IMG/VR virus record: IMGVR_UViG_3300027741_000006
Span: 1-45,053 of that record
Source: a virus
Length of the DNA stretch: 45,053 nucleotides
Reading direction: 5' to 3' (one strand)
Each line of letters opens with the position of its first letter. The stretch's first letter is position 1. The notes beneath the pieces are model-generated. The model was given only the letters and a program-made list of their open reading frames with translations, searched no databases and had not been told where the DNA came from. The translations under genes and the position numbers were made by a program. Shown here piece by piece: positions 1 through 45,053 of this stretch.

Positions 1-96
1 CACCAGCTACTTGTACATAATTAACAGAATTGTCTATGTGGTTTATGTTAAATTGAGTTAATGCGCTTGTTGCTGAGTTTGTTTTAAATGCAATTG
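1..96. repeat. Terminal direct repeat, left copy
   Basis: Bases 1-96 are identical to 44958-45053 at the other end. The repeat lies inside a tail-fibre gene whose reading frame continues correctly when the two copies are superimposed. This shows that the contig closes into a circle of about 44,957 bp. It may be an assembly overlap of a circular or permuted genome, or much less likely a genuine short terminal repeat. Confidence 0.95.
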
Positions 97-526
97 CCGC
101 AGCCGCACTATTTTGAACAATTGGTGTGGTTGTTGACGTTGTTCCCGTCAAAATCGTAAAAGTACCCGCAGCAGCAGTAGTGCCGCCAATAGCAGGTGGA
201 TAAGCCAATGTGTCCGTAGTGACAGCTTTGCCAGCAGGGTAATCTCCCCATACATCTTTTGTGCCAGCACTGAAGTTAACCAGTGACCCTGAGTTACTTG
301 AAGACAACACCGTATCCCGGCTCAGCGTTGTGCCAGATGCTGTGTAAGTGCCAATGCCAACTTCCCACTCACTTGCACTACGATTGACTATTGTGTAGTA
401 CGTAGTGTTAGTGTTACCAATAGCTGCAAAGCTTTGAAAGTTAGCTACTGCTCCAGCAAGGGTAAGTGTTCCAGTACTGACAGTAGTGCTAGTTTCTCTA
501 ACCCGATCAGCAAGTACGAGTGCCAT
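1..526 (-). CDS. Tail fibre protein, N-terminal part (gene crosses the contig ends)
   Basis: This ATG-started frame begins at 526 and runs off the left edge. It continues in frame at the right end, stopping at 44335, to give a 382-residue protein on the circularised genome. The N-terminus (start MALVLADRV) and the segment with EWEVGIGTY, LSRDTVL and FSAGTKDVW resemble a fibre N-terminal module that recurs in many phage tail proteins, as recalled from family knowledge. That module probably anchors the fibre to the tail. The gene lies 10 bases after the stop of the 537-947 gene in a run of virion genes. Its Shine-Dalgarno sequence is weak (AAAGA), so coupling to the upstream gene is likely. Confidence 0.8.
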   Translation of the reverse strand, partial: MALVLADRVRETSTTVSTGTLTLAGAVANFQSFAAIGNTNTTYYTIVNRSASEWEVGIGTYTASGTTLSRDTVLSSSNSGSLVNFSAGTKDVWGDYPAGKAVTTDTLAYPPAIGGTTAAAGTFTILTGTTSTTTPIVQNSAAAAIAFKTNSATSALTQFNINHIDNSVNYVQVAG

Positions 527-536
527 ACGTTAGTCT

Positions 537-947
537 TTATGTTGCTTGGAAAACACCGTTAGTTCCATCAAGAGTTACGGTAACAGTTTCACCTGCAATA
601 ACAACTTGACTAGAACCATAATCCCAATACCCCACAGGAGTACTTGTAGTGCTGTCCCAAAGAATAGCGTATCTAAAAGTAAACCCTGCACCACTAGCAG
701 TCCAAGCAGCAGGACTAGTAAGAACTAATTTGTAAGTGCCAGCAGTTTGTGTAGCACTAGATATAGTAGTTGTATTACCACCAGCGGTATAACCACCTCC
801 AGTAGCAAGGTCAGTTGTTCCAGCAGTAAAAGTTGTATCTGCTGAGTTAACAGTAGCAGCAAGAGCAACTTTCCAAGAATCTGATCCAGCGTTAATGCCC
901 TCTAAAAGAGGCTCAATTGCTGCGGTATATTTGTTGTACGTTGCCAC
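537..947 (-). CDS. Small virion/tail-associated protein, 136 aa
   Basis: This unrecognised protein uses a GTG start at 947 with AAGGACG about 7 bases upstream. The sequence is rich in Thr, Ser, Ala and Gly and alternates polar and hydrophobic residues (for example TYKLVLTSPAAW and ETVTVTLDG), as expected for a beta-sandwich virion protein. It sits among structural genes, 9 bases after the 957-1196 gene and just before the fibre gene at 526. A small tail-fibre accessory or head-decoration role is inferred from context only. Confidence 0.65.
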   Translation of the reverse strand: MATYNKYTAAIEPLLEGINAGSDSWKVALAATVNSADTTFTAGTTDLATGGGYTAGGNTTTISSATQTAGTYKLVLTSPAAWTASGAGFTFRYAILWDSTTSTPVGYWDYGSSQVVIAGETVTVTLDGTNGVFQAT

Positions 948-956
948 AATACGTCC

Positions 957-1196
957 TTAAGAATAAGAGAGGGTTGCTCTATCAACCCAAGCGTAGTTAT
1001 ATAAAATAGTGCCGCCCGAATAAGTAGTAGCAATACTACCTGTTGAGTCAGACACTATTTTTATAATTTGCCACACTTGGTTTGACTCAGAAGCTCCAGC
1101 AGGGGCTTTGCCTAGGTACGCTAATGTTGAGTCAACTACTTCGTAGATAACTTTTTCAATAGACGAACCACCAACCGTAAAGTGTGGTATAGGCAT
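957..1196 (-). CDS. Small hypothetical virion-operon protein, 79 aa
   Basis: The ATG at 1196 opens a 79-residue protein of unknown family with no signal peptide or membrane segment. It is packed between two beta-rich small structural genes with gaps of under 10 bases, so it is probably co-transcribed with them. Its beta-prone sequence (PHFTVGGSSIEKVIYEV, TYSGGTILYNYAWVDRA) suggests a small virion component. No function can be assigned. Confidence 0.6.
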   Translation of the reverse strand: MPIPHFTVGGSSIEKVIYEVVDSTLAYLGKAPAGASESNQVWQIIKIVSDSTGSIATTYSGGTILYNYAWVDRATLSYS

Positions 1197-1204
1197 AAAC
1201 TACC

Positions 1205-1615
1205 TTACAGGTTCGGGCCTTGTTTAACCATCTCAAGGATTACAGAAAACACTTGAGTACCAGATGTCCAACCTGTAGTTTTAATAAGAATGTCTCCAGT
1301 CTTACCAGCTCCAGCGTTGTTGGTTAAACCACCAAAGTTCCAAAAGGTCATACGACCACGACCAGCAATGGGCATGATTACAACGTCTGCTGTAGCATCC
1401 CAAAACAATTGAACTTCTAGCTGATCGCTAATTGAATAATCAATGTGGTCAATACGAACTTGAGTAGGCGTAGGGCCAAGGCCACCTTGGTTAATAGCAG
1501 CCATACTTACAAATGTATTTAAAGCGTAGTCAGAGGTGTCAAGCACCCCTGCTATCTTCATAATAATATTGCGTGGGCCGTCTTGAAGAATTTGCGTTGT
1601 TACTGAGTTAGCCAT
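1205..1615 (-). CDS. Hypothetical virion-operon protein, 136 aa
   Basis: The ATG start at 1615 is preceded by TTAGGAGGTAGCT, a strong Shine-Dalgarno sequence. The protein has beta-strand character and features such as VEVQLFWDATADVVIMPIAGRG and a C-terminal ILEMVKQGPNL. It is not recognised beyond being typical of phage structural operons. It lies directly downstream of the 241-residue protein at 1629-2354. A tail or capsid accessory role is inferred from position. Confidence 0.65.
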   Translation of the reverse strand: MANSVTTQILQDGPRNIIMKIAGVLDTSDYALNTFVSMAAINQGGLGPTPTQVRIDHIDYSISDQLEVQLFWDATADVVIMPIAGRGRMTFWNFGGLTNNAGAGKTGDILIKTTGWTSGTQVFSVILEMVKQGPNL

Positions 1616-1628
1616 AGCTACCTCCTAA

Positions 1629-2354
1629 TTAACGAATAACTTCTTGAGCAGCCAACACAAAGTCAGTAGTCAAAGTATCTGTTGCTATAGGAGTAATTTG
1701 AAACACAGGGCTAATCAAAGCGTTAGTCAAATTAGTGCCAGTAGAACCAATAGTGACAGAAGTAATACGAGCATCTGGCCCCATGTCAGATGGGCCTGTA
1801 CCAGAGAAACAGATTAAGTCTGTACCGTCATAGTAAAAACCAACTTCAACAAAGCTGTCAGCAACAGCAGTAGCCACACCAGTTACCAAAGTGGTTGCAG
1901 TACTGTTAACAGTAGACACCAAGTTAATAGAAGTGGAAGCAGCAGCTTTAGCAAACCAAATGCCATCTGTAGCACTAGAGCCGTTACGCAAACCTACGTA
2001 ATAAGAAACGTTGCCTGCTACAGCAGAGGCTTTAAAACGGCAAGTAAACCAAGAACGATTGCCTTTTACAAACTGATAAAACTGTCCGTTTTTATAAGCC
2101 GCAGTAGCAGTAGTAGCACCACCAGGAGTCAAGGTAGCCAAACCACCAACACCGCTAACAAGAGCAAATGTAGAGCTAGTGCCAGTGACAGTGTAATCTG
2201 TGCCAACTAGTGTGTTGAAATCGTTTGTGTAGGTAGAGCTGCCCAAAGCAGTTGTGCTGCCAGTGTGAAACGGATCAGGAAAAGGGTACGAGTACAAAGG
2301 CTCGTTAGGGTAAGCAGTGGACAGACCACTATAGAGTCGAGTTGGATTTGACAT
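1629..2354 (-). CDS. Virion protein, 241 aa, probable beta-sandwich
   Basis: The ATG start at 2354 has AAAGGAACTTATC upstream. The body contains repeated Gly/Ser/Thr-rich strands and stretches such as NRSWFTCRFKAS and DSFVEVGFYYDGTDLICFSG. This layout recalls concanavalin-like or jelly-roll domains used by phage surface proteins. It is the first long gene after the capsid gene's terminator and a 43-residue gene. It may form a head decoration or a minor tail protein. The family is not identified with certainty. Confidence 0.65.
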   Translation of the reverse strand: MSNPTRLYSGLSTAYPNEPLYSYPFPDPFHTGSTTALGSSTYTNDFNTLVGTDYTVTGTSSTFALVSGVGGLATLTPGGATTATAAYKNGQFYQFVKGNRSWFTCRFKASAVAGNVSYYVGLRNGSSATDGIWFAKAAASTSINLVSTVNSTATTLVTGVATAVADSFVEVGFYYDGTDLICFSGTGPSDMGPDARITSVTIGSTGTNLTNALISPVFQITPIATDTLTTDFVLAAQEVIR

Positions 2355-2377
2355 GATAAGTTCCTTTGACGTTGTTT

Positions 2378-2401
2378 AAAACAACGCCCAATTAAGGGCG
2401 T
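2378..2401 (-). terminator. Probable rho-independent terminator after the 43-aa gene
   Basis: On the minus strand, a 6-bp stem (ACGCCC/GGGCGT, six-base loop) at 2384-2401 is followed by TGTTTT at 2383-2378. It lies between the stop of the 43-residue gene at 2424 and the ATG at 2354. The adjoining palindrome 2370-2386 (CGTTGTTT/AAACAACG) overlaps it and could form an alternative hairpin. Confidence 0.55.
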
Positions 2402-2423
2402 CATTGGAAGACTGTATTCTACG

Positions 2424-2555
2424 TTACATTTTCTTTTTAGTCATAGCTTTTTTAGCAGCCATCTTAGGTGCTTTGTGTGGAGCCTTCTCCTCACCTTTAG
2501 CTTTGGCTTTAGGATCAGGTTTTTGACCCATAGCTTTGCGTTTTTCGTATCCCAT
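2424..2555 (-). CDS. Very small Lys-rich protein, 43 aa
   Basis: The ATG at 2555 has an excellent ribosome site (AAAGGAGC, 8 bases upstream). It opens a 43-residue protein beginning MGYEKRKAMGQKPDPKAK and ending in TKKKM. It contains about 15 lysines with Ala and Pro and no hydrophobic core. Such peptides may bind DNA or coat the inner capsid. Terminators on both sides (2573-2603 and 2378-2401) suggest it is a discrete unit made at high level after the capsid gene. The function is inferred only from composition. Confidence 0.7.
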   Translation of the reverse strand: MGYEKRKAMGQKPDPKAKAKGEEKAPHKAPKMAAKKAMTKKKM

Positions 2556-2572
2556 AATAAGCTCCTTTGATT

Positions 2573-2603
2573 AAAAAAGAACCCCCTCCTTGTGAGAGGG
2601 GGC
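2573..2603 (-). terminator. Strong rho-independent terminator after the major capsid gene
   Basis: A perfect 7-bp GC stem (CCCCCTC/GAGGGGG, seven-base loop) occupies 2582-2602. On the minus strand it is followed by TTCTTTTTT. It lies 17 bases downstream of the capsid stop at 2620, so capsid mRNA probably ends or is attenuated here. Confidence 0.85.
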
Positions 2604-2619
2604 TTGTTACTAATAACAA

Positions 2620-3540
2620 TTAGGGGCCGTTAACGCCCCACACAGCGCGAGGATCAGACCAGCCAAAGCTATAACGCTCGTAGCCTTTTGCTTTGACGTT
2701 CATAGTGTCAAAGTCATTGTCTTGATCAAACGTAACGCCATGACGTTCGTAGTACTTCATACCAGTACCACCGGGGATGGTGTTACGGATAAACCAAGCG
2801 TGTGGGCTTGTGAAGTAGTGGTTCACTTTAAAACCACCTGGGAGGTAGTTGCCAGACTTAATGACGTTGATGTCATTGTTGGCATTACCTGTTTGGTAGC
2901 TAGAGTGCAGAATGCGTTGAGCATTAAACACTTCTTGGCGAGCAATGTGCAAGCTGTCAGGTTGAATAGCAACCAACAAACCACGGTCGTTTTGCAGACC
3001 CATGATTGCGATCACTGCATCTTCCAAAGCAGCTTCTGACAAGTCAACGTCAACTGTAGGCTTGTTGTACCATGTACCACCCGAAGTATTAGGGTGAGCA
3101 GTAGAACACAAAGCAACACCGTCACCACCAGTATAAGTGCTATTGAAAGCACGGTTATACACGTTAGCAGCAATGTTTTCTTTAGTTTGACGGAAAGACA
3201 TAGCCAAAGCAGCAGCACGCTTCTTAGACACTTGTTCGTACAAGTTGTCATCCATTTCTTCTTTAGTCACGATATAACCCATTGCGTAAGCAACGTGTGT
3301 ATAGCGAGTTGTAAAGCCTTGGATTTCAGAATCGTACGCAGTACCTTGACCTTCAGACTTGATTGGCACAAGACCAAAACCAGACAACTGAACATCCTCT
3401 TCGTAGTTCATTGTAGAAGTGTCTTTATCAAACAAATCCACATACTCTTCAGGATGCTCGTTGTAGGTTTGACCCCACCAAGCTTTAATGCCAGGCCAAA
3501 GAGCCTTGGGATGCGATGCGGTAGTAATTACACCAGCCAT
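2620..3540 (-). CDS. Major capsid protein (HK97-fold, Mu gpT-like)
   Basis: This 306-residue protein forms the capsid shell. It starts at the ATG at 3540 with TTAAGGAGAATAATC upstream, one of the best ribosome sites in the genome. Features seen include the N-terminal ALWPGIKAWWG, the central YTHVAYAMGYIVTKEE, and FRQTKENIAANVYNRAF in what would be the spine-helix region. The C-terminal KGYERYSFGWSDPRAVWG is the hallmark end of Mu gpT-like or related major head proteins (family memory). Scaffold and decoration-type genes lie immediately upstream and a strong terminator follows, as is usual for the most abundant virion gene. Confidence 0.88.
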   Translation of the reverse strand: MAGVITTASHPKALWPGIKAWWGQTYNEHPEEYVDLFDKDTSTMNYEEDVQLSGFGLVPIKSEGQGTAYDSEIQGFTTRYTHVAYAMGYIVTKEEMDDNLYEQVSKKRAAALAMSFRQTKENIAANVYNRAFNSTYTGGDGVALCSTAHPNTSGGTWYNKPTVDVDLSEAALEDAVIAIMGLQNDRGLLVAIQPDSLHIARQEVFNAQRILHSSYQTGNANNDINVIKSGNYLPGGFKVNHYFTSPHAWFIRNTIPGGTGMKYYERHGVTFDQDNDFDTMNVKAKGYERYSFGWSDPRAVWGVNGP

Positions 3541-3555
3541 GATTATTCTCCTTAA

Positions 3556-4221
3556 TTAAACTGCAAGGTAGTTAACGACTGTGCCAGAGGCAGAACCGAT
3601 AGTACCGTACTCATGATAGTTAAATTTGCACAATACGCGAACATAAGGGCTAGCTGCGCTAGTCACTTGGTTGTCGCCTTTTTGTACAGCACCCAACATG
3701 CGGATAGGCAAAGTAGCCGTAACAGCAGGGCCAGTCAAGACCATATCTGAAAACGGAGCACTGTTGCCCAAAGATGTTTGGTTAGCAGCAGAGATAGTCA
3801 CAGCAGCGTTCAAAGACAACTGAGCTTGGGTAGCACCCGTAGCATCAAACTGAGCTTCAAACAACACAAATGGATCATCCACAACATACAGGTATCGAAC
3901 GCTAGTACGAGTACCAGCAGCAATGTATGCTTTCTCCAAAGAAAGAGAGTTACCAACCAAGCTCACACCTGGATCAGCAACACGGATACCCACAATAATA
4001 CCCAAAGGCAAAGCAGAGGTAGTAGTTGCACCGCCCCACTTTTGGACATAACGAACACCGTTGGTATCCGAACCAGAAGCAGACATGACGCAATCACCGA
4101 TTGCATAGCTGTTGGTAGTGTCAGAGGTAGGGATAGCGTAAAGACGACCCTGCTCATTCCACTTGCCACCAAGCAAGTTACCAACAGGGCTAAACCCGTT
4201 GGCTTTGTTTACGTTAGCCAT
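3556..4221 (-). CDS. Probable capsid-associated (decoration-like) protein, 221 aa
   Basis: The ATG start at 4221 has AAGGAGTCTTAA upstream. The protein opens MANVNKANGFSPVGNLLGG and continues with beta-rich, low-charge sequence (SYAIGDCVMSASGSD, LPLGIIVGIRVADPG). It lacks catalytic motifs. Proteins of this look usually sit beside the capsid gene in similar phages, and here only 15 bases separate its stop from the capsid ATG. A capsid decoration or stabilising role is the best inference. It might instead be a head-fibre base. Confidence 0.65.
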   Translation of the reverse strand: MANVNKANGFSPVGNLLGGKWNEQGRLYAIPTSDTTNSYAIGDCVMSASGSDTNGVRYVQKWGGATTTSALPLGIIVGIRVADPGVSLVGNSLSLEKAYIAAGTRTSVRYLYVVDDPFVLFEAQFDATGATQAQLSLNAAVTISAANQTSLGNSAPFSDMVLTGPAVTATLPIRMLGAVQKGDNQVTSAASPYVRVLCKFNYHEYGTIGSASGTVVNYLAV

Positions 4222-4241
4222 TTAAGACTCCTTATAAAACA

Positions 4242-4754
4242 TTAGTTAAGTTTGATTCCGTCCCTAGGAGTATAGAACGATGGATTGTCTCCAGTGATCT
4301 TACCCTTACGAATAGAAGCATCAATGCGATTGTTTTTAGCTTGCAGTTCGGCTTGATCTTCCTCGTACCACTCTTGCCGCTGCTTCATTAGATAGCCGTA
4401 TTGCTCAGAGCCTTCAGCTCGGGGGTTTACAAGATACCTAATTCTATCTCCAAGGTCGCCATTACGACTAACCACATTCTCACTTATGCCGTCTACTTCA
4501 TTGGGTCGTACAAACTCGTAGCCACTATCCATAGCTTCTTGAATGCGTCCTCCAGCATCTGTAAAGATGTGAAGGTGATAACCTTCTATGTGTGTTCGGA
4601 CACCTAACTTAGCTTCCGTACCGTTAAATGCGTTACGGCGTTTTCGAGTTGCACCGCCTGCGGCAGGGGTAGGAGCAGACAATGCTGCTTCTCTCTCTGC
4701 TGATTTTTCTAACAGACGATCACGTTTTTCAAACTCATTTAGTGCGCGGGGCAT
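4242..4754 (-). CDS. Head-module protein of unknown function, 170 aa
   Basis: The ATG at 4754 has a Shine-Dalgarno element in CCTAAAGGAAATTGAT. The N-terminal third is charged and helical (FEKRDRLLEKSAEREAAL), with a basic patch RKRRN near residue 40. The middle has a compact segment LHIFTDAGGRIQEAMDSGYEF, and the tail is charged and helical. No family was recognised. It sits between the scaffold and capsid genes, so an assembly or minor head role is likely. Confidence 0.6.
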   Translation of the reverse strand: MPRALNEFEKRDRLLEKSAEREAALSAPTPAAGGATRKRRNAFNGTEAKLGVRTHIEGYHLHIFTDAGGRIQEAMDSGYEFVRPNEVDGISENVVSRNGDLGDRIRYLVNPRAEGSEQYGYLMKQRQEWYEEDQAELQAKNNRIDASIRKGKITGDNPSFYTPRDGIKLN

Positions 4755-4781
4755 ATCAATTTCCTTTAGGTTATATAAAAA

Positions 4782-5612
4782 TTAGTTCCAGTCGAAGTCT
4801 GCAACATACTGTTCACGAGTCATAAGCTTTTGCTTAACAAATCGATCACAAGCAGCTTTAGCTTCTTGAGGGAGATTGTCATAGGACTGCGAGTTGCCTC
4901 CACTGCGACTCTGCCGACCTGATCCTGACTCCACACGACTACTAGGACTTTGTTTCTTACCAAACTTATTTGGAAACTCTTCTGCTAACACTTCATCAAG
5001 CTTATCTAGAAACGGTTGACCTTTAAGCAATGGAAACTCTAATCGAAGGCTTTCACCAATGCCGTTAACTATGCCAGTCATACGCTTGTCTTCTCCAAAC
5101 CATGTATTGCGATCCAACCACTGTTGTAGTCCGGGTTCAATAGCATTTGGTGTTGAGTCAGGTGTTCGTACAGCATCTGCATCTTTAACCGCTTGTTTAG
5201 CTTCTTTAAAATCTTCCTTAGCTTGATCTAACGCATCATCTAGGGCGTTGACTTTCTGTCCGTCACCATCGCTAATAGCTTGTGCACGGCTTTCTTTAAT
5301 CTCTGCAATTTGTTTCTCATAATCTTGGGCTTTACGCTGATAAGATTCTTTTTGAAATTTCTTAAATTCTTCTGCTGCTTCACGAAAGTCTTGGAGCTGT
5401 TGCTTTGTAGCGTTTAAGTCTTTTATGAGGTTCTCGTTATTCTTACGCAGAATAGGAAGAATCTCTCGACCTCGCTTTACAAATACTTCAGCATCAACCC
5501 AGTCAGCCTCATTGCCACGAAAGCGTTCTTTAGGAACCCAACCTTGGGATTCAGCTTCGTGACGAATATCTTGGGAAACATCGTTACTAGTAACATTCTC
5601 TTCTTCGCTCAT
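4782..5612 (-). CDS. Scaffolding protein
   Basis: This 276-residue acidic, highly helical protein has a long predicted coiled coil (residues about 50-145, rich in Lys, Glu, Gln and Ala). A Ser/Gly/Arg linker follows (SSRVESGSGRQSRSGGNSQS). A short C-terminal helical segment (FVKQKLMTREQYVADFDWN) is of the sort that binds coat protein. This architecture and its place between portal and capsid genes are typical of scaffolds that guide procapsid assembly. The ATG at 5612 has AATTAGGAGTAAGAT upstream. No protease domain is seen. Confidence 0.8.
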   Translation of the reverse strand: MSEEENVTSNDVSQDIRHEAESQGWVPKERFRGNEADWVDAEVFVKRGREILPILRKNNENLIKDLNATKQQLQDFREAAEEFKKFQKESYQRKAQDYEKQIAEIKESRAQAISDGDGQKVNALDDALDQAKEDFKEAKQAVKDADAVRTPDSTPNAIEPGLQQWLDRNTWFGEDKRMTGIVNGIGESLRLEFPLLKGQPFLDKLDEVLAEEFPNKFGKKQSPSSRVESGSGRQSRSGGNSQSYDNLPQEAKAACDRFVKQKLMTREQYVADFDWN

Positions 5613-5643
5613 ATCTTACTCCTAATTTTAAATAAGTGTCAAC

Positions 5644-5991
5644 TTAGTTCTTAGCTAAGTAAGGATCAACAAGATCAACATCAGCATCTAAAGTGCCAGT
5701 AACGTCTTTATCGTTAATCATTCGGTAGTGACCACCATCTTTACCCAAATACAGTAAGCCTGCATATTTAGCAAAGATAACTTTGTCGCCAACCTTACAC
5801 CAAGGTGCAGGTTCATCACCGTAGCATTGGTCGCCCATAGCGATAACAACGCCAGTAGTGTTGCCCATTTGTTCTCGTGCCTCTGAAACTTCAGTTGTAA
5901 GAATGATGCCTCCTTTAGAGACTTTCTTTACTTCTTGAGGTTTGATAAGCACTCGCCAACCTACAGGGTTAATACCGGATTCATTACTCAT
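5644..5991 (-). CDS. GroES-like co-chaperonin
   Basis: This 115-residue protein has the GroES-type beta-barrel order: VGWRVLIKPQE as first strand, a mobile-loop-like KGGIILTTEVSE, then TTGVVIAMGD, VGDKVIFAKYAG and a C-terminal YRMINDKDV. The mobile loop would contact GroEL, and the GGIIL segment fits the GroEL-binding motif. T4 gp31 is the known precedent for a phage co-chaperonin needed to fold capsid protein. The start is placed at 5991 because AAGAGAGAAACAA precedes that ATG; it overlaps the upstream gene's stop by 8 bases. Its place just before scaffold and capsid genes supports a head-folding role. Confidence 0.8.
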   Translation of the reverse strand: MSNESGINPVGWRVLIKPQEVKKVSKGGIILTTEVSEAREQMGNTTGVVIAMGDQCYGDEPAPWCKVGDKVIFAKYAGLLYLGKDGGHYRMINDKDVTGTLDADVDLVDPYLAKN

Positions 5992-6214
5992 TTGTTTCTC
6001 TCTTTTGAATAGGTTCAAACATATCGCCGTATTCTAAATTTAGAATAATAGCAATAGCTCTACACCTGCCTTTAACTTCTAACTCTTCATCATACGCATT
6101 GTTGATGAGTCCTTCTTTCATGGATTCTCTGTCATCACTTAACATCCTAAACAGACGTTTAGTAACTGGGTGAAACTTCCATTCTTCGAAGGTATCGGGG
6201 GTTACTGCTTCCAT
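5984..6214 (-). CDS. Small head-module protein, 76 aa
   Basis: The ATG start at 6214 has AAGGAGAGAGA upstream. This 76-residue charged protein contains KFHPVTKRLFRMLSDDRESM and an alpha-helical middle (YDEELEVKGRCRAIAIIL). It has no recognised domain. It overlaps the co-chaperonin gene by 8 bases and follows the portal gene closely, suggesting translational coupling. Short helical proteins at this position often accompany portal or co-chaperonin genes, but a specific role cannot be given. Confidence 0.65.
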   Translation of the reverse strand: MEAVTPDTFEEWKFHPVTKRLFRMLSDDRESMKEGLINNAYDEELEVKGRCRAIAIILNLEYGDMFEPIQKRETNE

Positions 6215-6234
6215 TCTCTCTCCTTATAAAACTC

Positions 6235-8316
6235 TTACTGGGGTAGTTGGGGCATCTCTTGTGGCATTTGTTGCTCAGATTGCCCCATGTCTTTGCTCTG
6301 CATCATTCTGTCGTAAACATCATTCATAGTTTGGATAGAACTAAGAACTCCTTCACGGCGTTCACGACTCATAGCAATCTCGGTATTAATCTGTTGGATA
6401 CGCATCTTTTCACCTTCGTGCAAGACACCAATCTTAAGAACTTCAGCTTCTGCTTCAAGCTTTTGAATCTTGGCTTGATTAAGCTCGGCTTCACCCATAA
6501 GCTTTAACAAAGCCATCTTCATGTTTAGTTGATCTGAAGCTTGCTTAGCTTGTACTTTCAATTGCTCAATCTGCAACTTAGGATTGACAGGAGCAGGAAT
6601 AGCATTCGGGCCTTTAGGATCAGGAAGAAGCTTGTCAATGTTAGTGACCTTCATAGCTTTTAAGAAAGCATATTCAGCTTCATAACGGTTATACAAACCA
6701 GGAGTAGCAGCTACTCGTTGAGCAATAGCAGCAGCTTGGTTAACACGTTGTGCATCAGAAGTAACACTTGGATCAGCAGTAGGCATCACATCAGTTACTG
6801 GGCCTTCATAATCTGAAGCTAATACAAGACCAGCACTCTTAGCATTGGATACGTATGGCGTGTTCTCAGTAACAAAAATTTGATTCAAACGATACAGCTT
6901 ACGAAACTCTTGTTTAAGGCTACGATGAGTACGTTTAAAGATACCGTTAAATATCTTCATACCCTGTTCAGCCATAGTGCGGGTAGTTTCAGCAGGAGTA
7001 TTTTGACCAGGGTTTTGACCTGACAAAATATCCACAGAACCACCAATACGTTCACCGTAGTTGATTAGCAGGTTTAACAAAGTAAACAACACTTGAGAAG
7101 GTTCACGAACTGGCAAAGGCACAATACCTTTACGCAAGTCATCTCCAGTTGTGTCTACATGCTTCCACTCCATAGGATTGAAGGAGTAGTTGCCACCACG
7201 AAGCTTAATACCACGGCTAAGAAATCCACCAGCAGTGTTAGCCAAAGTGCCAGCATCGACCAGTTGGTTGACAATAGTGTTGATTGATTCGTTGAGGGGG
7301 CCAAGCAAAACTCCAAAGCCTAGGTCGTAGAAGCCACCATCAGGTGAAGGAACAAATGGGTACTTAGTAAAGTATTGCTCAGCCTTAATACTAAGGATCA
7401 CGCCTTTTTCATTAACAGTGACATCACCTTTACTGTAGCGTGCAACAATACGAGCAACTTTTTTATTGTCCCTACGAACATAAACAATGTAGGGTTCAGC
7501 GTAACCATCATCATCAAAGTCAATGTGGCAATGCTGCTCAAGAATCTCAATGGGGGTACTAGAGTCATTAGGCTCTGGTGGTTGCATACCTTGAGCTTTG
7601 TCTTGTGCTCGTTGCAACATATCACCCATAGCAACAGATGACCATTGTTGAGTGCGTCCGTCAGACGTACCATCTAACCACAACCCACGAGCAGTGCGCT
7701 CATAGATTTCATTTCGGGTCATTTGAAGAACGTGAGTTACACGGCTAGCTGACTCAAGACTTTTAGTCCAGTAGTTTACTACCAAGTCTTTAGCCAAGAC
7801 GTTCTCAGAGATGTTGTGTTTGCGAATAGGATCGTAGTAAGTCTTCTTAAATGCACAACCAACAATAGGCTGTGTAATAAGAACCTTGTCCATTTCTGAT
7901 TCCCAATCTTCATCTTCTTCTAAGAGCTGATAGCTCATGTGTTGTTCAACACGAGAAGAACGAAGAGCACGCATACCATCTTTGTCATCACCAACTACAC
8001 GGCATTTAACTGGCAAATCACTGTCAATAAGCACAGGGTAACTGCGAGCATGGTATTGCAAAGCAGCAATAGTAATCAAGGGGAATTTAATGTTGCTAGC
8101 ATTAGGCCAAGGGAAGTTTTTAGTTTCAGCAACTTGTAGTGCAAGCTTAAGAGAAGCTTCAGTACGTTTTTCCCAAGAGCTGCGAGACATAAGATCGTTG
8201 TCAAAGTCTTTAACAACCTGATGACCAATAGTTGCTAAATCCTCCTCGCATAGAAGATTAGCAATGTTGGCCTCATACATGAGGTCATTAATGTTGAACT
8301 TGTCTTTTAGATTCAT
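6235..8316 (-). CDS. Portal protein
   Basis: This 693-residue protein is the dodecameric DNA channel at the capsid vertex. It shows a portal-like core (WPNASNIKFPLITIAALQYHAR, LITQPIVGCAFKKTYYDPI, FYDLGFGVLLGPLNESINTIVNQL, INYGERIGGSVDILSGQNPGQ). A helical C-terminal barrel or tail ends in Gln/Met/Pro-rich sequence. The size suits P22-type portals (725 aa). The ATG at 8316 is chosen; an upstream in-frame GTG at 8331 would add five residues and overlap the terminase gene, and neither start has a clear ribosome site. It follows large terminase directly, the classical order. Confidence 0.85.
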   Translation of the reverse strand: MNLKDKFNINDLMYEANIANLLCEEDLATIGHQVVKDFDNDLMSRSSWEKRTEASLKLALQVAETKNFPWPNASNIKFPLITIAALQYHARSYPVLIDSDLPVKCRVVGDDKDGMRALRSSRVEQHMSYQLLEEDEDWESEMDKVLITQPIVGCAFKKTYYDPIRKHNISENVLAKDLVVNYWTKSLESASRVTHVLQMTRNEIYERTARGLWLDGTSDGRTQQWSSVAMGDMLQRAQDKAQGMQPPEPNDSSTPIEILEQHCHIDFDDDGYAEPYIVYVRRDNKKVARIVARYSKGDVTVNEKGVILSIKAEQYFTKYPFVPSPDGGFYDLGFGVLLGPLNESINTIVNQLVDAGTLANTAGGFLSRGIKLRGGNYSFNPMEWKHVDTTGDDLRKGIVPLPVREPSQVLFTLLNLLINYGERIGGSVDILSGQNPGQNTPAETTRTMAEQGMKIFNGIFKRTHRSLKQEFRKLYRLNQIFVTENTPYVSNAKSAGLVLASDYEGPVTDVMPTADPSVTSDAQRVNQAAAIAQRVAATPGLYNRYEAEYAFLKAMKVTNIDKLLPDPKGPNAIPAPVNPKLQIEQLKVQAKQASDQLNMKMALLKLMGEAELNQAKIQKLEAEAEVLKIGVLHEGEKMRIQQINTEIAMSRERREGVLSSIQTMNDVYDRMMQSKDMGQSEQQMPQEMPQLPQ

Positions 8317-8320
8317 ATCT

Positions 8321-9835
8321 TTAATATCCACAAACAGCAGATCGACCAGAGTCTACTACATTATTTTCTCGAACATAAGTCCCGTACTCTTCTTCTTCAA
8401 TTTCTTTTTCGGTTGGAGCTTCCCACATCCTATCAAGCATTAACCCCAAGTAGGCCCAAGCATCTACTTGGTCATCATGCTTATCCCTAGGAAAACGAAG
8501 AAGCTCATCCTCAAAGCCTTGATACCAGTCAGCATCCTTATCGAACTTGCAAGCCCCACTTCTCATACGAGCTTGAATACTTCTGGCACGGGTTAGCTTA
8601 TCACCGCTTGGTTTTAATAAAACAGTATTGATAAACTCACCGCGCTTAAGCATCTCCTCATTGAGATACGGGCCAATTGCTTTCTGAATAGTACCTTGTT
8701 CAAGTCCAAAGAGTACGGGCTTATAAATCTTTTGAATCATCAGGATTGTATCCACAATCTCTAACGCATCCATACGTTCTTTAATCACGTGTTTACAGTA
8801 CAACCTGCCCTCTTCATCCATACCCCCAACAACAAATGCAGAGTAATCTGCCCGTTGTGCTTGAGATACAGCTAAGTCACAGGTCGCATAGTACACGAAC
8901 TTTTTCTTTTGGTCTTCTGGTTTCATAGGAATGAAATCAGTTTTCTTAAAGAAAGTGTCGGTAATATCCAACGGTATGTTTAACATCTCTTGAGAGTAAA
9001 CATCAGCTAGACCCTGCCTAACGTAATCTTCTTTTTGTATTCTAAAGTCTTCAGCAGACTTCATTTCAGGCCACAAAAGTAGTTTAAAGTCATCTGTGTG
9101 GGCACGGTACTTAACTGACTTCCAAGGAAGCTTATTGAGAGCAAACTCTTTTAAGTCTTCTTGGATAAACATTTTATGGCCCTTGTGATGAGCCAACTGA
9201 GAACCAGGCATTAAGTTCTCAAGCAAACTATCAAGGTGAAGAATAGTTCCTACAATCCTAATTTTTCCAGAAGAAGATATACAGGGAATAAGAGCACCAT
9301 AGAACCAGCGTTTGAACTTCATACGCCGATCTTTGTTCATTACAATTTCATCGTTTTCCATGTCATCACCAATGACAAGATCAGGACGAAGGTTAGCCCA
9401 CTTTAATCCACGAAGTTTTTGTTCTGAACCTTTAGCTTGAATACGGAACGTGTAACCATCTTCCATTTCAACAATGAGGTCATCTTCCGTATCTTTCGGA
9501 AATGATGATACTGAGAATAACGCCCGTAGGTCATCATTGTCTAAGAGTTCTTTTTTGATGTCCCCAAGAAATTGGACAGCCTGCGTGACTGTATCTGAAA
9601 CAATAAGGACATACCGAGATTCTCTAAATAAAACTGAAGCTAGGGTATAAGCATGGGTTACAGCCGTAGACTTGGCATGATATCGAGGAGCAGCTATGGC
9701 TACTTGCTTGCTGTTACTAGTAACAAGTTCCCATATCTCTTTATGGAAAGTAGGAGTAGCAGCAGGTTTATCAAAGTTCTTTCTCAACACTGAGTTGACA
9801 AAACCTTCCATAACCTCCGCATTAAGTTTAGACAT
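8321..9835 (-). CDS. Terminase large subunit
   Basis: This 504-residue packaging motor has an ATPase domain with the terminase-variant Walker A (APRYHAKST, residues 49-57) and Walker B (DLVIGDDME, residues 152-160). A C-terminal RNase H-like nuclease domain has the first acidic residue in ATCDLAVS and a late HDDQVDAWAYLG motif. The ATG at 9835 overlaps the small terminase stop by 8 bases, indicating coupling. The enzyme cuts and translocates DNA into the procapsid through the portal encoded next. Confidence 0.93.
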   Translation of the reverse strand: MSKLNAEVMEGFVNSVLRKNFDKPAATPTFHKEIWELVTSNSKQVAIAAPRYHAKSTAVTHAYTLASVLFRESRYVLIVSDTVTQAVQFLGDIKKELLDNDDLRALFSVSSFPKDTEDDLIVEMEDGYTFRIQAKGSEQKLRGLKWANLRPDLVIGDDMENDEIVMNKDRRMKFKRWFYGALIPCISSSGKIRIVGTILHLDSLLENLMPGSQLAHHKGHKMFIQEDLKEFALNKLPWKSVKYRAHTDDFKLLLWPEMKSAEDFRIQKEDYVRQGLADVYSQEMLNIPLDITDTFFKKTDFIPMKPEDQKKKFVYYATCDLAVSQAQRADYSAFVVGGMDEEGRLYCKHVIKERMDALEIVDTILMIQKIYKPVLFGLEQGTIQKAIGPYLNEEMLKRGEFINTVLLKPSGDKLTRARSIQARMRSGACKFDKDADWYQGFEDELLRFPRDKHDDQVDAWAYLGLMLDRMWEAPTEKEIEEEEYGTYVRENNVVDSGRSAVCGY

Positions 9836-10352
9836 TAGAGATTACCCGTGACTCCACATCTACGATGCTGCTCTTGATAGCAGCAAACCTAGCAAACTCT
9901 TCAGAAAGTTTAAGCAGCCTATCATCAATAGTTTTCTCAACTTCCTCCTTAAGAGGATTGTCTTTAAGCTTTTGTTGTTTGGTAAGCAGTTCTGTACTGA
10001 TCTTTAAAGCTACGTGGGCTTTAACAGGGATACGAGTAATCAAACCAGTTTTTTGATCGAACTGAGCATCACCTAGGTCAAGTCTGTCTTCTACAGCCTT
10101 AAGAGCTTTATCAACAACCCTCTTGAGGTTGCTGTCCATCTTCTGAACATCTTCAGCTTGTAACTGAAGGCTGTACTCTTTAAACCAATCGGTGAGCTTC
10201 CACATTTTAATGGTAGGTAACGGTATGCCCGTAACAATAGCAGTCTCAGCAAGACTGCCTAACATTAAGTATGTACTGACAGCTTGTAGCTTTTGGTTTT
10301 GAGTCCAATGGGACTTTTTGTACCGTTTGTCAGTTGATGTCTTTCTACGCAT
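9828..10352 (-). CDS. Terminase small subunit
   Basis: This 174-residue protein begins MRRKTSTDKRYKK. It has a helix-turn-helix in residues about 30-52 (LAETAIVTGIPLPTIKMWK), followed by helical oligomerisation sequence. Small terminases recognise the packaging site and recruit the large subunit, whose gene overlaps this one. It starts one base upstream of the preceding gene's stop. The assignment rests on the HTH, the size and this strict position. Confidence 0.8.
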   Translation of the reverse strand: MRRKTSTDKRYKKSHWTQNQKLQAVSTYLMLGSLAETAIVTGIPLPTIKMWKLTDWFKEYSLQLQAEDVQKMDSNLKRVVDKALKAVEDRLDLGDAQFDQKTGLITRIPVKAHVALKISTELLTKQQKLKDNPLKEEVEKTIDDRLLKLSEEFARFAAIKSSIVDVESRVISNV

Positions 10353-10607
10353 TTAGCATTTCCACTTTTTAAGAGCTTTGTTGATCCTTGAATCAGGGTC
10401 TTTAGCTTTAGCTGTGCCTGTAAGCTTTTTCTTCATACCACCCATACGAGCACAGAAAGCATCTTTACGACTACCACCTTCAGGTTGAGGTGGTTTAAGA
10501 TTGTGACCTTCCTTCTTAGCTGATGCTCTACCTTTAGCATTCAAACCACCAGAAGGAGACTTACCTTCCTTACGTTGCCATGCCGGGGACTTTTTACCTG
10601 TAGCCAT
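10353..10607 (-). CDS. Small basic DUF6321-like protein, first gene of the late arm
   Basis: This 84-residue, Lys/Gly-rich protein carries SPAWQRKEGKSPSGGLNAKG and a later FCARMGGM. From memory this matches the DUF6321 family often found beside phage terminases; its biochemical function is unknown. The ATG at 10607 is preferred because GGGAGC lies 6 bases before it. An in-frame ATG at 10619 has no ribosome site. Its basic composition suggests contact with DNA. It leads the late operon and adjoins small terminase, so a packaging accessory role is plausible. Confidence 0.75.
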   Translation of the reverse strand: MATGKKSPAWQRKEGKSPSGGLNAKGRASAKKEGHNLKPPQPEGGSRKDAFCARMGGMKKKLTGTAKAKDPDSRINKALKKWKC

Positions 10608-10660
10608 GATTGCTCCCATAAGATTGGTCGAACTGTACCATCTTTTCTATCTTTGTGTGT

Positions 10661-10676
10661 TGTCGCATATGTGACA
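10661..10676. promoter_or_regulatory. Palindromic operator-like site upstream of the late arm
   Basis: The 16-base sequence TGTCGCATATGTGACA matches its own reverse complement at 14 of 16 positions, centred on CATATG. It lies about 54 bases upstream of the first late-arm ATG. The TGTC-N8-GACA layout resembles sites bound by dimeric HTH regulators such as the CRP/FNR family. No regulator is identified in the phage, so a host factor or an unrecognised phage protein would have to bind it. Confidence 0.4.
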
Positions 10677-10717
10677 CTGTTACAACTTTATTTTCTCAAT
10701 GAATACTTTTAGTGGAC

Positions 10718-10747
10718 TTGACAAGGTTTTGGTTTAACAGGTACAGT
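10718..10747 (+). promoter_or_regulatory. Possible sigma70-type promoter
   Basis: A perfect -35 consensus TTGACA (10718-10723) is followed after 18 bases by TACAGT (10742-10747), which matches the -10 consensus at four of six positions. It would direct rightward transcription through the hairpin cluster towards the early genes, over 800 bases away. The -10 is weak and the long leader is unusual, so this is tentative. Confidence 0.3.
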
Positions 10748-10811
10748 CCCCCCAGTTCTTTTCTTTTTACTGTTTTTCTTTTCTTGGTCAGATAGAGGAT
10801 ATAAGAACAAT

Positions 10812-10940
10812 AGGGGCGTAGCCCCTTATATGTTTAGGGTGTGTGCAACGCACACCTCTTGCGAGTCTCAGTTGAGACGAGCACATGTCTTTCGTCATAA
10901 CCCCCTCTCCGCAGTGCTAACGAGGACGTTCCGTAGGAAC
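10812..10940. other. Cluster of four short-loop hairpins
   Basis: Four perfect inverted repeats occur within 129 bases. AGGGGC/GCCCCT with loop GTA is at 10812-10826, and GGTGTG/CACACC or the inner GTGTGC/GCACAC at 10838-10856. GTCTC/GAGAC is at 10865-10878, and GTTCC/GGAAC with loop GTA at 10928-10940. None has a convincing T-tract. Such arrays occur in structured RNAs, in single-strand replication initiation sites and at recombination or packaging sites; which applies here is unknown. Confidence 0.55.
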
Positions 10941-11096
10941 CCCCTCTTGTTTAAAACTACTGAGCAGCGTTGTAAGTTGCCATAAGTAATAACTCTTAAC
11001 AAATATATTTCCCCCCTACCTACCTAACTATTAGCTACTAACTAGGCTTACAACTAACACTACCCCTACCATATAGATGTAATTAGTACTACTATT

Positions 11097-11134
11097 GCCT
11101 ATTTATTAAGCAATGTCTGCCTGTTTATTAAGCA
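11097..11134 (+). repeat. Direct repeat pair, 16 bases each
   Basis: GCCTATTTATTAAGCA at 11097-11112 and GCCTGTTTATTAAGCA at 11119-11134 differ at one position. Their starts are 22 bases apart, about two helical turns. This spacing fits tandem protein-binding sites (operators or iterons) on one face of DNA. The location between the divergent arms is compatible with regulation or replication initiation. Confidence 0.55.
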
Positions 11135-11500
11135 GCTAATGTAATCAACAACTTACATCATCTCCCCCCTACTTATTTCGGCTGATAATCTATACCAACT
11201 GTTCGGTGTGTGATAGCGTTTAGAACGTCTTAAACGTACCTTGGTTGCGTCTACTCCGACCACTGGCTACTCACTCCCTTGCTACCCCAAGTTGTAGCCC
11301 TTAAGCTGTTTACTTATCAGTCCTAGGTCTCACCGTTATCTCGGTTTTGTTCCATCATTTTCCATTCCTACTGCGCTCCAGCCGCAGGTCTGTGGTTCGT
11401 TGTGGTTGTTGGTTGCTCACCCGTCACGCCAGTCGCCTTCGGCTTTGTGGCATGCCGTGTGCGATTGCGTTGCGCCTTTGGCGGGCGCGGCTTCCGCTGG

Positions 11501-11574
11501 GTTAAGTTGGCTCGGTGATTTCGCCCTCACACGTGGTGAGAGGGACGAAAGTCCCCTCGCTTAATCAACTTAAC
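11501..11574 (+). promoter_or_regulatory. Structured 5' leader of the first early gene
   Basis: A perfect 9-bp closing stem, GTTAAGTTG (11501-11509) with CAACTTAAC (11566-11574), encloses two internal hairpins. The first is CTCAC/GTGAG (11526-11540), and the second is GGGAC/GTCCC with a GAAA loop (11542-11555). The ribosome site AAAGGAAC follows immediately and the ATG is at 11588. This may be an mRNA-stabilising leader or a translational switch. It does not match a riboswitch class that I recognise. Confidence 0.5.
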
Positions 11575-11587
11575 AAAGGAACTTCAA

Positions 11588-11818
11588 ATGTCTACTCAAA
11601 ACAACTTCGATTTCAACGGCTTCAACGCTATGACCGAACGTAAGCCAGCAGGTCTCCAAATCTTCTTGGCGCAGCAACTCCTCTCGAACGCACTGTGGTC
11701 TATGGAGAACTACGACAACCCTCGCCAAGTTGAAGTACGTGATGCTCTCAACGCTCTCAAGACACTCCGTGCACAGATGAAATCTGACGCAGCAGCTCGT
11801 GAGTCAGCGATTGGTTAA
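11588..11818 (+). CDS. First early-arm protein, 76 aa, unknown
   Basis: This 76-residue soluble protein opens MSTQNNFDFNGFNAMTERK and is helical after that (IFLAQQLLSNALWSMENYD, EVRDALNALKTLRAQM). No family was recognised. It has a strong ribosome site (AAAGGAAC), a structured leader and its own strong terminator at 11826-11861, so it is probably a separate, abundant early transcript. Genes in this position in other phages often encode host-takeover or regulatory factors, which is an inference here. Confidence 0.75.
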   Translation: MSTQNNFDFNGFNAMTERKPAGLQIFLAQQLLSNALWSMENYDNPRQVEVRDALNALKTLRAQMKSDAAARESAIG

Positions 11819-11825
11819 TCTCGAT

Positions 11826-11861
11826 GAGGTAGTAGTTCACGCTACTACCTCTTTCTTTTAT
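11826..11861 (+). terminator. Strong rho-independent terminator after the first early gene
   Basis: A perfect 10-bp stem, GAGGTAGTAG (11826-11835) with CTACTACCTC (11842-11851) and loop TTCACG, is followed by TTTCTTTTAT. It begins 7 bases after the stop codon at 11818 and separates this gene from the operon that follows. Confidence 0.88.
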
Positions 11862-11884
11862 CTATACATAACTGGAGATCAACC

Positions 11885-12178
11885 ATGCTATATCACGCTA
11901 TTTATCATCCTCCCACACATCAGGCTGTCGTTAGACCTGCCGACCACGGTGTCTCTGATAATGAGTGGAGACATGGATGCAGAATATTGCCAATATATGC
12001 TCCATCTACAACCAGAGTTTCTGATCTGGTACTCGACTGTTGTTATTACTTACTAGATAACCACCAATGGTCTGACCTTATTGCATCTCTTGATGATCCT
12101 GGTCTTGTTCTTAGTAACAGATTTATATCCACCAGAGTTGTTCGTGACAAATGGGACTCTGATCGTCCAATCTATTAA
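11885..12178 (+). CDS. Hypothetical early protein, 97 aa
   Basis: The ATG at 11885 follows ACTGGAGATCAACC, a good ribosome site. The 97-residue sequence is rich in Asp, His, Tyr and Arg (MLYHAIYHPPTHQAVVRP, DLVLDCCYYLLDNHQWSDL) without a recognised domain, membrane segment or signal peptide. A longer frame at 11799-12056 overlaps it but lacks a ribosome site and runs back into the terminator, so it was rejected. It is the first of a chain of small early genes. Confidence 0.65.
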   Translation: MLYHAIYHPPTHQAVVRPADHGVSDNEWRHGCRILPIYAPSTTRVSDLVLDCCYYLLDNHQWSDLIASLDDPGLVLSNRFISTRVVRDKWDSDRPIY

Positions 12179-12193
12179 TTACTGGAGATTATT

Positions 12194-12406
12194 ATGAATG
12201 AATATTATCTTCCTATATGCACATGCTGTTACTCAGTACGAGTAGAACCACAACGTGCTAAAGCTATGCGTCCAACCTGCATGGAGTGTGGAGAGATGCT
12301 GGCACGTATGGTGCAACACACTATAGCTCCATTGAATAAAAGCAACTACATGCTTATTAGCAACAGAGATGAACTCAAACAACTTAATCCAAAGAGGACA
12401 ACATGA
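12194..12406 (+). CDS. Small zinc-ribbon-like protein, 70 aa
   Basis: This protein carries two cysteine pairs, CTCC near residue 9 and CMEC near residue 29, spaced as in a small zinc ribbon. A charged C-terminus follows. Such ribbons bind nucleic acid or protein partners. The ATG at 12194 follows ACTGGAGATTATT. The last codons overlap the next gene's ATG (ATGA at 12403), showing coupling. No specific family is claimed. Confidence 0.65.
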   Translation: MNEYYLPICTCCYSVRVEPQRAKAMRPTCMECGEMLARMVQHTIAPLNKSNYMLISNRDELKQLNPKRTT

Positions 12407-12615
12407 GTAAAACTAAATCATTTAGACAAGAAATTGAATCAGAATTACGTAGCAGTGACCAACTCTATTGTTGTTATTGTTGCTCTCCTAAAACTAATTA
12501 TGTATGTTGTGGAGAAAATCATTTTGTAACTTTCAATGATTTGTATAACGAAGATCAAGCATCAATGATTGAAGACCAATTATTTGAATATGAACAATGG
12601 AGTGATAAACAATGA
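12403..12615 (+). CDS. Small Cys-rich acidic protein, 70 aa
   Basis: The protein has CCYCC near residue 23 and CC near residue 34, a likely zinc site. The tail is acidic with several aromatic residues (YNEDQASMIEDQLFEYEQW). The start overlaps the stop of the previous gene by 4 bases, and the stop overlaps the next small gene. The two neighbouring Cys-rich proteins may work together. Acidic small proteins of early phage operons often bind host enzymes, but no target is visible. Confidence 0.6.
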   Translation: MSKTKSFRQEIESELRSSDQLYCCYCCSPKTNYVCCGENHFVTFNDLYNEDQASMIEDQLFEYEQWSDKQ

Positions 12616-12707
12616 TTAGTACAACTGAAAAGATTCTTGATTACGTGTTAGCCATTTTTATTGGTGCTGCATTAGCTTGGCTATTAGTTTTGTGGTTATG
12701 TGTATAA
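12612..12707 (+). CDS. 31-residue single-pass membrane peptide
   Basis: The ATG at 12612 overlaps the upstream stop (ATGA). It encodes a short peptide beginning MISTTEKILDYV with one hydrophobic segment of about 20 residues (from LAIFIGAAL to LWLCV) that could span the inner membrane. Translational coupling supports it being real. Membrane peptides in early operons may affect host envelope or superinfection; this is inference. Coding conservation is not testable here. Confidence 0.5.
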   Translation: MISTTEKILDYVLAIFIGAALAWLLVLWLCV

Positions 12708-12728
12708 CGCTCTGTCCTCTAACGCTCA

Positions 12729-12832
12729 CCCCGGCAAGCCTTATCGCGCCAGCAAAGCTGGCACGGGCTTGCGATGGGGTTCGCTTAAACAAACAAGCGG
12801 GACTTGTCGCCTGCCCAGCTAAAGCGGGGGCA
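12729..12832 (+). ncRNA. GC-rich structured non-coding stretch, candidate RNA
   Basis: This stretch is far richer in G and C than its surroundings and forms several strong hairpins. GCAAGCC/GGCTTGC encloses GCCAGC/GCTGGC with an AAA loop, and outer CCCC/GGGG pairing closes it (about 12729-12780). CGCTT/AAGCG and CTGCCC/GGGCAG follow (about 12781-12832). The 12-base word CAGTCGCCTTCG at 12831-12842 also occurs at 11430-11441 in the other GC-rich stretch. It lies between the membrane peptide and the gene at 12871. It may be an RNA gene, a leader element or an acquired fragment. Confidence 0.45.
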
Positions 12833-12870
12833 GTCGCCTTCGCCCTTTGTAACTTAAATAGGAGTTAGCT

Positions 12871-13068
12871 ATGACTTTCAGAAAATCGTTAGATATTTTT
12901 GATCTTGTTGATGAGATGGTTTGGGAAGACAGTGATAAAGTGGAGAAGATCAGTTTAGAAGAAGCTGGTCTTGAAGAATCTAATTCAAACGATGATGCGT
13001 TTATGGCAGGTATCCATGCGTATCTCAATTGGTTCTATGACGGAGAACAATCTGAATTTGATAAGTAA
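12871..13068 (+). CDS. Small acidic protein, 65 aa
   Basis: The ATG at 12871 follows AATAGGAGTTAGCT, a strong ribosome site. The protein is markedly acidic (DIFDLVDEMVWEDSD, SLEEAGLEESNSNDD) with a C-terminal aromatic part (YLNWFYDGEQ). No domain is recognised. Very acidic small phage proteins sometimes mimic DNA or bind host polymerase or nucleases, but the sequence alone cannot decide this. It precedes the CobT/CobS block and is separated from it by a predicted pseudoknot. Confidence 0.65.
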   Translation: MTFRKSLDIFDLVDEMVWEDSDKVEKISLEEAGLEESNSNDDAFMAGIHAYLNWFYDGEQSEFDK

Positions 13069-13077
13069 GCATTCTTT

Positions 13078-13119
13078 TATATCTAATTGGCAACAGTTAG
13101 ATATAGGGGCAATGTTGCC
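13078..13119 (+). promoter_or_regulatory. Predicted H-type mRNA pseudoknot upstream of the CobT/CobS block
   Basis: Stem 1 pairs TATATCTAA (13078-13086) with TTAGATATA (13097-13105). Stem 2 pairs GGCAAC (13089-13094, inside the stem 1 loop) with GTTGCC (13114-13119). Loop lengths are 2, 2 and 8 bases, which suits a classical H-type pseudoknot. It ends 16 bases before the ATG at 13136, just upstream of CTGGAG. A comparable leader pseudoknot is known for T4 gene 32, so translational control is a reasonable inference. Confidence 0.5.
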
Positions 13120-13135
13120 TTAACTGGAGTTAAAA

Positions 13136-13579
13136 ATGGATACTTTCCATTCGACTTTATATGCAGCAGCTACGGAGGCTTTAGTCTCTGATGCTTCTGC
13201 CACAAGCACTTTTGAAAAGATGATTCAGGTTGCGTACACACACAGCACTGAAGAAACCTTTGCAAAAGACATCAAAGCAACTGAAAAACTCATTAAAAAA
13301 GAGTTTGAAGTAGGCTCTATGCCTGGCCCTTGGCGTTCTGCTAAGTCGGTCATTCAAAGTGCTATGAAACTCGGTATCGGCTTAGTTGACGATAACGGTG
13401 GTTACTGTGGCAAAACCTATCTCCAAAATAAAATTAAGGAGATGAAAACTGGAGTTAAAGAACCTATGACCAACGAAGAATATTCTAATAAGATTATTAA
13501 GATGTTGATGAATCCACCAGATGAGCTTGATTCAGCTTTGATCTTTAAAACAGTTAAAGATTTTGTTATTGGTAACTGA
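13136..13579 (+). CDS. Unknown 147-aa protein coupled to CobT/CobS-like genes
   Basis: The start follows ACTGGAGTTAAAA. The protein is helical and Lys/Glu-rich (KDIKATEKLIKKEFEVG) and has a central GPWRSAKSVIQSAMKLG segment and later NKIKEMK. I do not recognise a family. Its stop lies 2 bases before the CobT-like ATG, so the two are translationally coupled and probably act together. It may be a substrate, adaptor or partner of the ATPase/VWA pair, or merely share regulation. Confidence 0.75.
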   Translation: MDTFHSTLYAAATEALVSDASATSTFEKMIQVAYTHSTEETFAKDIKATEKLIKKEFEVGSMPGPWRSAKSVIQSAMKLGIGLVDDNGGYCGKTYLQNKIKEMKTGVKEPMTNEEYSNKIIKMLMNPPDELDSALIFKTVKDFVIGN

Positions 13580-13581
13580 AG

Positions 13582-15375
13582 ATGCTGACTAAAGGCATTG
13601 AAGTTCAAAAATACGTTAGAGCTAGTGCTGGCAGAGTTGGCATCTCTATCGTGTTTGAAGATACTAACCAACCTAGGCATGATGGTAAAACTATCTATTT
13701 GCCTAGGATTACGGTAGATACTACTGACGCTCAATTACAAGAGTTTATGGCATCTGTTGACCACGAGGTTGCACATGATCGCTTTAGCTCTTTTGAAGTC
13801 ATTAAAGAAAAGAAACCTGATCCCCAAGGTTTGCTAATGTTTGTTTGGAACTTCTTAGAAGATTCCAGAATTAACATGATTGAATCTTTGGAGTATCAAG
13901 GTTTTAGAGAAAACTGGGATGAAACTAGTTCTTTGATTGTTGACAGAATCCTCTTTCGATTTAAAAAAGAATCTAGTTTTACCAAAAAGTTAGCTGCTGC
14001 TCTTATCTGTTGGGATGGAGTTATGTCTGGTGCTAGTTTTCCTAAACTAGAGCTAGTTACAAGCAAATACACTCCTGATAAAAAGATAACTGATGTTCTT
14101 AATAACTTCTCTGATCGTCTTGTACATACTCATACGATACTGGATAAACGATTAGGCACAGAAGCTACTCACAATTTAGCAGTTGACATTCTCAACAAAC
14201 TAGAAAAGGAATGCGAAGAAGAAATTAAAAAGCACAAAGAAGCAGAAGCTTCTAAACCTAAAGACGGTAAAAGCGAAGGCAAGGCTGCTAAAGATGAATC
14301 TGGCGATAGCAAAGAGTCTTCTAAAGAAGAAACTGAAGCTACCAAAAAAGATAGTGAAGAATACAAAATCATCACTATTAAGTTAACTGAAGAAGAGCTT
14401 CGCTCTATGTCTGTTACGTTGCCTGACGAAGGTTCTCGTATGGGCAAAACTGGAGTTAACTTAGAGCCAGTAGAGTACGACCGTGATAGTTGGGATTTAA
14501 CTGATTACGATAAGTTTATTGTAATTAATTACCCAAAAAGAACTGGTGAAGACCAATATTTTAGAGAAAACAGTGATAGCCGAGAGTTTTTGTCTGAATA
14601 CGCAGACCACGTTGAAAACAAACTTGTATCTCAAGAAAACTTTGCTCAACAAATCCGCAAATTGATTCAGATCAGAGCTAAAGTGCAGCGTCAATACGGA
14701 GTAAAGAAAGGTAAATTAGACCAATCTAGGTTGTCTCGTATTTGCTTTAATGCTCCAGGTTTCAATGAACGTGTTTTTAAGAACAAAATTGAAAACAAAG
14801 TTTTAGATGCTGCCATTACTGTGTTGGTTGACATGTCTGGTTCTATGGGAGGAATGAAAGCGTTTCACGCTCTTGCTTCTACCTTGTTAGTCAATGAAGT
14901 TTGCTCTACTCTAAACATTCCAGTTGAGATTGTGGGGTTTAGCGATGGATATGACTACAGAACTGAAGTTCAACCACTAATGTTTGTTTACAAAGGTTTT
15001 TCTGATCTAAAAGTCAGCTCAGACCAACTAAAACAATCATTTTCTTGTAGCAGCAGCTTTATGCACGGCAATCCTGACGGTGAAAACATTCTTTGGGCGC
15101 ATGATCGTTTGATTAAACGCAAAGAGAAAAAGAAACTGTTGATTGTGATGTCTGATGGTAGCCCTGCTGCAACTAAACCTTCTTATGGACTCAGTACTTT
15201 CACTGAAAAAGTAATCAAAGAAGTAGAAGCTACAAAGTTTGTTGACATTTATGGCCTAGGTTTATGTAGTAATGCAGTTTCTCATTACTACAAAAATTAC
15301 AGCATTGTCTACAAACCTGAAGAAATCCCAAGCAAATTGTTAGAACTCATAGAAAGGAAGATTATCAATGTCTAA
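13582..15375 (+). CDS. CobT-like protein: metallopeptidase-like domain plus VWA domain
   Basis: This 597-residue protein has a zincin-like HEVAH motif at residues 61-65 and a second FLEDSRIN block at 91-98, typical of the peptidase-like part of VWA proteins. A Lys/Glu/Ser-rich linker (about residues 205-270) follows. The C-terminal VWA domain has the metal-binding DMSGSMG motif (D417, S419, S421) and a later MSDGSP. Cobaltochelatase CobT shares the acidic linker and VWA layout. VWA proteins normally partner a MoxR-type AAA+ ATPase, encoded here immediately downstream with 8 bases of overlap. Other vitamin B12 genes are absent, so a role in protein remodelling is at least as likely as cobalt insertion. 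Confidence 0.8.
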   Translation: MLTKGIEVQKYVRASAGRVGISIVFEDTNQPRHDGKTIYLPRITVDTTDAQLQEFMASVDHEVAHDRFSSFEVIKEKKPDPQGLLMFVWNFLEDSRINMIESLEYQGFRENWDETSSLIVDRILFRFKKESSFTKKLAAALICWDGVMSGASFPKLELVTSKYTPDKKITDVLNNFSDRLVHTHTILDKRLGTEATHNLAVDILNKLEKECEEEIKKHKEAEASKPKDGKSEGKAAKDESGDSKESSKEETEATKKDSEEYKIITIKLTEEELRSMSVTLPDEGSRMGKTGVNLEPVEYDRDSWDLTDYDKFIVINYPKRTGEDQYFRENSDSREFLSEYADHVENKLVSQENFAQQIRKLIQIRAKVQRQYGVKKGKLDQSRLSRICFNAPGFNERVFKNKIENKVLDAAITVLVDMSGSMGGMKAFHALASTLLVNEVCSTLNIPVEIVGFSDGYDYRTEVQPLMFVYKGFSDLKVSSDQLKQSFSCSSSFMHGNPDGENILWAHDRLIKRKEKKKLLIVMSDGSPAATKPSYGLSTFTEKVIKEVEATKFVDIYGLGLCSNAVSHYYKNYSIVYKPEEIPSKLLELIERKIINV

Positions 15376-16489
15376 AGACAAAGTAGAAGACCTTGTTAAA
15401 AAAGCACTTAAGGAGGCTATGGATAAACGTAAACTTGAACCCACAGTTGTCGTTACTGAGCATGACGATGGTCTTACTGAAGAACTTGAACGCTACAAAG
15501 ATGATTTGAAATCAGTTGAAATGAGCAAACCAACTTTAAAAGACAACCAACGTAGGCTTTCAGATGTAATTCCAGATTTGGTAATGACATTAGACGAAGA
15601 CTTTCCTGTAACTGTGTTTAACAAACATGATTGGGATGAACGCATAGTTTCGTTTATTCCAGAAATCAACAAGTCTTATGTCATTGACAAAGAATTGGCT
15701 AGCAACATTTTGATGGCTTGGGAACTCAACGAGAAAGTGCTTTGTTATGGCCCTACTGGAGCTGGTAAATCTAGTCTTGTTGAGCAGCTTTGCGCTCGCA
15801 CTAATCGTCCTTTTGTGCGTGTCAATTGCACTGGTGATATGGACTCATCCATGATTTTTGGTCAATTGACAGCTAAAGATGGTTCAACAATCTGGGTTGA
15901 TGGTGCTGTAACAGAAGCAGTCAAGTATGGTGCTGTGTTTGCATGGGATGAGTGGGATGTAACTCCACCAGAGATTTCTATGGGCCTACAATGGCTCTTA
16001 GAGGACGATGGCAAGCTTTTCTTAAAAGAAATGCCCGGTAGTACCAAAGACAAGCAAATCACCCCTCACGAGCATTTTAGGATTGTTGCTATTGGTAACA
16101 CTCAAGGCCAAGGTGATGACACAGGTGCTCATGCAGGCACAAACGTTCAGAACTCAGCTACATTAGATCGCTTTGGAACTGCGGTGTACGTTGACTATCT
16201 GCATCCTTCTGTAGAAGAAAAGATGTTGGTAAACAAATGGCCTGACACAATCACAGGTAAATCAGCTAAAGAGCTAGTCAAACTAGCCAATTTGATTCGA
16301 CAAGGCTACAAAGCAAGTCAATTCAACTTGACTGTATCTCCAAGAGCTTTGTTCAGTATTTGCAGAAAAGTATCTGCTGGTTGTACACTGAAGAAAGCGT
16401 TTACGCTTGTGTACCTCAATAAACTTAACGACACACAACGTAAAGTTGCTGACGAACTCTTTACAAAAGTGTACGGCAGCTCACACTAA
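15368..16489 (+). CDS. CobS/MoxR-like AAA+ ATPase
   Basis: This 373-residue ATPase has Walker A GPTGAGKSS (residues 128-136), Walker B VFAWDEWD (190-197), a sensor-1 asparagine in AIGNTQ (N244) and LDRF (266-269) with a likely arginine finger. It matches the CobS branch of MoxR ATPases, which work with VWA partners such as CobT to drive metal insertion or complex remodelling. The gene overlaps the CobT-like gene by 8 bases and ends in a terminator (16503-16542), so the three-gene block 13136-16489 looks like a functional unit. CobS-like genes are known in other phages; their role there is not settled. Confidence 0.88.
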   Translation: MSKDKVEDLVKKALKEAMDKRKLEPTVVVTEHDDGLTEELERYKDDLKSVEMSKPTLKDNQRRLSDVIPDLVMTLDEDFPVTVFNKHDWDERIVSFIPEINKSYVIDKELASNILMAWELNEKVLCYGPTGAGKSSLVEQLCARTNRPFVRVNCTGDMDSSMIFGQLTAKDGSTIWVDGAVTEAVKYGAVFAWDEWDVTPPEISMGLQWLLEDDGKLFLKEMPGSTKDKQITPHEHFRIVAIGNTQGQGDDTGAHAGTNVQNSATLDRFGTAVYVDYLHPSVEEKMLVNKWPDTITGKSAKELVKLANLIRQGYKASQFNLTVSPRALFSICRKVSAGCTLKKAFTLVYLNKLNDTQRKVADELFTKVYGSSH

Positions 16490-16502
16490 AGCCTAAAGCC
16501 CT

Positions 16503-16542
16503 ATAGCCTTCCTTAACAGGAGGGCTATTTACTTTGCGTTTT
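16503..16542 (+). terminator. Rho-independent terminator after the CobS-like gene
   Basis: A 10-bp stem with one G-T wobble, ATAGCCTTCC (16503-16512) with GGAGGGCTAT (16519-16528) and a six-base loop, is followed by a T-rich run ending TTTT near 16542. It lies 13 bases after the stop of the ATPase gene and before the primase gene. Confidence 0.72.
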
Positions 16543-16552
16543 GAGAAACAAA

Positions 16553-17350
16553 ATGATAGATAGAAAACTAATCCTTGCAAATGCTCCTAGTAACAATGGT
16601 GAGCAAATACACATTAACCACATTGGCTGCGAAGCAGGTGAAGACAAGAAGCGCAGGCTGTACATCAAACGCACAGAACGTGGGTTAGTTGCGTATTGCC
16701 ATCATTGCAACGAGTCTGGTTCTGCTAAAGATGATGGCAACAGACTAAGCACTTGGATGCAAAAGAAAGATGCTACTGTCTCCAAGGTGACAGCTAAACC
16801 AATCATTGCTGCACTTACACCTCACGGCAAGATGTGGCTGCACAGCAACCTTTGCACAAGTTCTGACGATTGTTTTAACGGCGTAGCAGGTGAAGGCATG
16901 AAGGTTGCTCTTACACTATACAGCCCTGAGAAAGAAGCTATTGGTTGGCAGATAAGAAACCTTGATCCAAAAGCAACGCCCAAATACACAACGTACTACC
17001 ACAGCAGCGCCACTAGAGGCGATGCAAGCTGGTTTCACAAAGACAGCAAAACGCTAGTAATAACTGAAGACTACCTAAGTGCCTACAGGGTGCATAGAGA
17101 CACAGGACTCAGTGCAGTAGCGTTACTAAGAACAACAATGTCAGATAAGACATTGATGCAAGTGTATGACCTTGAGTTTAAGGACATATTTATTTGGCTT
17201 GATCCTGATGAAGCAGGAATTAAAGGAACAACAGCAGTAAACAAAAAACTAACACATTTCTTACCAAGAGAAACCAACATAATATTGTTTGGTATCGACA
17301 AAGAACCAAAAGAATGTGATCCAGCAGGCTTGTGTCACATACTTTTATAA
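16553..17350 (+). CDS. DNA primase (TOPRIM)
   Basis: This 265-residue protein makes RNA primers for the replication fork. The N-terminal part has a CHHC pair (about residues 49-52) and one earlier cysteine, so its zinc ribbon looks reduced compared with T7 gp4. The C-terminal TOPRIM fold has the catalytic glutamate in LVITEDYLS and the acidic motif LDPDEAG. The ATG at 16553 was chosen; a TTG at 16541 would add four residues. In T7, primase and helicase are fused in one protein; here the helicase is a separate gene starting 9 bases later. Confidence 0.85.
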   Translation: MIDRKLILANAPSNNGEQIHINHIGCEAGEDKKRRLYIKRTERGLVAYCHHCNESGSAKDDGNRLSTWMQKKDATVSKVTAKPIIAALTPHGKMWLHSNLCTSSDDCFNGVAGEGMKVALTLYSPEKEAIGWQIRNLDPKATPKYTTYYHSSATRGDASWFHKDSKTLVITEDYLSAYRVHRDTGLSAVALLRTTMSDKTLMQVYDLEFKDIFIWLDPDEAGIKGTTAVNKKLTHFLPRETNIILFGIDKEPKECDPAGLCHILL

Positions 17351-17359
17351 AGGAAACAG

Positions 17360-18625
17360 ATGGACTATGACGTTCTCTACCTTTGCAGTCAAAGCAAAGA
17401 GAACTTAGCAAAATACAGGCGGTACATCAAACCGCATGTAGTAGCCAAAGAAACAAACATTATCCTTGACGGGATGGATAAATACTACAAGACATTCCCT
17501 GGAGTCTCTGACTTTGTATGGGATTCTTTTTCTGCATTTCTTATTGCAGATCAAAGCAAACGATTGACTGACGATGCTATTGTTAAGCTTCGCATGACGC
17601 TTACTAAAGCAAAGACGTTTGTTCCACACCATGCTCACGAGGAAGTGGTCAAGACTCTTATTGAGTTGGACTATCTAGCTAAGATCATGGAAGAGTGTGA
17701 GAAAGTCAAAGAAGGTGAAAGTGACTTAGAGCACGTACACATTCTGGCTACCAACGCATTGAAAGATGTGGAGCGTTACATTGAAAAAGATGAACTATTT
17801 GTTAGTGCAGATTTATCTGCTATTGCAGATCGGATTAGCGGCAGTGGTTATGAGTGGCGTCTTGATGTGCTTAATCGTAGTCTTGGCCCTCTACGTATCG
17901 GTAACTTTGTTATTGTGGCTGCAAGAGTTGAGGTTGGCAAAACAACCTTCCTAGCAAGTGAGGTTAGTTACCTTGCACAACAGTTGCCTAAAGATCGTCC
18001 TGTTGTATGGGTTAACAACGAAGAAGAATCTTCTGTTGTGTTCTTTCGTATTGTTCAAGCAGCTCTTGGTCAAGAATCTAAAGTTCTTATTGCAGACTCA
18101 AAAGCAGCTATGACAAACTACGCAACTTTGATGGGTGGCAACAAAGACAAGATACGTGTTACTAAGGACATGAACAACGTTCGTGACTTAGAAACATTGT
18201 TTAGGGAAGTTAACCCCGGACTAATTGTGTTTGACCAGCTTGACAAAGTAGATGGCTTTAACAAAGGAGATGAACGTGAAGACATCAAACTTGGAAAAAT
18301 CTACAAATGGGCAAGGGAGCTTGCTCGCACTTATGGGCCTGTCATTGCAGCTTCTCAGCTCAGTGCTTCGGTTGTCGATCTTAAAGACCCTCCGTTTATC
18401 GGCATGGATGCTCTCCGTGGAAGTAAGACGGACAAACCGGGTGAAGCGGATGTGGTACTCACAATTGGAAAATATAAGGAGCCTAAATCACCAGAAGAAG
18501 AAATGATACGAACCATCAATGTTCCTAAGAACAAGCTCCCAGGTGGAGGAGCAAAACAAATGGAATCAGAACGTCACGGACAATTTCTTGTGACTATTGA
18601 TCCAATCAGAGCACGGTACGAATAA
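17360..18625 (+). CDS. Replicative DNA helicase (DnaB-like)
   Basis: This 421-residue protein has a RecA-type ATPase domain in its second half. The Walker A is AARVEVGKTTF (G193, K194, T195), close to the AARPSMGKT form of DnaB. The Walker B is GLIVFDQLDKV. Then come VIAASQLS (the H3-like segment with Gln), a GMDALRGS motif and LTIGKYKEP. The N-terminal 150 residues are divergent and helical. It would unwind DNA ahead of the phage polymerase. The ATG at 17360 follows AAAGGAAACAG. It is placed between primase and polymerase genes. Confidence 0.88.
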   Translation: MDYDVLYLCSQSKENLAKYRRYIKPHVVAKETNIILDGMDKYYKTFPGVSDFVWDSFSAFLIADQSKRLTDDAIVKLRMTLTKAKTFVPHHAHEEVVKTLIELDYLAKIMEECEKVKEGESDLEHVHILATNALKDVERYIEKDELFVSADLSAIADRISGSGYEWRLDVLNRSLGPLRIGNFVIVAARVEVGKTTFLASEVSYLAQQLPKDRPVVWVNNEEESSVVFFRIVQAALGQESKVLIADSKAAMTNYATLMGGNKDKIRVTKDMNNVRDLETLFREVNPGLIVFDQLDKVDGFNKGDEREDIKLGKIYKWARELARTYGPVIAASQLSASVVDLKDPPFIGMDALRGSKTDKPGEADVVLTIGKYKEPKSPEEEMIRTINVPKNKLPGGGAKQMESERHGQFLVTIDPIRARYE

Positions 18626-18646
18626 TTGAAAGGAGTATGGAAAACC

Positions 18647-20578
18647 ATGACCATACCAGCATTCGTGGCTATTGACGTTGAGACTACTCTCAATGGCAAT
18701 GAAAATGTAGGACTAGCCCATCCTATGCACCCAGACAACAAAGTTGTTGCATTTGGTCTTTGTGGAACAAAGCCTGTTGCAACATATGATGATAGTGAGT
18801 TTGAGTTTTACATAAGAACAATGCCCAAAGGCGTTGTGTATTGTGGACACAACTTAGCTTTTGATCTGATGTATCTGTACAAGACTTCATCAGGTCTTAA
18901 AAGAATGTTGCAAAACTCTAAGATTTGGGACACTCAGTTAGCTGAGTACATTCTCAGTGCTCAACAAACTAAATGGTCTAGCCTTGACGAGTTGTCTATT
19001 AAGTATGGATTGCCTGTCAAAGACGATACCATTAAGAAATACTTTCAAGCAGGCATGGGTTCAGACAAGATTCCTAAAGAAGAGCTGATCCCATACTTAA
19101 AACAAGACGTAGAAAACACAGTAGCCATAGCTAAAGCACAATACGAACAAGCAGTCAAAGAAGGTCAACTGACTTTGATGCTAACCCAAATGGAAGCTTT
19201 ACACGCAACAGCAGAAATGCAATTCAATGGTTTGCACATTGATACAGCTAAGCTGGATGCGTATACAGTTGAAGTTGTTAACAGCTACGTTGATGTCAAA
19301 CTTGATCTTGAAGCATTAGCTGAAGGATTAGTCGAAGACATTAACAGCCCTAAACAGTGGAGCCAACTATTCTTTGGTGGCAAAAAGAAAGTCAAAATCA
19401 AAGAAGAAGTTGGTGTTTACAAAAACGGCAACACTAAGTTTAAGTTGGTTGAAAAGACAATCACTCTTAAACCTTTTGTTGTGTACACACCAGACCCAGA
19501 CAAGGTGTCTAAAAAGACTGGTCAGATTTCTGTAGATGACTCAGTATTAAGCGACATGCTCAAGCATACGTTTAATCCACGAGCTATCTCAATCATCAAT
19601 CAGCTACTGAAATACAGAGAATTGTCTAAACAGCTTTCAACGTATGTTCAAGGTCTTAGCAAAAACATCATTGGTGAATACATTCATGGCAAATTGAATC
19701 ACACAGCAACTGTTACAGGTCGTTTGTCTTCAACTAACCCTAACTTGCAAAACATCAGCAACAATCCTATTAAACAAATCTTTAATTCTAGGTTTAAAAA
19801 TGGTTGGATTGTTGAGGTTGATTTTAATCAGCTAGAAGTTGTTGCTTTGGCACACGTTACTAGAGACATTCAGCTTATCAAAGACATCTCAGGTGGAGCA
19901 GACATTCACTCAGAGTTGTACAGAGATATGTTTGGTAGGTATCCTAGCAAAGAAGAACGTAAGCCATTCAAAGCTAGAACGTTTCAATTGATCTACGGTG
20001 CAGGTGCTAAAGCTATTAGCAAACAAGCTGGTTGCAGCTTAGACGAAGCTAAGAAATTTGTTGATGTGTTCTACGGTCGTTACAAATCAGTAGCTGTTTG
20101 GCACAAAGAGTTTGCATCTAAAGCAGAGATTGAGTCTACTTACGGTTTTGATGAAGAAGGCTTTCGTGAGAAAACCAAAACCTTTATTTATCGTGCAGAG
20201 ACTGGCAGGAAATTTGCTTTCAAAGAATATCACAGTGAGAGCGAATGGTCGCCTAGAACTTACAACTTCAGTCCAACTGAGTTGAAGAACTACCCTGTGC
20301 AAGGTTTAGCTACTGGTGACATTGTTCCAATGATGTTGGGCGTTATCTTCAGAGAGCTAAAGGGCAGAGATGATGTGAAAATGGTTAACACTATTCACGA
20401 CTCTCTAATGTTTGACGTTGAACAAGAATCACTAGGTGACTTTATAGAAGGGATTACAGCAATACTGAAAAACACACACAAGTATTTTGAAGATACATTT
20501 AACACGCCATTGGCCCTCAAGCTCAATGCAGGGGCATCAATAGGTACAAATTGGTTTGAGATGAAAGAATTGACATGA
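18647..20578 (+). CDS. DNA polymerase, family A, with 3'-5' exonuclease
   Basis: This 643-residue replicative polymerase has exonuclease motifs AIDVETT (Exo I), GHNLAFDLMYL (Exo II) and YLKQDVENT (Exo III). Polymerase motif A is VDFNQLEVVALAH, motif B is FKARTFQLIYGAGA, and motif C is TIHDSLM. In motif B the residue matching E. coli Phe762 is Phe (F446 here). In motif A the usual ELR Arg is Val. The ATG at 18647 lies 11 bases after GGAG; an upstream TTG (18626) is less likely. It is the core of a T7-like replisome with the adjacent helicase, primase and probable SSB. Confidence 0.93.
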   Translation: MTIPAFVAIDVETTLNGNENVGLAHPMHPDNKVVAFGLCGTKPVATYDDSEFEFYIRTMPKGVVYCGHNLAFDLMYLYKTSSGLKRMLQNSKIWDTQLAEYILSAQQTKWSSLDELSIKYGLPVKDDTIKKYFQAGMGSDKIPKEELIPYLKQDVENTVAIAKAQYEQAVKEGQLTLMLTQMEALHATAEMQFNGLHIDTAKLDAYTVEVVNSYVDVKLDLEALAEGLVEDINSPKQWSQLFFGGKKKVKIKEEVGVYKNGNTKFKLVEKTITLKPFVVYTPDPDKVSKKTGQISVDDSVLSDMLKHTFNPRAISIINQLLKYRELSKQLSTYVQGLSKNIIGEYIHGKLNHTATVTGRLSSTNPNLQNISNNPIKQIFNSRFKNGWIVEVDFNQLEVVALAHVTRDIQLIKDISGGADIHSELYRDMFGRYPSKEERKPFKARTFQLIYGAGAKAISKQAGCSLDEAKKFVDVFYGRYKSVAVWHKEFASKAEIESTYGFDEEGFREKTKTFIYRAETGRKFAFKEYHSESEWSPRTYNFSPTELKNYPVQGLATGDIVPMMLGVIFRELKGRDDVKMVNTIHDSLMFDVEQESLGDFIEGITAILKNTHKYFEDTFNTPLALKLNAGASIGTNWFEMKELT

Positions 20579-21117
20579 CAATGATGACAGGTATCGTAGA
20601 ACAAGTTTCTACAAAAGATGTGACTACCAAGTTTGGTTTGAAGCCAACTTACTCTATCAAGGTTAACGGCGGTTGGGTTAAGTGCGGGTTTAAAGCACAT
20701 AGCGCAAACGTTGGTGACGAAGTAGAGTTTGATGGCAACACAGGTACTTATGGTTTAGAGACTAAAGCAGTTAACGTTATTCGCAAAGGTAGTGGAGTAG
20801 TTCCTCCAGCAGCACCAACTGTTACTAATAGCACAGCAGTGCCTGTTAAGCCCTCTTACGGGGGCTACAAGGAGAAAGTGTTTCCTATCCCTGCTTTGCA
20901 TGGTGATCGTGCTATTGTTCGTCAAAACGCTTTGGCTCGTGCAACTGATCTTTATGTTGCAGCTCGTGGTGGCAAACCATTTGAGTTGGAAGCAGAATCT
21001 CTTGACTTTGTTATTAAACTAGCTCGTAAATTTGAGGCTTATACTGCGGGTGATCTTGATCTAGCAGAAGCTATGAATGAAGATGCTGAAGAATCTAAAC
21101 AAGGCGAATTGTTTTAA
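20575..21117 (+). CDS. Probable single-stranded DNA-binding protein
   Basis: This 180-residue protein overlaps the polymerase stop by 4 bases (ATGA). Residues about 1-80 look like an OB fold (TGIVEQVSTKD, TYSIKVNGGWVKCGF, VGDEVEFDGN, KAVNVIRKG). A Pro/Thr linker and a helical region follow. The C-terminus is acidic and ends in GELF. Phage SSBs such as T7 gp2.5 end in an acidic tail with a terminal Phe that contacts polymerase and helicase, matching this layout. No specific family is recognised, so it is a functional inference from fold, tail and position. Confidence 0.68.
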   Translation: MTMMTGIVEQVSTKDVTTKFGLKPTYSIKVNGGWVKCGFKAHSANVGDEVEFDGNTGTYGLETKAVNVIRKGSGVVPPAAPTVTNSTAVPVKPSYGGYKEKVFPIPALHGDRAIVRQNALARATDLYVAARGGKPFELEAESLDFVIKLARKFEAYTAGDLDLAEAMNEDAEESKQGELF

Positions 21118-21140
21118 TTAGTTTCGTTGCTGTGGGTTTT

Positions 21141-21270
21141 GTAAGAGCTGTTAAGCCAGCATTCGAGGATGTCAACACAGGGAGTTTTCTGGCTTTCTGC
21201 CCTGTCTAGTTGAAGACCAAATCGAGGCTCTTACTCTTTTTAGGCTAATGATGTTATGTTATTGGCCTAT
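21141..21270 (+). ncRNA. Candidate pseudoknotted RNA or leader element
   Basis: An 8-bp closing stem pairs GTAAGAGC (21141-21148) with GCTCTTAC (21227-21234), and T5 follows at 21237-21241. Inside, AAGCCAG (21153-21159) pairs with CTGGCTT (21189-21195). ACAGGG (21177-21182) pairs with CCCTGT (21200-21205), extended by CAAC/GTTG. The two inner helices interlock as a pseudoknot. A further hairpin with one wobble, TAGGCTAAT/ATTGGCCTA, follows at 21241-21269. It fills the 188-base gap before the exonuclease gene and matches no RNA family I recognise. It may be a regulator, an RNA gene or an attenuator. Confidence 0.5.
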
Positions 21271-21305
21271 TCCCCTGCAATCTTGCACACAACACTGGAA
21301 ACAAA

Positions 21306-22019
21306 ATGAAAGCACTTATTGATGGTGACATTGTTGTTTATCGTGGTGCTGCATCAGCAGAAGAAGATGATGTTTGGATAGCCCTAGCAAGGGCTGACCA
21401 AATGATTCAAGACATTCTTGCTGATACAGGAGCTACGTCATACAACGTGTACCTCACAGGCACAGGCAATTTCCGAAGAGACATTGCTCCTAGCTACAAA
21501 GCTAACAGACCTGATGCTAGACCTAAACATTGGGAAGCTGTACGAGAGTTCCTAATAACACAGCACAAAGCAATGATGTGCAACGGTTACGAAGCAGACG
21601 ATGAGATGGGTGTACAGCAAGACAAAGAAACTATGTCTACTGTGATCTGTAGCATTGACAAAGACCTTTTACAAATCCCAGGTAGACACTACAACTTTGT
21701 TAAGAAGCTGCACAGTGTTGTTACTCCTGAGAATGGTTTAAAGTTTCTTTATATGCAGAGTCTCATAGGTGACAGGAGCGATAACATTATTGGTGTAGCT
21801 GGCATTGGCCCAGTAAAGGCAGAGCGTGCATTAGCAGAGCTATTGCCTGAAGAGTGGTACGACAAGTGCCGTGAACTCTATAACGATGATGAGCGTTTCC
21901 ATCTCAACATGAAGTTGTTGTATATCTGGCAAAAACCCAACGACAGTTGGGAACCCCCCACCACAACAACTGACTCGCCCCAAGGCGAGGAAGCAACACA
22001 ACACAAGGAACAACAATGA
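21306..22019 (+). CDS. 5'-3' exonuclease (FEN/T7 gp6-like)
   Basis: This 237-residue nuclease has the FEN-superfamily acidic residues in ALIDGDIVV (D6, D8), GYEADDEMG and CSIDKDLLQI. GDRSDNIIGVAGIGPVKA is the helix-hairpin-helix DNA-binding element. It would remove RNA primers and degrade host or branched DNA, as T7 gp6 does. The C-terminus has a Thr/Pro/Gln-rich tail. The ATG at 21306 follows CACTGGAAACAAA; the leader upstream is highly structured (21141-21270). Confidence 0.9.
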   Translation: MKALIDGDIVVYRGAASAEEDDVWIALARADQMIQDILADTGATSYNVYLTGTGNFRRDIAPSYKANRPDARPKHWEAVREFLITQHKAMMCNGYEADDEMGVQQDKETMSTVICSIDKDLLQIPGRHYNFVKKLHSVVTPENGLKFLYMQSLIGDRSDNIIGVAGIGPVKAERALAELLPEEWYDKCRELYNDDERFHLNMKLLYIWQKPNDSWEPPTTTTDSPQGEEATQHKEQQ

Positions 22020-22216
22020 CACAAGACGTAAACATGCAACACATGAGCATGAAAGAGTATGTGGCTATAGCAATGCTTACAGAACTGGCAACTAAAGATG
22101 CTGTGCTAAAGATGATTGGTGAGAAAGAGACTACTGCTACAAAAGTAGTTGAGTCTTGTTTTAATTGGGCAGACATTTTTATGGCTGTACGTGAAAGCCG
22201 CAATGCCAAGACCTAA
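22016..22216 (+). CDS. Hypothetical protein, 66 aa
   Basis: This small helical protein starts in an ATGA overlap with the exonuclease stop. It begins MTQDVNMQHMSMKEYVAIAM and ends FMAVRESRNAKT. No motifs are recognised. Its stop overlaps the start region of endonuclease I (22203), so the three genes are tightly coupled. It may be an accessory factor for recombination or degradation of DNA, by location only. Confidence 0.65.
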   Translation: MTQDVNMQHMSMKEYVAIAMLTELATKDAVLKMIGEKETTATKVVESCFNWADIFMAVRESRNAKT

Positions 22217-22604
22217 ACGTCATTTATCAGCAGGCTACCGAAGTGGTCTAGAAGCACGGTTTCAAACTGCTTGCGAAGCAAATGGTTGGAAACTAGGTTA
22301 CGAGCAAGACAAAATCAAGTACGTAATCCCTTCTAGCAACCACACATACACACCTGATTTTACTGTTACTAATAACGTCTACATTGAAACTAAGGGGTTG
22401 TGGACAGGTACAGACAGAAAGAAAGCTGTGCTAATTAGCCAACAACACCCAGAAATAAAAATTCTTTATGTGTTGCAACGCAACCAGGGGCTATCTAAGA
22501 AAAGCAAAACAACTTACTTAGACTGGGCAGCTAAAAACAACTTGGACGCTTGTGTGTTTTCAGACAACAAGCATTGGACAGATTACATTTTGAGACACCT
22601 ATGA
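22203..22604 (+). CDS. T7 endonuclease I-like Holliday junction resolvase
   Basis: This 133-residue protein is close in length to T7 gp3 (149 aa). It shows the nuclease core: an early Glu in SGLEARF (E17), then TYTPDF (D52) and YIETKG (E62, K64), the PD-ExK catalytic set. The remainder (KILYVLQRN, TTYLDWAAKN, DNKHWTDYIL) also fits the family. It resolves branched DNA during replication and packaging and helps break down host DNA. The ATG at 22203 gives a natural N-terminus (MPRPKRHLSAGYRSG); frames further upstream overlap the preceding gene. Confidence 0.9.
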   Translation: MPRPKRHLSAGYRSGLEARFQTACEANGWKLGYEQDKIKYVIPSSNHTYTPDFTVTNNVYIETKGLWTGTDRKKAVLISQQHPEIKILYVLQRNQGLSKKSKTTYLDWAAKNNLDACVFSDNKHWTDYILRHL

Positions 22605-22789
22605 TTGAAATTACACCTTTAGAGTTTGTGTTGTTAGTTGGTAATGCAGTTCTTTTGTTTTTGTATTACCAACTACTCCACAAAGCTAAACAGCACCACT
22701 TTGCTATGGCAGCAATCTTGCATGGTTTGCATATTGGCAAACTAAAAATTATTGAAGCAGACAACTCTTTGAAAGTAGAACTGGTATGA
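22601..22789 (+). CDS. Small membrane protein, 62 aa
   Basis: The start overlaps the endonuclease stop (ATGA at 22601). Residues about 7-25 form a hydrophobic segment (PLEFVLLVGNAVLLFLYY). A histidine-rich part follows (KAKQHHFAMAAILHGLHIG), then a soluble tail. It is a probable inner-membrane protein with a short periplasmic N-terminus. The function is unknown. Confidence 0.65.
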   Translation: MIEITPLEFVLLVGNAVLLFLYYQLLHKAKQHHFAMAAILHGLHIGKLKIIEADNSLKVELV

Positions 22790-23070
22790 AGATTTCAGCA
22801 GAAGCAGCAGACCGTAACCGCAAACTAATCAACAAGATTAAAGCTGGTTGGGATAAAGAAGCAAAAACCCCATTGCAATACTTTACAGAAATTAAAGAAG
22901 TTTCTAAAGAGTCTCTTGCATTAGCAACTTTGCCTAACAACAATATGTTTGAGAGGGGTACTTATGTCCCTGGTGACGGAGAAGTTGTGCAAGGGTACAG
23001 ACCTGGAAGTCAAGACCATTTAAATTACAAATCAAAAGGATTGTTATTTGATGAACACAAAAATTCTTAA
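22786..23070 (+). CDS. Hypothetical protein, 94 aa
   Basis: This is another ATGA-coupled gene. The N-terminal half is basic and helical (AADRNRKLINKIKAGWDKEAK); the second half is Gly/Pro-rich with MFERGTYVPGDGE and YRPGSQDHL. No family was recognised. Its 3' end overlaps the next small gene by 20 bases in a different frame. Confidence 0.6.
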   Translation: MKISAEAADRNRKLINKIKAGWDKEAKTPLQYFTEIKEVSKESLALATLPNNNMFERGTYVPGDGEVVQGYRPGSQDHLNYKSKGLLFDEHKNS

Positions 23071-23209
23071 ACAAACAAGAGAGATGTGGAATGTGGCTGA
23101 TGTTCCACGTGAAATAAATAGAGCTAACCAACTTAAATGGGTTCGATCCATTCGTATGTTGGGAGATAAATGGTTGTTAGCAAAACCTATGGAGAGAAAA
23201 GATGTCTAA
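23051..23209 (+). CDS. Small basic protein, 52 aa
   Basis: This 52-residue frame starts at an ATG that overlaps the previous gene and ends 8 bases into the next one. Its ribosome site is AAAGGA, about 10 bases upstream. It is basic and helical (KILKQTREMWNVADV, NRANQLKWVRSIRMLGDKW). It fills a gap that otherwise would have no gene in an arm where genes abut. Nucleic-acid binding is possible given its charge. Confidence 0.6.
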   Translation: MNTKILKQTREMWNVADVPREINRANQLKWVRSIRMLGDKWLLAKPMERKDV

Positions 23210-23417
23210 GTTTTACTTTAGAGCAACGATAGGCTCAGGAGATGAGCCTGTTATTTGTTGTCTTGATTACGAGTTTGACGATGCGGGGGTGTACAACACT
23301 GACCTTACAGAAATAATGTTTCAAGGTACAAACATTTTGTGGTGTCTTACAGAAGAAGTTCAATCGGAACTAGAGATGGAAGGCATTAAACAATTAGAGG
23401 AACCAGAGAATGACTGA
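23202..23417 (+). CDS. Hypothetical acidic protein, 71 aa
   Basis: The ATG at 23202 follows TATGGAGAGAAAAG, an acceptable ribosome site. The protein has beta-type sequence (FYFRATIGSGDEPVICCLDYEF) and an acidic C-terminus (IKQLEEPEND). No family was recognised. It overlaps both neighbours by 8 bases, as is common in this arm. Confidence 0.6.
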   Translation: MSKFYFRATIGSGDEPVICCLDYEFDDAGVYNTDLTEIMFQGTNILWCLTEEVQSELEMEGIKQLEEPEND

Positions 23418-23721
23418 TTCAGGATGGCGCAAGCGTCAAATTGCTGATGAAATCCATTCATGCAGCCCGTTTTGCACCCGACCTATGTGCGTGGCCGAAG
23501 CTGTACAAGCAGAGCGAGAGGCTTGTGCAAAATTGGCGGCAGCTACTATTTGTGATACGCATATACCAACCGGCATAAAAATTTACGGGACTGTTGCAGC
23601 CAAAGCTATTCGAGCAAGAAGCCAAACCCCCTGCACTCACGAATGGATTGACGCTACCACCACAAAACCGCAGTGGCACTGTGCTAAGTGTGGCAAGGAA
23701 TATACCAAGGAAAAAGCATGA
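23410..23721 (+). CDS. Hypothetical protein with Cys pair, 103 aa
   Basis: This 103-residue protein contains the helix EAVQAEREACAKLAAA followed by KAIRARS, a pattern common in accessory proteins of betaproteobacterial phages (recalled, not searched). An N-terminal CSPFCTRPMC is followed by a C-terminal THEW...WHCAKCGKEY segment that looks like half of a zinc ribbon. The role is unknown; nucleic-acid binding is possible. Confidence 0.65.
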   Translation: MTDSGWRKRQIADEIHSCSPFCTRPMCVAEAVQAEREACAKLAAATICDTHIPTGIKIYGTVAAKAIRARSQTPCTHEWIDATTTKPQWHCAKCGKEYTKEKA

Positions 23722-23930
23722 CTGACGAGGATTGGGAATTTAATCGAATCGAAATGGAATCTAGAGCTAGGATGTTGGCTGTGCAATATGCACTAGACAA
23801 ATCACAGATTGTAATTCCATTGCCTATTACACAACAAGAGCTAGACAAAGTTCTTGCAAAACACCCACCAAGCCCTATCCCGTTAATCACAGACGAAGAG
23901 TGGGCAGCACTTAACGAAGGTTCCGAATGA
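23718..23930 (+). CDS. Hypothetical acidic protein, 70 aa
   Basis: The ATGA overlap at 23718 sets the start (MTDEDWEFNRIEMESRAR). It contains ITQQELDKVLAKHPPSP and ends EEWAALNEGSE. The sequence is acidic and helical with no membrane segment or recognised domain. It is coupled to genes on both sides. Confidence 0.6.
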   Translation: MTDEDWEFNRIEMESRARMLAVQYALDKSQIVIPLPITQQELDKVLAKHPPSPIPLITDEEWAALNEGSE

Positions 23931-24217
23931 AAAGAAGCAGACACCAATTGATTCGTGATTTGTTATTAGATTCAGAAGATGGTTTAACTATTAAACAATT
24001 GGTAGAAGCACTTGCAGACAACGATAACCCCAAGTCTATACAAAAGACTGTTAAGAATATTTATGGGGTGTACATTGATCGTTGGGCAGTGCCTAAACGT
24101 GGACAATACGCAGCAGTGTATATGTGCATAGATGTTCCTAGTAACGCACCACATCCAACAGAACGATACTTACCACAAACAACGTGGCAACCAACAACAA
24201 CCAAAGGAATTCAATGA
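23927..24217 (+). CDS. Winged-helix-like protein, 96 aa
   Basis: The first 70 residues look like a winged helix-turn-helix: RHQLIRDLLLDSEDGLTIKQLVEAL, then KSIQKTVKNIYGVYIDRW, then a wing with RGQYAAVYMCI. This suggests DNA binding and possibly control of early or late genes. A proline-rich tail follows. The start overlaps the previous stop (ATGA). No cognate operator is proven; the sites at 10661-10676 or 11097-11134 are candidates only. Confidence 0.62.
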   Translation: MKRSRHQLIRDLLLDSEDGLTIKQLVEALADNDNPKSIQKTVKNIYGVYIDRWAVPKRGQYAAVYMCIDVPSNAPHPTERYLPQTTWQPTTTKGIQ

Positions 24218-24516
24218 GCTATGCAATGGTAGAACTAGACATCATACGTTGGGCTGAAGCACGTAAGATTATCCCCAACAGTACACCAGCAACTCAATTA
24301 CTCAAAGCAATGAGTGAAATTGGTGAGTTAGCAGACGCAACTATCAAACAAGACAAACTTGGCATTGTTGATGGAGTAGGTGATGTTATGGTATGTCTTG
24401 TTAGCTATTGTGCTCTTCAAGATATTGATCTTGTAAGCTGCATGAAAGCAGCCTACCAAGAAATTAAAGATCGCAAAGGAACTTTGTTACCTAACGGGGT
24501 GTTTGTAAAGAAGTAA
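24214..24516 (+). CDS. MazG-like nucleotide pyrophosphohydrolase
   Basis: This 100-residue protein shows the all-alpha NTP pyrophosphatase signature: SEIGELADA (ExxE) and, after about 16 residues, DGVGDVMV (second metal site). MazG-type enzymes hydrolyse NTPs or alarmones to monophosphate and pyrophosphate, and phage copies are thought to adjust nucleotide pools or host stress signals. The ATG at 24214 follows AAAGGAATTCA. It is shorter than a full MazG and matches the small MazG-like single-domain type. Confidence 0.78.
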   Translation: MSYAMVELDIIRWAEARKIIPNSTPATQLLKAMSEIGELADATIKQDKLGIVDGVGDVMVCLVSYCALQDIDLVSCMKAAYQEIKDRKGTLLPNGVFVKK

Positions 24517-24543
24517 GTCTTGTAATTGTAATTTTTAAGATGT

Positions 24544-24573
24544 ACGATTGTTTTGCAACAGTATCGTTGTTTT
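24544..24573 (+). terminator. Possible terminator or attenuator
   Basis: An AT-rich hairpin with a GT bulge (ACGATTGTT with AACA-ATCGT, loop TTGC) spans 24544-24567 and is followed by TGTTTT. It lies between the MazG-like gene and the last gene of the arm. The stem is weak, so termination may be partial. Confidence 0.35.
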
Positions 24574-24586
24574 ACTTGGAGCAATT

Positions 24587-24799
24587 ATGTACAAACTTGA
24601 AATTGAATTGGGTTGGTTGGGTGACGGCAAATTGACTATTGAAACTTCTGACTTTGACATTGTTGAAGTTATCAAAGAATTTGTTGAATTTCAAGAAGCC
24701 GAAGGCTGGATTGGCGCATGGGAAGGCGTTGCCTTTGAAGACTTGGAAGAGTCTGAAGAAGACGAAGCTGAAGAGGAAGAAGAAGCAGAGGCTGCTTAA
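24587..24799 (+). CDS. Acidic C-tail protein, 70 aa, last gene of the early arm
   Basis: The ATG at 24587 follows TTGGAGCAATT. It begins MYKLEIELGWLGDGKL and has a compact beta-alpha start, then a long Glu/Asp tail (roughly 20 of the last 24 residues are acidic or alanine). Its stop shares the sequence TTAA with the stop of the convergent phosphoesterase gene. Acidic tails can mimic DNA and bind host proteins; no target is visible. Confidence 0.65.
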   Translation: MYKLEIELGWLGDGKLTIETSDFDIVEVIKEFVEFQEAEGWIGAWEGVAFEDLEESEEDEAEEEEEAEAA

Positions 24800-25764
24800 T
24801 CGACTACTTTAATCACACGGCCTCGAAACTCTATGGAATCGGGGCTGTGTGTTGTCACCAGTTCAGGCAATAACAATTTGCCATTTACAAATGTTAATAC
24901 AGCAAACCCGCTGCGCCAGTTTAATGGGCCTTGCTCAGTGTAATCTTCAAATTGGGGGCCGTAAGGCTCTGCCAATGTTCCCGTATCAATCCCGTACCGT
25001 ACACCGTTATAGTCGCTAAACGGAGTAACTTTGAGGCTATGCAAATGGCCTGTAATGATGTTTTTGCCCGACCAGATGGCGTTGTTATGAGTGGCATGGA
25101 TACCACCTTTAAAACGATGTTTAACAATTGTTCCTTCATTGATCCACACTGACCAGCAAGGCTCCCAATCTGGGAAGTGGTCTTTGAGAGTGAAGCCCTT
25201 GACATGCTCATACTGTGGAGCATTTGCAGCAAGAAATGTTTCAAACCGTGCATCATGGTTGCCCAAAGGCCACATCAGTTTGACATTATGCCTAGCTTTT
25301 TTAGCAGTCTCTTCAATCTCCCCCATGCAAATAGTACAAGCTTTAAGCTCCTCCATAACTGAAGGAGATTTAGCCCAACCAATGCGAGGATGTCTGCTGA
25401 TCGCAGATCCATCAAAAATATCTCCGTTTGCAATAACCGCATTAGGTTTAAGTTCTTTAATAGCCCACAACAAACCTTTGAATGCAGTAGAGTAAATTCC
25501 CGGCCAAAAGTGGGCGTCACTAAACACAATCACTGTGCCATTTAGGATGCCAAGGTTCTTTTGCTGCGGGTGAACGTGTGCTATTTGAAGATGCTTATAT
25601 TGCTCTTTATCTTGCGGAGCTTTAATAGCAATCTTTAATTTTTGTTCAATCTTTCTACGCCGCCTGTTAAGACCGGATTCGCTTACGCCCAATACTTTAC
25701 TGGCCTCTCGGATTGAGGAGCTGTTTTCAATTGCGCTGATAACCTGTTGATCGGTATTGCCCAT
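24796..25764 (-). CDS. HTH-metallophosphoesterase fusion
   Basis: This 322-residue protein joins an N-terminal HTH (REASKVLGVSESGLNRRRRKI, residues 19-39) to a calcineurin-like phosphoesterase. All the metal motifs are present: FSDAHFW (D83, H85), NGDIFDG (D115, D118), GNHDARF (168-174), a GIHATHN block (H223, H226) and GHLH (239-242). The family cleaves phosphodiesters in nucleic acids or small molecules. The HTH suggests sequence-directed DNA targeting. The ATG at 25764 follows AAGGAAG. It is the last gene of the late arm, after the lysis cassette. Confidence 0.85.
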   Translation of the reverse strand: MGNTDQQVISAIENSSSIREASKVLGVSESGLNRRRRKIEQKLKIAIKAPQDKEQYKHLQIAHVHPQQKNLGILNGTVIVFSDAHFWPGIYSTAFKGLLWAIKELKPNAVIANGDIFDGSAISRHPRIGWAKSPSVMEELKACTICMGEIEETAKKARHNVKLMWPLGNHDARFETFLAANAPQYEHVKGFTLKDHFPDWEPCWSVWINEGTIVKHRFKGGIHATHNNAIWSGKNIITGHLHSLKVTPFSDYNGVRYGIDTGTLAEPYGPQFEDYTEQGPLNWRSGFAVLTFVNGKLLLPELVTTHSPDSIEFRGRVIKVVD

Positions 25765-25812
25765 TACAACTTCCTTCGCCAATAGAGCGTGACATGATTG
25801 AGTATGGTCGAA

Positions 25813-26346
25813 TTAAACTGCGGCAGTAAGAACCTTTTGTGACATTGACAAACCTTTTTCATTTACTTCTTTGACACGACGTTCCCAACCTTTGCCAAAA
25901 GTGTTCCAAGTTGGAAGTTCTTTTAAGTAAGACAAACGAAAAGCACAGTAGTCATTGACAAGTTGTTTTGTGTCTTTAGTTTTTATTGCAGCTAAAGTTT
26001 TAGGGCCAATACTGCCATCAGGTGTTACACCAACACAAGACTGCAACCATTTGGCGGCGCGGCCTGGGCCTGAATTGATTGCTGCATCAAACACAACATA
26101 ATCAATACCCATAGGCATATCATCGCAACAAACTTTGTCCCAGTATTTAGTCTTGTATAAAGGCATGACATCAATAACTGTCAAACCTCGCATAGTTTTT
26201 TCATCAACAGGCTTGCCGCAATATTCTTCCCATGTTGCTTTGGTGCAACCAAGGTTAGTCATGCCACCTGGGTCTTTTGGATTGTTTACAAATCCTCCCT
26301 CATGGACGAGGACGGCTTGCAAAGATTCAATGTAGTTTGCTCTCAT
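25813..26346 (-). CDS. Endolysin: GH108-type N-acetylmuramidase
   Basis: This 177-residue endolysin has the GH108 catalytic start VHEGGFVNNPKDPGG, with E16 as the likely acid. FDAAINSGPGRAAKWLQ and VTPDGSIGPKTLAAI follow, which match the C-terminal peptidoglycan-binding half of this family. It cuts the glycan backbone to release progeny. No signal peptide is evident, so export relies on the holin encoded just upstream. The ATG at 26346 lies one base after the holin stop; the upstream TTG frame was rejected. Confidence 0.92.
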   Translation of the reverse strand: MRANYIESLQAVLVHEGGFVNNPKDPGGMTNLGCTKATWEEYCGKPVDEKTMRGLTVIDVMPLYKTKYWDKVCCDDMPMGIDYVVFDAAINSGPGRAAKWLQSCVGVTPDGSIGPKTLAAIKTKDTKQLVNDYCAFRLSYLKELPTWNTFGKGWERRVKEVNEKGLSMSQKVLTAAV

Positions 26347-26347
26347 G

Positions 26348-26809
26348 TTAGTGCTTGTGTGAGTTACCAAAATAATAAGACAGGATTAGCATGTTAGCAG
26401 CATCAAGGCTACCAAGCATACGAATTACAATTTCTCTCATAGCATCAGGAATATTGTTGTTAAGCAACAAAATATTAACTGTTGCCCAAAGAATAAAAAC
26501 ACCCAACGCTAATGCAGGCGTAACCATTTTGCTGTACCAAGGAGCATTGTTACTAGTAGCAATTGCTAGCTCACGATTACGAGCATTGTCACGATCTGCG
26601 GAGTCTAACTTAGCGTACTCTAATTCCAAGTCAGCTAATTTTTGAGCTGCTTGTGGATCACCAGCAATAGCTTTAGCTACTGCCTCGACGCTATCAGTAA
26701 CTCCAAACTTGCCAGCAATAGCAGTAATAGCAGCACCACCAAGAGGCCCGGCAACAATGGTAGCCAAAGTAGGCGCAGCATTTTTGATGAGAGAAAGAAG
26801 TTCATCCAT
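26348..26809 (-). CDS. Holin, GTA/three-TM type
   Basis: This 153-residue protein has a hydrophobic or amphipathic N-terminal segment (PTLATIVAGPLGGAAITAIAG). A charged middle part follows (LADLELEYAKLDSADRDNARN). Two C-terminal membrane segments are seen (TPALALGVFILWATVNILLL and LDAANMLILSYYFG). This matches the three-TM holin family named for gene-transfer agents. It would open the inner membrane at lysis time and let out the endolysin encoded next. The ATG at 26809 follows GAGGATTTAAA. Confidence 0.82.
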   Translation of the reverse strand: MDELLSLIKNAAPTLATIVAGPLGGAAITAIAGKFGVTDSVEAVAKAIAGDPQAAQKLADLELEYAKLDSADRDNARNRELAIATSNNAPWYSKMVTPALALGVFILWATVNILLLNNNIPDAMREIVIRMLGSLDAANMLILSYYFGNSHKH

Positions 26810-26810
26810 T

Positions 26811-27302
26811 TTAAATCCTCATTTTGTAACTAACAAATTCAATAGTACCCCAACAAATCAAGCCACCAACTATACAACCAGCAAGACCATAAAATATTGT
26901 CTCTACCATCTCAGCCATTTTTTCACGCCTGTTCTTGGCGGCGGCTTCTGCCTTACGCTCTTCACGTTTGCGGTTAGCAATGATAAGGTTGTATTCAGCT
27001 TGAATGGCTTCCCACACATCACCTTGGCCTGAGTAGATTAACTGTTCTTTAAGTTTCTTTTCAGCATCACGCAAAGCTTTAGCTTGCATAACAGTGTCTA
27101 GAGCTTGACCCATGTCTGACCGAGGTTGTTTCCCTTTGTCTTCTGTTGCAGCTTTGGCTACGGTGTCGCGCATCTCAAAAAACTTAATCAGATCACCGCT
27201 GCACTCTTGCAAGTCTTTACCCATTTGGATAGCTTCTTGAACACCAGCAATGGTGCTCTTAGCTAAAGCAAATGCAGCACTGATTGTAATTGGATCAATC
27301 AT
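26811..27302 (-). CDS. Lysis-region membrane protein with coiled coil, 163 aa
   Basis: The protein begins MIDPITISAAFALAKSTIAG with a mildly hydrophobic helix. It continues with long charged helices (KALRDAEKKLKEQL, NRKREERKAEAAAKNRREK). One C-terminal membrane segment (FYGLAGCIVGGLICWGTIEF) is near residues 138-157. Position just upstream of the holin suggests a lysis or spanin-like accessory role, though a C-terminal anchor is unusual for i-spanins. The true ATG is at 27302; the longer frame lacks support. Confidence 0.68.
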   Translation of the reverse strand: MIDPITISAAFALAKSTIAGVQEAIQMGKDLQECSGDLIKFFEMRDTVAKAATEDKGKQPRSDMGQALDTVMQAKALRDAEKKLKEQLIYSGQGDVWEAIQAEYNLIIANRKREERKAEAAAKNRREKMAEMVETIFYGLAGCIVGGLICWGTIEFVSYKMRI

Positions 27303-27303
27303 T

Positions 27304-27936
27304 TTATTCCAATAACAAAATATTGTTAGGTGTGTATTGGGTTGTAATCCAATTTGTACCGTCTGAAATAATGGTGCAAGTATCACCAGCAACAGCAGCA
27401 AGAATTGCTGTGCTAGCAGCACCACCTGTAATTGCAACTACGTTATTAGTAGCAGACACAAGCGTTTGAGCTTGATAGTTTTGAAAATGTAGACTTCTTC
27501 CAGTATTACTAGATGCTCCGGGTAATGTTGCAACACAAGTTGACCCAGACTTGTTGTTAATAATCCAAACATCAGTAGAAGCAACAGTAAAGTCAGCGGT
27601 TTTAGTTACAGGAGCAAAGCTACTACTATAACCAACAGCAGTTAAAACACCACTAGAAAAAGAAAGCCCTGATCCAACAGTAGCATTGCTAAACGCACCA
27701 GCGTTGTTACCGTAAAGAAGAGATGCACCGTTAGTAAACGTAGGTTTGTCAACTACTAAAGTAACAAAATGTCCACTTAAATTAGATATGGAGCCACCAG
27801 TAATAGTGACATTGTTAGCGTCTTGAGAAGCTAAAGACCCATAAACTCTATCACTAAGTCTTTGGAACCAATCTCTCCAGACAAAGCTTTCCTTAATCTC
27901 ATCTCTGGGAATAGGTATAGTAGGTTTAATAGCCAT
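27304..27936 (-). CDS. Tail-associated protein, 210 aa
   Basis: The protein has an N-terminal helix typical of small podovirus tail or fibre-linked proteins (FVWRDWFQRLSDRVYGSL). It continues with beta-repeats such as NNVTITGGSISN and GGAASTAILAAVAGDTC. No catalytic motif is seen. It follows the ATP-grasp gene by 2 bases and precedes lysis genes. A minor tail or fibre function is inferred. The ATG at 27936 was chosen over an upstream in-frame start that overlaps the preceding gene. Confidence 0.65.
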   Translation of the reverse strand: MAIKPTIPIPRDEIKESFVWRDWFQRLSDRVYGSLASQDANNVTITGGSISNLSGHFVTLVVDKPTFTNGASLLYGNNAGAFSNATVGSGLSFSSGVLTAVGYSSSFAPVTKTADFTVASTDVWIINNKSGSTCVATLPGASSNTGRSLHFQNYQAQTLVSATNNVVAITGGAASTAILAAVAGDTCTIISDGTNWITTQYTPNNILLLE

Positions 27937-27938
27937 GA

Positions 27939-29270
27939 TTAACAATACTTAACGTCTTTGCAATAGCCGTTCTTCTTAAGATTAGGCAACATACTTTCTA
28001 ACTTTTTACCAATGTCATCTCGAATCATTGGAGAGTTAATCATGCACACTTTCTTTTTGAAAGTACCGTAGCAGGCTTCACGAGCATCTTCTACAGTCTT
28101 GCCAACACCAGAGACAGTTAACACATAGCTGCCACAAGTAACCAAAGAAGGCTCAGTGTTCTTACCGTCTTTACCAGGAGCGTAACCCATCTTTACTTCA
28201 GACAAATGAATGTTCTTAGTAGCATCTTCCATAGTCAAGTCAAAGATAGGATACCCTGTGTTTTCTTTCTTTTTAACGTTGCTATATGGATAATCAGGTT
28301 GAGACACAACAATGCCGCAGGCAATGTCTTCGCGTACTTTCAATGTGTCTTTACCGTTGATTGAATCAAGCATCCATTGAACAGGATCACCAAGATGCAG
28401 AGCTTGTTGAATCTGAAACAAAGGCCAACCAGGACGAGTAGTAAACTCTAAAGGCCAAGGCATACCCTTGTCATCAATGATGCAGTTGACATCAATGTAG
28501 CCTGTGTAACCAATGCCATGCAAGAAATCTTCAAGAGGTTTAAGAACTTTGTCAGCTAACAAACTCTTTTGTGTGTAACGCAGAATAGTGCCTTGCTCAC
28601 CAGTAGCAGGGCCATAGTCCCCAGACATTAACTTTTTAAATTCCCAGTTCTCAAGGAAGTGTTTGGAGAATCCACCAAGACCAAACCAACCACCAACAGC
28701 CATCTCAGAACCTTCGTGGAACTCTTGCAGAACAAACTCACCATCATAGGCGTTGCTTTTCTTCCACTTGTTTAGCATGAACACCATGTCACGCCAGTCT
28801 TTAGAGCAGTAACTTAAAGCTTTGTCACCATCACCAACAGGTTTAGACACATAGCGTTTGTTCTTGTTAGTAAGCACAAGAGCAATAGCATCATCGTACT
28901 TCTTAAACTTTTGCATAGGAATAGTTGGGATACCAGCACGTTCAAACATAGCAGAACCATACTCACGATCTTGTTCCCAACGAGCACCCTCTACGTTACA
29001 CCCATAGATAGGATAACCTTTAAGACGGTACTTTTCTATTTGTTTAATGTAACGGCTGTTATCAGTAACAAAGATAAGGTCAGCCCAATCCATGCTGCTT
29101 TCCCAATCAACAACCTTTTTAAAACAATCCATGCCATCGCCGTTTTCACAGCGAGTGCCATCAAAGTTGTTACGCATATACACACGGACAGCATGACCGT
29201 GGTTAGCAGACTTAATAGCCAAGTCCAATGCAAACCCACAGTCAAACTGGTCGATGATTAAGAGGTTCAT
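27939..29270 (-). CDS. PurD-like ATP-grasp ligase in the virion operon
   Basis: This 443-residue protein follows the PurD (GAR synthetase) plan. It has an N-terminal Rossmann-like start (MNLLIIDQFDCGFALD), an ATP-grasp core (RYVSKPVGDGDKALSY, FVLQEFHEGSEMAVGG) and the metal-binding WPLEFTTRPGWP. A PurD-type C-domain follows (SYVLTVSGVGKTVEDAREACY, MIRDDIGKKL). The PurD phosphate-binding GNGGREHA motif is not visible, so its substrate may differ. ATP-grasp enzymes join an acyl group to an amine or thiol. The ATG at 29270 overlaps the giant protein's stop (ATGA). No other purine genes are present. Confidence 0.78.
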   Translation of the reverse strand: MNLLIIDQFDCGFALDLAIKSANHGHAVRVYMRNNFDGTRCENGDGMDCFKKVVDWESSMDWADLIFVTDNSRYIKQIEKYRLKGYPIYGCNVEGARWEQDREYGSAMFERAGIPTIPMQKFKKYDDAIALVLTNKNKRYVSKPVGDGDKALSYCSKDWRDMVFMLNKWKKSNAYDGEFVLQEFHEGSEMAVGGWFGLGGFSKHFLENWEFKKLMSGDYGPATGEQGTILRYTQKSLLADKVLKPLEDFLHGIGYTGYIDVNCIIDDKGMPWPLEFTTRPGWPLFQIQQALHLGDPVQWMLDSINGKDTLKVREDIACGIVVSQPDYPYSNVKKKENTGYPIFDLTMEDATKNIHLSEVKMGYAPGKDGKNTEPSLVTCGSYVLTVSGVGKTVEDAREACYGTFKKKVCMINSPMIRDDIGKKLESMLPNLKKNGYCKDVKYC

Positions 29271-32200
29271 TTTTCCCAACCTTTTTCTTTAGCTTTTATG
29301 TGGTAGTCTTTAGCAGCTTTTTTGAGAAGTTTTTCTCGTTCAGCTCTAGCAGCTTTCTTTTGTTCAGGAGTAGAACCGTAAATAGGAAAGCCCATAGTAC
29401 CTAAAATAGCACGTTTAGCACCTTCTCCGGGAGGAGCATCTCTACTAGCAGCTACTTGAAATGGAACAACTGTACCTGCAACAGCTTTGAGTCTACCAGT
29501 AGCACTAGGATCAACCAACTTTTGTGCTTGTGGAGATGCGTACTCAGTACCCGCAACACCAATGATAAGAGCTTTAGGAATAAAACCAAGCTTATTAGCA
29601 AACGTTTTATCAGCATCCATAATCCAGTGGTACGGTTCCATAGCGTGTTTCATAGCTTGCATAGACGTACCATCAGGCCATTCAATGCGAGTTGGGTCTT
29701 TGTTTTCCCAGATAGGACGAGAAGCAGTCATTAAGTTAATGGCGTTTAACAAAGTGAAGTAAGTCAGAGCAGTTTTAAACTGATACATCCTAGCGTAATC
29801 AGATTTAGTTGCAGGACTTGCCATACCTTTAACACCAGCAGCTACATCTAAACTTTTAGGGATAGCAGCAGTAAACGCACGTAAAGTTGAAAGTGTCCAA
29901 TCAGGAGCAAACAAAGCTACTTGCAAACCTCTGCGACCAGCAGGACTATAAGCAGCCATAGCAATACGTTTAGCAAATTCATTCTGTGTTTGTGTAGCAG
30001 CATCAAACCAATTTAAACCACCAAAGCTGTCGTTAACAAACTTAGAAATTTCTTTACGACTAGTGGCTTCGTCAAATGGTTTTCCTTCTTTAGCAGCAGT
30101 CATACGTGCTTTATCTAAGTACGCATCAGCAACCATAATCTTGCCACCAGTATGCAAGAAATTCCAAGTGTAGTTGTCAAACAAACCCAGTGTGTATTTC
30201 TCAACAGTAGACATTGCTGATTCAAGTACACGAGTTTTAGGGCCGTACTTACCAATCATAGAGTCAGCAAACTTACCTGTAGCAGACAAAATACCAGCAG
30301 ACACATCTTCAGGCATTTCTAATTGAAGACCACCTTCTTTAATCCACATATCTACGTTGTCACCAACACCACCATTTTTAAATTGCTCAACAGCTTTAGA
30401 GATAGCAGACAGTTGCAAGTCTTTGCCAGTAGTAGCTTTGATACCTTTTTCAATAAGAGGCAACACAATAGCTTCTTTGATAGGAGTCCACAAAGGAATC
30501 TGCGAACTAGACAACACTTCCATCAAAGACTTGGCGTGAAAGAACGAACCAATAACGTTGATACGTTTAGTCAGTTGAGAGATAGCACCAAATGCTTTCA
30601 TCAAGTCACCCGGGCCAGCATCAAAGACAAACTTTAAAGCAGGCATCATGTCTGGGTGAACAGCGTAGCCAGCAAACTGGGGGCTATCCATCATCTCCCA
30701 ACCGTAAGGCATAGGGTTGTCTTTGTTGACTTCTTTAATAAGAGTTTCACCAGCTACGTTACGAACTTGCTTAAGGTTATCCACAAGTTTTTTGTTCTCA
30801 ATAGCCTTCTCCATTGATGTTGCATATTCTTTGTAGATTTCTGCAATGTCTTTGGTCTTGATTTTAAGACGGAAGTCAGACTTACCAGCAGCGGCAATGC
30901 GGCTATTGGCTTCGTTAATAAACCACTCTAGGTCTGCAAAGGTTTTGAACTTACGTTCTTTACCAAATTTAGATTCGGTAGTCATCCCACGCATAGCAGG
31001 ATCACGAGGAGCTGTTCCTAGTAACGTTTGAATAAACTCTTCACGAGCACCCTTGGGAGCACCAGCCCAATCAAGAATGTGGGTTACGTAGTCTTCAAGC
31101 AAGCCCTTAACAACGCCTGCCTTAACAGCACGATCACCAATGTCTTTAGCAAGAGCTTCGTATCTCTTAGCAACAACAACTTCATGTGGGCTAAGACCCG
31201 ACAGATCACCACTGTCAATGGCAACAGCAATAGCTTCTCTACGAGCAGCATTAGGCACTGCTTCCATCATCTTATCCATTGTGTTGTGGATAATCCGATC
31301 ATTAGCAAGCTTGTTCTTAATGTTTGTACCAACAAACTTTTCTGTCTCTTTGACAGGTTCTAACCAAGTTTGTTTGTACTCTTGGTAGCCCTCATAAAAC
31401 TTAACAGCGTCAGTCTCTCCGTACTTCTCATAGATGTCCGTAGCAATCTCTTTGAACTCTGCTTCGTCTTTAACATCACGAGGATCAGTTTTAGTTTTGT
31501 CAACAGGTAGCTCATCTGGTGAGCCTGCTGTCTTAGAAGGCGTGCTAGTAAGTACAAGATCAGGACGAGGAGTAAAATCTTTAGAGCGTTTAACCATAGA
31601 GATACCTTGGTCAAACACTTCGTCAAGAGCAGTACGAGCACCTTCAGGAATACCAAGTCCTTTACGAACAGTCTCCTTAAAAGCAGCCCACATGTTATTA
31701 GCAACACCTTTAGGTTGTTGACCAACCTCAATGCTACTTAACAGTTTTTGAAACTCTTTGTTGGTAAATGCTTCTGAAGCAAACTCATGTACGTCTTCAA
31801 AGCCGTAATACTCAACACCTGTCTTTGGATCAATTTCTTTGCCATGAGTAGCTTTGTACTTGTCAAACAACTCCTGCATCTTGATAGCAGCAGTGCTACC
31901 TTTTTCTTCTAGCAGTCGTTGAGTACCAGCGTGCAAAGCTTCATGTAGGAACGTTTGCACATTCCCATCTTTGCCCATCTCTATAAGGTGTTCATCTCCA
32001 CCTGTGTACACACCAAGAGCATCTTGTTTTTTAACACCAGCTTTGTCTACGTACTTAATAAAGTCTTTGGAGAAACCTAACCGAGCACTACGAATAAAGC
32101 TAGACTCATTGAGAGCCTTAACTAAGATACGTTGACCATAAGTCCCCATGCCTTTGGTTTCAAGAATGCGATCAAATGCTTCGCCAACATTCTTGACTCC

Positions 32201-33676
32201 CCACAAGTGATCTTGCAACTCTTCCCAAGTAGGAACTTGTGCATCTTTAAATTCAACAGCAGGAATGTCTTCGTGCAACTTAGCGTGTTCAGCTTCTAGC
32301 TTAGCAATCTCAGCATTGATCTTAGTAACACGTTGTTCGTTACCAGACTGAGCAGCTTTGTCTGCTTCTATTTCTAAGTTAAGACGAGTGTCTTCGTTCT
32401 TAGTAATAGCAGACTTAAAGTCTTCACGAGACTTAGGTGCAGTAGTTTCAACAGGAGGCTTAGCAACACCAGCAGGTTGCTCATCAGTAATCTCAAACCG
32501 TTTATCACCAGCTTTGCGTAGGTCACCACTGTGCAACCCAGGTTGTTCACCAGGAGGATTCTCAAGCACATGGTCTTTAGGAATCTGACCAGTGTTCTTA
32601 GCGTGCTCTACAGCTTGTTTACGAGTTAAGAACTGACCCCGTTCAGTAACAAAGCCTTGCTCATGCGTATCAGCAGTAGCTTCCTTACGAGCTTGGTCAT
32701 GTTTTGGCCCCATGCGTTCAATGTTGCCAGTCTCTTTGTTCCTAATAGCAGCTTCAACCAGAGGAGACTCAGCATCACGCTTAGCAACTTCAGCTTTGAT
32801 AGTGTCAAGCCATGCTGCCTTTTCTTCTGGTGTAGCACCTTCTGGAGGTTTAAGAGGCACAGTACCGGTAGGAGTAGTAGCTTTGTTACGACCAGTTACA
32901 AGACTAGCTGCCTTTTCACCAATCTTAGTACCAATAGCAAATGGGACTTTACCTGCTACGTTAAAGCCGGGCATAGCTGCACCAGCAATAGTAGAGGTAG
33001 CAACCTTCCAAGGTTCAACTGTGCCTGTCTCAGCGTACTCAGTACCAGCTTCAATACCACCTTGCAGACCACCAGAAATAACACGTTGACCAGTAGGTGT
33101 AGATGCAAGACGAGCAATCTTGCCAGCATCTTTAGCAGCAGTAACAGCAGTCTTAGGAGACATGCCAGCCATACCTACACCCAACTCAGTTAGGAATGTA
33201 GCTGCGGGAAACTCTTTCTTTTCTGCTTCACGTTGAGCATAGTCTTCAGGAGCAAACGTTTGGTGCATCATGTCCTGAAGCTTTTTAGCAGCTCCAGATG
33301 CAAGCATAGCTCCACCAAAGCCACCACCAAGTTCAATAGCTCCAGCAACAACGGGAGCAAAGGGGCCAGTGAGAGGGGCTACAGCAGCCGCTACAGGAGC
33401 AGCCGTAGCCATACCCGCACCAAAGCCAGCTAGACCAGCACCCGTAGGTACAACAGATTCTGTTGCAGTACGACCAATGTGTTTAGCAAGTCTACTAGTA
33501 GGGTCTTGGTCTGCACCTGCTTTAGGGTACACACCAAATGCAGCACCACCTTTACCTTCTACAGCAGGAATAGTTGATGTAGCAGGCTTAGAAATAGTTT
33601 CCCAACCCTTGTCTTCTGTAGCAGGCGCAGCTTTGCTACTAGGAACAATTGTTTCCCACCCAGATTCTGTAGCCAT
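29267..33676 (-). CDS. Giant internal virion/ejection protein with HExxH motif
   Basis: This 1469-residue protein has two N-terminal GWETI repeats and a long Ala/Gly hydrophobic stretch (about residues 75-135) that could insert into membrane. Coiled-coil segments follow, then a zincin motif HEALHAG (H578, E579, H582) with FEDVHEFASEAF further on. The C-terminal half resembles the LPD38-type large polyvalent protein region as recalled. By P22 analogy (gp16 position) it is likely injected with DNA and may act on host proteins or the cell wall. It is the last of three ejection-type genes. Confidence 0.78.
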   Translation of the reverse strand: MATESGWETIVPSSKAAPATEDKGWETISKPATSTIPAVEGKGGAAFGVYPKAGADQDPTSRLAKHIGRTATESVVPTGAGLAGFGAGMATAAPVAAAVAPLTGPFAPVVAGAIELGGGFGGAMLASGAAKKLQDMMHQTFAPEDYAQREAEKKEFPAATFLTELGVGMAGMSPKTAVTAAKDAGKIARLASTPTGQRVISGGLQGGIEAGTEYAETGTVEPWKVATSTIAGAAMPGFNVAGKVPFAIGTKIGEKAASLVTGRNKATTPTGTVPLKPPEGATPEEKAAWLDTIKAEVAKRDAESPLVEAAIRNKETGNIERMGPKHDQARKEATADTHEQGFVTERGQFLTRKQAVEHAKNTGQIPKDHVLENPPGEQPGLHSGDLRKAGDKRFEITDEQPAGVAKPPVETTAPKSREDFKSAITKNEDTRLNLEIEADKAAQSGNEQRVTKINAEIAKLEAEHAKLHEDIPAVEFKDAQVPTWEELQDHLWGVKNVGEAFDRILETKGMGTYGQRILVKALNESSFIRSARLGFSKDFIKYVDKAGVKKQDALGVYTGGDEHLIEMGKDGNVQTFLHEALHAGTQRLLEEKGSTAAIKMQELFDKYKATHGKEIDPKTGVEYYGFEDVHEFASEAFTNKEFQKLLSSIEVGQQPKGVANNMWAAFKETVRKGLGIPEGARTALDEVFDQGISMVKRSKDFTPRPDLVLTSTPSKTAGSPDELPVDKTKTDPRDVKDEAEFKEIATDIYEKYGETDAVKFYEGYQEYKQTWLEPVKETEKFVGTNIKNKLANDRIIHNTMDKMMEAVPNAARREAIAVAIDSGDLSGLSPHEVVVAKRYEALAKDIGDRAVKAGVVKGLLEDYVTHILDWAGAPKGAREEFIQTLLGTAPRDPAMRGMTTESKFGKERKFKTFADLEWFINEANSRIAAAGKSDFRLKIKTKDIAEIYKEYATSMEKAIENKKLVDNLKQVRNVAGETLIKEVNKDNPMPYGWEMMDSPQFAGYAVHPDMMPALKFVFDAGPGDLMKAFGAISQLTKRINVIGSFFHAKSLMEVLSSSQIPLWTPIKEAIVLPLIEKGIKATTGKDLQLSAISKAVEQFKNGGVGDNVDMWIKEGGLQLEMPEDVSAGILSATGKFADSMIGKYGPKTRVLESAMSTVEKYTLGLFDNYTWNFLHTGGKIMVADAYLDKARMTAAKEGKPFDEATSRKEISKFVNDSFGGLNWFDAATQTQNEFAKRIAMAAYSPAGRRGLQVALFAPDWTLSTLRAFTAAIPKSLDVAAGVKGMASPATKSDYARMYQFKTALTYFTLLNAINLMTASRPIWENKDPTRIEWPDGTSMQAMKHAMEPYHWIMDADKTFANKLGFIPKALIIGVAGTEYASPQAQKLVDPSATGRLKAVAGTVVPFQVAASRDAPPGEGAKRAILGTMGFPIYGSTPEQKKAARAEREKLLKKAAKDYHIKAKEKGWEK

Positions 33677-33678
33677 GA

Positions 33679-34869
33679 TTACTTAGCCTTACGTTGAATA
33701 GAACCATCAGGTGCTACCCGATAATCGTATTTAGTTGGTTCGTACTTTTGACCGCTAGCTTCTACTTTACCTTGAAGACCAGTGTCAGTTTTAGCAACAG
33801 TAGGTTTAACTACAGGTTTATCCACAGGCTTGTCTTCAACATTAATTGGAGTAACACCACCAAACAGCTCAAGCTCACGCTTAAGGTTGTCAATCACAAT
33901 GCTTTTACCTGGAAAGTCTGGAGCACTAGTAGCAAGGTTAATTTCTTTTTGTATCTGACTTTGTTTAAACTCATCACGAGCTTTAACAGCAGCTTCAAGT
34001 GCTTTTGTTTCAGCACCTTTAAAAAAAGTAGTTTTGTCTAAAGTGTCTTGAGCATCGCTAACACGTTTGTCTAAACCATCAAGAGTTTTTTTACCAGACT
34101 TTTCAATAGCTTCTTGAGCTTTAGTGTACAGATTCCAATCTCGCATATCACGATCAGTGCCACCAGTTAGCTTACGAGCCAGAGCACCATCTTGTCGAAT
34201 ACGCTCAATGCGTTCACGAGACTCTTGAATAACCTTTTGTTTTTCAATTTCAATCTGTTTAAGTTGAGCAGCCATTTGACCTTTAGCGTTTAGCATAAGG
34301 TTTTTAGCAGCCTCTTTCTTTTCACCACCAGACATCTTGTTCCAATTGGTTTCACCAATTTGGGATACGAGAGCTTTTTTACTTGTTTCTGGCAAACGGT
34401 CTACAAACTCTTGCACCTTGTCATCAGGTACAGCAGAAATAACTCCGTAAGCATTGCCTACTTCTTGAGCTTGTTGATCTAAGTTCTTTTGTTTAATAGC
34501 TACTTGTCGAGTGTCATACAACTCAGCAGCAGTTAAAGTTTTAGCACCGTTTTCTATATCGCCATTTTGAAACTGTACAGCAGCAGACAACCGTAACTTT
34601 TCAGCATCATCAGCAGCTTTAAACTCAAGAGTGCCTGCTAGTTGTTGCAGTTTAGCTTTAGATTCTTTTGAAGCTTGGAACCCAGTATCAGCAACAAGAT
34701 TAGCCAACTTAGTTTTTTCTAAGTTAGCTTGTTCTTGTTGAATAGCAAGCCCTTGAGCTTGCATTTTGTTGGCTTCAACCTGTTGCACATTAGGTGCAGC
34801 AGCCATTGTTTGTTGCAATTGCAACGCTGCTTGTCCACCAGCAGCCGCATCAGTCATTAACAAAGCCAT
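33679..34869 (-). CDS. Ejection/internal virion protein, coiled-coil, 396 aa
   Basis: The protein is Ala/Gln/Lys-rich and almost wholly helical (GGQAALQLQQTMAAAPN, EKQKVIQESRERIERIRQ). A Val/Lys/Pro linker (PVDKPVVKPTVAKTD) sits near the C-terminus. It follows the 194-residue gene and precedes the giant protein, matching the P22 order gp7, gp20, gp16. Such proteins form the trans-envelope DNA channel. The ATG at 34869 follows TTAAGGATCAATC. Confidence 0.7.
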   Translation of the reverse strand: MALLMTDAAAGGQAALQLQQTMAAAPNVQQVEANKMQAQGLAIQQEQANLEKTKLANLVADTGFQASKESKAKLQQLAGTLEFKAADDAEKLRLSAAVQFQNGDIENGAKTLTAAELYDTRQVAIKQKNLDQQAQEVGNAYGVISAVPDDKVQEFVDRLPETSKKALVSQIGETNWNKMSGGEKKEAAKNLMLNAKGQMAAQLKQIEIEKQKVIQESRERIERIRQDGALARKLTGGTDRDMRDWNLYTKAQEAIEKSGKKTLDGLDKRVSDAQDTLDKTTFFKGAETKALEAAVKARDEFKQSQIQKEINLATSAPDFPGKSIVIDNLKRELELFGGVTPINVEDKPVDKPVVKPTVAKTDTGLQGKVEASGQKYEPTKYDYRVAPDGSIQRKAK

Positions 34870-34878
34870 GATTGATCC

Positions 34879-35463
34879 TTAATAACCACTAACAAGCGCA
34901 TATTGCTCTTGAGTCATATTAGTAGGTTGTGGCGAGCCACCAAATTGACCTTGCAAACCAGAGACAGTAGTACCCAAAGCACCAAGACCTTGCATAAAGC
35001 CTTGTTGGTTTGCACCAGTTTGACCTAGACCCATACCAGCAGCAGTAGCAGGATTGTTAACTGCACCAGAACCTTGAGCAAGACGATTAAGATAATCAGT
35101 CATAAAGCCGTAGTAACCTTGTTGACCTTGCTTTTCAAGTGCAGCAGATTCACCACCAGAGTAGAGTTGTCCAGTACTAGCAGCAGCTCTTTGAGATGCT
35201 TGCATAGCAGGTTGCATAACACCAGTATTAAACTGTGTAAACCCAGGCATAGCTTCAATGTTACTAGGAGCACCCGGCTGTAAAGCACCGCTATACATCT
35301 CACCTAGCTTGCTACGATATTGAGAGAATGGGTCAGCCATCTGTTGTGCTTGAGCACCAGTAGGAGAACTTTCTCCACCAAACATTTTGCTAACACCACC
35401 GCCTGTAAGGGCGTTAACTCCACTAGCAATGCCTACTACTGAAGCAACAGTTCCAAATGTCAT
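34879..35463 (-). CDS. Ejection-type virion protein, Gly/Ala-rich, 194 aa
   Basis: The protein starts with a hydrophobic segment (FGTVASVVGIASGVNALTGGG). Gly/Gln/Ser-rich sequence follows with QYRSKLGEMYSGAL and a Tyr/Gly tail. It fits small ejection proteins such as P22 gp7 in position and look, though not by a defined motif. The ATG at 35463 has ACGGAG 7 bases upstream; the longer TTG-type start is rejected because it overlaps the cupin gene. Confidence 0.65.
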   Translation of the reverse strand: MTFGTVASVVGIASGVNALTGGGVSKMFGGESSPTGAQAQQMADPFSQYRSKLGEMYSGALQPGAPSNIEAMPGFTQFNTGVMQPAMQASQRAAASTGQLYSGGESAALEKQGQQGYYGFMTDYLNRLAQGSGAVNNPATAAGMGLGQTGANQQGFMQGLGALGTTVSGLQGQFGGSPQPTNMTQEQYALVSGY

Positions 35464-35464
35464 T

Positions 35465-35968
35465 TTAATTCTCCGTGAGCAACTCTTTAGTAGAGTCAAT
35501 TAAACCAAGTTCTTTATAAGAAGGAGCAATAACTTCTTCTTCCATCTTGTCTAGATTTTCTTCACCCAAGTGTTTAGTAAGGTGAACTGTTACCCAAATA
35601 GTATTTTCTTCTGCAATAACAGCACGTTTAAGACCTACTTCAGAAACAAAGATGCAAGGAGCTTCAAAATACTTAGGCCCAAACTCTGTTGACACAGACA
35701 CCCTACCTTGCATAATAAAGTTTAAATGTTGGTGCCTATGGATTTTACCTATGATTAGGGTTCCTTTGGGAATAAACATTTGCCTAGCGTAAGTACCACA
35801 CCCGTAGTTTTCATCTATAGGGGAATAGTAGTGAGTCAACTTACAATCAGGAAGAGTATCTTTTATGTTACCGTCTGCAATCATTTTTAACATTCCTTCT
35901 TGAACGTTAAGAATGCTTTCACGAAACTTTACTTCGCCGTAAGTATTTCTAGTGAGGTCAGTTGTCAT
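35465..35968 (-). CDS. Cupin-fold protein in the tail module
   Basis: This 167-residue protein has the cupin core: GTLIIGKIHRHQHLNFIMQG (metal-binding HxH type) then TEFGPKYFEAP and a later second histidine in WVTVHL. Cupins bind metals or sugars, but many phage copies are structural. It overlaps the stop of the gp10-like gene by 4 bases and precedes the ejection genes. No enzymatic activity can be assigned. It may stabilise the tail hub or bind host surface sugars. Confidence 0.72.
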   Translation of the reverse strand: MTTDLTRNTYGEVKFRESILNVQEGMLKMIADGNIKDTLPDCKLTHYYSPIDENYGCGTYARQMFIPKGTLIIGKIHRHQHLNFIMQGRVSVSTEFGPKYFEAPCIFVSEVGLKRAVIAEENTIWVTVHLTKHLGEENLDKMEEEVIAPSYKELGLIDSTKELLTEN

Positions 35969-37857
35969 TTGCGATACCTCCCACCACCAACTTGTTGCTC
36001 TTGATCCATCTCACCAATTCTGAAGTCAACTTCAGCAGCATCTAGTCGGAGAGGAACATTACTAGTAACCAAAAACTCCCAAGCTCTACGTCTGTCAGCA
36101 CCACTTAGGTATATTTGAGAACGAGAAGCATTGAGGTCTACAGTCCTGTAACTAGACCAAGTGTTGTAGTCATCACCGCTATGCCGAATTTGCATAGTTC
36201 CAGCTACCTTGTCTCCAATGATTTCTAACCTACCGTAAAACTTACGTTTGGTACTACCGTTGTCCATAATGTCTGTAACAGTACGACAGTAAATAGGTTG
36301 ACCATTATCTTGGTACGTGTTGACATCAAAGTAATACAGCGTAGCTGTGTCATCATCTAACACGTAAGGCACACTGTTTACTTCAGCATAGAACGTAGGG
36401 CGGAAATAAGATTCTTGATAAATACCAGGATTAGGTTGGTCATTACTCTGCATAGAGTATTGAGTCCATGTGTACCACATCTTTTCTGTTAAGTCATACA
36501 CCAATGTTTGGTTAGTGTTATGCAAAGTTAAGATGTACAACGTATGTCCATTTGTTGTGTAGCAGTACGCAGACACACTAGACAAACCATCAGCTTCTAA
36601 ATGCCTATCAACGTTAGCGTTAGAGACACGAATAGAAGATACCCCATCCATAATGTACACAGACCTACCAAAGGTTTTGCTAGTACCTACCCACAACACA
36701 GTGTTACTAGTAGCAACAATAGAATCACCGTTAGCACAACCTATTTCAGAGGTGTAGCTTGCAGCAACTCCTAAAGGAGAACCAACAGCATTTCCTTGGT
36801 CATAAAAGAACTGCATACTTACTTTACCAAAAGCTACAAGGTAGTTAAGGTGTTTGGCAATGCCCACAAGGGTGTCTGTAGTCTGTTCAAAACTAAGGTA
36901 GCTTAGTGCTCCCCAAGATGTAGGATCACCTAAGTTAGAGTTGTATATACGGTTAGTAGTTGTACCTACAAATACGTAGTTGTCTAAGAACACAGCACCA
37001 GATACAAATGGCCCAGATGGAAATGCGTTAAGAGCAGGAGTCAATACTCCGTTAGACCCTAAGTCTGTAAACGTAATAGTCCCAGATACAGTTGCTGTGT
37101 GTGCAATGTCTACAGTAATGGTTGTGCCATTGATGTTTGTTACTTTAGCATTGGGGGATACCCCAGTGCCTGTAACGTACATGCCTACGTATATACCTGT
37201 AGCACTAGACACAGCAATAGTAAACAAAGCAGCAGTACCTGTACCCGTTGGGGTAACAGCACTAGGTACGTTAATAGTACAAGTACCAGCAGAAGATAAG
37301 CCTGTACCAGCACTGGTTATAGTTACAGTAGAAATGTTTCCGTTAACAACAGTAGCAGTAGCAGCAACACCACTTGCAGAAAAACTAAGGGTAATCCCTT
37401 GGCTATAGTTAAGACCAGGGTTGTCAATACTAATGTTGTTTATTTTGTCGTTAACAATAGTTGTATATGCACCAGCTTTACTAAGCAAATACCCGTTAAC
37501 TTTGTTTTGAATAAACAAATAAGCATCAAGAAAAGTTCTAACAAAAAAGCTTCTACTAGTTGATGCAGACGTTGTGCCTACTGTGGTAACGCCATACCCA
37601 CTAGGATTGATTTGATACACAGTGTTATTAATAACAGCAACTAAGTTGTTATTAAAAGCAGACATTCCCTGACTGTTGAGATACGCAGGAGGAGTTACAG
37701 GTGTAACTTGAGCTACAGCTATAAGCCCAGGACGTTTAACAAACTCTCTTTTTTGATCTCTTGTTTCAAAGAAACAATTAGATGAGAAAGAGTCTTTGGC
37801 AAAAGTCCCATTACGGGACTCAATTGGTTGGGTAAGTGGGATACGTTCTGTAGCCAT
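35965..37857 (-). CDS. P22 gp10-like tail accessory/DNA stabilisation protein
   Basis: This 630-residue protein matches the phage stabilisation family. The N-terminus has FETRDQKREFVKRPGL, the typical start of this hub family. The middle has repeated beta-blades with LDNYVFVGTTTNRIYNSN, NYLVAFGKVSMQFFY and FGRSVYIMDG. P22 gp10 sits below the portal and retains DNA after packaging. It follows the gp4-like gene by 2 bases, as in P22. The N-terminal third has Gly/Thr-rich repeats that may be an insertion domain. Confidence 0.82.
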   Translation of the reverse strand: MATERIPLTQPIESRNGTFAKDSFSSNCFFETRDQKREFVKRPGLIAVAQVTPVTPPAYLNSQGMSAFNNNLVAVINNTVYQINPSGYGVTTVGTTSASTSRSFFVRTFLDAYLFIQNKVNGYLLSKAGAYTTIVNDKINNISIDNPGLNYSQGITLSFSASGVAATATVVNGNISTVTITSAGTGLSSAGTCTINVPSAVTPTGTGTAALFTIAVSSATGIYVGMYVTGTGVSPNAKVTNINGTTITVDIAHTATVSGTITFTDLGSNGVLTPALNAFPSGPFVSGAVFLDNYVFVGTTTNRIYNSNLGDPTSWGALSYLSFEQTTDTLVGIAKHLNYLVAFGKVSMQFFYDQGNAVGSPLGVAASYTSEIGCANGDSIVATSNTVLWVGTSKTFGRSVYIMDGVSSIRVSNANVDRHLEADGLSSVSAYCYTTNGHTLYILTLHNTNQTLVYDLTEKMWYTWTQYSMQSNDQPNPGIYQESYFRPTFYAEVNSVPYVLDDDTATLYYFDVNTYQDNGQPIYCRTVTDIMDNGSTKRKFYGRLEIIGDKVAGTMQIRHSGDDYNTWSSYRTVDLNASRSQIYLSGADRRRAWEFLVTSNVPLRLDAAEVDFRIGEMDQEQQVGGGRYRK

Positions 37858-37859
37858 GT

Positions 37860-38624
37860 TTACCGCCCATAAGAGTTAGGGCTAGTAGAACGGAAATCAG
37901 GAGCAAAGAATGTGCTTGAAGCTTCAACATCCCAATCAGACAACAATGTTTTGTAGGTCATAGCTCGTTGGCTAATCTCTTGCCTAGCGTTCATGGGTAC
38001 GCCGTACTCAAGAGACAATTGATCTGCAAGGTTCCACACCAAACAATTCATCCACTCATTAGGAAAGTCTGGAACATCTAAAGCAGCATTCAAATCATCT
38101 AAAGGCATTTGAACAATGATGTGTAACTGAATATTATTTTGAGCATTAACATCAGGTGTCAAGTACACATACAACACACCATTCAGTTTACGTGGATCAT
38201 AAAAAATAGTGTTAGCAGTACCTGTAGAAAACTTAGACCCCAACACGTTGTACTCTTGCTTAGATACTAGCATTACAGGAGTATCAATAGCAGGAGTGCT
38301 TTGTAGGTTCCTATAGAACCCTTGGATGGCCTTTAAAGGCTTGTCAGTGATCGCAACGGTAGGGTTGAGGGCATCGTACATCAAAGTTGATGTAGAGCCT
38401 CCTAGGGTGTATTGAGTCTGTCCTGAAGTAAGAGGAATAATAATTTCTGATACTTTCCAAAGCTTAAGACCGTCTGTACTTAATTGTTTGATGATTAAGT
38501 TTAAAGACATAGCAGCGTTAGATACTGTGTCTGGATCAGGAGTAGAACCAATCTCAAGTACACCTAACTTACGAAGAGCTAGGGTAATAATTTGATCTCG
38601 GGTAACGGTGTAGGTGCTGCTCAT
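37860..38624 (-). CDS. P22 gp4-like head-tail connector (tail accessory factor)
   Basis: This 254-residue protein has the gp4-type N-terminus: TYTVTRDQIITLALRKLGV followed by DPDTVSNAAMSLNLIIKQL and LKLWKVSEI. The C-terminal half is beta-rich. P22 gp4 binds the portal ring at completion of packaging and is the platform for gp10. The start overlaps the stop of the upstream gene (ATGA), and the gp10-like gene follows, so the order matches P22. Confidence 0.82.
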   Translation of the reverse strand: MSSTYTVTRDQIITLALRKLGVLEIGSTPDPDTVSNAAMSLNLIIKQLSTDGLKLWKVSEIIIPLTSGQTQYTLGGSTSTLMYDALNPTVAITDKPLKAIQGFYRNLQSTPAIDTPVMLVSKQEYNVLGSKFSTGTANTIFYDPRKLNGVLYVYLTPDVNAQNNIQLHIIVQMPLDDLNAALDVPDFPNEWMNCLVWNLADQLSLEYGVPMNARQEISQRAMTYKTLLSDWDVEASSTFFAPDFRSTSPNSYGR

Positions 38625-39034
38625 GTGATACCTGTAAAGTCGTTTAAACCGGGGTTAAGTTTACCTGCTACAACACATCCAGCAATAGCTGTAGGTGGCA
38701 GGGCTATAGACCCTTCCATAGTACACACTGGTCGGTATCCGTTATCAATGCCTGCTCTAGCACAGTCTGCTTGAGCGTAGTCAGCAATACCTTGAGAACT
38801 AACTTGAGTACAAACAAAAATAAAATTATCTGAAGACTCAGGTCTAGTCCAAGGTGGAGCTTGTATATCTGCTACACCATGTACAAAGTCTTGTGGTTGT
38901 CTAGGTTCCCAATCACCAGAACAAACCATAAGCCCATCCCAACGAAGACGCAACTCATTGTCTTTGAACATGCGACCACAAGAGTCACATATGACGTTCC
39001 AGTCTCCATTGTCCCATCTAGACTTGTAAGACAT
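38621..39034 (-). CDS. Zinc-finger-like tail-module protein, 137 aa
   Basis: The N-terminal half has CDSCGRMFKDNELRLRWDGLM followed by a Cys (VCSGDW), a plausible zinc site. The C-terminus is Gly/Ala/Pro-rich. From memory, similar proteins sit next to gp4-like genes in other podoviruses; no activity is known. The start follows the small fibre-adaptor gene with 2 bases of gap. Confidence 0.6.
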   Translation of the reverse strand: MSYKSRWDNGDWNVICDSCGRMFKDNELRLRWDGLMVCSGDWEPRQPQDFVHGVADIQAPPWTRPESSDNFIFVCTQVSSQGIADYAQADCARAGIDNGYRPVCTMEGSIALPPTAIAGCVVAGKLNPGLNDFTGIT

Positions 39035-39036
39035 AG

Positions 39037-39339
39037 TTAACCTACAACAAATTCAACTACAACTCCAACAGAAACACCACTATTAAAAGTAATTGTTGAT
39101 GTAGATGTTTCTGTATAAGCTGTTCCTAAAACTTGATGTTTACCATCTGCATATACATGCAAAGATTTAGAACCCACTACATAAGTAAATGGCACAGTAA
39201 ACAAAGTTTGTCCTGCTGTTGCTGTAACAGTTCCTCGGTTTCTATTTACAGAAGTAGTTGCGTACACATAGTTGTTAACATCGTTTAACCATGCAGAAAC
39301 TATTGGTGTTGTGTTGTCAATGAAGTATGTGTTAGACAT
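39037..39339 (-). CDS. Short fibre-adaptor-like protein, 100 aa
   Basis: The protein begins MSNTYFIDNTTPIVSAWLNDVN. The segment SAWLNDVNNYVY matches the N-terminal segment of the tailspike at 40457-42046 (APWLNDVNTKTY). The remainder is beta-rich (TLFTVPFTYVVGSKSLHVYAD). It may be an adaptor on the tail to which spikes or fibres attach, or a short tail fibre. It has a gp4-side position in the operon. Confidence 0.65.
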   Translation of the reverse strand: MSNTYFIDNTTPIVSAWLNDVNNYVYATTSVNRNRGTVTATAGQTLFTVPFTYVVGSKSLHVYADGKHQVLGTAYTETSTSTITFNSGVSVGVVVEFVVG

Positions 39340-39359
39340 AGTGTGTTCCTAATAACAAA

Positions 39360-39593
39360 TTACTTGTCTTGTTTGCCGTCTAGTTTGTCAAAGATTTTAG
39401 CAAGCATAGTTTTAATGTCACTCATGTCTTGACGATAGTCATCTCTAGCTACGTAACCTTTAGGCAAGTCTTCTCGTAGTTTACTTAGATCAGCTTTAAG
39501 TTCTTTAACAGCAGCCCACAATTCTCTGGCAAACCATCCTAAGATAGAAAACCCAATGCCTAAAGCTATGTCAATTACGTTTTGAGGTTCCAT
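39360..39593 (-). CDS. Membrane-anchored coiled-coil protein, 77 aa
   Basis: The N-terminus has one predicted membrane segment (DIALGIGFSILGWFARELW, residues 7-25), followed by a charged coiled coil (LWAAVKELKADLSKLREDL) and a basic tail. This layout recalls small holin-like or i-spanin-like proteins, and proteins of this look are common near tail genes in podoviruses. A second lysis factor is possible but unproven. The start follows a weak ribosome site near 39600. Confidence 0.6.
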   Translation of the reverse strand: MEPQNVIDIALGIGFSILGWFARELWAAVKELKADLSKLREDLPKGYVARDDYRQDMSDIKTMLAKIFDKLDGKQDK

Positions 39594-39595
39594 GA

Positions 39596-39844
39596 TTATC
39601 CTAGAATAAAAGCTTGTTGTGTAGCTTGATAAGCAGCAATTACTTCAGCAGTATGAACCACCGAGCAAACAGATTGTACTTTGGCTTCCTCTGCGCTGTA
39701 GTTATCCCCAGGCTTAAAGTAGTTACCTTTAATTTGTTCTGCAAATGGTTTCCCATCTTCAGTGACAGTTACCACATAGCGCACAGCAACAGTATGGTCA
39801 GACAATACCTCAATGCGGTCAACAACGGTTGTTTTTTCGTACAT
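39596..39844 (-). CDS. Hypothetical tail-module protein, 82 aa
   Basis: The ATG at 39844 gives MYEKTTVVDRIEVLSD, chosen over a longer frame that runs back across the neighbouring stop. The sequence is beta-rich (AVRYVVTVTEDGKPFAEQ) then helical (AEVIAAYQATQQAFILG). No domain is recognised. It lies between the fibre gene at 39853 and the membrane protein gene and may be a tail accessory or chaperone. Confidence 0.6.
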   Translation of the reverse strand: MYEKTTVVDRIEVLSDHTVAVRYVVTVTEDGKPFAEQIKGNYFKPGDNYSAEEAKVQSVCSVVHTAEVIAAYQATQQAFILG

Positions 39845-39852
39845 GGCAATCC

Positions 39853-40452
39853 TTATGCTGTGTAATAAGTTATTGACAATGCGTATTGAAATGTGTTTGT
39901 CCACACAATTGCACCGCCAGTCATTGATGAAATATAACCAGAAGTTGAATTACCTAATAAAAAAACAGCATAAATTACACCAGTAGCTCCAGTTTCACGA
40001 ACAACGCCCATTTGTTGAAAAAATCCTGAGCCAAATGCAGCGCCATTTTTATATGGAAAATTAGTTATTATTAAATTTCCACCCGCTGTTCCGACATTTG
40101 TAAGATCAACATAAGCAGTCACAGTTACTTGTCGGCCTACTCTTGTATAAGTTCCCGATGAAGAATATGTTGTTATTGAGCCAGACCCTGAAGTTGCAGT
40201 CGGCGTCCAAGTGCCTTCTTCATACCAATTAAGCAATTGACTTGTCATTCCAGCTTTTGGAGTATTTGCTGTAAAGTTGTAACCTGTAGCAGCAGCACCT
40301 TGAACAATACCATTTGAAGTTTGTGTGCGCCCAGCCGTTAAATTAGCGACAGATACTTGTTTAGTTACACTACTTTGCACAATCGGCAAAACCTCTGTAC
40401 CAGCCAAAGGCGTGGTAGCAGATGTTAATGCTGATATTTTGCTGTTAGACAT
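39853..40452 (-). CDS. Tail fibre or receptor-binding protein, 199 aa
   Basis: The N-terminus (SKISALTSATTPLAGTEVLP) is a common adaptor motif of phage fibre proteins. The C-terminal part has beta strands with NWYEEGTWTPTATSGSG and Tyr-rich ends, as in receptor-binding head domains. Location directly after the tailspike gene supports a receptor-binding or branching role. The ATG at 40452 lies 4 bases after the spike stop. Confidence 0.68.
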   Translation of the reverse strand: MSNSKISALTSATTPLAGTEVLPIVQSSVTKQVSVANLTAGRTQTSNGIVQGAAATGYNFTANTPKAGMTSQLLNWYEEGTWTPTATSGSGSITTYSSSGTYTRVGRQVTVTAYVDLTNVGTAGGNLIITNFPYKNGAAFGSGFFQQMGVVRETGATGVIYAVFLLGNSTSGYISSMTGGAIVWTNTFQYALSITYYTA

Positions 40453-40456
40453 TTAA

Positions 40457-42046
40457 TTAGACCATACGTCCCTGAAAACGTGTGCGCCACAATGTTGCAA
40501 CGCTGCCGTTTTGAACTGTAACTGTTTTAGTGCTACCAGAGACATAAACAGTAGGGTAAGCAGTGTCTCCAGCAGCCATATAGCAACGTACACGGCCAGA
40601 GAAAATTTCTTCATTTGATGGAGTTCTGACAGCTCCGGGAGACAATCGTTGACCAAGCAAATATGTTTGTGTAGTCGTAAACAAATTTAACTGAAAATCT
40701 GTATGGGCAACGGCTAAGTTACCAAGCGAAACTTGAACATCAAATTCGTAATAGCCAAACAATGGGGCGGTAAAGACCCCGGTACTTGCATTGACTGCGC
40801 TTGCCAAATCATATTGCTTTGTGACCGCAGCAGCGTTCATGCTGTACGTTGTTCCATCACCTGTTGCATTGGTTGCATCAGATGTTTGAGCAACAGAGAA
40901 TCCGCAATTGTCAGCCCGAACGCTTCCATGAGCCCATTGTTTGTACCCAGTATCAATGGTGCAATTTGTTGTTAGTACATCGTAATCATAATTTGGGTTA
41001 GGATTTTTAATTAAGGTAGACGTTGAAGTTCCGTTAACAAAACAACCTTTAAGCGAAAACGTACCTGCTGCGCTTTGCATATCAATCAAGCGTGTAGCAT
41101 TGAAAGTTTGTAGCAAACAACCGGACAATGAAAAAGAACCAATTGCGGTAGTAGCTTGCAAAACACCGCTTGTTGAATTTTCAAACCAAGCGCCTGATGC
41201 GCTAATACCTTGAGTATTTGTTGCCAAAATATCCCAAGCATTAGTAGAAAACACCGCATCACCCAAAGACCAAAACGAACCAGCAGTTGCGCTAATGCCT
41301 GCTGTTGTCATTCCCTGAATTGTAGTGTGGTTACTTAATGTACAAACCGCACCACCAGATTGAATGCCGTATGCACTTCCATACAAATAGCAAGCTGAGA
41401 TAATAAAATCATTTGCGTTATCGTTAGAAGTTCCCGCACCAGCGTAAATAGCTGTTGAATTAGCGCCGCCAGACACGCCAGAAATACCAACCCTAAAAAT
41501 CAATGCTCTCCAAGAGCCGCCGCCGCCAGTCAAACCTTCTTTGTAAATTTCAATTCCGCGATTAGCTAATGAATTGCCGTTTATATACATATCACGAACT
41601 GAACATTCGCTGTATACCAATGGTGAAACTGTAGAGCCGTTCCAAAAAGAAATCATTGTGCCGCCTGAAGCGCCAACCCATTTTAATTGAGTTCTGTACA
41701 CAACAGTAGATTCGCCCATCCCAGCGCCGTACAAAATTTGACCATAAACAGCCATTCTCAACGTGTTTGATATAGGGTAAGACCCTGGCGGCATATAAAC
41801 TGGATTACCAGTGTTTAATGCGTTTTGGATTGCTGTTGTGTCATCCGTAGTTCCGTCACCTTTAGCGCCAAAATCTATCACACTGACATACTGACGCAAC
41901 TTAGCTTGCACCGTGGTTGCCACAGCGCCAGTGCCAGCGGGTGTGTAAGCTACAGTGTTACTAGTATCACTGTATGTCTTAGTGTTTACATCGTTAAGCC
42001 AAGGAGCAGTAATGACCGTCCCGGTACTAAATACAGTTGAGGTCAT
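40457..42046 (-). CDS. Tailspike with pectate-lyase-like beta-helix
   Basis: This 529-residue protein opens with the tail-anchor motif TAPWLNDVN. The pectate-lyase-type start follows (VIDFGAKGDGTTDDTTAIQN), a signature of right-handed beta-helix spikes that bind and often cleave capsule or O-antigen polysaccharide. The middle has repeated short strands (SLKGCFVNGTS). The C-terminal domain is beta-rich. Which sugar is recognised cannot be told. The ATG at 42046 follows TAGGAG about 10 bases upstream. Confidence 0.84.
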   Translation of the reverse strand: MTSTVFSTGTVITAPWLNDVNTKTYSDTSNTVAYTPAGTGAVATTVQAKLRQYVSVIDFGAKGDGTTDDTTAIQNALNTGNPVYMPPGSYPISNTLRMAVYGQILYGAGMGESTVVYRTQLKWVGASGGTMISFWNGSTVSPLVYSECSVRDMYINGNSLANRGIEIYKEGLTGGGGSWRALIFRVGISGVSGGANSTAIYAGAGTSNDNANDFIISACYLYGSAYGIQSGGAVCTLSNHTTIQGMTTAGISATAGSFWSLGDAVFSTNAWDILATNTQGISASGAWFENSTSGVLQATTAIGSFSLSGCLLQTFNATRLIDMQSAAGTFSLKGCFVNGTSTSTLIKNPNPNYDYDVLTTNCTIDTGYKQWAHGSVRADNCGFSVAQTSDATNATGDGTTYSMNAAAVTKQYDLASAVNASTGVFTAPLFGYYEFDVQVSLGNLAVAHTDFQLNLFTTTQTYLLGQRLSPGAVRTPSNEEIFSGRVRCYMAAGDTAYPTVYVSGSTKTVTVQNGSVATLWRTRFQGRMV

Positions 42047-42060
42047 TACAAAAACTCCTA

Positions 42061-42561
42061 TTAAACAGACAGAGCTTTAATTGTTTCCAACTTAGCAGCA
42101 AGGTCTTGTTGACCAGCAGCCAAAGCTTGTTCACGCAAACTAACATCACGTTCACGTTGTTCAACGGCTTTAACACGAGCATCAGCATCAGCTTGCATAG
42201 CAGTAGTAGTCTTTTCAGTGTTACTAATAGCAGCAGCAAGAGCATCCATTTGAGCACCAACATCAGCAGCAGACTTATTAATCTCTGCTTGCTTTTCATC
42301 AAGCTGTTTGTTTTTAGCTTCAATGATTTCTAGTTGTTGTGCAATAGCTTCTTCTTTGTCAACTAAAGAATCTTGAAACGACATTAGTTGTTTAGACATC
42401 TTTGCTTTTTCAGCAGCAACAGCATCAAGCTGAATCTGCAACTGAACTTGTGCAGCATCTTCCATACGTTTGATGTCAGCATCAAATGCACCACTGTCAA
42501 TAAGTTTAGAGGCAATAATGATTTTACGAATTTCAAAGAGGTCTTGAGTTGAGAAGGCCAT
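42061..42561 (-). CDS. Coiled-coil virion-operon protein, 166 aa
   Basis: The protein is predicted almost wholly as helix: LFEIRKIIIASKLIDSG, EKAKMSKQLMSFQDS, EAIAQQLEIIEAKNK, then ALAAAISNTEKTTTAMQ. It has no membrane segment. Such proteins serve as fibre linkers, chaperones or tail components. It sits between the repeat protein at 42571 and the tailspike gene, so it may help assemble the spike or link it to the tail. Confidence 0.65.
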   Translation of the reverse strand: MAFSTQDLFEIRKIIIASKLIDSGAFDADIKRMEDAAQVQLQIQLDAVAAEKAKMSKQLMSFQDSLVDKEEAIAQQLEIIEAKNKQLDEKQAEINKSAADVGAQMDALAAAISNTEKTTTAMQADADARVKAVEQRERDVSLREQALAAGQQDLAAKLETIKALSV

Positions 42562-42570
42562 GATAGTTCC

Positions 42571-43179
42571 TTAAATAGAAAACACGATTTGGTTGGACAA
42601 GGGTTTAACTAAAGCACCTGTTGTTAAATCTAACTTGAGGGACTTATCTACAGCATCAAAAGTTCCTGTGTAGATACCGCCTGGGCCGTACACAATACCC
42701 TTTAACACATACTTGGGATCAGGGTAAAGGCTTGAATGAAACAGCGTAGCAGCTTTACCTACGATTGTATATGACCCAGAGTTACCAAGTAAAGTTCTAT
42801 TAGTTAATTTAGTAGAGCTGTACCCAGTTGTAGTGTACGTACCGTAATCTGCTAAAAGAATTTTAGTACGAGTAACAACAGCAGTTTGACCAGAGGTTGC
42901 GTAAGTTCCGTATGTAGCTAAAACAACCTTTGTTCTTAGTAACAAAACGTCTTGACCTACAGTAGCATAGCTTCCAAATGAAGCAGCTATTGTTTTACTC
43001 TTAAAAATACTAGAGTCTTGACCTGTTAAAAAGTAAGCTCCAGCACTAAGAATAGCCGATCTGTTGTGATAAACAGAAGCACTCTGTCCTGTAGATGTGT
43101 ATGTGCCGTAACTCCCTTCAACACTTGTTCTTACTTGAGAAGCAAGTGGAGCAGATGAAAAAGAATTAAACCCAAACAC
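42571..43179 (-). CDS. Tail protein with six 22-residue tandem repeats
   Basis: This 202-residue protein carries a repeat unit of exactly 22 residues. Gly marks the same place at residues 31, 53, 75, 97, 119 and 141 in segments such as YGTYTSTGQ, YGTYATSGQ and YGTYTTTGY, followed by RTK-like basic ends. The repeats should form a beta-solenoid or a chain of strands, as in fibre shafts. A C-terminal part (DPKYVLKGIVYGPGGIYTG) may fold separately. The start is GTG at 43179 with AAGG upstream. Confidence 0.7.
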   Translation of the reverse strand: MFGFNSFSSAPLASQVRTSVEGSYGTYTSTGQSASVYHNRSAILSAGAYFLTGQDSSIFKSKTIAASFGSYATVGQDVLLLRTKVVLATYGTYATSGQTAVVTRTKILLADYGTYTTTGYSSTKLTNRTLLGNSGSYTIVGKAATLFHSSLYPDPKYVLKGIVYGPGGIYTGTFDAVDKSLKLDLTTGALVKPLSNQIVFSI

Positions 43180-43187
43180 ACTAAACC

Positions 43188-43457
43188 TTATGCGTCTTGT
43201 GCGCCGTCAAATTCAGGCTTTTGCTTGATGATAGAGTATAACGCCGCACGGTCTGCACCTGCAACATAGTCATCGCCAGCAATCTGCACTTTGCCTGCGC
43301 TCAGTGGTTGTTTGCCAGCATCACGGGCTTCTTTGGAGGCGTAGCCGTAGAAAGTCACTTCAGTGCCTTTGCCTTTGAAATCTTCTTGGACTGCGCCAAT
43401 GTTCCAGTACGAGGCGGGAATGCCGTAGTCGGTATCAATTGATTTGATGAGTGCCAT
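43188..43457 (-). CDS. Small tail-module protein, 89 aa
   Basis: The ATG at 43457 follows TTAAGGATAAAC. The protein (MALIKSIDTDYGIPASYWN...) has a compact alpha/beta sequence with TEVTFYGYASKEARDAGKQ. It resembles short phage proteins near fibre genes that lack assigned roles. It has no zinc site or membrane segment. It lies 8 bases after the glycine-rich adhesin gene. Confidence 0.62.
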   Translation of the reverse strand: MALIKSIDTDYGIPASYWNIGAVQEDFKGKGTEVTFYGYASKEARDAGKQPLSAGKVQIAGDDYVAGADRAALYSIIKQKPEFDGAQDA

Positions 43458-43465
43458 GTTTATCC

Positions 43466-44338
43466 TTAAAACATCATGAAAAAGTTGGATGTGTTGCTTG
43501 TTGCAAGAGGAGTATAAGTAATAACAATAATGCCGCCAGCACCAGCCCCTCCAGTAGAACTTGCAGTAGACCCACCACCACCGCCGCCGCCGCCATAATT
43601 TCCACCTGCTCCACCTTTATAGGTGGCACTTCCATCTGCTGCACCACCGCCGCCACCGCCAGAATATGTTGCATTTTGTCCAGCGTCTCCGGAGGCCGCC
43701 ACTCCGCCACCTCCGCCGTTACCACCTGTTGCGCCACCAGCGCTTGCGTAATTATTTGTTGATGACCCTGCGCCGCCGCCATCACCGCCGCCACCACCAC
43801 GACCTATTGTTGGATTTGTTGCTGTATTTGAGCCACCGCCACCGCCAACTCCGTTTGGGCCAGCAGCGCCAGCACCACTTGCTCCAGCAGCACTAGTAGA
43901 AACCCTACCAGCGCCACCGGATGAGCCAATAAATCCAGTTGTTAAATAACTTGTGCCGCCAAGCTGCGCAACAGAAAACCCAGCAACCCCTCCAGCTCTA
44001 GTCCCAACAGCATTTGAACCAGATGATGCTGTTATTAAATATCCATAAACTGGAAGCCCGGTATCTGGATCATAAGATCCAATGCCATATCCAAAATAAC
44101 AGCCAGAAGAAAGTAAATTTCCAGATAAGTTGTAGTTTAAATTAGAAACAAGAGCAGATGATAAAGGAAAGTTTGTAGCTTTTGAATAGCCACCAGAACC
44201 GCCACCGCCACCACTTTGTGCGGCAGTGCCATCAGCACCATTACCGCCGCCTCCAATTATTACAATCGTATTTACGGCATCATTCCAATCGGCTGGAAGT
44301 GTCCATGTTCCCGTGCCAGTTAAGGTAATTGTTGTCAT
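43466..44338 (-). CDS. Glycine-rich tail adhesin
   Basis: This 290-residue protein has an N-terminal LTGTGTWTLPADWND followed by IVIIGGGGNGADG. Most of the rest consists of poly-Gly runs split by short polar blocks (GGGGGDGGGAGSS type), and the C-terminus is GAGGIIVITYTPL. Glycine-rich domains of this kind, including the polyglycine-II adhesin of T4-like phage S16, form tips that contact the host receptor. The ATG overlaps the fibre stop by 4 bases, so it may be the tip of that fibre. Confidence 0.8.
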   Translation of the reverse strand: MTTITLTGTGTWTLPADWNDAVNTIVIIGGGGNGADGTAAQSGGGGGSGGYSKATNFPLSSALVSNLNYNLSGNLLSSGCYFGYGIGSYDPDTGLPVYGYLITASSGSNAVGTRAGGVAGFSVAQLGGTSYLTTGFIGSSGGAGRVSTSAAGASGAGAAGPNGVGGGGGSNTATNPTIGRGGGGGDGGGAGSSTNNYASAGGATGGNGGGGGVAASGDAGQNATYSGGGGGGAADGSATYKGGAGGNYGGGGGGGGSTASSTGGAGAGGIIVITYTPLATSNTSNFFMMF

Positions 44339-45053
44339 GCTTCCTGACCCACGGCAATAGCATCCCAACGGCTATCAGCAGAGTTGTATATACATCCGAC
44401 ATATAGTAGTTTGCTTGCCACTGTTGTAGTTGGCAGTGTTACGCCAACAACCCTAAATGCGTTTGTTGAACCTGTTGTCCAAGTCAATGCACGAGCTGTG
44501 CCGTTGTCTTTAAACCTGAACATCATTCGTTGACCATCAGCAGGCGCAGTATTTGCATCGGCACTAATAGTCAATGCGTTAGCCAAAGCAGTTAAAGCGT
44601 ATTCATCATAAGATGTGCTGTTCCAAGCCAATGGAGATGTGACGCTTGTTGTGCTGTTTACTTTGGGCTTGATGCTGGTTGTGATGTTAACCCGGCCTGC
44701 GCCTTTGGGGGTTAAGGTTATGTCAATGTCAGGATTGTTGCCGTTAACAGTTAAAACAACAGGGTTTCCTGTTTGAGAGCCTGTAATCTGAAAACGGTTT
44801 ACAACAGACCCCGTATGAGTAATATCCAAATGACGAGAGTTTGCACTCAAGTTGTTGGTATAAAAGGAAATAGAGCTTGTTGATTTGGAAGACAACAATA
44901 AGCTAATTGCTCCATCTGAGCCAGCAGAAACAATAGACGGCGAAGCAGTATTAGCAGCACCAGCTACTTGTACATAATTAACAGAATTGTCTATGTGGTT
45001 TATGTTAAATTGAGTTAATGCGCTTGTTGCTGAGTTTGTTTTAAATGCAATTG
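44335..45053 (-). CDS. Tail fibre protein, C-terminal part (gene crosses the contig ends)
   Basis: This is the continuation of the frame at 1-526. Across the join the reading frame is open, giving 382 residues in all. The C-terminal part has beta-strand sequence (LDITHTGSVVNRFQITG, PDIDITLTPKGAGRVNI) and ends YNSADSRWDAIAVGQEA, typical of phage fibres. The stop overlaps the ATG of the glycine-rich adhesin gene. It would attach to the tail by its N-terminus and present the C-terminal domain or the adhesin to the host. Confidence 0.8.
   Translation of the reverse strand, partial: IAFKTNSATSALTQFNINHIDNSVNYVQVAGAANTASPSIVSAGSDGAISLLLSSKSTSSISFYTNNLSANSRHLDITHTGSVVNRFQITGSQTGNPVVLTVNGNNPDIDITLTPKGAGRVNITTSIKPKVNSTTSVTSPLAWNSTSYDEYALTALANALTISADANTAPADGQRMMFRFKDNGTARALTWTTGSTNAFRVVGVTLPTTTVASKLLYVGCIYNSADSRWDAIAVGQEA
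44958..45053. repeat. Terminal direct repeat, right copy
   Basis: These 96 bases are identical to 1-96. They are the right half of the circularising overlap described for the left copy and duplicate part of the tail-fibre gene. The genome without this duplication is about 44,957 bp. Confidence 0.95.

Follow-up and report, generated by a model that had tools for sequence, protein, structure and literature searches.

A CobT-like protein with a zincin signature and a MoxR-type ATPase form a phage gene block that probably serves remodelling rather than cobalt insertion

The IMG/VR virus record studied here, a single linear sequence of 45,053 bases that was analysed whole and is called the window below, carries three adjoining genes that probably specify a phage remodelling machine of the MoxR-type AAA+/VWA kind. 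The machine would have a zincin-like N-terminal domain, act at the replication or host-takeover stage and not insert cobalt. The first gene (13136..13579, + strand) encodes a clade-specific protein of 147 residues, predicted to be all-helical; the second (13582..15375, +) a CobT-like protein of 597 residues; and the third (15368..16489, +) a CobS-like, MoxR-type AAA+ ATPase of 373 residues. The three open reading frames are intact and abut as described in a first-pass annotation of the sequence, with a gap of 2 bases before the CobT-like gene and an overlap of 8 bases between the CobT-like and CobS-like genes. The main proposal of that annotation, a MoxR-VWA pair that remodels a target instead of inserting cobalt, is strengthened by equivalog tests, trees, motifs and gene linkage. 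The novelty of the idea is smaller than that annotation assumed: hundreds of phages are known to have CobST pairs, and a pair made up of a MoxR and a metallopeptidase-vWA protein is already described in jumbo phages (PMC7824862).

In the mechanism that we favour, the CobS-like protein would form an AAA+ ring on which the CobT-like protein docks, holding its target via the metal site of the C-terminal VWA domain. ATP hydrolysis would then pull on or reshape the target complex. The zincin-like N-terminal domain may also cut the target or the 147-residue protein, and the latter might be a clade-specific adaptor, regulator or substrate.

The ATPase matches AAA_5 in Pfam and phrog_249 in PHROG. Its Walker A (GPTGAGKS, residues 128-135; 15749..15772, +), Walker B (VFAWDE, residues 190-195; 15935..15952, +), sensor 1 asparagine (N244) and arginine-finger candidate (R268, in DRF; N244 to R268 at 16097..16171, +), all noted as intact in the first pass, align with those of true CobS, as does the sensor 2 arginine (R326, in SPR). 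These motifs and an adjacent VWA gene with a MIDAS are those of a MoxR-type AAA+ protein with a VWA partner. The closest solved sequences are midasin and CobS, and 618 phage records match the protein. The AAA_5 proteins labelled 'porphyrin biosynthesis' in Listeria phages are distant, and the protein encoded after them is a different one; they were set aside and used as an outgroup only. Genes for sigma-70-type factors lie directly 3' of CobS in RHEph10 (L120:8184-8819) and in an Acinetobacter phage-like plasmid (L119:7230-7895), which may point to a connection with RNA polymerase.

As for the CobT-like protein, it comprises an N-terminal zincin-like domain in the PF06213 region, an acidic linker (residues ~224-306) and a C-terminal VWA domain. 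The latter matches CobT_C (PF11775) with 89.6 bits for a cut-off of 21, and the N-terminal part matches the CobT N-domain (PF06213) marginally, with 26.2 bits for a cut-off of 26.1. Its PHROG matches are phrog_1576 and phrog_17276, and the closest solved sequence is cobaltochelatase CobT. The VWA metal site announced in the first pass is present as the MIDAS motif DMSGS (residues 417-421; 14830..14844, +). In a fold search with the AlphaFold model (mean pLDDT 73.5), the matches listed cover the VWA part only; the best is NorD in NorQD complexes (Z 17.9, rmsd 3.7, 234 aligned residues), followed by the MIDAS domain of Rea1/MDN1 (Z 15-16). Since both belong to AAA+ remodellers, they count for the remodelling function.

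Zincins require an HExxH on one helix and a glutamate on a later helix, and the N-terminal domain has both elements. The HEVAH motif (residues 61-65; 13762..13776, +), also reported in the first pass, ends a predicted helix spanning residues 49-68, and E93, the candidate third zinc ligand, lies in a helix at 84-104. Only 0.6% of shuffled copies of the protein have an HExxH within their first 150 residues. The motif is found in all 77 unique relatives of the clade, and both HEVAH and the N90-x-x-E93-D94-x-R96 helix, together with E101 (N90 to E101 at 13849..13884, +), are invariant in the clade alignment (A2, 53-74% identity); a loss of HEVAH or MIDAS residues, raised earlier as a possible weakness, was thus not observed in the clade. 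No Pfam peptidase model matches the protein, and a zincin fold for the domain rests on the motif and the predicted secondary structure. We infer that this domain is zincin-like, its HExxH...E signature being intact, and has putative protease activity.

The combination of HExxH and NxxED is also found in the majority of unrelated phage CobT-like proteins, among them those of the Salmonella phage-plasmid SSU5, the Rhizobium phage RHEph10, the Roseobacter phage CRP-810, T5S1, the Ochrobactrum phage OC and cyanophage Syn33, where the protein is called a 'peptidase'. The CobT N-domain model recognises the N-terminal domains of SSU5, CRP-810, T5S1 and RHEph10, so that they constitute one domain family; our data suggest that the labels 'CobT' and 'peptidase' designate two ends of one protein. 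HExxH is lost in nickie, the Acinetobacter phage-like plasmid and a Stenotrophomonas phage, and AMS5 is devoid of the whole domain, indicating that proteolysis would be dispensable in some lineages. The CobT of Vibrio phage ICP2 (L107:7137-8879) keeps a HECYH, and its glutamate helix reads NMVVDHNIE, such that a catalytic ligand may be altered. Cellular CobTs retain the glutamate helix and the MIDAS and have DSMAL (Rhizobium), DAFAL (Cereibacter) or DAAAL (Pandoraea) at the HExxH site. In the CobT tree they branch among viral proteins that bear HExxH, and the motif requires a minimum of three changes. In a tree that has only four cellular pairs and several long branches, the simplest reading would be an ancestral HExxH that disappeared in the lineage of the chelatase; our data thus suggest a possible origin of chelatase CobT from an ancestor resembling a peptidase. 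It is tempting to go further and to see the block as a replication-stage, ATP-powered metalloprotease, with the CobT-like protein as an active zincin, the VWA domain for target recognition, the 147-residue protein as a dedicated adaptor or substrate and chelatase CobT derived by loss of HExxH. This fuller proposal is conceivable, if somewhat unlikely.

The 147-residue protein has 34 invariant columns in an alignment of 43 sequences, and its AlphaFold model consists of seven helices (pLDDT 88.6). Searches against Pfam, PHROG, NCBIfam and PDB sequences yielded chance-level matches only. In the fold search with the model, the lowest E value was 6.6 and the top match by Z (5.2) was a designed helical protein, so none is convincing; the guess of a winged helix was dropped. 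Using HMMER and hhalign, we found no homologue beside CobT/CobS in ICP2, SSU5, nickie, RHEph10, T5S1, CRP-810, Syn33 or the Stenotrophomonas phage, nor was there one among named phages; the protein is known only from this virus group.

Among viral contigs, close CobT-like genes fall into 68 distinct clusters, 54 of which have enough upstream sequence. In 54 of 54 distinct contigs the gene for the 147-residue protein lies immediately upstream of the CobT-like gene, at a distance of -11 to +14 bases; all three-gene loci come from one virus group, and their shared synteny is inherited, not independent. The tie between this gene and the pair, which the first-pass annotation had proposed to look for, is thus obligate in this group. 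Conversely, the CobT-like gene comes next after all 179 copies that have downstream sequence (loci counted, some contigs more than once), and among related viral contigs the gene was never found without that neighbour. The arrangement holds even where the 147-residue proteins are 42-48% identical. We therefore regard the helical protein as a putative clade-specific partner or substrate of the pair. It might instead be a mere syntenic neighbour, next to a CobT-like protein whose zincin signature is structural only, metal-stabilised and non-catalytic. The absence of HExxH from several phage relatives and from cellular CobT and the provenance of every locus from one virus group speak for that explanation, which we find doubtful given the invariance of HExxH and NxxED and the persistence of the neighbour at the identities reported above.

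The remodelling machine that we propose would operate early. The CobS-like gene is followed by a primase gene in all 63 loci with enough sequence, and primase, helicase and PolA genes all come after it in the same order in 42 of 42. In the window, these replication genes (16541..20578, +) encode, according to family matches, a Toprim primase (16541-17350, +), a DnaB-type helicase (17360-18625, +) and the family-A DNA polymerase PolA (18626-20578, +). A replication gene is also present within the fetched flank of the pair in ICP2, SSU5, nickie, RHEph10, the Stenotrophomonas phage, the AMS5 plasmid, T5S1, Syn33 and OC; CRP-810 is the exception, with none seen within its fetched flank. The fixed position of the three genes on the replication arm, before those of the primase, helicase and polymerase, makes replication or host takeover the most likely stage for the machine to act. 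At the end of this arm are a MazG-like gene (24184-24516, +) and a calcineurin-type phosphoesterase gene (24796-25782, -).

Phage early regions mix replication genes with takeover genes. A role restricted to counter-defence or host takeover, in which RNA polymerase, the nucleoid, defence proteins or another host complex would be taken apart or cut by the machine, would agree with the location of the block on the early arm, with the sigma-factor genes that adjoin CobS in RHEph10 and the Acinetobacter element and with the limitation of the helical partner to this virus group. Nevertheless, counter-defence genes are usually patchy in distribution, whereas the block is obligate in all 54 members with enough sequence and strictly placed before the primase gene, which makes such a role unlikely.

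Phage proteases often mature virions, which is a point in favour of a function in the making of the particle. A virion assembly chaperone or maturation protease has been put forward for the jumbo-phage MoxR-vWA pair, which has a metallopeptidase domain at an N-terminus and the same domain plan as the block, and in connection with ATV tail growth (PMC7824862). For the block described here we judge it improbable, because the identified structural genes of the window (capsid, portal, terminase, connector and tail) are all on the - strand and the block belongs to the divergent, + strand replication arm; its neighbours are replication genes in other phages too.

According to their terminases, the nearest relatives of the virus are the uncultured phage ct2os315 and the Alcaligenes phage QDWS535. 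Neither has an annotated CobST pair or figures among the listed CobT matches. An 'antirestriction protein' of ct2os315 (L122:15863-16711) is encoded roughly at the position of the three-gene block of the window. A gene for a GroES-like Cpn10 (5644-6018, -) adjoins the portal gene in the window, an arrangement common to ct2os315 and QDWS535. In addition, the window has a gene with weak ATP-grasp/GARS similarity, just under the Pfam cut-offs (27939-29279, -), located 3' of a gene for a 1469-residue protein, and QDWS535 carries an ATP-grasp/amidoligase cluster.

True chelatase subunits are defined by the NCBIfam equivalog models TIGR01651 for CobT (cut-off 759 bits) and TIGR01650 for CobS (cut-off 559 bits). 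The CobT-like protein scores 93 bits while the Rhizobium CobT control reaches 1111, and the CobS-like protein scores 124 bits compared with 652 for Rhizobium CobS. Cellular CobST proteins form one clade in each tree, with support of 100/99 for CobS and 100/100 for CobT, the nearest rows being CRP-810 and T5S1. The clade of the window stands apart from it (99/96 for CobS; 99/97, together with ICP2, for CobT), and ICP2 is its nearest named branch in both trees. Genes are ordered T-S in the window, ICP2 and SSU5, and S-T in CRP-810, T5S1 and cellular pairs. A scan of 84,980 cellular genomes found no relative of the CobT-like protein. The comparison with CobT models and the clustering, both suggested in the first pass, thus agree that the pair is not a cobaltochelatase. 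Its statement that there are no other cobalamin genes also holds for the other open reading frames of the window that were scanned; CobN was not found in these 45,053 bases, in a record that may be a fragment. CobN (PF02514) is absent from nine of the 14 control genomes, E. coli included, and phages recorded from E. coli, K-12 among them, encode related CobT and CobS. Among the control genomes, Caulobacter vibrioides has a CobT (PF06213) and no CobN, and hence an orphan cellular CobT. On the Pandoraea plasmid pPO70-1 (L116:2456-5900), cobS and cobT follow the urease gene ureG rather than cobalamin genes, and a metal-centre role is possible for this cellular pair.

The published proposal that CobST of viral origin commandeers the CobN of the host to raise B12 output, for instance for a class II ribonucleotide reductase (PMC8651126, in which the cyanophage 'peptidase' annotation is called mistaken), finds support in the homology of the pair to CobT_C and CobS and in the CobN that the host may have, but is improbable here, as both proteins are far under the equivalog cut-offs, the window search found neither CobN nor another cobalamin gene, related pairs are found in E. 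coli phages though the E. coli control has no CobN, and chelation leaves the HExxH and the 147-residue partner of the clade unexplained.

Phage cobS and cobT are widely counted as vitamin-B12 auxiliary metabolic genes. The zincin signature, which has no counterpart in chelatase CobT, and the presence of CobST in phages of hosts devoid of CobN argue that this annotation is in large part mistaken, and a specific alternative, a remodeller or protease of the AAA+ kind that acts early in infection, becomes testable. Whether cyanophage cobS shares the function of the host gene in B12 synthesis has been described as unknown (PMC9983427). The name Cobavirus refers to a B12-dependent ribonucleotide reductase (PMC6775973) and was rejected as a link to cobS/T.

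Among known systems, the aerobic cobaltochelatase CobS/CobT (TIGR01650/TIGR01651; PDB 9uka and related entries) shares with the block an AAA+/VWA pair, homology along CobS and both domains of CobT (PF06213 and PF11775), with the MIDAS retained. In contrast, HExxH is found in the block and not in the chelatase, the block has no CobN and an extra gene for the 147-residue protein, and its gene order is T-S instead of S-T. The phage 'CobST' pairs of Vibrio phage ICP2, SSU5 phage-plasmids, cyanomyoviruses (cobS and 'peptidase') and haloviruses similarly have adjacent AAA+ and VWA genes, often near replication genes, but they are ~25-37% identical to the block over part of each protein, have no homologue of the 147-residue protein and are variable in HExxH. 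The MoxR and vWA proteins of group 2.2 jumbo phages, the latter fused at its N-terminus to a metallopeptidase (Iyer et al. 2021, PMC7824862), have, as described, the same domain plan and differ in that virion assembly is proposed for them. Finally, the MIDAS remodellers NorQ/NorD and Rea1/midasin, which combine a MoxR-type or dynein-like AAA+ protein with a VWA domain, provide the best VWA fold matches, but with 12-18% sequence identity, other N-terminal domains and cellular targets.
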